Shown: one piece after another, positions 1-37,510 of the stretch
Numbering within the stretch: position 1 is the stretch's first letter
Layout: every line of letters begins with the position of its first letter
Origin: a virus
Virus record (IMG/VR): IMGVR_UViG_3300038954_000119
Span: 1-37,510 of that record
DNA length: 37,510 bases
Direction: 5' to 3' (one strand)
Translations under genes and position numbers: made by a program
The notes under the pieces: model-generated
What the model saw: only the letters and a program-made list of their open reading frames with translations
Told to the model about the DNA's origin: nothing
Database searches by the model: none

Positions 1-1
1 C

Positions 2-838
2 GATGTGTGGTCACACGCGATGGTCAGGAGAATCGTCCACAACGATCACTACGCTGGCTACGTGTCGTTCGGCGATGTGGTCAATACCAATCCATCCAAT
101 AAATACCCCATCGTCTGGGGGCAGGAGACACACGGGAAAGTGGTACGCGAGAGAGAGAATCGCAATCATGGCGGCAGCCCTCCAGCAACGTCGGTCAGTG
201 GCATCGTGGTCTGTGCGCGGTGCTCGTGGTCAATGACCTACGCCTCTAAGGAATGGGCCGACTATTACCGCTGTAACCTTCACGCCCAACAGAAGCGGTA
301 TAGGGACAGCTGCCATCCCAACCATACGAGGATAGAGAAGATCTTCACAGCAGTAGAAAACGCTCTCGGGGCTATGGCTGATCTAGATATCGTGCGCGAG
401 GTGGTCAGGAGGTCTCTACCCGACAGAGTAGTACTGGAGCAACGAGTCGGTCAACTTCGGTCTCGGATAGAGAAGCTGGAAGCAACTCGGGACCGGCTGA
501 CCCGTTTAGTGGCGGAAGGGACGGTCAAGCCAGACGCCTATCGTCGGTCTGATAATGAGCTTCTATCTGAGATGGAGGAGTTAGAGTCGGTCTTGACGGA
601 TGCGGAGAACCGCTTGCACGCTATCCCAGACGTCGAGGAATACGTGCAGAGGATAGAATCGGCCCTAGAACTGACCAAGGGAGATTGGCACCAGTCGGAC
701 GCGATGAGGCAAGCATTGATTCGGTCTGGGTTGCGGGTGTATTGTGAGGATGGGGATGTGGTTGGCGTCCGACTGGTATTGGATGAAAGGACTTCGGCAA
801 GTCGTTTCATTCAAGAGATACTGGCTAGGATGAGGTAA
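2..838 (+). CDS. Large serine recombinase, C-terminal part (5' truncated by window edge)
   Basis: This frame is open from the first base and ends at TAA 838, so the gene starts upstream of the window. What remains is the C-terminal DNA-binding half of a large serine recombinase. It begins in the recombinase domain (YAGYV then GDV), followed by a zinc ribbon with a CARC pair near residue 73 and YRC plus a later Cys, then a long charged coiled-coil region, and a C-terminal segment typical of the family. The catalytic resolvase domain is missing from view. It is clearly related to the integrase at 2346-3809 (both share YAGYV, GDV, PS-K-P, VW and RER in the same order) and points towards it. It may belong to the host or to a neighbouring element, with the prophage end lying between the two, but that is inference. 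Confidence 0.88.
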   Translation, partial: DVWSHAMVRRIVHNDHYAGYVSFGDVVNTNPSNKYPIVWGQETHGKVVRERENRNHGGSPPATSVSGIVVCARCSWSMTYASKEWADYYRCNLHAQQKRYRDSCHPNHTRIEKIFTAVENALGAMADLDIVREVVRRSLPDRVVLEQRVGQLRSRIEKLEATRDRLTRLVAEGTVKPDAYRRSDNELLSEMEELESVLTDAENRLHAIPDVEEYVQRIESALELTKGDWHQSDAMRQALIRSGLRVYCEDGDVVGVRLVLDERTSASRFIQEILARMR

Positions 839-840
839 CA

Positions 841-866
841 CAAAACCCCGCCGAAGCGGGGCTTGT
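841..866 (-). terminator. Rho-independent terminator of the leftward four-gene operon
   Basis: The inverted repeat CCCCGC/GCGGGG (846-851 with 856-861) closes on a four-base loop. Read on the minus strand, the loop is TTCG and the stem is followed by TTTTG, a classic intrinsic terminator just after the gene at 882-1070. Read on the plus strand it can also stop transcripts from the recombinase ending at 838, with a weaker T tract, so it probably works in both directions. Confidence 0.8.
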
Positions 867-881
867 GGGTATGTGGGGCGG

Positions 882-1070
882 TCAGTCATTAGCGGACTCA
901 CGTAGAGCTGCGTCTATCTCATGGATACCACCATCGGCCTTGAGAGTGCGCCAGTCTACAGTGCGTTCATTATCGAACTCGGTGCGAACGTCGATGAGGG
1001 TACGTCGGTTCCAGTCTTTGGGCACTCGGATGATCTCGACCTTGGTGCCGAATCTGGTGTAGATAGCCAT
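882..1070 (-). CDS. Small conserved-looking hypothetical protein (62 aa)
   Basis: ATG at 1070 is preceded by AAGGAG at good spacing on the minus strand. The product is a 62-residue soluble, charged protein beginning MAIYTRFGTKVEII, with no membrane segment and no motif I recognise. It is the last gene of a four-gene leftward operon driven from the promoter at 2178-2206, and a strong terminator follows it directly. The position beside two recombinases suggests a role in integration, excision or its control, but nothing in the sequence proves that. Confidence 0.6.
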   Translation of the reverse strand: MAIYTRFGTKVEIIRVPKDWNRRTLIDVRTEFDNERTVDWRTLKADGGIHEIDAALRESAND

Positions 1071-1131
1071 TGGTCTGCTCCTTTACAGTCTAGCCACCCA
1101 GCCCCAGGGGCGTGGGCGGGAGTGGGACAAT

Positions 1132-1551
1132 CTAGCTAAACATCCGATTCCAAGCTGCCTCCGCGATTTCCTCAGCCAGTGGGTCATTGTGAATTGAGCG
1201 GGTGAACGCCTCTGCCCCGTCAACCACCTTGACCTCAACAGGGCGGCTTGTCCATTCGCTGGCGATCTGTTTAGTGTGCTCGACTAACTTAGTGACTTCA
1301 GCGTCAGTCGGTTTCGCTCCCCAGCTCTCGGCGTCACGGCTGATGTAGATGGTCATTGGCTTCCCCTTTGGTCTCTCGGCCTGATTTCTTGGCGTCCACG
1401 TTTCTGCAAATCGCTCAGCTCCTTCTCGCTCGATGATCCACGTTCCGCCGACTTTCTGAGCCTCCAATCGCCCTTCCCGAATGGCGCTATATAGCGTCTG
1501 TTCAGGAATATTGAACTCTTGGGCGGCGGTAGGAACTGTTAGGACGTTCAT
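1132..1551 (-). CDS. Helix-turn-helix excisionase-like DNA-binding protein
   Basis: The first 50 residues look like a MerR/excisionase-type winged helix-turn-helix. TVPTAAQEFNIPEQTLYSAI is followed by a short basic wing ending in GGTWIIERE, as in the helix_turn_helix_17 and AlpA/Xis-like families. The remaining 90 residues are charged and unassigned. The start ATG at 1551 overlaps the stop of the upstream gene as TAATG, so the two are translationally coupled, and GGGAGA lies just upstream. Being next to two serine recombinases, it could be a recombination directionality factor, or a regulator of the operon. The fold is fairly clear; the role is inference. Confidence 0.7.
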   Translation of the reverse strand: MNVLTVPTAAQEFNIPEQTLYSAIREGRLEAQKVGGTWIIEREGAERFAETWTPRNQAERPKGKPMTIYISRDAESWGAKPTDAEVTKLVEHTKQIASEWTSRPVEVKVVDGAEAFTRSIHNDPLAEEIAEAAWNRMFS

Positions 1552-1859
1552 TATTTTCTCCCTTTATAAATTGCATCACCTTCTTCTTGTGATACTTTTG
1601 GCTTGAGCATTGCTTGCTCTGCCACGCAACGATCTGCAACCTCTCGCGCCCCTTGCCCCTTGATGTGAGTAACCTTATACATTCGTCCATCTTCGTGAAG
1701 CATTGCACGCTTGCCCATTTCAACCTGCACCCCGCGCAACTTTGCACGCTCTAAAATATCACGGATTACATCACCATCTTCACCTAAAGGAACCGATACT
1801 TCAATGAATCTATCACCATTATTCCAAGCCTCAATTGCATTTTGCCATCTATCTGTCAT
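1551..1859 (-). CDS. Hypothetical protein (102 aa) of the leftward operon
   Basis: ATG at 1859 follows GGAGAA. The product is a soluble alpha/beta-looking protein of 102 residues with no recognised family. It has an alternating hydrophobic strand (RFIEVSVPLG), a helix (VIRDILERAKLRGV), and a basic C-terminus. Its stop overlaps the start of the helix-turn-helix gene by one base, which fits coupled expression in one transcript. Confidence 0.6.
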   Translation of the reverse strand: MTDRWQNAIEAWNNGDRFIEVSVPLGEDGDVIRDILERAKLRGVQVEMGKRAMLHEDGRMYKVTHIKGQGAREVADRCVAEQAMLKPKVSQEEGDAIYKGRK

Positions 1860-1868
1860 TTTCTTCTC

Positions 1869-2135
1869 CTATGCCTTGATCGTGAACTTCTGGTGGCCAG
1901 AGCGGGCAACAATCTTGCTCTGCTCTGAGAAGCTTTTCCCTGTCATTTCTGCCAGGGCATCGAGCAGGTCGTGCCCCATCTTGATGCTGTAGATTTCTAC
2001 GTCGATGTCATATCCCGCATCGTGGATTACCTGGGCCTGCTGGATCATCAGATCATTTGGGAGTACGTCCGTGTCGTCGCCCATTGTGATTTCTGCCCTA
2101 TAAGAATCTACCGGGGTGATCGTGACCTCTGCCAT
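1869..2135 (-). CDS. Hypothetical protein (88 aa), first gene of the leftward operon
   Basis: I chose ATG 2135 over an in-frame start 33 bases upstream because AAGGAGAT sits five to six bases before it. The product begins MAEVTITPVDSYRAEI, is soluble and acidic, and has no recognised domain. It is the first gene downstream of the perfect promoter at 2178-2206, with a leader of about 35 bases. Confidence 0.6.
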   Translation of the reverse strand: MAEVTITPVDSYRAEITMGDDTDVLPNDLMIQQAQVIHDAGYDIDVEIYSIKMGHDLLDALAEMTGKSFSEQSKIVARSGHQKFTIKA

Positions 2136-2177
2136 TTCTATCTCCTTTGTCTCTATCCCTTCCCTCAACGTGATAAT

Positions 2178-2206
2178 ATTATATCATAAGATACTATGTT
2201 TGTCAA
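2178..2206 (-). promoter_or_regulatory. Consensus sigma70-type promoter of the leftward operon
   Basis: On the minus strand TTGACA (2206-2201) is followed after exactly 17 bases by TATAAT (2183-2178). Both hexamers match the consensus perfectly. Transcription would start near 2171 and run into the gene starting at 2135. An imperfect AT-rich dyad overlaps the -10 and start site and may be an operator. Confidence 0.85.
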
Positions 2207-2218
2207 GAAACTGCTCTT

Positions 2219-2300
2219 ATGAGGGTCAAACTGCCATCTATGAGGTTATTTTGGTGCTCCGTGAGGGTGTTTCGGCCTTCTATGCAGGGGTTTAGCCTAT
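2219..2300. repeat. Four imperfect direct repeats, spaced 20-21 bp
   Basis: Units begin at about 2219, 2239, 2260 and 2281 and share a TATGAGGGT-like core followed by a T-rich and then GGCC/GCC-like part. The spacing of 20, 21 and 21 bp equals two turns of the helix, so the cores lie on one face of the DNA. They sit between the promoter at 2178-2206 and the 3' end of the integrase gene. They look like binding sites for a regulator or recombination accessory protein. The match between units is partial. Confidence 0.5.
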
Positions 2301-2345
2301 TGGTGCAGCGTTCCTACCATCGAGATAGACGCAACGCCACCACAC

Positions 2346-3809
2346 CTAGAACGAGATAGCGACAACCGCCCCCTCTTCGCAGAGGATTCGCAACCCGAGG
2401 TTGCGTAGGGCGCGATTGAGAGCGTGTTCCTGTCCGTCGGTGAGGTTGCCGGTGTCGATTGCCAGCGATTCTTCGATGTAAGCCCGCTGCTGGCCGGGGT
2501 CGGGTAGGGCGAGCGTCCGCCGCTCGTTTCGTTGCAGTTTCTCATTGAGATTATCTATCTGCTGATACAGCGCATCCTCCCTCCGCTTCGCCGTCGAGCC
2601 ACGCAGGTTGCCCGCCGCCACCGCCCCCGCCAGTCGGTCTAGCTGCGCCTCTGCTTCTGCCTTCGCCGCCTCCAGGTTGCCACGTTCCTGCTCCAGTCGC
2701 GCCACCTCGTCTGACATCTCATCTTGTACCACAGCATCGACGCCGACGGACCGCACATTATCCATCCAGGCGTCGAAAGCGTCCAGGAGGTCGGGAAGCG
2801 GCACGTAGTTGCCGTGGCACTCTCGATGCAGTCTCGCGGATTGGCCGCAGCGATAGTAGTGGTAGCTCCCATCGTGACCGCCAGTGTGGGAGTGCATCGC
2901 GGAGCCGCAGCGGTTGCAGAATACGACGCCGGTGAGGAACGTGGCAATATCGGAGCCGCCTTTGATTCTCTCTCTGCGGTGGCGCTCGCGAATGACCGCG
3001 TGGTAGGTCTCCCGGTCCCAAACGTGCGGGAATTTGTCCGATGGTTTCTCATTCCGCACGTCGCCCCAGGTCACGTAGCCGGCGTAGATATCACGCTTAA
3101 CCACCTTCAATACCGCTGCCGGCCACCACTGGGAGCCGCCCGGAGCAGGGTAGCCTTCTTCTTCGAGCTTCCGAGCAATAGCACGATAGCCGTGACCATC
3201 GAGGTAGAGTTGTGTTAGCCTTTGGACGCTCTCAGCTTCGTGAGGCACAAACTCGGCCCCGACCGTCTCCCCGTTGGCGTCACGGATCGGGCGATAGCCG
3301 TAAGGCCAGTTACCCGGATGGAGACCGCGCCGCACCCTGGCTTGCATCCCGAAGCGATGGCGCTTGACGCGCTTGTGCTGCTCCTGGTTGGCCCGCACCC
3401 CGTCGATAGCGTAGATGTAGCTGGCGCTCTCCGACTCCCCGCCGACCATGTACCCACCGCTGGCGATGTAGACGCTGGCCCCGGCTCGTTTGACCAGCGA
3501 GAGCACCTGCTGCGACAGCGCCGCGTCTCTGCCGAGCCGGTCGGTGTCCCAGGCAAAGAGAATGTCGAAGTCCTCACTTTTGCAATGGCGTCTCAGAGAG
3601 CGGTACGCTGGCATTTCCGCTTCCGCTTCCTCCCACCGCCAGAGGTCGCGGCTGTGGCCGGGGACGCGGAGCACGTCGATGATCTCGCCGTCGATGCGAT
3701 CAGCGTAGGCGCGACCTGCGTTTTCCTGGACCTGGAGGCTGTCTTTGTCTTCGGCGGCCTGAGGTTTTGAGGATACGGCGGCCCAAATGAGGACGCGGGG
3801 AGTGGTCAT
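2346..3809 (-). CDS. Large serine recombinase / phage integrase
   Basis: A full-length large serine recombinase of about 487 residues. In order it has: an N-terminal resolvase domain with the nucleophile serine in AAVSSKPQ (S13 or S14), a DTDRLGRD motif carrying catalytic arginines, the recombinase domain with NWPYGYRP, a zinc ribbon (CNRC then YYRC and a later Cys), a long coiled coil, and a C-terminal tail. I start at ATG 3809 (MTTPRV), with AGGTG upstream; a GTG at 3821 is possible. In classical members an Arg stands two residues before the Ser; here that position is Ala. It closes the leftward lysogeny module behind the repressor and is the likely integrase of this phage. It is a paralogue of the truncated recombinase at 2-838. 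Confidence 0.93.
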   Translation of the reverse strand: MTTPRVLIWAAVSSKPQAAEDKDSLQVQENAGRAYADRIDGEIIDVLRVPGHSRDLWRWEEAEAEMPAYRSLRRHCKSEDFDILFAWDTDRLGRDAALSQQVLSLVKRAGASVYIASGGYMVGGESESASYIYAIDGVRANQEQHKRVKRHRFGMQARVRRGLHPGNWPYGYRPIRDANGETVGAEFVPHEAESVQRLTQLYLDGHGYRAIARKLEEEGYPAPGGSQWWPAAVLKVVKRDIYAGYVTWGDVRNEKPSDKFPHVWDRETYHAVIRERHRRERIKGGSDIATFLTGVVFCNRCGSAMHSHTGGHDGSYHYYRCGQSARLHRECHGNYVPLPDLLDAFDAWMDNVRSVGVDAVVQDEMSDEVARLEQERGNLEAAKAEAEAQLDRLAGAVAAGNLRGSTAKRREDALYQQIDNLNEKLQRNERRTLALPDPGQQRAYIEESLAIDTGNLTDGQEHALNRALRNLGLRILCEEGAVVAISF

Positions 3810-3849
3810 GGATAAAAACACCTATACATTTGCATAAGTGTTGATGGTT

Positions 3850-4002
3850 TTAGAACCCGCCGATGGTTGCGATGCAGCCGCCGACCAACGAGAGCACTAC
3901 CAGCGCGACGATCAATGTGTAGAGATTCGATACTTTCTTGCGGATCTGCGTTAGCTCGTCGAGGATTTGCTGATTGAGGTCGGATGGTTGGTTTTCGCTC
4001 AT
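3850..4002 (-). CDS. Small single-pass membrane protein (50 aa)
   Basis: A short gene with ATG at 4002 preceded by GGAGG, ending TAA at 3850. The product has a charged N-terminal helix (about residues 8-26, ILDELTQIRKKV) followed by one transmembrane helix (about 28-48) that contains a Cys and ends in GGF. It lies between the integrase and the repressor on the same strand. A small membrane protein in a lysogeny module could be a superinfection-exclusion or signalling factor, but I recognise no family. Confidence 0.6.
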   Translation of the reverse strand: MSENQPSDLNQQILDELTQIRKKVSNLYTLIVALVVLSLVGGCIATIGGF

Positions 4003-4051
4003 TGACACAATTTCCTCCAGGATGGGCACTACTTTACTACAGTCGAGGCGT

Positions 4052-4240
4052 CTATTCGTTGCCGCCTATAATAAGAACAGGGAGACGCAATTGCCGAAAC
4101 TCGCGCTGATGCTCAAGCTCTTTTTTCATGCACGCAACGCACCGTCGCTGCTCGTCTTTGCAGAGTCGGCTCCACAAATAACAAAAGCGGTGGTCCCTAA
4201 GGCTCTTCCTCCACTCTTGCCGCGCTTGGTCGGCTTTCAA
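4052..4240 (-). CDS. Small Cys/His-containing protein, TTG start, overlaps repressor 3' end
   Basis: The reading frame starts at TTG 4240 inside the last codons of the repressor. It is chosen because AGGAGG lies four bases before it, one of the strongest ribosome sites in the window. The 62-residue product is rich in Arg and Lys and contains four Cys, two of them as CVAC, with nearby His. This could bind a metal or be a small nucleic-acid-binding protein. The overlap of 44 bases with the repressor implies coupled translation. No family was recognised, and the overlap makes it less certain than its neighbours. Confidence 0.42.
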   Translation of the reverse strand: MKADQARQEWRKSLRDHRFCYLWSRLCKDEQRRCVACMKKELEHQREFRQLRLPVLIIGGNE

Positions 4241-4565
4241 GCTTCCTCCTAGCCAGGGCTTCCATTTGCGTTAGCAGCATCTCTTTTTGTGTTGGGGATA
4301 GTTGACGGAATAGGTGAAGTGCCTGTTTTGCGTCCGGGTCGCCGTCGGGTTCTGGCGGTAGAAGGCCAGCGAGTCGGAAAACGGTAACAGGATCTTTATT
4401 GAGAGCGCGGGCAATAGCGAGGCAAAGCTCTGGGCCGGGCTTCCTTGCCTCATTCATAACTAAGGATATCCCGCCAGAGGATAGGCCAGCGCGTCGCGCC
4501 AGTTCATTATATGACCAGTCTCGTTTTTGTAATTCCTCATTGAGCCATTCAGTGAACTTTCTCAT
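4197..4565 (-). CDS. XRE/Cro-CI family transcriptional regulator (probable phage repressor)
   Basis: Residues about 1-70 form an XRE helix-turn-helix: WSYNELARRAGLSSGGIS followed by a recognition helix, a basic turn and an ARALNKDP helix. A short C-terminal helical tail (about 120 residues in all) ends in VEEEP. There is no LexA-type peptidase domain, so RecA-style self-cleavage is unlikely. The start is uncertain. ATG 4565 gives a typical N-terminus, but a TATAAT at 4581-4576 would leave almost no leader; an in-frame ATG at 4610 has AAAGGA very close by. It is transcribed away from the early operon, the usual place of a CI-like repressor. Confidence 0.85.
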   Translation of the reverse strand: MRKFTEWLNEELQKRDWSYNELARRAGLSSGGISLVMNEARKPGPELCLAIARALNKDPVTVFRLAGLLPPEPDGDPDAKQALHLFRQLSPTQKEMLLTQMEALARRKLESRPSAARVEEEP

Positions 4566-4575
4566 AGGTGTGTAT

Positions 4576-4581
4576 ATTATA
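4576..4581 (-). promoter_or_regulatory. Possible -10 element of the repressor promoter
   Basis: TATAAT on the minus strand at 4581-4576 matches the -10 consensus, but no good -35 stands 16-18 bases upstream. The start site would fall only a few bases before ATG 4565, giving a nearly leaderless transcript. Weak support. Confidence 0.3.
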
Positions 4582-4675
4582 CGGCGGTAAGTGCTCACTG
4601 TGGGATTCATTATCCTTTCGCTTGTAAGTAATAAGCAAGATACTGACCAATTTTTATGACTTACCCAGAAGGGTA

Positions 4676-4704
4676 TTGACAAACGCTTGCGCCTGTATTA
4701 TAAT
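4676..4704 (+). promoter_or_regulatory. Consensus rightward early promoter
   Basis: TTGACA (4676-4681), a 17-base spacer and TATAAT (4699-4704) match the sigma70 consensus perfectly. Transcription would begin near 4711 and feed the early operon starting at 4785. The divergent repressor gene and two operator-like dyads at and just downstream of the start site make it the obvious PR-type promoter. Confidence 0.88.
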
Positions 4705-4707
4705 ATA

Positions 4708-4765
4708 CTTGCTGGCGTAAGAGCTGGCATTCTTTTTAGGGAGAATGCTTACATGCGTAAGCATT
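4708..4765. promoter_or_regulatory. Two palindromic operator-like sites between early promoter and first gene
   Basis: Site 1 is CTTGC-N4-GTAAG (4708-4721), over the expected transcription start. Site 2 is CTTAC-N4-GTAAG (4748-4761), extended to perfect 9-base arms AATGCTTAC/GTAAGCATT (4744-4765). The same half-site and the same 4-base spacing occur in both. Further half-sites lie upstream near 4621-4639, 4660-4664 and 4686-4690. This is what a repressor such as the 4197-4565 product, or the ribbon-helix-helix-like 4785 product, would bind. Confidence 0.65.
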
Positions 4766-4784
4766 TGACAGACAGGAGAAAGTT

Positions 4785-4979
4785 ATGGCAAAAGGACAAT
4801 TGAAGTCCATCTACATTTACCCAGATGATTTAGAGACTATCAACCAGAAAGCACGCGAGACTGACGCTATTGCCTACGATGGCGAACCGAATACCAGCGC
4901 GGGGCTTCGAGCGGTGCTGGCTGAATATGAGCGATTGAAGGCCAAAGCCAACGAGAATGGAGGCAACATCAATGACTGA
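4785..4979 (+). CDS. Small ribbon-helix-helix-like protein, first early gene (Cro position)
   Basis: ATG 4785 follows CAGGAGAAAG. The 64-residue product starts with a short basic strand (LKSIYIYP), then a helix (DDLETINQKA), a turn, and a second helix (SAGLRAVLAEYERLK). This is the order of a ribbon-helix-helix DNA-binding protein of the CopG/Arc type. It is the first gene behind the consensus promoter and the operator dyads, the place a Cro-like regulator would occupy. The fold is a fair guess and its regulatory role is inference. Confidence 0.6.
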   Translation: MAKGQLKSIYIYPDDLETINQKARETDAIAYDGEPNTSAGLRAVLAEYERLKAKANENGGNIND

Positions 4980-5151
4980 CACCCACTACGACGCCGCGAC
5001 CGACACCCTCCACATCGCTGGTCGGCAGTACGAGCCAATTTGCTATGTGGACACCGGCTCCGGTGAGATTCCCGTATTCGACACCAACGGGAACGATCCG
5101 CGCAAGATTATGCTGGCGCTTTACCGGGCGCTGGCGAGGGAGGAACAATGA
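4972..5151 (+). CDS. Hypothetical protein (59 aa)
   Basis: I start at ATG 4972, overlapping the stop of the preceding gene, with GGAGG nine bases upstream; an ATG at 4957 is also in frame. The small protein has two beta-rich stretches (DTLHIAGRQYEPICYV and EIPVFDTNG) and a C-terminal helix. No family recognised. Confidence 0.55.
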   Translation: MTDTHYDAATDTLHIAGRQYEPICYVDTGSGEIPVFDTNGNDPRKIMLALYRALAREEQ

Positions 5152-5354
5152 AACCCGGAGCGACGATCTATCTGCTGGTCTACGCATTCGCAATCATCCT
5201 GTCGGGGACGCACCTTTCAATCGGGGTGACAATTGGAATCGCTATTGGCGGCTTTATGCTGCTGCTAATCTATTCGCTCTGCTGCGCGGCGAAGAAGGGA
5301 GACCGCGATATGGAGCGAATGGCGCGTGAGATGTGGGAGAGCAATGGGCGTTAG
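5148..5354 (+). CDS. Small two-pass membrane protein (68 aa)
   Basis: ATG 5148 overlaps the previous stop as ATGA, with GAGGAAC upstream. The product has two hydrophobic segments (about residues 5-20 and 25-45), the second ending in LCCAAKKG, then a charged C-terminal tail. No known holin or exclusion motif is visible. Confidence 0.55.
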   Translation: MKPGATIYLLVYAFAIILSGTHLSIGVTIGIAIGGFMLLLIYSLCCAAKKGDRDMERMAREMWESNGR

Positions 5355-5511
5355 GGCAGAAAACCGTCGCATTCGCCAGATGGAGCGCGAGCTAGGCTAC
5401 GATGATGAGTTTATTGGCCCGGTTGGAGTATTCTACCCAGAAGACTTCGGCAAGGATGAAGAACAGGAGGATGATGATGGACATAATCGCAATCGCCCAA
5501 GAGATCGGTAA
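5344..5511 (+). CDS. Hypothetical acidic protein (55 aa)
   Basis: ATG 5344 overlaps the end of the membrane-protein gene and has GGGAGAG upstream; a GTG at 5326 is also in frame. The product is highly charged, with an acidic stretch (KDEEQEDDD) near the end. Its 3' end overlaps the start of the next gene. No function assigned. Confidence 0.4.
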   Translation: MGVRAENRRIRQMERELGYDDEFIGPVGVFYPEDFGKDEEQEDDDGHNRNRPRDR

Positions 5512-5809
5512 CAGAGAATACCAGAAGCGTTTGCCTCACTTAGAGGAAGCATCCGAAGCTTACACCGTCAACACTCAAGCCGCGCTCGATGCCTTACGAG
5601 AGGTTGAGCAACAACAGTCGCCAACGGAGATGTATAACGGCCTACTGGCGGCTGGCGAAGACCCGGACCGGGCAGCGCACCTCGTTGATATGGAGTTCGG
5701 ATTTGCCGATCCGATGCCCGATCCGTTTGCGCCGGTATTCGATGCACGCGGTGAGTGCGGGGTGTGCAAACGCGACTGCCGGACTGCGTTTCCAAGCTGC
5801 GAGATCTAA
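5477..5809 (+). CDS. Hypothetical protein with C-terminal cysteine cluster (110 aa)
   Basis: Three in-frame ATGs stand in a row at 5471, 5474 and 5477 behind CAGGAGG; the third has the best spacing. The product is helical, followed by an acidic Pro/Asp stretch and a C-terminal cluster CGVCKRDC plus a later Cys, suggestive of metal binding. It lies just upstream of the RecT-like gene. Confidence 0.55.
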   Translation: MDIIAIAQEIGNREYQKRLPHLEEASEAYTVNTQAALDALREVEQQQSPTEMYNGLLAAGEDPDRAAHLVDMEFGFADPMPDPFAPVFDARGECGVCKRDCRTAFPSCEI

Positions 5810-5820
5810 AGGGGGATCAA

Positions 5821-7148
5821 TGTCTGAACAAGAAGGAGCACTGACGGTTGTAGAGGGGCAGCTAGTCGAAGATGGGGAAGTCATTAGCGTCGATAACCTC
5901 TATGGCGACGACCAACAAGTAGGGGCATTGGCCGAGCGGGTGCGAATGGTGGCGCCCTGGGTCAAGTACAAGAGCAACGGCCAGTGGCGAGAGATGAGCA
6001 AGAAGGAAGTCTCCCTGGTCATCCGCCGCTGCATGGCCCTGGGCGTAGATCCGCTGAATCCGCACGAGGTCCAGATTTGGCGCGATCACCACGGCGTCCA
6101 CTTCCAGCTCGCCTACACGCTCTTGACGCAATGGATGCGCGACGTGCAAGGCGGGCACACAGAACCGCGCTACTACCGCCTGTCGAAAGAGGAAAAGGAG
6201 CGGGAAGGGATTAGCCCCAACGATAAAGCGGTGCACTGCGAGTTCGTGATGCTATCTGATATGGAGCATATCGCGCAGATGATGGACTTGGGGTTCGACC
6301 CACAGGATGCGCGGGACAGTTTCACCGTCAAAGGCCTGGGTGTCGTAGATGCTGCTGAGTGGAGTGGCAAGTATTTCGCCCCTAACGGGCGCTCGAAGGC
6401 GTGGAAGCTCCGCAAGCGGGCCTACGTTGACGCGGTTCGCAAGCGATTCGGCACGCCGTCGCGCTCGGAGATCGTCAAGCTGCGGCGCGAGCGTGGTGAG
6501 AAAAAGCTGTTACCGGAGGACTACCAGGGCACCGACAATCTGATGGCGCAAGACCGGCACCTACTGGCCCTGGAGCATGCCAAGCACCGCGAAGAAGAAC
6601 AGGACGGGCGAGATACGGCTATTCTCGCTGGTAGTGACGCTAGACGTGACCAGCTTTTCAAAGGTGAAGGTGATAACGGCAACGGGAGCGGAAATAAGCC
6701 CGAAGCAGATCCAGAACCGCAGGCAGAGAGCGAACCGGAGCAGGCGACCACCAACGACAACGGGAGCAACAACAATGGCCGGCCCTACGATCCGCCCAAG
6801 CTACAAGAGATCATCGGCAAGAGCATTGAAGACAAGCGCGGCAAGGGCTTCACCTTGGGGCCGAAGCTCTCCAACTATCGCGGCGCAATGAACGCCAGTC
6901 TTGAGCTCTGCTTCGCTGGCGACAAGCACTCCGACCAGAAACGCCACCTCGTTCTTGAGTATTTGACCGGCAAGGCGTCGAGCAAGGAGATGGACGACGC
7001 CGAAGTGAAGACCGTCCACAAGTGGCTGAACGCCAAGCCGGACGATGACACCGGCGAGTGGTTCCCCGATCCGACTGCTGAGATCGAGGCGCAAGCCGTG
7101 GCGAAAGTGGCGGCGAAGAACGCGGGACAGACAGAGTTTCCTATCTGA
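5821..7148 (+). CDS. RecT/Bet-like single-strand annealing protein (probable)
   Basis: The real start is ATG 5821 after AAAGGGGGATCA, giving about 442 residues. Residues about 55-210 resemble the RecT/Bet annealing-protein family. An ALGVDPLNPHEVQIWRD segment is followed by a strand and helix (FQLAYTLLTQWMRD), a middle segment with CEFVM, and a GRSKAWKLRKRAYVDAVRKRFG basic stretch. A low-complexity Glu/Asn/Pro linker (about 285-330) leads to a helical C-terminal domain that may be a separate module. It would promote strand annealing in phage recombination. I see no linked exonuclease beside it. The family call rests on pattern memory, not a search. Confidence 0.6.
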
Positions 7149-7188
7149 TAGGTGACGTTCAAGCAACTATATCACACAAGGAGGTACG

Positions 7189-7649
7189 ATGCTGGAAATA
7201 GGAACGAAGCTACGCAAGAAATATGGGGCAGCCTCATCGGTTCCGAAACCGAGATCACCAAGCGCGAGGTCGTACGAGACCGGGCCGAGGGCACAACCGA
7301 GATCGTCTACACTGTCGGCAAGGGCATGGCCTACGGCACCCACACCGAGGAAGGTATCAAGGCGAAGTTCCTCTTCGTGGACGACAACGCCACGGCTGCA
7401 CTCAATGAGAAGGTGATTGCACTGGTCGCCCCCGCAGGCATTGGCGCAGCTAAGTGGCGTTGCTTGGCACATGGTAAAGGTCGGAGATTCCCGGTTCGAC
7501 CCCGGATACAACGCGAGGCCGATGACCGAGAGGTTCAAGTCCTCAATGCGCCACTCAGGACCAGCTTCGGCTGGTGGGAGCATCGTAATTCTGTCAGTCT
7601 GGATGATTGGGCCGCCGCCACAGCTCCCCGGCAGCTCATAAACACATAA
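7189..7649 (+). pseudogene. Frameshifted hypothetical gene (start at 7189, body in another frame)
   Basis: AAGGAGG followed by ATG 7189 marks a strong translation start (MLEIGTKLRKKYG). After about 13 codons this frame turns into Ser/Arg/Pro-rich text typical of a wrong frame, while the frame one base earlier becomes protein-like (GSLIGSETEITKREV, later VGKGMAYGTHTEEGIKAKFLFVDD). One missing base at the GGGG run at 7225-7228 would join them. From about 7450 the second frame also loses protein character and the DNA shows tRNA T-arm-like motifs. Either this is a decaying gene, a sequencing error, or two overlapping elements. No family recognised. Confidence 0.45.
7443..7575 (+). other. tRNA-like T-arm motifs and UUCG hairpin (structured RNA?)
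   Basis: Two T-arm-like hairpins occur: GGTTCGACCCC around 7493-7503, stem about four pairs, and GAGGTTCAAGTCCTC at 7530-7544. GGCGCA (7443-7448) can pair with TGCGCC (7547-7552). A perfect hairpin ACCAGC-TTCG-GCTGGT follows at 7560-7575. I could not fold any 70-95 base stretch into a complete cloverleaf, so I do not call a tRNA gene. It may be a degenerate tRNA or another structured RNA. Confidence 0.25.
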
Positions 7650-7662
7650 TAAGGAGGTCGAT

Positions 7663-7824
7663 GTGAAAGCGGCAAGTGGGGTTCTGAGTTTAATCTGTTA
7701 CGGGGGTGTTTACTTTGTACTCAGTGATGCCGGAATAACTGACCAGTGGCATTATTGGGCTATTTTAGGATTGATGCTGATTCTTGACATTGGACAGTAT
7801 ACCATCGGGGTGCTTAAGAATTGA
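7663..7824 (+). CDS. Small two-pass membrane protein (53 aa)
   Basis: GTG 7663 stands behind AAGGAGG. The overlapping ATG at 7661 is followed at once by a stop, so GTG must be the start. The product MKAASGVLSLICYGG has one hydrophobic segment at the N-terminus and a second (about residues 32-50, YWAILGLMLILDIG) near the C-terminus. No family recognised. Confidence 0.55.
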   Translation: MKAASGVLSLICYGGVYFVLSDAGITDQWHYWAILGLMLILDIGQYTIGVLKN

Positions 7825-7855
7825 CATATTCAATTGTTAAGGTCCTTTTGAGTGC

Positions 7856-7870
7856 GCCCCCACCGGGGGC
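7856..7870 (+). terminator. GC-rich intergenic hairpin without T tract
   Basis: GCCCCC-ACC-GGGGGC forms a perfect six-pair stem with a three-base loop between two small membrane-protein genes. No T run follows, so it is at most a weak terminator or an RNA-stability element. Confidence 0.4.
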
Positions 7871-7959
7871 AACGATGGGGGCGGGGAACAACTTGGGGCT
7901 AACTATCACTACTATACCACATAATCCGCTCTATGAACCCATAGCAAAGGAGGAATCGC

Positions 7960-8277
7960 GTGGACGCATATGAAATCTACACTCTAGCCGGAGCCGCGCT
8001 ACTCACCACGCTGCTCCAGTTGGTGGCGCACTACGTCGAGAAGCCAAAGGAGCCGCGTCTGCTGGTACGCTATGTGTGGGGCACGATCATTCTTTGGGTC
8101 GGTTTCGCTGCGTGGCGGTTCCTGAACGGTGATTGGATTACGCCCTTGGGCCTTGCAGCAATCGACGCCACGGCAGGAGTCGCGGTCATCGGCTCCTATG
8201 CTTGGGACCGCACCGTGGAGCGGATACGACAAGCCAGGATGATTGAGGGAGCCGATGACGAACTCCAAAACGCCTGA
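7960..8277 (+). CDS. Three-pass membrane protein (105 aa)
   Basis: GTG 7960 lies behind AAAGGAGGAATCGC. The product has hydrophobic segments at about residues 7-24, 38-55 and 62-80, and a charged C-terminal tail. Size and layout resemble a holin, but no lysis genes are nearby and it sits in the early region, so a function in host takeover or exclusion is equally possible. Confidence 0.6.
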   Translation: MDAYEIYTLAGAALLTTLLQLVAHYVEKPKEPRLLVRYVWGTIILWVGFAAWRFLNGDWITPLGLAAIDATAGVAVIGSYAWDRTVERIRQARMIEGADDELQNA

Positions 8278-8485
8278 GTGGGAGCGGGTGCGCGATCTCG
8301 AAGACGTGATGTTCGTGCTTGGCACAATTGACCAGCTACGCGCTGAGATCAAGCTCGCAGCGTGGCAGCAGGGCGGGTATCAGCGGGTATTTCAACTGGC
8401 GGAAGAGCAACGGGTGGAATTGGATAAGCTGCGACCGTCGGTGAAGCGGCTTTACGACAAGTGGATCAAGGAGGCGAGAGAATGA
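8255..8485 (+). CDS. Hypothetical helical protein (76 aa)
   Basis: ATG 8255 after GAGGGAG overlaps the 3' end of the membrane-protein gene. The product is all-helical and charged (VRDLEDVMFVLGTIDQL, then ELDKLRPSVKRLYDKW). No domain recognised. Confidence 0.5.
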   Translation: MTNSKTPEWERVRDLEDVMFVLGTIDQLRAEIKLAAWQQGGYQRVFQLAEEQRVELDKLRPSVKRLYDKWIKEARE

Positions 8486-8841
8486 ATGAGTACACAAAAA
8501 AGTTAAAAATACACGGTCCATCTGATGGTAAAGGTCCATACGATGATGGCGGGGATTATGCACTCATTGACGCAGATGGGAAGATCGTCGGTGAGGCTAT
8601 CCACATCGTCGATCATAATGAGTATCGACCGGCACAGGCTAATGCTCAACTGTGGGCCACCGCCCCCGACCTACTGGCGGCTTGTGAATTTGGACCACCC
8701 GACAATTACGGCCCCGCCTTACTGGAAGTCGCAGCTGACATTGCAGAGAGCACGGGGCAACTTGAAACCGCGAGGGGATTGCGGCAGAAGGCCAAGATGG
8801 AACACGCCGCAATTACCAAAGCTAGGGGAGAGAACGAATGA
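8482..8841 (+). CDS. Hypothetical protein (119 aa)
   Basis: ATG 8482 overlaps the preceding gene's stop, with AGGCGAGAGA upstream. A beta-rich N-terminal half contains YALIDADGKIVGEA, followed by NAQLWATAPDLLAACE. That second pattern is common to many small phage proteins in which ATAPDLLAAL precedes a helical tail. Function unknown. Confidence 0.6.
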   Translation: MNEYTKKLKIHGPSDGKGPYDDGGDYALIDADGKIVGEAIHIVDHNEYRPAQANAQLWATAPDLLAACEFGPPDNYGPALLEVAADIAESTGQLETARGLRQKAKMEHAAITKARGENE

Positions 8842-9050
8842 ACGAATACCTAGACGACTACAAGGCAGGAATGATCGAAGAGATCCAGCAGAGCGACGAC
8901 CCGGCACAACGGGCGCGAGAGCTGCGAAAGAGCGCTAGAAAGGAGGCTCTTTCCGCCCACGACCGCCGCTACGCCTGGGAGCTGCTCAATGTTTGGTGGG
9001 ACATATTCTCGGAGGTATTCGATGACCACAATGACAGCGACAAACCGTGA
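8838..9050 (+). CDS. Hypothetical helical protein (70 aa)
   Basis: ATG 8838 overlaps the previous stop by four bases and follows GGGGAGAG. The product is amphipathic, charged and helical (ARELRKSARKEAL). No family recognised; it belongs to the run of coupled small early genes. Confidence 0.5.
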   Translation: MNEYLDDYKAGMIEEIQQSDDPAQRARELRKSARKEALSAHDRRYAWELLNVWWDIFSEVFDDHNDSDKP

Positions 9051-9396
9051 GAGCCGCGGATTGTTCAAAGTATTCTGCTTGCTCGTTCTCTGCACCGCCA
9101 CCATTGCCGTGTTCGCTGCCTTGGCCGATATGCGCACCGAGGTCAACAGCCACGCCCTCCAGCGGCACGGCCTCCAGGCGATCATGGCCTCCCGGTGGGT
9201 TGACGTGTTCGGCGGTCCCGGTCACGACTGCCCAGATGGTCGGACGCGGTGGGGCGTCAAGATGTGGGAGGGGGTATGGGCAGTGAAGGTGATGGAGGGG
9301 GATGCGTTCGTCACTGCGTTTCTCTGCTACGACGCGGGGTACGTCGTGCGGATGCTCGACCCGTGTGACCCGCCTGGGTTACAGGTGGCGCAGTGA
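9022..9396 (+). CDS. Membrane-anchored or secreted protein (124 aa)
   Basis: ATG 9022 overlaps the previous gene. A transmembrane or signal segment spans about residues 13-36 (FKVFCLLVLCTATIAVFAAL), followed by a soluble domain of about 85 residues with two Cys (HDCPDG, FLCYDAG) that could form a disulfide outside the cell. No family recognised. GGAGGTATTCG lies upstream. Confidence 0.55.
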   Translation: MTTMTATNRESRGLFKVFCLLVLCTATIAVFAALADMRTEVNSHALQRHGLQAIMASRWVDVFGGPGHDCPDGRTRWGVKMWEGVWAVKVMEGDAFVTAFLCYDAGYVVRMLDPCDPPGLQVAQ

Positions 9397-9397
9397 T

Positions 9398-9679
9398 ATG
9401 CCTAACATCAAGCCCAACCGCGACAACTGGCGCGAGTTCTGCGAGGAACCGAAACTTACAGACGAAGAATATGAAGTATGGCTTGGAATGTCAGCGGCGA
9501 CCAGTGCTGACGATGACTTGATGACTGAGCTGATTGAGGCTGTCCCCGGAAAGCGCGAGCCGATTGAGTTTGGCGGCGATGATTGGTCCGACGTAGTAAC
9601 CGAGGTGGACGCATCGCGCCGGTTGGCAAGGGCAGAGGTTGAATGGTGGAGGAAACAGAATGGGCAACTATCCGATTGA
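9398..9679 (+). CDS. Hypothetical acidic protein (93 aa)
   Basis: ATG 9398 is the likely start; the frame before it is a shadow of the previous gene. The protein is acidic with several Trp residues (MPNIKPNRDNWREFCEEP; VEWWRKQN at the end). No recognised domain. Its end overlaps the MazG-like gene. Confidence 0.5.
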   Translation: MPNIKPNRDNWREFCEEPKLTDEEYEVWLGMSAATSADDDLMTELIEAVPGKREPIEFGGDDWSDVVTEVDASRRLARAEVEWWRKQNGQLSD

Positions 9680-9905
9680 AGCTAGGCGTGAATTATTCGG
9701 CGATGTAGCCGCCGAGATGGACGCACAGCTAGAACAGTGGGGAGAGCAGAATCATCCTGGCCCCATTTGGCTCACGATCTTGATGGAAGAAGTCGGCGAG
9801 GCGTGTAAGGCCGGGTTGCAGGGTGGTGACATAGAAAGCGAACTGGTACAGGTTGCGGCGGTTGCGTTGTCGTGGCTGGAGTGTCACCGACGGAACCTGG
9901 AATGA
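9660..9905 (+). CDS. MazG-like nucleotide pyrophosphohydrolase family protein (81 aa)
   Basis: ATG 9660 follows GGAGGAAACAGA. The core EEVGEACKAGLQ, followed by an ESELVQVAAVALSWLE helix, resembles the metal-binding helices of phage MazG-like proteins (EExxE on helix one, ExxD/E-like acidic positions on the next). These enzymes hydrolyse nucleoside triphosphates and, in phage, may clean the nucleotide pool or lower alarmone signalling. At 81 residues it is short, so it would have to act as a multimer. The family call is moderately sure; the substrate is unknown. Confidence 0.6.
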   Translation: MGNYPIEARRELFGDVAAEMDAQLEQWGEQNHPGPIWLTILMEEVGEACKAGLQGGDIESELVQVAAVALSWLECHRRNLE

Positions 9906-9947
9906 CAAGGGCGTTTATGGGAGCAGTAGCCCCGAAGGAGATTAGAG

Positions 9948-10400
9948 ATGGAGATCACAGAGGTATCAGTAGAAGTCGGAGAAGTTCGCAATCACCCGTT
10001 CGAGTACGGCAACCGCCGTGCCTCGGTGCGGATGACGGCTGCATTGGATGAGGTCGATAATCATGAGGTATCTGCCGCAGAACTACGCTTGATGGCTCGG
10101 CAGCAGGTGGAGGCGGAGCTCGATGGCTGGGAAGAGCGAATCAGAGAAGAACGGCGAATCGCAGACGTGTTGTTGGAAATCGAAAACGAAGTCTATCGAG
10201 TTCGGCAATTTGGTAACTCTCCCGATGACGTATCAGCACATGTGGAAGGCGCGATGGTGGTCATCGAGGATCTGCCGGAAGAAATGCGCCAGGAGTGGAT
10301 TGATCGCGTGCTCGATGCCAAACGTGAGCGGATCGCGGAGTTAGAAGAAATCAAGCGCGACGAAGAAGAAGGCTATGTCGAGCCGGAAATCGACTTCTAG
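9948..10400 (+). CDS. Hypothetical charged helical protein (150 aa)
   Basis: ATG 9948 follows GAAGGAGATTAGAG. The N-terminal 40 residues are beta-like (ITEVSVEVGEVRNHP); the rest is a long charged helix with probable coiled coil (residues about 60-140, many Glu and Arg). No family recognised. Confidence 0.6.
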   Translation: MEITEVSVEVGEVRNHPFEYGNRRASVRMTAALDEVDNHEVSAAELRLMARQQVEAELDGWEERIREERRIADVLLEIENEVYRVRQFGNSPDDVSAHVEGAMVVIEDLPEEMRQEWIDRVLDAKRERIAELEEIKRDEEEGYVEPEIDF

Positions 10401-10439
10401 CACGCATAAGGTGTTCAGTAGGATCTGTAGGGGTTGCTT

Positions 10440-10964
10440 ATGAACGAATTGACAGAACAGGAATGGTCGTATTTAGCGGGGTTCTTTGACGGTGATGGAT
10501 GCGTTAGATCACCAAGTATATAGGGCCGCGCTGTAAATCTCCGTCGTATGGCCTAACAGTGATTTTTGGTCAAGCCGACGAGTTGTTCCTCAAGTATTGG
10601 CAAGTCAAGATAGGCGTTGGTCGTGTCAATGAAGCGCCGGGGGGGCAATAGCAAGCTAGGGAGCAAAAGAACCTATGCTTGGCGCATCTCTACTAGAGAA
10701 GCCCAAGAGCTGCTCCAGCATCTGGTTGACTACGTTGTACTTAAGAAGGATCAGGTGCAAGTTGCACTTGAGTTTCTTGAAATCCCTGCTGGGCCGTGGG
10801 GTAGCGCGGGGATTCCACAGGACATCACTCACAAACGTGAAGAGTACAAGCGTGCGCTGAGTGCTCTCAAGCACAAGTCATTTGATGGGCTGGACGAAAT
10901 CGACTTGACTGACTTAGATTGTGCTCCACAAAGCCCACAACTGGAGCTATGGAGCGATAACTAG
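10440..10964 (+). pseudogene. LAGLIDADG homing endonuclease, broken by two indels
   Basis: ATG 10440 opens MNELTEQEWSYLAGFFDGDG, the LAGLIDADG motif, then stops at TAG 10521. Shifted by one base, the homology continues (ITKYIGPRC, then SYGLTVIFGQADELFLKYWQ) until a run of seven G at 10639-10645. There a second shift returns to the frame ending at TAG 10964 (KRTYAWRISTREAQELLQHL, then LKKDQVQVALEFL). The two shifts cancel. The pieces together make a roughly 175-residue free-standing single-motif LAGLIDADG endonuclease, a type that acts as a dimer. It stands alone between phage genes, with no intron or intein signature around it. Real decay and sequencing error cannot be told apart here. Confidence 0.75.
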
Positions 10965-10983
10965 CACGTTTATGGGAGGTAAT

Positions 10984-11154
10984 ATGCCAAAACGATACTT
11001 TGTAAACGAGCAAACCAAGGGACACATCATAGCTGATGCGAAGATGGGAGAATCAAAACAGGAGATGCTCGGTGAAATACTGCGCGAGCAGGGGTACTCT
11101 GAGGTCGAGCGTGACGAGTACCATCGGTTTGTGAAGAACAACCCACAGGAATGA
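10984..11154 (+). CDS. Hypothetical protein (56 aa)
   Basis: ATG 10984 follows GGGAGGTAAT. The product is a charged, helical small protein (MPKRYFVNEQTKGHIIADAK). No family recognised. Confidence 0.5.
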   Translation: MPKRYFVNEQTKGHIIADAKMGESKQEMLGEILREQGYSEVERDEYHRFVKNNPQE

Positions 11155-11212
11155 CAACAGCATTTCACCGAGCTATGCAATTTCACAGTTCGATGAAAGC
11201 AAAGGAGAGAGC

Positions 11213-12304
11213 ATGAGTGACAAGTTGACGTATAACCAGGCGATTGATCGCATAGCAGAGTTAGAGGATGAGCGCGACGAGTTGCAGCGAGCGGTGGAGC
11301 TATCACAAGATGCTTATACTGGAACCCAATCCGAACTCGCCACCTGCCGCGAGAAGGCCAGGGGGTGGTTCAACAAAGCTGAACGGTGCTTTGAATCAGA
11401 GCGTGATTTGAAGCGCGATCTGAAATTAGAGCGCATGGCCCACGGTGAGGCGGAGGATCTGCTGCACGAGTGCCACAAGAAGCTGGTAGCGACACAGGCC
11501 CGAGCCCGGCAACTCACTGATGATCTGCGAGCGTGGACGAAGACAGAGGTCGCGCCGGTGGACACTGGCGCCCTAGACACCTACGTAGCCGAGATCGTAG
11601 CAGACCGCGACAAACAAATCAATGGCGAACGAGCAGCGAGTCGAAAACTCAGAGAGAAGCTGGCGGCGGCTGAGGAGAGAGAGCAGGAGGCCATTGAGAT
11701 ATTGAGAGAACTCGAAAGAGTACATCGCAATCATTTCTGTGGCATTTGTGGAGCACATGCGGAGCCATCACTAGAAGGATGGATACCACCACAACACAAG
11801 CCAGATTGTAAGTTAATGAAGATTCTCAATTGTGAATCCGATGCGGAAACCCTCGACGCCGCGCTGGAGAGCCGCGAACATGAAGTACTCGAGGCGCTAT
11901 GTCGGCTCTTTACCGGCAAGGAGTGGAGTGAGGTCGCGATAACGTGGGACGAGAGCGGGCCAGAGCGCATAAGCATCAATGCACTATGGGGTTACATTCA
12001 CAATAGGCACCGTGCCATGCTGGAGCAGGCGCGTCGGGAGGGCAAGCGCGAGGGGCGCAAGCTCTTCCCATCAGAGATGCGGCTGGCGGAGCGGACAGGC
12101 AGGGAGAAGGAACGGGAGCAGATTGAGCAAGAGAAGGGGATGGTCTACAACGAATACTTGGACCGCTACTTCTCAAGCAAGGAGCAATCTGAAAAGACAG
12201 AGAAGTGGTGGCGAGGGTTAGAGGAAAACTGTCCGCTCAAAGCTGCAATTCAAGCAATCCGCGAGGCCGACGTAGATAACGCAGGCGATAACGACGCAGC
12301 GTAG
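11213..12304 (+). CDS. Coiled-coil protein with a central zinc-knuckle-like motif (363 aa)
   Basis: ATG 11213 follows AAAGGAGAGAGC. Residues about 5-170 are a nearly unbroken charged coiled coil (AELEDERDELQRAVEL and similar heptads). At about 177-197 a CGICGAH and a later HKPDC give a C-X2-C...H...C set that could hold zinc. After that come a possible small globular segment with conserved Trp (FTGKEWSEVAITW) and another charged coil. It is one of the largest early proteins; the architecture suggests a structural or DNA-associated scaffold. I recognise no family. Confidence 0.65.
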   Translation: MSDKLTYNQAIDRIAELEDERDELQRAVELSQDAYTGTQSELATCREKARGWFNKAERCFESERDLKRDLKLERMAHGEAEDLLHECHKKLVATQARARQLTDDLRAWTKTEVAPVDTGALDTYVAEIVADRDKQINGERAASRKLREKLAAAEEREQEAIEILRELERVHRNHFCGICGAHAEPSLEGWIPPQHKPDCKLMKILNCESDAETLDAALESREHEVLEALCRLFTGKEWSEVAITWDESGPERISINALWGYIHNRHRAMLEQARREGKREGRKLFPSEMRLAERTGREKEREQIEQEKGMVYNEYLDRYFSSKEQSEKTEKWWRGLEENCPLKAAIQAIREADVDNAGDNDAA

Positions 12305-12365
12305 ATGGTATCTACGTTGTGGATATAGGTAAGGCAATCCCGCTTTCAAGAACTAAGGAGGCTTC

Positions 12366-12599
12366 ATGCCAGTTAAATGCATCAAGGACCCAACCGGTAT
12401 GTTCAGGCGCGGCGCAGAGTTCCGTAATGTCGATTGGGCCATATCAGCACACGGCAAGGTGTGGCCGGAGGGCAGCAAGTGGCTGTGGGAGGGGCGCGGA
12501 GAGCCGCACAAGGTACTGGTGGTCGGGAGGGGCAAGGTGCCGATCAGGGATGACGGGGCAATTCTGGAGACCACGACGACGCGATATGAGTGGGCCTAG
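12366..12599 (+). CDS. Hypothetical protein (77 aa)
   Basis: ATG 12366 follows AAGGAGGCTTC. The small protein is beta-rich with many Gly and Trp (MPVKCIKDPTGMFRRGAEF), possibly a small barrel. No family recognised. Confidence 0.5.
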   Translation: MPVKCIKDPTGMFRRGAEFRNVDWAISAHGKVWPEGSKWLWEGRGEPHKVLVVGRGKVPIRDDGAILETTTTRYEWA

Positions 12600-12638
12600 A
12601 CAAACGTTGGACAAAGTGATACGTTGGAGGAAAGTGTG

Positions 12639-12824
12639 ATGAAATTAATACTACGCAAGCTGCTTTACAACAGACTGTTTTCGCGCATTTTTATAGGTGC
12701 TTGGATGCGCCACCTTGACGGAAACCACCTTGCTGACTATGAGGTGTGTCGCCACTGGCGATGCTGGCTTTTCTGGCACATTGAATACATATTGTGGTAC
12801 TGGTTGCCGGGAGCGCCAGAATGA
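12639..12824 (+). CDS. Small Trp-rich protein (61 aa), possibly membrane-associated
   Basis: ATG 12639 follows GGAGGAAAGTGTG. It has a basic N-terminus and a C-terminal aromatic stretch (CRHWRCWLFWHIEYILWYWL) that could sit in or on the membrane. No family recognised. Its end overlaps the next gene by four bases. Confidence 0.45.
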   Translation: MKLILRKLLYNRLFSRIFIGAWMRHLDGNHLADYEVCRHWRCWLFWHIEYILWYWLPGAPE

Positions 12825-13018
12825 CCAGGATCAGATTCACCACAAATGACGCAGAGTACACCGTCACAGAGAGCAAGCGCAATCACCGCATCATTCGCTT
12901 GGAGGACGGCAAGGGCGACCCACTGGTACTTGACCGGCGTATCTACCAGCGAATGAGGGAGGCCGGTGTGGTGGTGGAGGCAGACGCGAAGGAGAAGCGG
13001 GAGCGGTGGGAGTTGTGA
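12821..13018 (+). CDS. Hypothetical basic protein (65 aa)
   Basis: ATG 12821 overlaps the previous stop as ATGA. The protein is small, with strands (TRIRFTTNDAEYTVTES) then a charged tail. Its stop overlaps the methyltransferase start. No family recognised. Confidence 0.5.
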   Translation: MTRIRFTTNDAEYTVTESKRNHRIIRLEDGKGDPLVLDRRIYQRMREAGVVVEADAKEKRERWEL

Positions 13019-13752
13019 GATTAGGACCGTATAAGTTGGGGCCAAATGACACACCAGAGAATGGTATCTACACTGGCGATGCGCGGGAGCTGGCGAAGGC
13101 GATACCGGATGAGAGCGTGGACTTGGTACTGACAGACCCGCCTTTTGGTATTGACTTCGATTATGGTGGCACCTACGATGACGACCCGCAGATGTACCGT
13201 CACTTGTTGGATTGGATAGTAGAAGTAAGCAACCGCGTGGTGCGCCCAGGAGGATTGTGCTTCGTATATGTCGCACAACCCCAGCTGTACGACATATGGC
13301 CTGGCGCGTTCCCAGAAGGTAGTCGCTTATTTGCTGCCTGCAAGAACTTCGTACAGATGCGGCCAACACCAGTGCAGTTTGCTTTTGACCCGGTGGTGTT
13401 TTGGCGTAAGGATGGGCCGCGCTTAAAGCCAGACAGTGGTCGTGACTGGCATGTAGCGAATACCTGCATTACAAATAGCCGTGGATTGAATGAAGCGGGT
13501 TGGCATCCTTGTCCTCGCCCATTAGATACGGTTATGTACATGGTAGAACATTTCTCACCGGTGGACGGGATAGTAGTAGATTGGTTTTGTGGTAGTGCAA
13601 CAACAGCATTGGCTTGTCACCTTTTGAGGCGCCATTGGTGGTCTTGTGAGATTGTAGATGAATGGGCACAACTAGCACGCGACCGGGTGAGACAGACGCA
13701 ACCGCCGTTGTTCGTGCCGGAGCCAGGGCAGGCGGAGATGGATTTGGGATAA
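13015..13752 (+). CDS. DNA methyltransferase, N6-adenine/N4-cytosine class (beta-type order)
   Basis: The catalytic motif IV is DPPF near residue 41, preceded by VDLVLTD. The SAM-binding motif I appears late, as VDWFCGSATTALAC near residue 195, after a HPCPRPLDTVMYMV segment. Motif IV before motif I is the beta-class order of the N6_N4 Mtase family. DPPF suggests adenine-N6 rather than cytosine-N4. GTG 13015 overlaps the upstream stop; GTG 13006 is also possible. No restriction enzyme is adjacent, so this is best read as an orphan phage methylase that guards phage DNA or marks it, though a nuclease gene lies 1.3 kb downstream. Confidence 0.9.
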   Translation: MRLGPYKLGPNDTPENGIYTGDARELAKAIPDESVDLVLTDPPFGIDFDYGGTYDDDPQMYRHLLDWIVEVSNRVVRPGGLCFVYVAQPQLYDIWPGAFPEGSRLFAACKNFVQMRPTPVQFAFDPVVFWRKDGPRLKPDSGRDWHVANTCITNSRGLNEAGWHPCPRPLDTVMYMVEHFSPVDGIVVDWFCGSATTALACHLLRRHWWSCEIVDEWAQLARDRVRQTQPPLFVPEPGQAEMDLG

Positions 13753-13871
13753 TTTGGGATATATGCGCTTGTGCGAAACGGGATTCTGTGGTAGCATGTT
13801 GATGCTCGCCAAAGCGTTGACACATCAGGAGTCGATTATGCTCCGCAATCAATCTCATATTGCGCTCGAAG

Positions 13872-13940
13872 GCCCCGTTTTGTCGGTTCAGTGTGTCGCT
13901 TTGGCGAGGGACACGACTCCACCGATGAGGCGGGGCTTTT
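13872..13940 (+). terminator. Multi-stem structured RNA ending in a T run
   Basis: Four nested stems can form: GCCCCG (13872-13877) with CGGGGC (13931-13936); TCGGT (13883-13887) with ACCGA (13921-13925); GTGTC (13893-13897) with GACAC (13910-13914); and an inner CGC/GCG. TTTT follows at once. It ends the methyltransferase transcript and stands about 20 bases before the DUF5131 gene. The nested shape is more elaborate than a plain terminator and could be an attenuator or riboswitch-like leader. Confidence 0.55.
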
Positions 13941-13956
13941 GCGTACCTAGGGGGGA

Positions 13957-14874
13957 ATGATGACTAACATCGAATGGGTAGCACGACCAGGAACTAAGCC
14001 AGAAACGTGGAATCCAGTACACGGCTGTACTAAGATCAGCGCGGGTTGTAAGAACTGCTACGCGGAGAAGATGGCGCGGCGGCTGGCGGGTCGGCACGGA
14101 TACCCGAAGGCACCCCATCACTTTGACGTGACGCTGAGGCCGGACCGACTGGAAGAGCCGTTGCACTGGCGGAAACCGAGGACGGTGTTTGTGTGTTCGA
14201 TGGGGGATCTGTTTCACGAAGACGTACCCTATGACTTCATTCTTGACGTATTCAACGTTATTGCTCAAGCACCACATTGTACTTTCCAGATACTCACCAA
14301 GAGACCCGAGCGAATGAGAGTTGTTTTGGATAGGATACAAGAGGGATGGGATGATGACATCACTTGGACAGGCGACTATCCATACTATGCTTTTGGGGCA
14401 TTATCACAGTGGCCTTGGCCTCACGTCTGGCTCGGCGTCACTGCGGAGAATCAACGTCAGGCCGACGAGCGAATACCGCACTTGCTGAATACGCCGGCAG
14501 CATTGCGCTTTGTGAGCATTGAGCCGATGCTAGGGCCAGTAGGCTTACAGAGCCTAGAATCAAACAACGGGAGATTAGACGCGATTGGTGGTGAGTGGGA
14601 GGGATGTGAAGCACGAGATATGGGTCACGAACCTATTGGGTGGCCCACCAATAGCATTGATTGGGTCATCGTCGGCGGCGAATCCGGGCCAGGAGCACGA
14701 CCATTCAAAGCACAATGGGCGCTTGACGTTATCGAACAGTGTAAGGCTGCTGGCGTGCCGGTATTTATGAAGCAACTCGGGTCATACACCGCTAGAAGCA
14801 CGGGGCAACGGGGCAAGATGGGCGATCCGGGCGGATGGATTGAAGAATTGCGTGTGAGGGAATGGCCGCGCTAG
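13957..14874 (+). CDS. Phage Gp37/Gp68-type DUF5131 protein, radical-SAM-like
   Basis: The N-terminus WNPVHGCTKISAGCKNCYAE gives a C-X6-C-X2-C set (Cys24, 31, 34), the hallmark of DUF5131 (phage Gp37/Gp68 family), which carries a radical-SAM-like iron-sulfur site. Later family blocks are visible: VFVCSMGDLFHEDVP, FQILTKRPERM, WLGVTAENQ, RFVSIEPMLGP, IVGGESGPGARP and a C-terminal VFMKQLG. About 305 residues is full length. The family is common in phages and mobile elements, and its reaction is not established to my knowledge. Starts at ATG 13957 or 13960 are equally good. It lies behind the structured leader at 13872-13940. Confidence 0.92.
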   Translation: MMTNIEWVARPGTKPETWNPVHGCTKISAGCKNCYAEKMARRLAGRHGYPKAPHHFDVTLRPDRLEEPLHWRKPRTVFVCSMGDLFHEDVPYDFILDVFNVIAQAPHCTFQILTKRPERMRVVLDRIQEGWDDDITWTGDYPYYAFGALSQWPWPHVWLGVTAENQRQADERIPHLLNTPAALRFVSIEPMLGPVGLQSLESNNGRLDAIGGEWEGCEARDMGHEPIGWPTNSIDWVIVGGESGPGARPFKAQWALDVIEQCKAAGVPVFMKQLGSYTARSTGQRGKMGDPGGWIEELRVREWPR

Positions 14875-14942
14875 TTTTTTGCATTAGTTGTGCCTTCCGC
14901 TGCTAACACCAGGGGAACGCTAGACGAACAGGGGGCTAAGGG

Positions 14943-15125
14943 ATGAATGAAAGTAGCTTCAACGTCTATGTAGACCAGTACAAGCGTGGACAAAAGACAC
15001 TAAAGCAGATTGTAGCCAGCATTATTGTAAAGATGGGATATGAGCCTCGATGTTGGGCTGAAACGCTAGAAATTGCGATGGATGTGGTGGCAGGAGAAAG
15101 GGGGCGAAAAGATGAGAGCGATTGA
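14943..15125 (+). CDS. Hypothetical protein (60 aa)
   Basis: ATG 14943 follows AGGGGGCTAAGGG. The product is a small helical protein (MNESSFNVYVDQYKRG). It overlaps the next gene by 14 bases. The 68 bases before it hold a T6 run but no convincing hairpin. No family recognised. Confidence 0.5.
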   Translation: MNESSFNVYVDQYKRGQKTLKQIVASIIVKMGYEPRCWAETLEIAMDVVAGERGRKDESD

Positions 15126-15705
15126 GACAGTCTACAATGGATACAGATTCCGAAGCCGGCTGGAAGCTCGATGGGCGGTGTTCTTTGATGCGCTAGTTAT
15201 TGAATATCGCTATGAACCAGAGGGCTATGATTTGGATGAAGCTGGTTGGTATTTGCCGGACTTTCACCTTCCCAATCTAGGCGTTTGGATCGAGATCAAG
15301 CCAGACATTTCAACTAGACAGGGTAACACAAAAACTTATAGGTTGTTCGCAAGAGAAATAGGACCGATTATTCGCTTTGTTGGTCTCCCATCGGTTGCTT
15401 GGAATGGCACGCTATACTGCCAAGATGCGTGCGAGAGCGGAGGCGGTGATTACGAAATAGCAGCGGGGTTCGCATATTGCCATATCTGTAAGCGGTTTGT
15501 TATTAGCCTAAGTGATAACGATAGAAGGTTTTTGAACGGCGAACGACAACTACTCACCCCTGAATGGAAACCATTTGGGCTTTGTTGTTCCAATGATATG
15601 CACCGCCATAAACATACTGCTGGTGAACTAAGAGACTTACGCAAACACGCAAAGCAGGCACGTTTTGAGCATGGGCAAGTAGGGGCACCTGATAACTGGG
15701 CATAG
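15112..15705 (+). CDS. PD-(D/E)XK nuclease-like protein (197 aa)
   Basis: ATG 15112 follows GGGGGCGAAAAG. The first 65 residues carry the PD-(D/E)XK pattern: E18 in FRSRLEARWAVFF, then YLPDFHLP with D50, then WIEIKP giving E61-x-K63. A C-terminal part has a CHIC pair and further Cys, perhaps a zinc site. Proteins with this start (YRFRSRLEARWA) are widespread in phages of Actinobacteria and others. The likely role is cutting or processing DNA during replication or attack on host DNA. It is not obviously a partner of the methyltransferase. Confidence 0.8.
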   Translation: MRAIETVYNGYRFRSRLEARWAVFFDALVIEYRYEPEGYDLDEAGWYLPDFHLPNLGVWIEIKPDISTRQGNTKTYRLFAREIGPIIRFVGLPSVAWNGTLYCQDACESGGGDYEIAAGFAYCHICKRFVISLSDNDRRFLNGERQLLTPEWKPFGLCCSNDMHRHKHTAGELRDLRKHAKQARFEHGQVGAPDNWA

Positions 15706-15713
15706 GGGGCATA

Positions 15714-16583
15714 ATGAGTAGGCGGGGCAAAGCACTAATCTATGAGCTGGGCGACTCTTGGTCATTCGGCCAGCTATCGCTATTGGCAAAAATTCTTTGG
15801 CCGATGTTGTTGCCAGCCAGCGACGATCAAGGGCGAGGCAGGGCGCACGCCAAATACATCAAATGGTCAATATGCCAGAACGTTGACGAACTAACGATAG
15901 AAAACATCCCCGATGTACTGAAAGAATTGGAGCAACAGGGGATGCTCTATCTCTATGGAGCCGGCGGGGAGCAATACTATCAGGTCATTAACTGGTGGGA
16001 TCACCAACAGATGACGTGGGCGCATCCTAGCAAGTATCCAGCCCCGGTTGGTTGGGTAGATCGGATTCGCTACAACGCCAAGGGCAACGAGCAAGTCAAA
16101 GAGAACTGGGGCAAGTCTGGCGGCTTTACTAATGGTGTACCATCTAGTGATGAAGCACCTACCCAAGTAGATACCAAAGTAGATACTTCAAAAGAACCCA
16201 AGCAACATAACATAACACAACACAACACAACAGAAGATACTATGGGGGCTACGCCCCACGCCGATTTGCCCCACAACCACGACGAATGGCTCCAGTTTAT
16301 CCGAGCTGGCAAAGACCAGAAGGGGGGTTGTATAGCGCGAGTTGGACGTATGCTGGTTACGCTGTGGCCTGAGATATACAACGGTGGCGACCCTCCCTAT
16401 TCCAAGATCGGCGGTGTTGCGCGAAACGTCGGGGGTGCTGCTCGCCTAGGCCAACTTCTCTGGAAAGCGAATGCGAGCAAGGTGACTGGAGACCCGTTGG
16501 ACTACGCTTCTAAGATGCATAGCTACGCAAAGAAACACAGCAACGGTAAATCAGCCTACGACACCCTAGACTTCGGAGACTAG
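15714..16583 (+). CDS. Phage replication protein, winged-helix initiator/helicase-loader type
   Basis: ATG 15714 lies after AGGGGGCATA. The N-terminal 110 residues look like a winged helix (FGQLSLLAKILWPMLL, then VDELTIENIPDVLKELEQ and a YQVINWWDHQQ wing). A low-complexity Thr/Asn linker (about 145-175) leads to a C-terminal helical domain (GGVARNVGGAARLGQLLW, then PLDYASKMHSYA). This two-domain shape and the place directly before dnaB fit a replication initiator or helicase loader of the DnaD/replisome-organiser kind. The replication origin may lie in or near this gene, as in many phages. Confidence 0.75.
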   Translation: MSRRGKALIYELGDSWSFGQLSLLAKILWPMLLPASDDQGRGRAHAKYIKWSICQNVDELTIENIPDVLKELEQQGMLYLYGAGGEQYYQVINWWDHQQMTWAHPSKYPAPVGWVDRIRYNAKGNEQVKENWGKSGGFTNGVPSSDEAPTQVDTKVDTSKEPKQHNITQHNTTEDTMGATPHADLPHNHDEWLQFIRAGKDQKGGCIARVGRMLVTLWPEIYNGGDPPYSKIGGVARNVGGAARLGQLLWKANASKVTGDPLDYASKMHSYAKKHSNGKSAYDTLDFGD

Positions 16584-16586
16584 CCA

Positions 16587-17930
16587 ATGACCACGCCCGA
16601 ACGCCCCCACAACTTGGAAGCTGAACGCAGCGTCTTGGGAAGCATTATCCTAGATGTCGACGCCTACTACACCGTTGCCAGTATTATCGACACTGATGAC
16701 TTCTACCTCGTGCGCCACCGCTGGATATTTGATGCTATTCGCCACCTCCACCGGGAGCGAGAGCCGGTTGACTATCTCACCGTCTGCAATGAAGTGTCAA
16801 GGCGCGGCAAGCTGGCGAAGATCGGGGGGGAGGCATTCGTCATCGACCTCGTTCAGAGCGTGCCGTCAAGCTACAACGCGGAGGGCTACGCCGAGATCGT
16901 CAGAGAGGAAGCACACCGCCGGCGGTTGCTCGCCGCTGCGTCAGAAATTGCGAAGGTGGCCCATGCCACGGGGTTTGACCTTGACGACCGCCGGGTAGAG
17001 GCGCGGAAGGCGTTTGACAGCGCGGAGAAGACGAAGATCCGTCCCGATGCTATGAGCGCGGAGGAAGCGGTGCATATTCTGTTTCAAGAGGTTGGAGAAT
17101 GGGCTGAGAACCCACTTAAGCCGGGAGAGGTGCGGGGGATCTCCACCGGCCTTGCTGACCTGGACGCGATGCTTGACGGAATCGAGCCGGGATTGTACCT
17201 CGTGGCGGCAGTTCAGCACACGGGAAAGACGGCGTTTTGCCAGCAACTCGCGGTCAATGCGGCGAAGGCTGGGCGACCCGTGTTGTTCTTCTCGATGGAG
17301 CACAGCGCGGAGTATATGTACCACCGAATAGCATCGAGCATCTGCAAGCTTGACATTCGGCAGATCAGACATGGGCTGAACGGCGCGGAGTTGAAGCGGT
17401 ATCACGACGCCCTGAGCGTGATTGAGGATATGCCCATCGAGATTATCGGCAAACAGCTTACAATGAGCCAGATTGAGGCTGAGATACGGGCGCGGGTGCA
17501 TCGGGGGCTGGCCTTCGTGGTTATTGACAACATCGAGCAGGCCGGCGCGTCGGTGAGTGGGAGCAAGCAGTATATCCAGTACCAACGAGCTGCTTACTGG
17601 ATGCTGGGAATCGCCACAGACGATGACGTGCAACTGCCGATATTTACGACGATGCAGCTTGGCACTAAGAGCGTGTCGCACCGCCAGGACAAGAAGCCGG
17701 AGATGGGAGACCTCTACGGGGCCGACGGGCCGAATCAGGCGGCGAGTGTAGTACTGCTGCTGCACCGTGACGACAGGTGGACGTTTGAGGAAAGCGAGAT
17801 GAATCACCTCATAGAAGTGTCATGCTGGAAGGATAAAATAAATCATACGGGCACGGGCAAGGCGCGAAAGTTTGTGTTTGGTTCACAGGGGCAGGTTTGG
17901 GACAGAACGAGGGAGGACGTGAGGCTATGA
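16587..17930 (+). CDS. dnaB: Replicative DNA helicase, DnaB family
   Basis: A 447-residue DnaB. The N-terminal domain opens PHNLEAERSVLGSIILD; a linker leads to the RecA-like core with GISTGLADLDAMLDG, Walker A as VQHTGKTA (Lys214), FFSMEHS, Walker B FVVIDNIEQ, and a late DLYGADGPNQAASVVLLLHR arginine-finger region. Walker A is slightly off the usual GxPxMGKT. It would unwind the fork 5'-3' as a hexamer, loaded by the product just upstream, from which it is separated by three bases. Confidence 0.95.
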   Translation: MTTPERPHNLEAERSVLGSIILDVDAYYTVASIIDTDDFYLVRHRWIFDAIRHLHREREPVDYLTVCNEVSRRGKLAKIGGEAFVIDLVQSVPSSYNAEGYAEIVREEAHRRRLLAAASEIAKVAHATGFDLDDRRVEARKAFDSAEKTKIRPDAMSAEEAVHILFQEVGEWAENPLKPGEVRGISTGLADLDAMLDGIEPGLYLVAAVQHTGKTAFCQQLAVNAAKAGRPVLFFSMEHSAEYMYHRIASSICKLDIRQIRHGLNGAELKRYHDALSVIEDMPIEIIGKQLTMSQIEAEIRARVHRGLAFVVIDNIEQAGASVSGSKQYIQYQRAAYWMLGIATDDDVQLPIFTTMQLGTKSVSHRQDKKPEMGDLYGADGPNQAASVVLLLHRDDRWTFEESEMNHLIEVSCWKDKINHTGTGKARKFVFGSQGQVWDRTREDVRL

Positions 17931-18097
17931 ACACCAAGAAGCTAGACCGACTTGAACGAGCCGCAAATCGGGCCAAGCGAGACTATGGCCCCAACGACCC
18001 GCGCTACGTTCGGGCGCGGAAACGGTATCTGCTGGCGCAAGGCCGGGAGTGGAAGCGGCAGCGGGTGAAGGTGAGAGTGATAGGGGGTGAGAGATGA
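17927..18097 (+). CDS. Small basic protein (56 aa)
   Basis: ATG 17927 overlaps the dnaB stop as ATGA. The product is very rich in Arg and Lys (KLDRLERAANRAKRDYG), so it probably binds nucleic acid. No family recognised. Confidence 0.5.
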   Translation: MNTKKLDRLERAANRAKRDYGPNDPRYVRARKRYLLAQGREWKRQRVKVRVIGGER

Positions 18098-18309
18098 ACG
18101 TTTGGCAAGCAAAGTATGAGGCACTGGTTGCGGGGATTCGGAGCCAGGAGTATATAGAAAATGCTGAAAAACTGGTGAGCGTTGCGCTCAGGATTTCGTC
18201 AGCGCGACCAGTTACGTTTGGTGAAGCCTTTGATGCGCTTCTACGTGCCGTGGTAATACAACAGCCTCCAGACATAGAGCAAGTGAGGTCAACCGATGAC
18301 TCTTCGTGA
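18094..18309 (+). CDS. Hypothetical helical protein (71 aa)
   Basis: ATG 18094 overlaps the previous stop, with GGGGGTGAGAG upstream. The product is all-helical (WQAKYEALVAGIRSQEYIEN) with no known domain. Confidence 0.5.
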   Translation: MNVWQAKYEALVAGIRSQEYIENAEKLVSVALRISSARPVTFGEAFDALLRAVVIQQPPDIEQVRSTDDSS

Positions 18310-18484
18310 GGCAGCACAAGAGCTATTAGAAGTGCGAGAGATCGGCGGTTATTACGCCGAAAATCAAGCCTACAACCGCTTCTGTGATGCACTATCGGCG
18401 GAGCACAGCGGGAATGAGAGATTTGTGCCGCCGGGGAAGGCGGAAGCGGCAAGGATAGCGCGGGAGATCGTGGGAGGCGAGTGA
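18296..18484 (+). CDS. Hypothetical helical protein (62 aa)
   Basis: ATG 18296 overlaps the preceding gene by 14 bases. MTLREAAQELLEVREIGGYY resembles the start of many short phage proteins of unknown role. No family assigned. Confidence 0.5.
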   Translation: MTLREAAQELLEVREIGGYYAENQAYNRFCDALSAEHSGNERFVPPGKAEAARIAREIVGGE

Positions 18485-18747
18485 TGGAATGGATTAGTGT
18501 CGAAGAGCGAATGCCGGAGATCGGCAAGAGCGGATTCAGCGACACGGTACTTGTCTTTGACAATATCGAGAGTTGTGTTTTATCTGCGGCTTATGATGAG
18601 GAGTTTGGCTGGTCATCTGAGCCGACAGGCTATCTTCTAATCGGGGTTACGCACTGGCGACCAATGATAGAATCTCCAGAGGGTGAGCGCATCGAGTGGG
18701 AGGCAAGGCGGGAGCGGGAACGGAGAGGGGATAGGAGACCGCAGTGA
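18484..18747 (+). CDS. DUF551-family protein (87 aa)
   Basis: ATG 18484 overlaps the previous stop. The sequence has the DUF551 signature: it starts MEWISVEERMPE, has a VLVFDN strand, and ends its core with GVTHWRPMIESP, where the family usually has THWMPLPEPP. Such proteins are common in phages and prophages; their role is unknown. Confidence 0.8.
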   Translation: MEWISVEERMPEIGKSGFSDTVLVFDNIESCVLSAAYDEEFGWSSEPTGYLLIGVTHWRPMIESPEGERIEWEARRERERRGDRRPQ

Positions 18748-19163
18748 GCATACAAGATGACGTGGCAGCGGCAGTCTGTGACCGTGGATACTACGAGAAG
18801 CCGAATGGTGACCCGTGGAGCAAAGAGCAGCTGGCAGTGCGGCAGGTGGCGAAGCTGATGGAGGAGTTGGGGGAATTAAATCGGTATACTAGACAGATTG
18901 GATTGCATCGTCGAGGCTGGCACCAGTATTCAAGGTGGGAGAGGATGCTAAGTGAGGCTGCTCAGGTCGCCCGGTATGCCTTCGACGACGATGATTGGAG
19001 TGGTGCCTGGGTGGTCAACGAGGATGCGGCTGCCGAAGAACTCGCCGATATCCAGGTAGTCGTGTTCACCCTGGCCGACGTGCTGGGCATTGACATTCTG
19101 GAGCTGGCGCGGGAGAAGGCATTGGATGATGTGGAGAGAGGGGTGAGAAATGGCAAAGATTGA
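18744..19163 (+). CDS. MazG-like nucleotide pyrophosphohydrolase (139 aa)
   Basis: GTG 18744 overlaps the DUF551 stop. The protein shows the MazG-type metal site: KLMEELGELNRY (E-E-x-x-E) and, after an inserted 60 residues, EELADIQVVVFTLAD, then GIDILELAREKALDDVERG. This is the second MazG-like gene in the window (see 9660). It should hydrolyse (d)NTPs to monophosphates; in phage this may sanitise nucleotides or interfere with host alarmones. The longer spacing between the two motifs compared with minimal MazG is notable. Confidence 0.82.
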   Translation: MSIQDDVAAAVCDRGYYEKPNGDPWSKEQLAVRQVAKLMEELGELNRYTRQIGLHRRGWHQYSRWERMLSEAAQVARYAFDDDDWSGAWVVNEDAAAEELADIQVVVFTLADVLGIDILELAREKALDDVERGVRNGKD

Positions 19164-19584
19164 CGTGCGCGAAGCGGAAGCGGGACCGGCGCTGGACGCG
19201 GCTTGTGCGGAGGCGATGGGGTGGGAGTTTACGGAATCGCACCTCACCATTGGCGCTCATGCGATTGAGGGCGTCGAAGGGACGGTGTGGTTCTATACCA
19301 ACAAAGGGAATGTGCGAGCTGTAGGGTATGATTGGCGCGGCGAATGGCGGCCCTCAACTGACTGGGGTCATGCTGGCGAGCTGGTGGAGGCAATACAGCG
19401 GGAACCAGTGTGGGGCAAGTTTGTAGACTTCGTTGGTTACTTGGACAGTTTATGCGGCTCCGTTAGGGACTCTGGTAGAGAAACGCCCCTGGCTACTTGG
19501 CGAAATGTCGATGCGCTCGCAATCTGCAGAGCGTTTTTGTTGGCTTCGGGTGTTACAGAGATCGAGGCGAGCGGCCAGGACTAA
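19150..19584 (+). CDS. Phage ABA-sandwich-domain protein (144 aa)
   Basis: ATG 19150 overlaps the previous gene. The pattern ALDAACAEAMGWEF, then WRPSTDWGHAGELVEAI, and a final ALAICRAFLLASG is that of the phage ABA-sandwich family (also seen as DUF2591), small alpha/beta proteins found in many phages with unknown role. An insertion in the middle contains VWFYTNKGNVRAVGY. Confidence 0.78.
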   Translation: MAKIDVREAEAGPALDAACAEAMGWEFTESHLTIGAHAIEGVEGTVWFYTNKGNVRAVGYDWRGEWRPSTDWGHAGELVEAIQREPVWGKFVDFVGYLDSLCGSVRDSGRETPLATWRNVDALAICRAFLLASGVTEIEASGQD

Positions 19585-19612
19585 GCGACGTGGGGAAAGG
19601 GGGCAGGGGGCT

Positions 19613-19849
19613 ATGTCGATTATGGTATTGCATCCAGAGCAGGATATGGTCGTCACGGAGCGGGCCGCACTGGTCGCGTGGCGGCTGGCACACGGCGAAG
19701 CGATGACGACCGCTGACGTTGCGGAGATGGTCGGTGTTTGTGAGCGTTCAGCACAACGGATGATGTGCAAGATTGCGCGAATCCTCCCTATTGTCCAACG
19801 AAACGGGCATTGGGAGGCGGCTTTCTTCGGAGAAACAGAAAACTCATAG
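19613..19849 (+). CDS. Helix-turn-helix protein (78 aa), possible late regulator
   Basis: ATG 19613 lies after GGGGGC. The middle of the protein (MTTADVAEMVGVCERSAQRM, about residues 31-50) is a helix-turn-helix, followed by KIARILPIVQRNGHWEA, which looks like a wing. It is the last gene before the intergenic region leading to the packaging genes, so it could be a late-gene activator. That role is inference. Confidence 0.65.
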   Translation: MSIMVLHPEQDMVVTERAALVAWRLAHGEAMTTADVAEMVGVCERSAQRMMCKIARILPIVQRNGHWEAAFFGETENS

Positions 19850-19859
19850 ACAAAGCGAC

Positions 19860-19887
19860 GTTCTACGTCGGGTCAATTTGGTATACT
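19860..19887 (+). promoter_or_regulatory. Possible extended -10 promoter before packaging region
   Basis: TG-G-TATACT (19879-19887) fits an extended -10 element. No good -35 stands upstream. A short hairpin CGACG/CGTCG (about 19856-19870) precedes it. If used, transcription would start near 19894 and feed the membrane-protein gene at 19928 and perhaps the late genes. Confidence 0.35.
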
Positions 19888-19927
19888 GCGTGCATAGGGG
19901 CAAAACGTATATCCAACAGGGGGTATT

Positions 19928-20296
19928 ATGGGCGATCTTCTGACGGGCATTGCTGCGGCAGTTTTGGTTTCCTTCGCAATCGAAAGACTTACCGAATACT
20001 TTGTAGCGTTCCCTCTCGAAAAGGCTGCACCCAACGTTGACCGTGAGTGGTTGCGCTATGCAGTGCTGGTCTTCGGCGGTGCGGCTTCGTGGTTCTCCGG
20101 CTGGGACATGTTCACCAAGGTTGCTGCGCTCGATCCTCTTGTGGGACAGATCCTCACAGCGGCCATTGTCGGTGCGGGGCCGGAGATCATCCACAGGATC
20201 GTTAAGGAGCCACAGGTGCCGGAGCGAGCCTTGCAAGATGCGGCACGGAGACATGCGGAGAGAGTAGCTAAGATTAATAGTGTGCTTGGCAGATGA
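19928..20296 (+). CDS. Membrane protein (122 aa), holin-like size
   Basis: ATG 19928 follows AACAGGGGGTATT. Segments at about residues 3-20, 42-60 and 68-92 are hydrophobic, and the tail is charged and helical (ERALQDAARRHAERVAKIN). Layout is like a small phage membrane protein or holin, but there is no endolysin nearby and the tail is longer than usual. No family recognised. Confidence 0.55.
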   Translation: MGDLLTGIAAAVLVSFAIERLTEYFVAFPLEKAAPNVDREWLRYAVLVFGGAASWFSGWDMFTKVAALDPLVGQILTAAIVGAGPEIIHRIVKEPQVPERALQDAARRHAERVAKINSVLGR

Positions 20297-20443
20297 CGTG
20301 TTCGCAGTGGGCAGCATCCATGGCGCCCTCACAGGTGGGATGCTCCAGGGGCGAGTAGGGGAGGGGCGTCGCCCCATTGAATATTCCCTCACAATCCGCT
20401 GGGCCGATAGGTGCCAGCATAAGGTTGTGAGGCTAGGGAATCT
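20297..20443 (+). promoter_or_regulatory. Structured leader: three hairpins, last one covers the ribosome site
   Basis: Three hairpins follow each other. H1 is AGCATCC (20313-20319) with GGATGCT (20338-20344). H2 is GGGGC-GTC-GCCCC (20363-20375). H3 is a long nested stem: ATTCCCT (20383-20389) with AGGGAAT (20435-20441), CACAA (20390-20394) with TTGTG (20425-20429), and an inner GCTGG (20398-20402) with CCAGC (20414-20418). The AGGGA in the last arm is the ribosome site for ATG 20444, so folding would hide it. A cis-regulatory RNA is likely; a packaging (cos/pac) site is the alternative. Confidence 0.6.
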
Positions 20444-20755
20444 ATGAGCAGACCGAGACACGCTAAACGCGACCAAAACCAGGGGCAGATCGTTGACGAA
20501 CTGCGTTCCCTGGGCTTTTACGTGCTGGACGTGAGCCAGCTTGCGCACCTCGGCTTTGATTTGCTGGTCAAGGGGCACCACAGAAAGCGGCTTTGTCCGG
20601 CGTGGCTGGCGGTTGAGGTCAAGGCCGAGGGCGGCGCGTTGACGGAACGCGAGGAAGAGGTCGCGGCAGAATTACAGATGCGCTACGGTGACGAGGCAGC
20701 TTACAAGGTGGCGTATTGCGCTGAGGATGTGGCGGAGTGGTTCGGGGCGGTGTGA
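20444..20755 (+). CDS. VRR-NUC/Holliday-resolvase-like PD-(D/E)XK nuclease (103 aa)
   Basis: The protein has the small-nuclease pattern: an N-terminal basic helix (KRDQNQGQIVDELRSLG), GFDLLV with D39, then WLAVEVKA giving E58-x-K60, and a following LTEREEEVAAEL helix. This matches VRR-NUC-type and archaeal-Hjc-like nucleases, which cut branched DNA. It sits just before the terminase genes, where an HNH nuclease is often found in other phages, so it may help packaging or resolve branched DNA first. Its start is covered by the hairpin of the leader before it. Confidence 0.78.
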   Translation: MSRPRHAKRDQNQGQIVDELRSLGFYVLDVSQLAHLGFDLLVKGHHRKRLCPAWLAVEVKAEGGALTEREEEVAAELQMRYGDEAAYKVAYCAEDVAEWFGAV

Positions 20756-20976
20756 TGAGTAACCGCTACTTTGACCAGCTTCCGGCGCATGTCACTTTTA
20801 CCGAGACCTGGGGCAACAAGCCCGGTCTTGGCTCGTGGTGGAAGCGGGCGCTGCATAAGGCACGTCGCCGATATTGGCGTGAAATGATAGCACGCGGTTT
20901 CTGGCTGGACAAGGTAGAGCCACATCCCAGGGAGCCAGTGCGCTACGAGTCGGAAGTTAATTGGCGGTGCTGGTAA
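20755..20976 (+). CDS. Hypothetical basic protein (73 aa)
   Basis: ATG 20755 overlaps the nuclease stop as TGATG. Basic and Trp-rich (GSWWKRALHKARRRYWREMI). It might bind DNA. No family recognised. Confidence 0.5.
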   Translation: MSNRYFDQLPAHVTFTETWGNKPGLGSWWKRALHKARRRYWREMIARGFWLDKVEPHPREPVRYESEVNWRCW

Positions 20977-21083
20977 TGCTTGAGCGCATAGCGGATCAAC
21001 TGGCGGAGATCATCGACCTGCTGCGGGAGATCGTGGAAGTGATGCATGATTTGAGGCATGAAAGGGCGCTGCGTGGTGAGTGA
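20976..21083 (+). CDS. Very small helical protein (35 aa)
   Basis: ATG 20976 overlaps the preceding stop as TAATG. The 35-residue product MLERIADQLAEIIDLLREIV is an amphipathic helix with Leu/Ile heptads, so it could dimerise. Coupled neighbours on both sides support it, but it is short. Confidence 0.4.
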   Translation: MLERIADQLAEIIDLLREIVEVMHDLRHERALRGE

Positions 21084-21333
21084 CGATCACCTCCCCCTCA
21101 CCGCCGCCCACACGCATTTCAATCGCGATGCGCCAGTGGTGCTCATTCGGCGCGTTGGGGTCGAGGGTCATCACCGCTGCGTTGTCGATGTGCTACCGGA
21201 GCGGTTCGCAGAGGCCGAGATGGAGCACATACCGCTCAAGCAGGCGTGGTATGGCGATCAAGAGGACGTGACGGGGGCGCGGATCTTGCGGGGGAAGCGG
21301 GCGATGCGGTTGTTGGGGTTGTTGGGGGTGTGA
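21076..21333 (+). CDS. Hypothetical protein (about 85 aa)
   Basis: GTG 21076 overlaps the previous stop; GTG 21073 and ATG 21058 are also in frame. The product is alpha/beta with a strand pair (APVVLIRRVGVEG, CVVDVLPERF) and a basic C-terminus. Its stop overlaps the next start. No family recognised. Confidence 0.45.
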   Translation: MSDDHLPLTAAHTHFNRDAPVVLIRRVGVEGHHRCVVDVLPERFAEAEMEHIPLKQAWYGDQEDVTGARILRGKRAMRLLGLLGV

Positions 21334-21542
21334 TGGACAAGGTGGAGTTTCTGGCCCATTTCCCCAGCATTCAATCTGCGTTCAAACGCCATGGCGGGGG
21401 AAATGGACTACGAACCCAACTCGACATTCCAGAGAAGTATGTTGAGGATGCAGTACAGCTAATGGCGCTGACGACGTGCAACTTGAAAGTGACGGTAGAA
21501 GTGGCGGAATCTGAGGACAATGGCCGAAAATCTTACATCTAG
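21333..21542 (+). CDS. Hypothetical protein (69 aa)
   Basis: ATG 21333 overlaps the preceding TGA. The helical N-terminus MDKVEFLAHFPSIQSAFKRH is followed by a helix and a beta strand (CNLKVTVEVAESE). Its end overlaps the small terminase start. No family recognised. Confidence 0.5.
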   Translation: MDKVEFLAHFPSIQSAFKRHGGGNGLRTQLDIPEKYVEDAVQLMALTTCNLKVTVEVAESEDNGRKSYI

Positions 21543-21930
21543 CGAGCGAATAAAAGAGCTTTGGGTGTTGCTGAATCACAATCAGCGGCGCTTTGTCGTG
21601 GAGATGACACAATGCTCCACGAAGAAAGAGGCCGCTGAGGTAGTTGGCATTGACCCGCGCACTGTTTACAACTGGCCTTCGATTGTTGACGAAGCCGTTG
21701 ACCTTTTACTTGCCGATGCTCGCACGGCAGCGGTGGAGATGCTGACACAGGCCCTTACTCGCGCCGTGATGATTAAGATTGCTGGCCTTGATAGTGGTGA
21801 TGAGAAGATACGCCAAGCGGCGGCATCCGAGATCATTGATCGGGGGCTGGGCAAGGCGACGCAACACTTAGAGCACAGCGGGGACGCTGCAACCTTCCGC
21901 GTCGTCTACGAAGACGAAGAGGGCGACTAA
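21520..21930 (+). CDS. terS: Terminase small subunit (probable)
   Basis: ATG 21520 after GAGGACA gives 136 residues. An N-terminal helix-turn-helix (about residues 32-52, TKKEAAEVVGIDPRTVYNWP) is followed by long helices with DEKIRQAAASEIIDRGLGKA, the layout of many small terminase subunits, which bind the packaging site and form a ring. It directly precedes the large subunit, with only one base between their codons. Confidence 0.85.
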   Translation: MAENLTSSERIKELWVLLNHNQRRFVVEMTQCSTKKEAAEVVGIDPRTVYNWPSIVDEAVDLLLADARTAAVEMLTQALTRAVMIKIAGLDSGDEKIRQAAASEIIDRGLGKATQHLEHSGDAATFRVVYEDEEGD

Positions 21931-21931
21931 T

Positions 21932-23164
21932 GTGGAGTACAAGGTTGTCCGACGCAGACCGCACGACAAACAGCGCAAGTTTATTTACTCGCCAGCCAAG
22001 CGAAAGATTATCCGGGCTGGAAGGAGGTCGGGCAAGACGACGGGTATTGCTCTGCTTGCCATTCAAGCGTTGCTCGATAGGCGGCGCGTTCTCTATGCCA
22101 CGCCGACATCGGAGCAGGTGGGCAAGTTCTGGTTTGAGGTCGTGAGGGCTTTTCAGGAGCCAATCGAGGCAGGCGCACTTTACAAAAACGAATCGCGGCA
22201 CATTATCGAGCTTCCCAATACTGAGGTTCGCATACGGGCAAAGACGGCTTGGAACGCGGCAACGCTTCGAGGTGACTATGCTGACGTGCTCATCTTCGAC
22301 GAGTGGCAGCTGATGAATGAGGACGCCTGGGGGCTAGTCGGCGCTCCGATGCTTCTGGACAACAACGGCGATGCGGTGTTTATCTACACGCCGCCGAGCC
22401 TGAGAAGTCGGAGCGTGACGAAGGCCGACGATCCACGGCACGCCGCCAAGTTGTTCAAGAAGGCCGATGATGACAAGACTGGTCGCTGGGAGGCTTTCCA
22501 TTTTACATCACACGACAATCCATACATCAGCCATGAAGCGATAGAGCAAATCAAGCAGGATATGACCCGCCTTGCCTATCGTCAGGAGATTCTGGCTGAG
22601 GACATCGAGGACGTTCCGGGGGCGTTATGGACACGCAAGCTGTTGGAGACATGCAGGCCCGATCACGTTCCGCGCTTTTCCCGCATCGTCATCGGCGTCG
22701 ATCCCGCTGGGGGAGCGGCAGAGAATGGCATCATCATCGCCGGCAAGGGGGTCAAGGACGGGTTGGTCTATGTTATTGGAGACAAGAGTTTGAAGGCATC
22801 GCCTAACGAGTGGGGGCGCACTGTCGTCAAGGCATACCACGGGCATGAGGCTGACCGCGTGGTAGCTGAGACGAACTTCGGCGGCGATATGGTAGAGCAT
22901 GTCATCAGGACCGTAGATCCCAGCGTGAGTTACAAGAACGTGAGGGCCAGCAGGGGGAAGGCGGTTCGGGCGGAGCCTATTGCTGCATTGTATGAACAGG
23001 GAAAGGTGAAACACGTCGCTGGGCTAGACGAATTGGAAGATGAGATGTGCTCTTGGGTGCCGGATTCGGGAATGGACTCGCCCAATAGAATGGATGCGCT
23101 GGTGTGGGCGCTAACGGAGTTGATGCTGGGTGATTCTGGCAGAGTGAGGGTATACGCATACTAA
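21932..23164 (+). CDS. terL: Terminase large subunit
   Basis: GTG 21932 is in frame; the ATG at 21930 is in another frame and gives a wrong product. The ATPase has Walker A AGRRSGKTT (about 29-37), Walker B VLIFDEW (about 117-123), and IYTPPS as the coupling motif. The RNase H-like nuclease follows with GVDPAGG, AETNFGGDMV and NRMDALVWALTEL. At 410 residues it is full length but compact. It drives DNA packaging into the prohead and cuts the DNA. Confidence 0.95.
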   Translation: MEYKVVRRRPHDKQRKFIYSPAKRKIIRAGRRSGKTTGIALLAIQALLDRRRVLYATPTSEQVGKFWFEVVRAFQEPIEAGALYKNESRHIIELPNTEVRIRAKTAWNAATLRGDYADVLIFDEWQLMNEDAWGLVGAPMLLDNNGDAVFIYTPPSLRSRSVTKADDPRHAAKLFKKADDDKTGRWEAFHFTSHDNPYISHEAIEQIKQDMTRLAYRQEILAEDIEDVPGALWTRKLLETCRPDHVPRFSRIVIGVDPAGGAAENGIIIAGKGVKDGLVYVIGDKSLKASPNEWGRTVVKAYHGHEADRVVAETNFGGDMVEHVIRTVDPSVSYKNVRASRGKAVRAEPIAALYEQGKVKHVAGLDELEDEMCSWVPDSGMDSPNRMDALVWALTELMLGDSGRVRVYAY

Positions 23165-24600
23165 TGGACTTGGAACTGGCATATTCCGCTTGGTTAGCAG
23201 GAGAAGAGGCGACGCGCCAGAGCAATATATCGCTGGCACGCGATTACTACGCTGGCGACCACGATGTACCGCTAACCGAGCGCCAGAAAGAATATCTCGG
23301 TTTCAACGAGGATGAATCCCGCTTTGCCCTCAATTACTGCGCCACCGTCGTTGACGCTGTGGTGGACCGCCTCATTGTCTCCACGTTTAGCTCTGAGAAT
23401 GACACGCTGGCCGGTGACACCTGGGACTGGTGGCAGCAGAACCGAATGGACGAAAAGCAGCGCAACGTTCACAAGAACGCGGTGCGCGACGGCGAGGCGT
23501 TTGTCATCGTGGATTGGGATGACGAACAGGAGCGACCCCGCTTTTCCCCCCATCCGCGCTACGTTGACGCAGCGCAGGGCGGTGACGGATACGGATGCAA
23601 GGCGCACTATCCCGACGACGACCCCTCCCAGTCGATGCTCTATGCCTCCAAACGCTGGACGGAGAAGGTGGACGGCAGAGAGCAGCAGAAGATGAATGTT
23701 TACCATCCCGACCGGGTGGAAAAGTACGAACTCAAGAGCGACGGCGACGAAAGTGACTGGCGACTTATCGACACTGTTCCCTGGGTGACGGGGATGACGG
23801 TCAATGAAGAGGGTGAGCTTGAGATTGCCGGCGACGGCGGGGAACCGCTGGGCATTCCCGTGATTCACTTCCGCAATCCGTCGCGCCAGACGGAGCTTTG
23901 GGACGCAATCCCAATCCAAGACGCGGTCAACAAGACCGCGCTGGATATTCTGGCGGCTGCTGACACGGCAGGGTTCCCGATCTTCGTTGCCAAAGGCTTT
24001 ACGCCGACCACGGATGGGAAAGCGCCGGACAGCGACGGGGATAACTACATTCAGCTATTTCCAGGTGCGATGGTCGAGGTACACCAGGACGGCGATCTTG
24101 ACCGCGTGGGCATGGCCGATCTCTCTCCGATGCTGGCGACGCTTGACAACCTTGTGCTGAAGCTGGCGCAGATCACCGACACGCCGACCTCTCGCTTTCA
24201 GGTAACGAAGCAGATTGCCGCCGAGGGCACGCTGAAGCAGCAGGAAGAGCCGCTTTTGAGCAAGGTGAGAGTGCGGCAGACGCTCTTCGGCAACAGCTGG
24301 GAGGACGTGCTGTACATGGCGCGGGTGCTCTACAACGAGTTTGGCGACGGCGATTTGCCCGCCGACGAACTGGTAGAAGCGCAATGGGAGCCAGCGGAGA
24401 CACGCGACGGGAAGGCGAAAGCGGAAGAATTGGGCCTGAAGGTGGAGAAGCTGGGCATACCGCTAGAGCAAGCTTGGAGGGAGGCGGGGTACTCACAGGA
24501 AGAAATCGATCAGATGAAGGCGATGCGTGGCGAGGAACTGGCACAGCAGAGTAACATCGGCGGGGAGCTGCTGAGGGCATTTGAGGGAGGGGGGTTCTAG
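23164..24600 (+). CDS. Portal protein
   Basis: ATG 23164 overlaps the terminase stop. The 478-residue protein follows terminase and precedes the MuF-type head protein, the standard place for the portal. Landmarks of SPP1 Gp6-like/DUF1073-type portals are seen: an N-terminal ARDYYAGDHDVPLT, then NYCATVVDAVVDRLIV, a middle VIHFRNPS, a helical INxAALD-like KTALDILAAADTAGFPI, and TPTSRFQVT. It forms the dodecameric DNA gate of the capsid. Confidence 0.9.
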   Translation: MDLELAYSAWLAGEEATRQSNISLARDYYAGDHDVPLTERQKEYLGFNEDESRFALNYCATVVDAVVDRLIVSTFSSENDTLAGDTWDWWQQNRMDEKQRNVHKNAVRDGEAFVIVDWDDEQERPRFSPHPRYVDAAQGGDGYGCKAHYPDDDPSQSMLYASKRWTEKVDGREQQKMNVYHPDRVEKYELKSDGDESDWRLIDTVPWVTGMTVNEEGELEIAGDGGEPLGIPVIHFRNPSRQTELWDAIPIQDAVNKTALDILAAADTAGFPIFVAKGFTPTTDGKAPDSDGDNYIQLFPGAMVEVHQDGDLDRVGMADLSPMLATLDNLVLKLAQITDTPTSRFQVTKQIAAEGTLKQQEEPLLSKVRVRQTLFGNSWEDVLYMARVLYNEFGDGDLPADELVEAQWEPAETRDGKAKAEELGLKVEKLGIPLEQAWREAGYSQEEIDQMKAMRGEELAQQSNIGGELLRAFEGGGF

Positions 24601-24716
24601 TGCGTGTCTCCTGGTCTCCGCACCACCTACACTTGTTACTAACGCGCAACAGACCGATGCTGTGGACGTGGTGGCGGTTCTTGGAGAAAACGAAGGTGGA
24701 GTGGGCAAGGGGGTAG
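24600..24716 (+). CDS. Possible very small protein (38 aa)
   Basis: GTG 24600 shares a base with the portal stop and opens 38 codons ending TAG 24716. The product is basic and Trp-rich. There is no ribosome site beyond the GGGAGGGGGG inside the portal end, so it depends on coupling. It may be just spacer. Confidence 0.28.
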   Translation: MRVSWSPHHLHLLLTRNRPMLWTWWRFLEKTKVEWARG

Positions 24717-24717
24717 G

Positions 24718-24933
24718 GTGATAGGGTTTCATCAGTGGTGGAAGAAGCATTATGAGGAATATGCAAAGTTGCCACCGCGACAGTTGGCGCTTGAGGGGTG
24801 GATAGCAGGTAGGGTACCGGGGCTTGTATTGGCGAAGACGGTGAAGCGCCTCGAAGCCGAAAACGATGAACTCCGCGCCGAATGCACGCGGTTGTATGGT
24901 GAGTGCAACGAGTTGGAACCGGTAGAGGACTAA
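24718..24933 (+). CDS. Hypothetical protein with C-terminal coiled coil (71 aa)
   Basis: GTG 24718 follows AAGGGGGTAGG. MIGFHQWWKKHYEEYAKLPP is followed by a hinge and a coiled coil (VKRLEAENDELRAECTRL). Its stop overlaps the next start. No family recognised. Confidence 0.45.
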   Translation: MIGFHQWWKKHYEEYAKLPPRQLALEGWIAGRVPGLVLAKTVKRLEAENDELRAECTRLYGECNELEPVED

Positions 24934-27005
24934 TGCCCCAGCCTACACCCCGCGTCTTGCGCCTTGCTAACCAGTTTCGCCGCCAAGCATTGCGGCGGGA
25001 GAGGGAAGCTGCGAACGCGCTGGTTCGCTTCTACGGCGAGACGTGGCGGCGGCTTTCGAGCGACATCCAGGATTTGCGGAATACCATCGAGCAGATGACC
25101 GAGGCTGGCGAGGAAATCACGAAGGGCACAGTCACCCGCCTGGAGCGGCTGAAGGCGATCCGCAATCAGGCGGCGAAAGAGGCCAACAAATTCAGCAAGT
25201 TTGCCGACGCGCAGATAACGGCGGGGCAACGGGAGGCGATCAAGGCGGCGGAGCGGAACGGGCACGATCTTATCCGCGCTTTCTTTCCCGACGACGTAGA
25301 CCTGGACGAGCTGGGTGTGACATTCTTCCGTATGCCAAGTGAGAGCGTCGAGAATTTGGCCGGGATGCTCCAGAACGGGGCGCCGCTCCGAGAGCTACTG
25401 GACGAGGCTGTGGGGGAAGCGTCGGAGGCCTTCGGAGAGCGAATGGTTACGGGGCTGGCATCGGGTTGGAATCCGCGCAAGCTGGCGAGGGAGTTGCGAA
25501 AAGAGTATGGAATGGGCTTGACGCGGGCCTTGCGGATCTCCAGGACGGAGCAGCTACGGGCCTACCGCGAGACCCAACGGCAGGTGTATGATGAGAGTGA
25601 CGTGGTGACGGGGTGGGAGAGGCACGCAGTTGGGGATAGCCAGACGTGTATGGCGTGTTTTGTAGATTGGAAAGTGCCCATTCTAACCAGTGAGGGATCT
25701 AAGCCAATATCCAAGGTTGGAGTGGGTGATTTAGTATTGACGCACAGGGGGCGCTATCGTAAAGTAACGAAGCTATATCGTCAGAGCGTGGGCAGTGCTC
25801 CTATCGTGACAATTCGCGCTGATTTACCGGGTGGCGTGAATTGGGATAGTTTAACAATGACAGAAGAACACCCCGTGCTGACAAATCGAGGCTGGATGCG
25901 AGCAGATGAATTGACCACTAATGATAGATTGGTGGTAATGACTCAGCCGTGTGAGGTTTGCGGAAAGCAGATACCGCATTGGCATTATGGCACCAAAACG
26001 TGTTCTAGGACTTGTGTTGGCAAGCTGGCTGCTGAGGGATTGCATTCTAACGAAGAGGCCCATAATCGCGCCGTCGAGAATATGAAAGCCACACACCACA
26101 AGATGATGGAGCGCGGGGAGCACCCATTTCAAGATTCGGAAATACGGAGGCGGGCACAGCGCAATGCCCTACGTGCAAATAGCCGTCTAACGTCGAGTAG
26201 AACTGAAGGCAAGTTGGCAGAAGCATTTGACGCGCTAGGATTAGAATACGAGACCCAGTATCCCATACAGAGCCATTACAATGAAAGCAACAATCGCCAG
26301 TATTGGTACTATGCTGACTTTGCTTTTCCAGAGGCGGGTATTGTGGTTGAGGCTGATGGGGAGCCTTGGCATTCTTGGGATGATGACAGAATAGAACACG
26401 ACAAGTTGAGGGATGAACGACTTGAGGCACAGGGATGGGATGTGCTTCATTATTCTGGAAGCGAGATTTGTAAAGACGCTGAGGGGATAGCACAGCAGGT
26501 TAAGCGTCTTGTAATGAATCATACTGGACAGCATGGCACAACGTTAGTGGCAATTAAGAATATTCAGCGCGGGGTGCGGCATCCCCCCTCCGAGGATTTC
26601 AAAGTAGTGCGCTACAATCTTGAAGTTGAAGAAGACCATAGCTATGTTGCCAAATATGCAGTTGTTCATAACTGCATTGCCAAGGACGGCGAGTTCTACG
26701 ACACGAAAAGCGCGATGGACGATCACCCCAACGGGCGCTGCTATATGCTTCCTGTCACCAAGTCCTACGAAGAGCTTGGCATAGATGCACCGGAGCCGGA
26801 GTTCCAGAGAGAGACAGCGCGGGAGTGGTTCCGTAGACAGGATGAGGCTACGCAACGCGAGATGATGGGCGACGCCAAGTATGAGGCGTGGAAGGAAGGG
26901 CGTTTTGCCCTTGAGGACATTGCCAAGGTCAATCGGAGCGATGTGTGGGGGGATAGCTGGGTGCCGAAGAGTTTGAGGGAGTTGGTAGGCAATGCCGGTG
27001 ATTAA
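24933..27005 (+). CDS. MuF-like minor head protein, interrupted by an intein
   Basis: ATG 24933 overlaps the upstream stop. Without the insert (residues 242-580) the host protein is 361 residues: a helical N-terminal half, then the MuF/SPP1 gp7 core with TGLASGWNPRKLARELRKEYG, RTEQLRAYRETQRQVY and, across the insertion, DSQTCMA|CIAKDGEFYDT, followed by DDHPNGRCYMLPVTK. The CxxC and HPxGRC residues are the conserved metal-binding core of MuF proteins, and the intein sits between the two Cys of the CxxC. Splicing should give an intact head-morphogenesis protein, which acts inside the prohead near the portal. Confidence 0.9.
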   Translation: MPQPTPRVLRLANQFRRQALRREREAANALVRFYGETWRRLSSDIQDLRNTIEQMTEAGEEITKGTVTRLERLKAIRNQAAKEANKFSKFADAQITAGQREAIKAAERNGHDLIRAFFPDDVDLDELGVTFFRMPSESVENLAGMLQNGAPLRELLDEAVGEASEAFGERMVTGLASGWNPRKLARELRKEYGMGLTRALRISRTEQLRAYRETQRQVYDESDVVTGWERHAVGDSQTCMACFVDWKVPILTSEGSKPISKVGVGDLVLTHRGRYRKVTKLYRQSVGSAPIVTIRADLPGGVNWDSLTMTEEHPVLTNRGWMRADELTTNDRLVVMTQPCEVCGKQIPHWHYGTKTCSRTCVGKLAAEGLHSNEEAHNRAVENMKATHHKMMERGEHPFQDSEIRRRAQRNALRANSRLTSSRTEGKLAEAFDALGLEYETQYPIQSHYNESNNRQYWYYADFAFPEAGIVVEADGEPWHSWDDDRIEHDKLRDERLEAQGWDVLHYSGSEICKDAEGIAQQVKRLVMNHTGQHGTTLVAIKNIQRGVRHPPSEDFKVVRYNLEVEEDHSYVAKYAVVHNCIAKDGEFYDTKSAMDDHPNGRCYMLPVTKSYEELGIDAPEPEFQRETAREWFRRQDEATQREMMGDAKYEAWKEGRFALEDIAKVNRSDVWGDSWVPKSLRELVGNAGD
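25656..26672 (+). mobile_element. Intein (339 aa) with Vsr/EDxHD-like endonuclease domain
   Basis: Splice blocks are all present. The first residue is Cys (CFVDWKVPILTSEG, block A) followed by VGVGDLVLT; block B is TMTEEHPV with the Thr-x-x-His pair; block F is YNLEVEEDHSYVA; and block G is AVVHN with the penultimate His and terminal Asn, then extein Cys. The middle has a zinc-ribbon-like CEVCGKQ...CSRTC and, from about residue 424 of the whole protein, a Vsr-fold domain: E425, YADF with D462, EADGEPWH with E473, D475 and H480, then HDKLRDERL. This matches DUF559/EDxHD homing nucleases rather than LAGLIDADG. All catalytic residues seem intact. Confidence 0.92.
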
Positions 27006-27186
27006 GTGCTCAAACAACAAGTACCGCATCGGCTCCGGCCCTTGCGTCTACAATACCCGCGACGACGCCGAAAGAGCCTATCGCGCCTACCTTGCCAGGA
27101 AACACGGCAATCCCGGACACAGTTGGGACAAGCTGTATCGGGCGGGGGAAGCGAAGATGGATCACGGGAGGAGCAAGGGGGAGTGA
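26992..27186 (+). CDS. Hypothetical phage protein (64 aa)
   Basis: ATG 26992 overlaps the end of the MuF gene. MPVIKCSNNKYRIGSGPCVY, then DDAERAYRAYLARKH, is a pattern of small proteins found beside head genes in many phages (one strand-rich part with two Cys and one helix). Role unknown. Confidence 0.6.
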   Translation: MPVIKCSNNKYRIGSGPCVYNTRDDAERAYRAYLARKHGNPGHSWDKLYRAGEAKMDHGRSKGE

Positions 27187-27332
27187 TGTTTGTTTTGATG
27201 GGATTGTTTTTAGGATTCGTGACAGGTCTGATGGTTGGAGGGATTATTGGGCTTTTTATCATGGCAGAACATCTCTCAAAAACGTTGACAGATGAGCAAA
27301 AGAGGCAGTTACAGGAGTGGTTGCATAGCTAA
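27186..27332 (+). CDS. Small single-pass membrane protein (48 aa)
   Basis: ATG 27186 overlaps the previous stop as TGATG, with GGGGGAG upstream. One glycine-zipper transmembrane helix (MFVLMGLFLGFVTGLMVGG) is followed by a charged helix. No family recognised. Confidence 0.55.
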   Translation: MFVLMGLFLGFVTGLMVGGIIGLFIMAEHLSKTLTDEQKRQLQEWLHS

Positions 27333-27344
27333 GGGGGCTAAAGG

Positions 27345-27614
27345 GTGGAGAGAATAGGACAGACTGACTATGGCGATCACATTGTCAAGATGACAGATGA
27401 TGAAAAGGTGGCATTGGAGGCATTGGCAAGGGCTATTGAGGGCAAGCCAGTATGGGAGATGCAATCTCGCAGAAATACCAGCCCACTTCCAGATCTCACC
27501 ACTGTCTTGGGCGTCATTGAGGAATACGCCACCATACTAGGCAAAGTGGGAGAATTGAAACACGATCTTGATGACTGGTACGAATATTTGAGAACACGGA
27601 AAGGCAATGACTGA
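27345..27614 (+). CDS. Hypothetical protein (89 aa)
   Basis: GTG 27345 follows AAGGGGGCTAAAGG. It is a soluble helical protein (MERIGQTDYGDHIVKMTDDE). Its end overlaps the next small gene. No family recognised. Confidence 0.5.
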   Translation: MERIGQTDYGDHIVKMTDDEKVALEALARAIEGKPVWEMQSRRNTSPLPDLTTVLGVIEEYATILGKVGELKHDLDDWYEYLRTRKGND

Positions 27615-27705
27615 CCGCGAGTTCTGGCTTGCGATTCGGCGGGCGCTGCTGGCAATGGCGGCGGCGATTGAGCGAAAGTATCTAGGAGACAACGCGAGTA
27701 AGTAG
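27607..27705 (+). CDS. Very small helical protein (32 aa)
   Basis: ATG 27607 overlaps the preceding gene by eight bases. The product MTDREFWLAIRRALLAMAAA is one amphipathic helix. Several phage head operons carry such a mini-gene. Low confidence because of length. Confidence 0.38.
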   Translation: MTDREFWLAIRRALLAMAAAIERKYLGDNASK

Positions 27706-27730
27706 CACCACAACCGAATAACCCGGCCTC

Positions 27731-27811
27731 CCAGCCGACACGCTGGCACGCCAAGGATTGCGACGGAGCACGTGAAAGACCCTCCGTCCCAGCCCTTGGC
27801 GTTTTCGTTTT
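27731..27811 (+). terminator. Two-part structured terminator before the capsid operon
   Basis: A first small hairpin CCAGC/GCTGG (27731-27746) is followed by a long nested one. Its outer stem is ACGCCAAGG (27748-27756) with CCTTGGCGT (27794-27802), its inner stem GACGGAG (27762-27768) with CTCCGTC (27782-27788), then TTTTCGTTTT. It separates the packaging genes from scaffold and capsid. An intrinsic terminator or attenuator with an unusually long, branched stem. Confidence 0.65.
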
Positions 27812-27851
27812 ATATCACGCGACGCGAGCGGTCAATCGCGGGAGGAGAACA

Positions 27852-28448
27852 ATGGACGACGAACAGAAGCAGGAAGAGACCACCACGCAGACGCCGGCGG
27901 AAACAGGCGGCAGCGAGTCTCAGGATGACACGCTCACACAGGACGAGGTGAATCGTATCGTCAGTGAGCGCGTGAACCGGGCCAAGCGGTCAGAGAGAGC
28001 CAGCCTGCTCGAAGAGCTAGGGCTGGACAGCGTGGATGCGCTCAAAGAGACAGTGACCGCTTACCGGGAGAAGAAAGAGGCTGAAATGTCGGAACTGGAG
28101 AAGGCACAGGCCAAGCTGGACAAGCTCAAGGCCGAGAAAGCCGACCTGGAAGCGCAGATGCGTGAGAGCCGCATCAAGCGAGCGGTGGAGGCAAAGGCGC
28201 AAGAGTTGAACTTCCACAACCCGGCGCGAGCCTACGACCTGATGGACAGAAGCGACGTGGATCTGATCGAGGGCGACGTGGTGGGTGTGGAGGAATCGCT
28301 GAAAGCGCTGGTCGAGGCCGAGCCCTATCTGGTAAAGCAGAAGAAAGCACCCGACATCGACGCTCAGAGAAAAGGTAAGAAAACCGACACTGAGCCGGAC
28401 GAAGAGCGAAAGCAGAGTATCTATCGCCGGCACGGTGTAAGAGTGTAA
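27852..28448 (+). CDS. Scaffolding protein (probable)
   Basis: ATG 27852 follows GGGAGGAGAACA. The 198-residue protein is acidic and disordered at the N-terminus, then a long helical/coiled-coil stretch (DEVNRIVSERVNRAKRSER, ELEKAQAKLDKLKAEKADLE), and a C-terminal basic region. This is the shape of phage scaffold (DUF4355-type) proteins. The place just before decoration and major capsid genes supports it. It would guide capsid assembly and then leave. I see no protease domain fused to it. Confidence 0.85.
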   Translation: MDDEQKQEETTTQTPAETGGSESQDDTLTQDEVNRIVSERVNRAKRSERASLLEELGLDSVDALKETVTAYREKKEAEMSELEKAQAKLDKLKAEKADLEAQMRESRIKRAVEAKAQELNFHNPARAYDLMDRSDVDLIEGDVVGVEESLKALVEAEPYLVKQKKAPDIDAQRKGKKTDTEPDEERKQSIYRRHGVRV

Positions 28449-28464
28449 CTAATAGGAGAGCGAA

Positions 28465-28923
28465 ATGGCAATTTCCAAGACGAAGGCTGACATCCGACCA
28501 TTGCCAGGGGCAGATGTGCGCCGCTTCGATTGTGGCGGTGCGGTTGACGCCGGGGCCGCTGTCTACATCGCCAGTGACGGCGACGTGGAGGAGGCATCGG
28601 CTGACGCCAACGCCAGCGCGAGGGCGCGAGGCATCGCCGTGGCAGACCGGGACGGGGATACCAGTTTCTCTAGCGGAGACCGCATTGACGTAGTGGTACA
28701 CGGCCCGGTGACGGGCTTTTCCTCGCTGTCCGAGGGTGTGCCGGTTTACGTTGATGGCGACTCCGGGACGGGGGCTGGCCCTGGCTCGATGGTTGAGACC
28801 GCACCGACGACCGCTGTTACCGGCGGCGCGTCGGCATATCAGTTTGTCGTGGGCTACAACGAAAGCTCCACGACCATCTACGTGTCGCCGCAGTCGGTTG
28901 ATCCGACGGCGACGGGCAGCTAG
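28465..28923 (+). CDS. Head decoration protein-like (DUF2190-type)
   Basis: ATG 28465 follows AGGAGAGCGAA. The 152-residue beta-rich protein has an early FDCGGAVDAGAAVYIASDGD, a RGIAVADRDG segment and a GDRIDVVVHGPVTGF turn, the pattern of small capsid-decoration/stabilisation proteins that sit before the major capsid gene. It would bind the outside of the mature capsid. Confidence 0.78.
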   Translation: MAISKTKADIRPLPGADVRRFDCGGAVDAGAAVYIASDGDVEEASADANASARARGIAVADRDGDTSFSSGDRIDVVVHGPVTGFSSLSEGVPVYVDGDSGTGAGPGSMVETAPTTAVTGGASAYQFVVGYNESSTTIYVSPQSVDPTATGS

Positions 28924-28935
28924 GGAGGCTAGACG

Positions 28936-30051
28936 ATGGCTACGCTAGGATTTGCTGATCTGAAGGACACCAGCCTCCCCTCTCTTTGGGATGCTGCTGA
29001 ACTCAAGAAAATTGAGCTGGCCGATTCGACCAGCTTTGAGCAGATCGTCCAGGAAGTGCAGGTTTCGCTCGGCGGGTTGAACACCGAGCTTTTGGGCCTG
29101 CCGCATTACTCCGGCATGTTCGCCGTTGACGACGAAGCCGCGATGGAGTACCCGATTGGTGTCTCCAACGGCGTCGAAGAGGCGACGGAGTACGGTATGC
29201 CCGACCCGCAGCGCGGGGCAACCACGGGGCACATGCTCCCGCTGAAGCAGTGGGACAGGGCGATGGGTTGGACGATGATGTACCTCCGCAAGCACCGGGC
29301 CAAGAAGCTCGATGCTGACGTGCGAAGCGCAATCACCGACGCCCGCAATCACTTTCAGAAGCGGCTCTTGACCCGCTTCTTCTCCAGCTCCGGTAATACC
29401 GTGGGCAGCACCAGCAACGCTGACGTGCCGCTGGCCGACGGCGGGAGCACTGATTCCAACTACGTCCCGCCCGATTCCCCGGAGGGGGAGAGTTTCACCA
29501 GCTCCCACGACCACATCCTGGACACGGGCGACCTGACGGATGACGCTATTGGGATCACCGACCTGGAGTATTGCGTCGAGCACCTCCAGGAGCACGGACA
29601 TCAGGGACCGTATGAGCTTATCGTCCCCCGTGGCGACCTGAGCTCCTGGACGGACGTAACGGGTTGGAAGAAACCCGAATGGCCGGGGATTGTGTATCAC
29701 TCTTCGGCGGTGGAACGGGCCAACATCGCCGGCATCGAGAATTACGCCGGCTATATCGAAACTCAGTATGGCGTGTGCCGCGTTTGGGCGACGCCCCGGC
29801 TGGAGAGCAGCGGGAACTACTGGGGCCTGTTCAAGAGCTACGGCGCGGGCGATCCGCGCAACCCGCTCCGGCTCCGCATTGACCCCAGCTACGGGTTCGG
29901 CTGGAACATCGTTCCCGGCAATTGGGTCAACTCGCCTGTTGAGCTCCTGCTGATGTACGCAGAGTTCGGCGTGGGTATCGGTGAGGACCGCACCAACGGC
30001 GTCATTGCCTACACGGGCGGCGCGTCGTGGAGCGACCCGACGATTAGCTAG
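28936..30051 (+). CDS. Major capsid protein
   Basis: ATG 28936 follows GGGAGGCTAGACG. The 371-residue protein comes straight after scaffold and decoration genes, the place of the HK97-fold major capsid protein. Blocks include LPSLWDAAELKKIELADS, a helical segment (MGWTMMYLRKHRAKKLDADV) of the spine type, NHFQKRLLTRFFSS, and a late GPYELIVPRGD. No N-terminal prodomain is obvious. Confidence 0.9.
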   Translation: MATLGFADLKDTSLPSLWDAAELKKIELADSTSFEQIVQEVQVSLGGLNTELLGLPHYSGMFAVDDEAAMEYPIGVSNGVEEATEYGMPDPQRGATTGHMLPLKQWDRAMGWTMMYLRKHRAKKLDADVRSAITDARNHFQKRLLTRFFSSSGNTVGSTSNADVPLADGGSTDSNYVPPDSPEGESFTSSHDHILDTGDLTDDAIGITDLEYCVEHLQEHGHQGPYELIVPRGDLSSWTDVTGWKKPEWPGIVYHSSAVERANIAGIENYAGYIETQYGVCRVWATPRLESSGNYWGLFKSYGAGDPRNPLRLRIDPSYGFGWNIVPGNWVNSPVELLLMYAEFGVGIGEDRTNGVIAYTGGASWSDPTIS

Positions 30052-30062
30052 TAAGTGACTGG

Positions 30063-30086
30063 GTGGGGGCGGGCGACTGCCCCCAC
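30063..30086 (+). terminator. GC-rich hairpin after the capsid gene, no T tract
   Basis: GTGGGGGC (30063-30070) pairs with GCCCCCAC (30079-30086) over an 8-base loop. No T run follows, so it may slow or partly end transcription after the capsid gene, or protect the mRNA. Confidence 0.5.
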
Positions 30087-30106
30087 TCGCTCACATCGGA
30101 GGAACT

Positions 30107-30892
30107 ATGAGAGAAAATCTATATAGGGTGTTTGTGGTGGCGCTGTTGGTGGTGTGCGTGGGGCTTAGTGCGCTCAACGCCTTTGTGCCGCCAGAGCAAC
30201 CAGAGGCACGCGGGGCCGGCGATTTCGGACAGTATGGCTCGATTCAGATTGTCAGCAACGGCAACCTGAAAGTCGGCAACGGCACGCCGGACACGACGCT
30301 GAACGGAGAGGACGCCTATGTCGAGGGCACGTTTGAGGGCGACGGCAACGCAAACCTCGACGGCAATCTGGACGTTGACGGCACGACCAATCTGGATGAC
30401 CTGGACGTAGACGCTTCTGGCGAGATTGAGATTGACGGCGGGTTGACCGACTTCGGCGGCGGAACGTGCGGTGTGGCCGACGGTGATAACGACGTGTGCA
30501 TCGCTGCGGTGCTGGAGGTTGACGGCGAGACGGAGCTTGACGGTGCGTTGGATGCTGACAGCACGGCGAACTTTGCAGGCGCGGTGACGTTGCAAGGGGC
30601 ATTGTATAGCTCCTTTACCGACCTCGCGGTGTCAGACGGAGATACGATTACGCCAACATACACGACTTATGCACTTGATACTAGCGGGGCCGTGACAATT
30701 ACACTCGCGGCATCGGCACAAGAAGGCCAGCTATTAGTGCTTGTGGGTGATGACAGCAACACCATCACGATTAACGACACCAACCTACGCAGTAATGATG
30801 GTAGCGCCCAGACATTGGGACAGTACGATGCCTTGATGTTTGTATACCAGGACAGCGAGTGGATCGAGATTAGCGACTCGCCGAATAGCTAA
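30107..30892 (+). CDS. Signal-anchored beta-repeat protein (261 aa)
   Basis: ATG 30107 follows CGGAGGAACT. Residues about 6-28 are a signal peptide or membrane anchor (YRVFVVALLVVCVGLSALNA). The rest is built of short Asp/Gly/Asn repeats such as NLDGNLDVDGTTN and LEVDGETELDGALDAD, which usually build a beta solenoid, and a C-terminal Thr-rich domain (FTDLAVSDGDTITPTYTT). Such repeats are seen in surface and tail-spike-like proteins. A signal peptide on a gene between capsid and connector is odd for a virion protein; it may instead be exported during lysogeny or infection. Confidence 0.6.
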   Translation: MRENLYRVFVVALLVVCVGLSALNAFVPPEQPEARGAGDFGQYGSIQIVSNGNLKVGNGTPDTTLNGEDAYVEGTFEGDGNANLDGNLDVDGTTNLDDLDVDASGEIEIDGGLTDFGGGTCGVADGDNDVCIAAVLEVDGETELDGALDADSTANFAGAVTLQGALYSSFTDLAVSDGDTITPTYTTYALDTSGAVTITLAASAQEGQLLVLVGDDSNTITINDTNLRSNDGSAQTLGQYDALMFVYQDSEWIEISDSPNS

Positions 30893-31428
30893 TGAAAACC
30901 TTCGCCTATTGCTGCGCGTCGTATCGGGAAGCCGTGAGGAAGGCGGCGGGTGTGTTGCCGATGTGTTCCCCGCCCCACACCTCCAAGAGCTTCTGGATTC
31001 CGACGCTGCTTGAAAACCGCGATCTGTTGTACTTCGACCTACACGGGCATGCGGGTGACGCGCAGTGGTATGGCGACAACGCGCTGGTGGCGCTCAGGGC
31101 TTCGCAGATCCGTGGGGCCGACCTGGGCGGCGCTGTGGTGTTCGCCGCCAACTGCTACCTGAGCGATGACGATTCACCAATGCTCGACGCGCTGCTGGAT
31201 GCTGGCGCGTCGTGGGTGGTGGGCGGCCAAGGGCCGAATTATGGAGCGAAAGGAGAGCGACTGGTCGGCGCGAATCTGCTGGGTATGTGGTTCCACCGGC
31301 TGCTGGAGTTAGGCTTCGACGTGTTGGATGCGCTGCGGCTGGCGAAGGCAAGGATGCTGGCGAGTCGCTGGGTATGGATGCAGGCAAACAGAGATGCGAG
31401 GGCGTTTCGTGCGTACCATCGCATCTGA
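30892..31428 (+). CDS. CHAT/caspase-like (clan CD) putative protease (178 aa)
   Basis: ATG 30892 overlaps the previous stop. Three family blocks stand in the right order. First YFDLHGHAG gives a His-Gly (His51). Then VVFAANCYLSDDDS gives the candidate nucleophile Cys88. Then a run AGASWVVGGQ, and a late MWFHRLLELGFDVLDALRLAKARML, which is the C-terminal helix pattern of CHAT domains. Together these are the clan CD cysteine-peptidase hallmarks of CHAT and caspase-like enzymes. At 178 residues it is a minimal single-domain protein without fused repeats. It stands in a phage late operon, where no such protease is usual. Substrate unknown; capsid or tail maturation, host attack and anti-defence are all open. 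Activity is inferred from motifs alone. Confidence 0.7.
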   Translation: MKTFAYCCASYREAVRKAAGVLPMCSPPHTSKSFWIPTLLENRDLLYFDLHGHAGDAQWYGDNALVALRASQIRGADLGGAVVFAANCYLSDDDSPMLDALLDAGASWVVGGQGPNYGAKGERLVGANLLGMWFHRLLELGFDVLDALRLAKARMLASRWVWMQANRDARAFRAYHRI

Positions 31429-31438
31429 CTTCATAGCG

Positions 31439-31487
31439 CACCGTGGGGCGGCAGAGTTCCCCTCCTTTGCTCACCGCCCCACTGGTG
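31439..31487 (+). terminator. Long intergenic hairpin, no T tract
   Basis: CACC-G-TGGGGCGG (31439-31451) pairs with CCGCCCCA-CT-GGTG (31474-31487): eight plus four pairs with a small internal loop. No T tract follows. It separates the CHAT-like gene from the next and resembles the hairpin at 30063-30086. Confidence 0.5.
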
Positions 31488-31503
31488 CCATTTGGGAGGA
31501 CTA

Positions 31504-31878
31504 ATGAGCGTTGAAAAGCTATTGAACAAGGGCTGGAGTGACACACATCGCTCCATCGACCTAGACGAAAGTGCGGAGTCCATCAAGGTTAGCGCGGGGC
31601 GCCTGGGCGGGCTCGTGGTGCTGAATATGAGTGCGTCCGTGCTTTACATCAAGCTTTACAACAAAGCAAGCGGCGATGTGACGGTGGGCACCGACACGCC
31701 GAAGATGACGATTCCCGTACCGACCAATGGCGACACCAATGGCAGTGGCTTTGTGATTAACTTTGGCATACGGGGCATTGAATTCTCCACAGCAATCACG
31801 ATTGCGGCAACAACCGACCTTGAGAGCAACGGTGCGCCAAGTGCTAATGATTGCATTGCTCATGCCTGGTATGAGTAG
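31504..31878 (+). CDS. Phage structural-type beta protein (124 aa)
   Basis: ATG 31504 follows GGGAGGACTA. The pattern SASVLYIKLYNKASGDVTVG followed by TPKMTIPVP, GFVINFG and a final AHAWYE is common in small phage virion or appendage proteins with a jelly-roll-like beta sandwich. Exact role unknown. Confidence 0.55.
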   Translation: MSVEKLLNKGWSDTHRSIDLDESAESIKVSAGRLGGLVVLNMSASVLYIKLYNKASGDVTVGTDTPKMTIPVPTNGDTNGSGFVINFGIRGIEFSTAITIAATTDLESNGAPSANDCIAHAWYE

Positions 31879-31927
31879 TGCTGCTCCAATAATGGGTATT
31901 GTCAGGGCAGTAGAGCGGGAGGCGTAG

Positions 31928-32713
31928 ATGGGTGGATTCTTCGGAGCGAACGCGCGCGGCCTGGGCGGGTTCATTGGTGGAGGTGGCGGCGCTTCTTGGA
32001 CTCCTGAATCCCCTACAACCGACGGTGGTGTGTCTCCGCACACTTGGCACTACGCTGGCTCTGACGGGCTGTACCAGGACAGCGGCAAGACGACGGTGGC
32101 TGATGCCGATGGCGACCCGGTGGGTGCGAGTGTCAATCAGGGCAGCGACAGTCACGACATCGTTCAGACAACCGATGCGGACAGGCCGACGTTGAAAACG
32201 AGCGTACTGAACGAGAAACCGGTGTTTAGGTTTTCAAGTCATTATTTAGTAGGCAGCTATTCCTCATCCGTATCGCAACCTGTGACGATGTTCTTGGTGA
32301 CAAAATTGGACGCGGCAGCGGTGGGTGATAGTAGCGCTTATCGGCCTTTTACAAGCGAGGATGGGACTAACCAACATTTATTTTGGAAGCATACGACTAA
32401 AAAATGGAGAATGTATGCCGGAAACGCAATAGAGGGCAGCGCGAGTGTAGATTCAGACTGGCACATATTCACCCTTCTATTTAATGGTGCTTCTAGTGGT
32501 ATGTGGATAGATGGCGTCAGTGATATTTCTGGCAACGCGGGAGCAGAGGGATCAGATGGGTTAAGCTGGGGGGCATTTTACAATGGGGGTAATGCGTTTG
32601 ACGGAGATCAAGCGGCGATCCTCACATATGATTCCAACTTGAGCACCGCTGATAGAAACCAAGTACAGACCTATCTTTCGGATGAATATGGAATATCCGT
32701 AACGGATTTTTAG
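31928..32713 (+). CDS. Phage appendage protein, LamG/concanavalin-like (261 aa)
   Basis: ATG 31928 lies after GGAGGCGTAG. The Gly-rich N-terminus GGFIGGGGGASWTPE is followed by a jelly-roll domain. VTMFLVTKLDAA, then DSDWHIFTLLFNGASSGMWIDG, is typical of LamG/concanavalin-like beta sandwiches, and NRNQVQTYLSDEYGI-like DRNQVQTYLSDEYGIS closes it as in many phage tail and cell-surface binding proteins. It likely binds carbohydrate on a host or on other virion parts. Confidence 0.7.
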   Translation: MGGFFGANARGLGGFIGGGGGASWTPESPTTDGGVSPHTWHYAGSDGLYQDSGKTTVADADGDPVGASVNQGSDSHDIVQTTDADRPTLKTSVLNEKPVFRFSSHYLVGSYSSSVSQPVTMFLVTKLDAAAVGDSSAYRPFTSEDGTNQHLFWKHTTKKWRMYAGNAIEGSASVDSDWHIFTLLFNGASSGMWIDGVSDISGNAGAEGSDGLSWGAFYNGGNAFDGDQAAILTYDSNLSTADRNQVQTYLSDEYGISVTDF

Positions 32714-32718
32714 ATAAT

Positions 32719-32744
32719 GGTGGCGGGGAGGGCAACCCGTCACC
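32719..32744 (+). terminator. Intergenic hairpin, no T tract
   Basis: GGTGGCGGG (32719-32727) pairs with CCCGTCACC (32736-32744), nine pairs with one G-T wobble. An A-rich stretch follows. Third such stem in this part of the operon. Confidence 0.4.
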
Positions 32745-32770
32745 AGAAAAATGGTATGTAAGCCCGTGAA

Positions 32771-33826
32771 ATGGCACAAGGCACTATATTAGATCCATTT
32801 ACATTGCCAGAAGCATTAGCAGCGGAGGCGATAGGGCCAGGCGATACTGTCTATTTGCGCGGTGGTGTGTATACCCAATCACCGGGGACGCGATGGTATT
32901 TCCCCAGCGGGTCATCAGATGGGAATATTACATGGTCGGCTTATGAAGACGAGCGCCCGATACTGAATAGAGAGAATGATTTACCGCCTAACTTATCCCT
33001 GGGGGATTACACGACCCTTAACGGGATTTGGCTAGGTGGTCAATGGAAAACAGCGGGCGTGATAGATGATGGCGGATTTGTGCAATATACCGTAGAGGAA
33101 GAAGCAGCGGGCTATGGTGGCACAATTGCGATGGGGTTATATTGCACTATCCAGAATTGCACGTTTTGGGGATATGACAACGTAATTATCGAGGGGGTGG
33201 GGCATCACAATAGATATACTACAAATCATTTTTGCAGGGTGGGCAGAGGAACAAAGGCACATGGTATGTATCTAGCAGCCGGCGATACCCCTATTAAGCA
33301 TAATACAGTGGCGAATAATCTTTTTACAGGTGGTGAGGGACTGGCCCTTAGCTTTAGGTCTGATTATGGCACGATTGAAAGATGCTTTTTTGGTGCTCAT
33401 CATGTGAGCTTGGGCGTGCGGGGCGATCACTGTTCGGTGGGGCGCAATGTCTGTTATAAGCCGCAAGGAGAGAATCGCCTTGCTACAATTTGGAGCGGGG
33501 CGACAAACACCGCATTTGCAGACCAGTGCCTCATTGAAGCGGGGGATATTCAGGGGGTTGGTAACGGAACAACCGTTGAGACATTGTATTTGTTGGATAG
33601 GTTAGCTGGTCATAGTGATTATGCCCCTGGCGAACGCGTCACAGTCGAATCAGGCACAGAAGATCGATACTTGGGCGTAACGAAGGCACAAATCGAAATT
33701 GCAATCTCTGGTCTTGACACACTTTTTGCTCAGAGCGTGACTGACATCGCAGCTACGCCAGATGCGGATTTTGACCAGCATTGGAACGTGTTGCAGACAG
33801 CGGTAGATACGTTTGCGGCGCTTTAG
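32771..33826 (+). CDS. Right-handed beta-helix tailspike-like protein (351 aa)
   Basis: ATG 32771. The N-terminus PGDTVYLRGGVYTQS opens a right-handed beta helix of the pectate-lyase/polysaccharide-lyase type. Repeated strand turns are visible through about residue 270 (NCTFWGYDNVIIEGVG, NTVANNLFTGGEGLALS, ERCFFGAHHVSLGVRG), as in phage tailspikes that bind or cut surface sugars. The C-terminal 60 residues are helical. Codon use is more A/T-rich than in the capsid genes, which suggests transfer or exchange. Confidence 0.8.
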   Translation: MAQGTILDPFTLPEALAAEAIGPGDTVYLRGGVYTQSPGTRWYFPSGSSDGNITWSAYEDERPILNRENDLPPNLSLGDYTTLNGIWLGGQWKTAGVIDDGGFVQYTVEEEAAGYGGTIAMGLYCTIQNCTFWGYDNVIIEGVGHHNRYTTNHFCRVGRGTKAHGMYLAAGDTPIKHNTVANNLFTGGEGLALSFRSDYGTIERCFFGAHHVSLGVRGDHCSVGRNVCYKPQGENRLATIWSGATNTAFADQCLIEAGDIQGVGNGTTVETLYLLDRLAGHSDYAPGERVTVESGTEDRYLGVTKAQIEIAISGLDTLFAQSVTDIAATPDADFDQHWNVLQTAVDTFAAL

Positions 33827-33865
33827 GTAAGACAAGCCATGTTATTGGAGCAGTAGGAGTAGATT

Positions 33866-34291
33866 ATGGCATTCACATACGATGACAGCCTGAGCACAGA
33901 CCGGGACAAGGTGCGGCGCTGGTTGGGTGACGTAACGGAGAATAGCGGGCCGCTTCCCGATGATTCCAATTTCTCCGACAACGAGATAGCGGGACTCATT
34001 GACGCCGAAGGGACGTGGCAACGGGCGGTTGCGGCTGGCTTTGAGGCATTGGCGTCTGCGTGGCGGCGGTATCCGAGCTTCAAGGCCGATGGGCTGTCAT
34101 TGTCACGCTCCGATATTGCGGATGGATACGCAGAGCAAGCGGTGGAGTGGCGCGAGAAATATGGGCGGACAAAGGGCGTCAACGTGGCCGGGATCATCAA
34201 GCTGGACGGATACAGCGATGACGTGACCAGCGACGACGTGGATACCGATACCGAATATGAATCGAGCTTTGAATACGTGCGGTTGAAGTAA
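33866..34291 (+). CDS. Head-tail connector/adaptor protein (probable)
   Basis: ATG 33866 follows GCAGTAGGAGTAGATT. The start DDSLSTDRDKVRRWLGDV, then FSDNEIAGLIDAEG and a helical AVAAGFEALASAWRR, is the pattern of short phage head-tail adaptor proteins (gp6/gp15-like). These normally follow the capsid gene at once; here five genes stand between them. It should bind the portal and close the DNA gate. Confidence 0.72.
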   Translation: MAFTYDDSLSTDRDKVRRWLGDVTENSGPLPDDSNFSDNEIAGLIDAEGTWQRAVAAGFEALASAWRRYPSFKADGLSLSRSDIADGYAEQAVEWREKYGRTKGVNVAGIIKLDGYSDDVTSDDVDTDTEYESSFEYVRLK

Positions 34292-34310
34292 ATAGGGGCA
34301 AGGGGGATCT

Positions 34311-35528
34311 ATGAGGACGTTGTGGATAGGGGCGGCTCCGTGGCAGAACACGGGATACGGAAAACCGATGCGCTATCTCGTTCCACGCATCATCGAGGCC
34401 GGTCACGAGGCGATGATAGCACCGTTTTTCGGGTACAGCGGGCCGCCGCTTAAAATGCCCCTGGGCGGAGAGATGGTACAAATGCTTCCGCCGGGGCACG
34501 AAGGGCACATTAACAACATCATCGACTTTCACGTGCGGAACTGGGGCATCGACGCGGTGATAAGCCTCTGCGACGTGTGGATCTTCAACGATTGGGGCGA
34601 GAAGGGGTTTGTGTGGCTTCCGCGCTTCCCCATCGACACGCACCCTATTAGCAAGCCGACGCTGGAGGCGATCAAGGGTTGCCATACACCGTTGGCGCTG
34701 ACCAAGTGGGGGCAGCAGGAGCTTATTAGTGCGGGATGGGAAACGGCGAAGTACATCCCCCACGGCGTTGACTGCGACATCTACAAACCGCGTGACAAAG
34801 CCGAGTGCCGGGAGGCCGTCGAGCTTCCAGAAGATGCGTTTGTGGCTGGGATGGTAGCGGCCAATTCGAGCGAGCCGAGCCGAAAGTCATTCCCCGAAGT
34901 CGTCCAGGCGTGGCGATTATTCAAGGAGTCGGGCGGCGAGGGCTATTTGTACCTCCACACGGCACAGGTGCCGGAGAACCGCCACAAGAACGGTGTGGAT
35001 TTGCGGCAGATCATCGAAACGATGGGCCTGACGTATGCGGCAATGAACGAGCAGCGGGGGAAGGTGCTTGAGGCCGACGTGCTCTTTTCGTCGCAGTACA
35101 AGCTGGGAATCGAGGCATACGATGACGAGTGGCTGGCGAAACTCTACAACGCCTTCGATGTACTCTTGCTCCCCTCTCGCGCTGAAGGATTCGGGATTCC
35201 GCTCATTGAAGCGCAGGCGTGTGGCGTTCCCGTCGTATCCAACGGTGTGACCTCAATGCCAGAGCTCACCTTCGCCGGGGAGTGCCTAGAACCGCTTCAG
35301 TGGGCCTGGAGCACCAGGAAAGAGGGCGTCAAGGACGGCGGTTGGCGGGGCATTGCCGACGTTGACGCGATTGCTGAGGCGATTGATTGGGCCGCAAACC
35401 TGGACGATGATGAGCGAGAAAATCAGGCGCAGTTGGCGCGGTGCGGGGCGTTACAATTCGATTGGGAGGCGCTAATAGAGCACAGGTGGTTGCCATTAAT
35501 GGAGGAATTGAGCGAATGGATTGCATAG
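34311..35528 (+). CDS. Glycosyltransferase, GT-B fold (GT4-like, 405 aa)
   Basis: ATG 34311 after GGGGGATCT. The C-terminal donor-binding domain has PSRAEGFGIPLIEAQACGVP, the E-x7-E motif of family 4 retaining glycosyltransferases; the N-terminal half has an acceptor-type Rossmann domain (HGVDCDIYKP near the linker). It would move a sugar from a nucleotide donor, perhaps to virion proteins, phage DNA or the host surface. It starts a run of four sugar- and methyl-transfer genes and overlaps the next by 13 bases. Confidence 0.9.
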   Translation: MRTLWIGAAPWQNTGYGKPMRYLVPRIIEAGHEAMIAPFFGYSGPPLKMPLGGEMVQMLPPGHEGHINNIIDFHVRNWGIDAVISLCDVWIFNDWGEKGFVWLPRFPIDTHPISKPTLEAIKGCHTPLALTKWGQQELISAGWETAKYIPHGVDCDIYKPRDKAECREAVELPEDAFVAGMVAANSSEPSRKSFPEVVQAWRLFKESGGEGYLYLHTAQVPENRHKNGVDLRQIIETMGLTYAAMNEQRGKVLEADVLFSSQYKLGIEAYDDEWLAKLYNAFDVLLLPSRAEGFGIPLIEAQACGVPVVSNGVTSMPELTFAGECLEPLQWAWSTRKEGVKDGGWRGIADVDAIAEAIDWAANLDDDERENQAQLARCGALQFDWEALIEHRWLPLMEELSEWIA

Positions 35529-36076
35529 ACAAAGCGTTCAGTATCCGTTGTATGCTGGGCCGTGACGAGGCCCAATTCCTCTACGATTGCGCGAGGGAAG
35601 CCCCTGATGGTGAGTTTGTGGAGCTTGGGCCTTACTTTGGGGCATCGACCATCATCATCGCGTCGGTGGTGAATGAGAGGGGCTTACCTTTCACGACTAT
35701 CGACCAGTTTACGGGCGACTTCGGAACGCAGAATTACGACGCCTCAAGCCCTGAAATTCTGCGGCAAAACCTGAGGGGCACTGGTATTGACCCGCTCCCC
35801 TGCATCATCGAAGGCGATAGCGCTGACGTTCCCGGCGGGTTGGGCCTTCTATCCTTCTTATTTGTGGATACCGACCACAACGCGGCGACGCTGGAACCGG
35901 AGTTGGACGCTTGGCTCCCGTTAGTGATGTGCGGCGGCGTGGTGGCACTCCACGACTACGACTGGCCGGGGCGATTCCCGGAGATGATCGAAGTCATTGA
36001 CCGGCGATTGGGTGACAGTGACGAATGGGAACACATTGGGCTGGTGAATCATCTAGTGGCGTTCAGGCGAGTATGA
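35516..36076 (+). CDS. Class I SAM-dependent methyltransferase (186 aa)
   Basis: ATG 35516, inside the end of the previous gene. The Methyltransf_24-type pattern is clear: FVELGPYFGASTIIIASV for the SAM-binding loop, then FLFVDTDHN and an LVMCGGVVALHDYDWPG block. Such enzymes in sugar gene clusters methylate sugars or small molecules. The place between two glycosyltransferases suggests methylation of the glycan being built. Confidence 0.85.
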   Translation: MDCIDKAFSIRCMLGRDEAQFLYDCAREAPDGEFVELGPYFGASTIIIASVVNERGLPFTTIDQFTGDFGTQNYDASSPEILRQNLRGTGIDPLPCIIEGDSADVPGGLGLLSFLFVDTDHNAATLEPELDAWLPLVMCGGVVALHDYDWPGRFPEMIEVIDRRLGDSDEWEHIGLVNHLVAFRRV

Positions 36077-36726
36077 GTGAGATCACCGCCGTTTTGGTCA
36101 CGCACCGCCGGCCCGACAACATCCAGCAGATCGTGGATGCGCTTAAACAGCAAACCGTCGAGCCGGATCTGATACTGATAAACAATTGGGATATGGCGGC
36201 GTATCAGGTGGAGCGGGCGGCTTTTGTGCCGTGGAACGCGGGACCGGTGATGCGCCACGTTTTCGCTACCTACGCAGAAACCGAGTGGGTGATGGCGCTG
36301 GACGACGACCTTAGACCTGCTGATGCTGAGTTTGTTGAGGATGCGTTGAGGTTGGCGAAGAAGCGGCCCGGCGTGATTACGTGCGCCTTCGGGCGGCACT
36401 TGGGCCAGTCGGAGCCATACTACCGACCACGTAACGAGTTCGGGCGGGTAGCGATTGCCCTGGGGCGGATGATGATTTTTAGGCGCGAGCTGCTGGACAA
36501 CGTGGGCCTGCCGCCGATGCGCTTCCCCTGGGCGTTCAGGAGTGATGACATTTGGTTGAGCCTGGAGGTTGGCAGGGGTAAGCCTGTTCATTGGGCAGAT
36601 ATGGGATTGAGCAAGCGGTTGGTCGATATGCCGGAGGGGGGTCCAGAAGTGGCGCTATCGCTGCAAAAGGAACACAGCGCGGGACGAGAGGAAGCCTGTC
36701 GGTGGTGGTTGGAGAATCGGCAATGA
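36073..36726 (+). CDS. Glycosyltransferase, GT-A fold (GT2-like, 217 aa)
   Basis: ATG 36073 overlaps the methyltransferase stop as ATGA. It starts ITAVLVTHRRPDNIQQIVDA, the nucleotide-binding strand and helix of GT-A enzymes. The metal-binding DxD is seen as ALDDDLRPA (Asp77-79). The later FPWAFRSDDIWLSLEVGRG fits the acceptor or catalytic-base region. It adds a sugar to an unknown acceptor. Confidence 0.88.
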   Translation: MSEITAVLVTHRRPDNIQQIVDALKQQTVEPDLILINNWDMAAYQVERAAFVPWNAGPVMRHVFATYAETEWVMALDDDLRPADAEFVEDALRLAKKRPGVITCAFGRHLGQSEPYYRPRNEFGRVAIALGRMMIFRRELLDNVGLPPMRFPWAFRSDDIWLSLEVGRGKPVHWADMGLSKRLVDMPEGGPEVALSLQKEHSAGREEACRWWLENRQ

Positions 36727-37510
36727 AAATCGGATGGGTCAACGATTATACCATAGACGACTACGCTGGCGGTGCGGAGCTGACCAACCAGCGCATTATC
36801 GACCATGCGCCGGAGTGGGCAGACATTGAGTTGGTGACGCCCCACATCTTTCCAGCGGAGAGCGACTGTTACATCATCAACAACATCCGATTCTTCCCTT
36901 GGGGTCAGTGGCAAAAGATGATGCGGAAGCCCTACATCTACTTCTGTCACGACCCGGCACACGGGCGCCTGCCGTGGCAGGGGGGGAAGATACCGGAGTT
37001 ATTCAGGCGAGCCGACGCCGTGGTGTTTCTGTCGCCTTACCACCGGGACGCGGTGATGCACAAGCTGAATATCGAGCTTGATGATGTGCATCTCTGTCCC
37101 AGCGCTATCGACCCGTCACCGTTCTACGCAGCGGAGGAAAAGAGCGGGGCGTTCTTTGCGGGGACGTTCAGGGAATACAAGGGAATCGCCGAAACCGTCG
37201 AATGGGCGCGAAAGAACGGGGAGACGGTGGACTTCTACGGTGACGGTTCAGTAAGGCCTATCGGGAAGGGTGTTGGATTCGTCGGACGGGTCCCTTATGA
37301 GCAAATGCCTGACGTGATGGCTGGGTATGAGCGATTGGTATTCTTCCCGCAGTGGATCGAGGCTTTTGGGCGCGTGGTGGCTGAGGCTGCCCTGAGCGGT
37401 TGCCGCCTGGAAGTCAACGGGAACGTGGGCGCAATTTCCTGGGGCTGGGATACGCGGCAGGAATGGGCCGAGGGTGTGGGCAGGGCGCATGAGCGGTTTT
37501 GGAGCATCGT
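36723..37510 (+). CDS. Glycosyltransferase, GT-B fold (GT4-like), 3' cut by window edge
   Basis: ATG 36723 overlaps the previous stop as ATGA and the frame stays open to the last base (262 codons). The N-terminus KIGWVNDYTIDDYAGGAEL is a GT-B start. Later YFCHDPAH and AVVFLSPYHRDAV belong to the acceptor domain, and GAFFAGTFREYKGI, FYGDG and FPQWIEAFGRVVAEAALSG, a full E-x7-E motif, to the donor domain. Third glycosyltransferase of the cassette. Confidence 0.88.
   Translation, partial: MKIGWVNDYTIDDYAGGAELTNQRIIDHAPEWADIELVTPHIFPAESDCYIINNIRFFPWGQWQKMMRKPYIYFCHDPAHGRLPWQGGKIPELFRRADAVVFLSPYHRDAVMHKLNIELDDVHLCPSAIDPSPFYAAEEKSGAFFAGTFREYKGIAETVEWARKNGETVDFYGDGSVRPIGKGVGFVGRVPYEQMPDVMAGYERLVFFPQWIEAFGRVVAEAALSGCRLEVNGNVGAISWGWDTRQEWAEGVGRAHERFWSI

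Follow-up and report, generated by a model that had tools for sequence, protein, structure and literature searches.

The window analysed here is the whole stretch of 37,510 nucleotides of viral DNA (IMG/VR record IMGVR_UViG_3300038954_000119, positions 1 to 37,510), and it comes from a tailed phage of Chloroflexota-type bacteria. An open reading frame at 30892-31428 on the plus strand starts with ATG, encodes 178 amino acids and carries the blocks LHGHAG (His51), AANCYL (Cys88), AGASWVVGGQ and, toward the C-terminus, LELGFDVLDALRLAKARM. An earlier sequence-only reading had called this product a CHAT/caspase-like protease, and its coordinates, His51 and Cys88 were all found exactly as claimed. 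The overlap it described with the gene of a signal-anchored repeat protein was also found: the protease ATG shares one base with the upstream stop codon (TAATG; stop 30890-30892), whose gene encodes a 261-aa protein with an N-terminal hydrophobic segment. The features of the locus are as follows.

28936-30051, plus strand: major head protein, upstream context (phrog_3990, E 1.1e-21)
30107-30892, plus strand: partner protein and putative substrate, 261 aa, with an N-terminal membrane anchor, beta-repeats and a C-terminal phage-depolymerase-type beta-sandwich (PF25692 Phage_depo_C; adjacency across the family)
30128-30184, plus strand: hydrophobic anchor of the partner (residues 8-26) with a positive N-terminal flank (hydropathy 2.62; charge asymmetry across the family)
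30197-30214, plus strand: putative cleavage site QPEAR↓G of the partner, P1 = Arg35 at 30209-30211 (aligned D-class motif; P1 Arg in 14/14)
30659-30862, plus strand: Phage_depo_C domain of the partner, residues 185-252 (PF25692, E 2e-6, above cut-off)
30892-31428, plus strand: predicted clan CD (caspase/gingipain-fold) cysteine protease, 178 aa, a single catalytic subdomain (AlphaFold2, Foldseek, homologues, C25 link)
31036-31038, plus strand: Asp49, two residues before the catalytic His, candidate S1-pocket residue (MI/H = 1.00 with partner P1; equivalent of RgpB Thr209)
31042-31044, plus strand: predicted catalytic His51, directly after strand 45-49 of the AlphaFold2 model (invariant, 45/45)
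31153-31155, plus strand: predicted catalytic Cys88, directly after strand 82-85 of the AlphaFold2 model (invariant, 45/45)

The gene had been placed between capsid and connector genes. This placement is right only in a loose sense: the major head protein lies upstream, the downstream neighbour (31504-31878) encodes a soluble product of unknown family, and the gene at 33866-34291, which belongs to phrog_1732 (function unknown), lies several genes further on. The doubt that such a protease is a standard phage late gene was judged right.

The AlphaFold2 model, built on ten relatives, reached a pLDDT of 90.9 and a pTM of 0.90. The first eight PDB matches found by Foldseek were SAVED-CHAT, Craspase TPR-CHAT and Csx29 (E-values of 8.8e-7 for SAVED-CHAT 8tl0, the best, 2.5e-6 for 8d9f and 1.5e-5 for 8eey), and DdvA, separase, gingipains K and RgpB, and caspase-8 ranked below the CHATs. 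In clan CD, the catalytic His and then the Cys stand at the C-terminal ends of the neighbouring strands Hbeta3 and Hbeta4 (PMC4357240). The model fits this arrangement, since His51 follows strand 45-49 and Cys88 follows strand 82-85, and both residues are invariant in all 45 aligned members. The structure prediction gave a caspase-like fold rather than another one, and it confirms at the model level that the window protein has a clan CD caspase-like fold with a predicted His51/Cys88 dyad. Gly52, beside the catalytic His, is present in the window protease and in 43 of the 45 relatives, with Ser in two; Arg replaces it in a few of the R-class proteases described below. Among viral predicted structures, the single Foldseek match below 1e-3 was an uncharacterised myovirus protein of similar fold (BFVD A0A8S5MXG5, Myoviridae sp. 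ctWaE18, E 1.9e-4), which may mark another phage lineage that has a protease of this clan.

The window protease alone had no match in Pfam, PHROGs or plasmids, and its matches among PDB sequences and phages were at chance level; the PDB profile matches to triosephosphate isomerase, MscS and penicillin-binding protein (E about 0.5-1) were taken as chance. Profile-guided scans identified relatives in about 55 IMG/VR contigs and in two Chloroflexota genomes (L010/G001, an Anaerolineales MAG, and G012); one additional scan for the family yielded zero new contigs. Dozens of viral contigs and these two genomes hold full-length relatives of the window protease (40-56% identity) with His51 and Cys88 invariant, and the open reading frame is therefore more than a chance one.

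The profile searches proposed for the CHAT and C25 families turned out differently from the structural search. The CHAT profile PF12770 had no match in the window protein and only one among the 32 relatives, at E 0.016; the peptidase C25 profile PF01364 was matched neither by the window protein nor by the 31 aligned relatives. Homology to proteins that do pass the C25 profile was found instead. The family profile was run on 400 genomes sampled from Chloroflexota, the phylum of G001, and 31 of them gave matches, comprising two phage-type genes and about 30 long open reading frames (counted at E <= 0.001) with E down to 7e-25. Six of the long relatives were scanned; 4/6 scored above the Pfam C25 cut-off and 5/6 had TPRs. 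The blocks common to the phage proteases and these relatives read SPP..ETF..W..G..LLYFNLHG...WYG...FSEACYG. The cellular proteins have an additional N-terminal part, and the 178-aa phage protease spans only the catalytic subdomain. The shared blocks and the C25-passing homologues indicate that the phage protein is a free-standing catalytic subdomain of the C25-like kind, and at the sequence level it shares ancestry with the catalytic half of the gingipain-like TPR-C25 proteins of Chloroflexota. Since these are its nearest cellular kin in sequence, the name CHAT is only approximate: the clan CD fold and the CHATs as nearest solved structures stand, and membership of the CHAT family by profile does not. 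The phage protein, which is predicted to act as clan CD proteases do, thus belongs to that clan and falls outside both the CHAT and the C25 profile in their present form. The TPR-C25 proteins themselves usually occur once per genome in about 7% of the sampled Chloroflexota genomes, and also at L105 and L107-L116. Two of them, L109 and L114, have SEAG or SEAS at the position of the Cys, and judging from these residues such copies look catalytically dead.

In nearly every readable contig, the protease gene has a neighbour, adjacent or nearly so, that encodes an N-terminal hydrophobic segment followed by beta-repeats. This partner lies upstream of the protease in most lineages, whereas most phages of the R class have it downstream, and the two genes usually overlap or touch. 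Some partners end in a Phage_depo_C beta-sandwich, among them the window partner with the E-value given above and others at E 3e-11 and 6e-10. The anchor is lipobox-like in 14 of 50 partners, and its N-terminal flank is more positive than its C-terminal flank in 47/50. These lipoboxes and flank charges make it probable that the anchor is real and that the ectodomain faces outwards. When the same gene was sought in related phages, as had been suggested, the protease was kept beside its anchored partner, and the capsid genes nearby belonged to at least three major head protein families. The partner was unreadable in L134 and L138, and L033 and L052 were left without a P1 label because their partners are broken by apparent frameshifts. 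The protease of L033 (around 5947-7045), beside its split partner gene, has Gly two residues before the His and Glu two residues before the Cys.

Just outside the partner anchor, with a median distance of 13 residues from the hydrophobic core, a short motif is conserved; its register was set by conservation, and therefore the P1 residue named here is a hypothetical assignment. The motif differs with the protease residue two positions before the catalytic His (residue 49 in the window protease). With Asp at this position (D class), partners carry PVAR↓S, and Arg is found in 14/14 partners and in 8/8 second anchored proteins. With Lys (K class) the motif is IVAL↓G (Leu in 13/13), with Arg (R class) it is YQEM↓S (Met in all 12 distinct partners), and with Asn (N class) it is VEAK↓A (Lys in 2/2). 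L010, with Met at this position, has VEVL↓G. The window partner belongs to the D class with QPEAR35↓G. The putative P1' residue is almost always small. Every occurrence of the K, R and N patterns followed a hydrophobic segment and stood in a phage of the matching class (L010, of the M type, was counted with K); the D pattern is loose, with many background matches. R-class contigs that were found after the rule had been fixed carried the predicted Met site in 4/4 contigs and 6/6 anchored proteins. By its conservation and placement, the anchor-proximal motif behaves like a cleavage site; that it is cut at all, and at exactly this bond, we infer.

For the mutual information, the P1 labels were taken from the sequences of the partners. 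Among the protease columns, only residue 49 fully predicts the partner P1 (48 sequences; MI/H 1.00; next best column 0.73). Clan CD enzymes are strict for P1, and their S1 selectivity is usually ascribed to alpha1/L1, L4 and L5 (PMC4357240) rather than chiefly to the position two before the His, which speaks against the role of residue 49 proposed here. In RgpB, Thr209, two residues before the catalytic His, forms the base of S1 together with Val242, two residues before the Cys (PMC9559808). From the covariation and this equivalence we infer that residue 49, Asp49 in the window, is an S1-pocket residue that selects P1. The pairings of Asp with Arg and of Asn with Lys make chemical sense; those of Lys or Arg with Leu or Met do not obviously do so. 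The tree shows four changes of residue 49 and three of P1, the P1 letters are few and clade-bound, and phylogenetic independence is low; because there are only these 3-4 changes, independence of the covariation is not demonstrable and a formal phylogenetic test was not significant. The ectodomains, however, are common to different classes: 160 cross-class BLASTP pairs were obtained with up to 72% identity, such as a D and a K partner (72% over 193 aa) or the window partner and a K partner (59% over 106 aa). Despite this sharing, the motif always matches the local protease.

A second family of anchored proteins, here called b, has no detectable similarity to the first partner family and carries the same type of motif, which reads PVAR↓S in the D class and YQVM↓S/G in two phages of the R class. 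Elsewhere in the K, N and R classes the b proteins are soluble and start about 7-8 residues beyond the predicted cut. Since these homologues exist without a leader, the leader looks, by sequence comparison, like a removable tether on a protein that also exists tether-free. The b model is all-beta (pLDDT 91.5); a significant match in the PDB was absent, the best E being 3e-3 among matches that include tailspike and carbohydrate-binding folds. At L041 (616-1092), the hydrophobic leader of the b protein ends in an AxA-like signal-peptidase site (GPSQAQVSW) that replaces the Arg motif, and this may be a third way of shedding the leader.

The fold, the invariant dyad, the gene adjacency, the anchor, the motif, its covariation with residue 49 and its presence on two unrelated anchored proteins were computed directly. 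The interpretation that we prefer is that the protease probably cuts the membrane-tethered partners of its own phage once, outside the anchor, behind a P1 residue that differs by class and is recognised by the S1 pocket. The substrates would be fibre-like or virion-like proteins of the phage, here the product of 30107-30892. A single cut just outside the N-terminal anchor, in the window after Arg35 in QPEAR↓G and selected by Asp49, would free the soluble beta-rich part. The protease has no signal peptide and the site lies outside the cytoplasm, and enzyme and substrate would therefore be separated until the membrane is breached. Speculatively, the cytosolic protease would meet the outward-facing site at lysis or holin opening, and the shed fibre or head proteins would join virions, or debris would no longer trap progeny; equally speculative is the shedding of a receptor-masking coat. 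The wider form of this proposal, that exchangeable N-terminal leaders of tether plus cut site on several unrelated virion-like proteins, together with a soluble clan CD protease, allow a phage to display structural proteins of its own on the host membrane and to shed them class-specifically, that one pocket residue sets an Arg/Lys/Leu/Met code across the family, and that this processing system was previously undescribed, has in our estimate an even chance of being correct.

Release at lysis or holin opening would solve the topology most simply, and its main rival keeps the same enzyme and site but moves the cut to the cytoplasm before export, where it would set the share of membrane-displayed and internal protein (dual localisation). 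The signal-less protease, the soluble homologues of the second substrate that start just past the cut in sister phages, and the location of the substrate genes next to capsid genes are all consistent with such a scheme. Export signals, however, work during or soon after translation, and the lipobox anchors imply real export, while a cytosolic pool has no support here; we consider cutting before export unlikely.

Two further explanations, which we regard as improbable to a similar degree, dispense with cutting of the motif. According to the first, the motif is bound but not cut, and the anchored protein is a surface sensor for a cytosolic effector, for example in superinfection exclusion or a late abortive switch. 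CHAT proteases do serve as switched effectors in defence, as described for Craspase (PMC9729208), and covariation with a pocket residue is compatible with binding as well. Against binding alone stand the invariant catalytic dyad, the resemblance of an invariant residue followed by a small one to P1-P1', the position of the motif across the membrane from a cytosolic effector, and the motif on a second, unrelated anchored protein. PADLOC defence models also gave 0 matches among 32 relatives, whose neighbours are head genes and anchored fibre-like proteins. A defence role was rejected on these results and this gene context, and the constant linkage to anchored fibre-like proteins leaves both the Craspase-like role and the block of a host caspase-like defence, two ideas of the sequence-only reading, unsupported.

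According to the second, the motif merely hitchhikes with co-inherited adjacent genes, and the protease targets a host protein or blocks a host defence. The classes are indeed near-clades, and the tree holds few changes. Co-inheritance alone nevertheless explains the data poorly, because the ectodomains recombine freely across classes with the match intact and because the match is seen in two unrelated protein families. That the enzyme is the head maturation protease of these phages, as its gene beside major head genes of several families might suggest, is very improbable and was rejected, since sister phages also have canonical ones (L006, phrog_80, E 4e-49; L007, phrog_976, E 6e-25), the protease matched none of the maturation-protease families in PHROG, and its constant neighbour is an anchored protein and not a capsid protein. 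The earlier suggestion that it could mature virion parts comes nearest to our preferred cutting of tethered, fibre-like substrates.

Clan CD, C25 and CHAT enzymes are already known, and the phage protease can be compared with each. With the Chloroflexota TPR-C25 proteins (about 800-1000 aa) it shows homology across the catalytic subdomain (per-genome E-values as low as 7e-25), the SPP..ETF..W..G..LLYF.LHG...WYG and SEACYG blocks and the same order of His and Cys, and its candidate specificity residue corresponds to an S1 residue of RgpB. It differs by the absence of TPRs, of the first C25 subdomain and of a secretion signal, by predicted P1 residues that include Leu and Met besides Arg and Lys, and by being phage-encoded and linked to anchored substrates. 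The CHAT proteins (SAVED-CHAT, Craspase TPR-CHAT/Csx29) are its best solved-structure matches, but it fails the CHAT profile and has no sensor domain and no CRISPR or CBASS context. Family C80, the autoprocessing cysteine peptidase domains, was the sole clan CD family with a hydrophobic (Leu) P1 in a 2015 review (PMC4357240). This Leu resembles the predicted P1 of the K class, whereas the phage protease is proposed to act in trans on separate gene products. The head maturation proteases phrog_80 and phrog_976 share its late-gene position beside major head proteins but are of another family, and a single phage can hold both kinds.

The exosortase/PEP-CTERM, rhombosortase/GlyGly-CTERM and sortase/LPXTG systems each have one cognate enzyme and several unrelated substrates with a short motif by a hydrophobic segment; their tags are C-terminal, and their enzymes are membrane or surface proteins of other folds. 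The phage system similarly pairs one enzyme with unrelated substrates bearing a short anchor-side motif, but its tag is N-terminal and its enzyme is soluble, of clan CD and phage-borne. An incomplete literature search found no description of a phage-borne, single-subdomain clan CD member with covarying, tethered, virion-like substrates. If the proposal is true, tailed phages possess a pathway dedicated to anchoring and then releasing fibre or head proteins, a step that is absent from standard assembly schemes, run by a caspase/gingipain-fold enzyme of a kind usually discussed for cell death, defence and virulence. In addition, its members would form a natural experiment on the specificity of proteases, in which several states of one pocket position are matched to four substrate residues, and would offer many natural protease-substrate pairs that are testable together.

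Two other regions of the window were recorded. The gene after the portal (SPP1 gp6-like), at 24933-27002, has an intein-like HINT insertion (PF14890, E 1e-6) and a DUF559-type endonuclease domain (PF04480, E 8e-9), and by these domain matches the insertion is likely an intein with a homing nuclease in a head protein. The late region at 34311-36726 holds a group 1 glycosyltransferase and a methyltransferase-like gene at 35441-36076, and a glycosyltransferase-like open reading frame at 36025-36726 was spotted there by eye.
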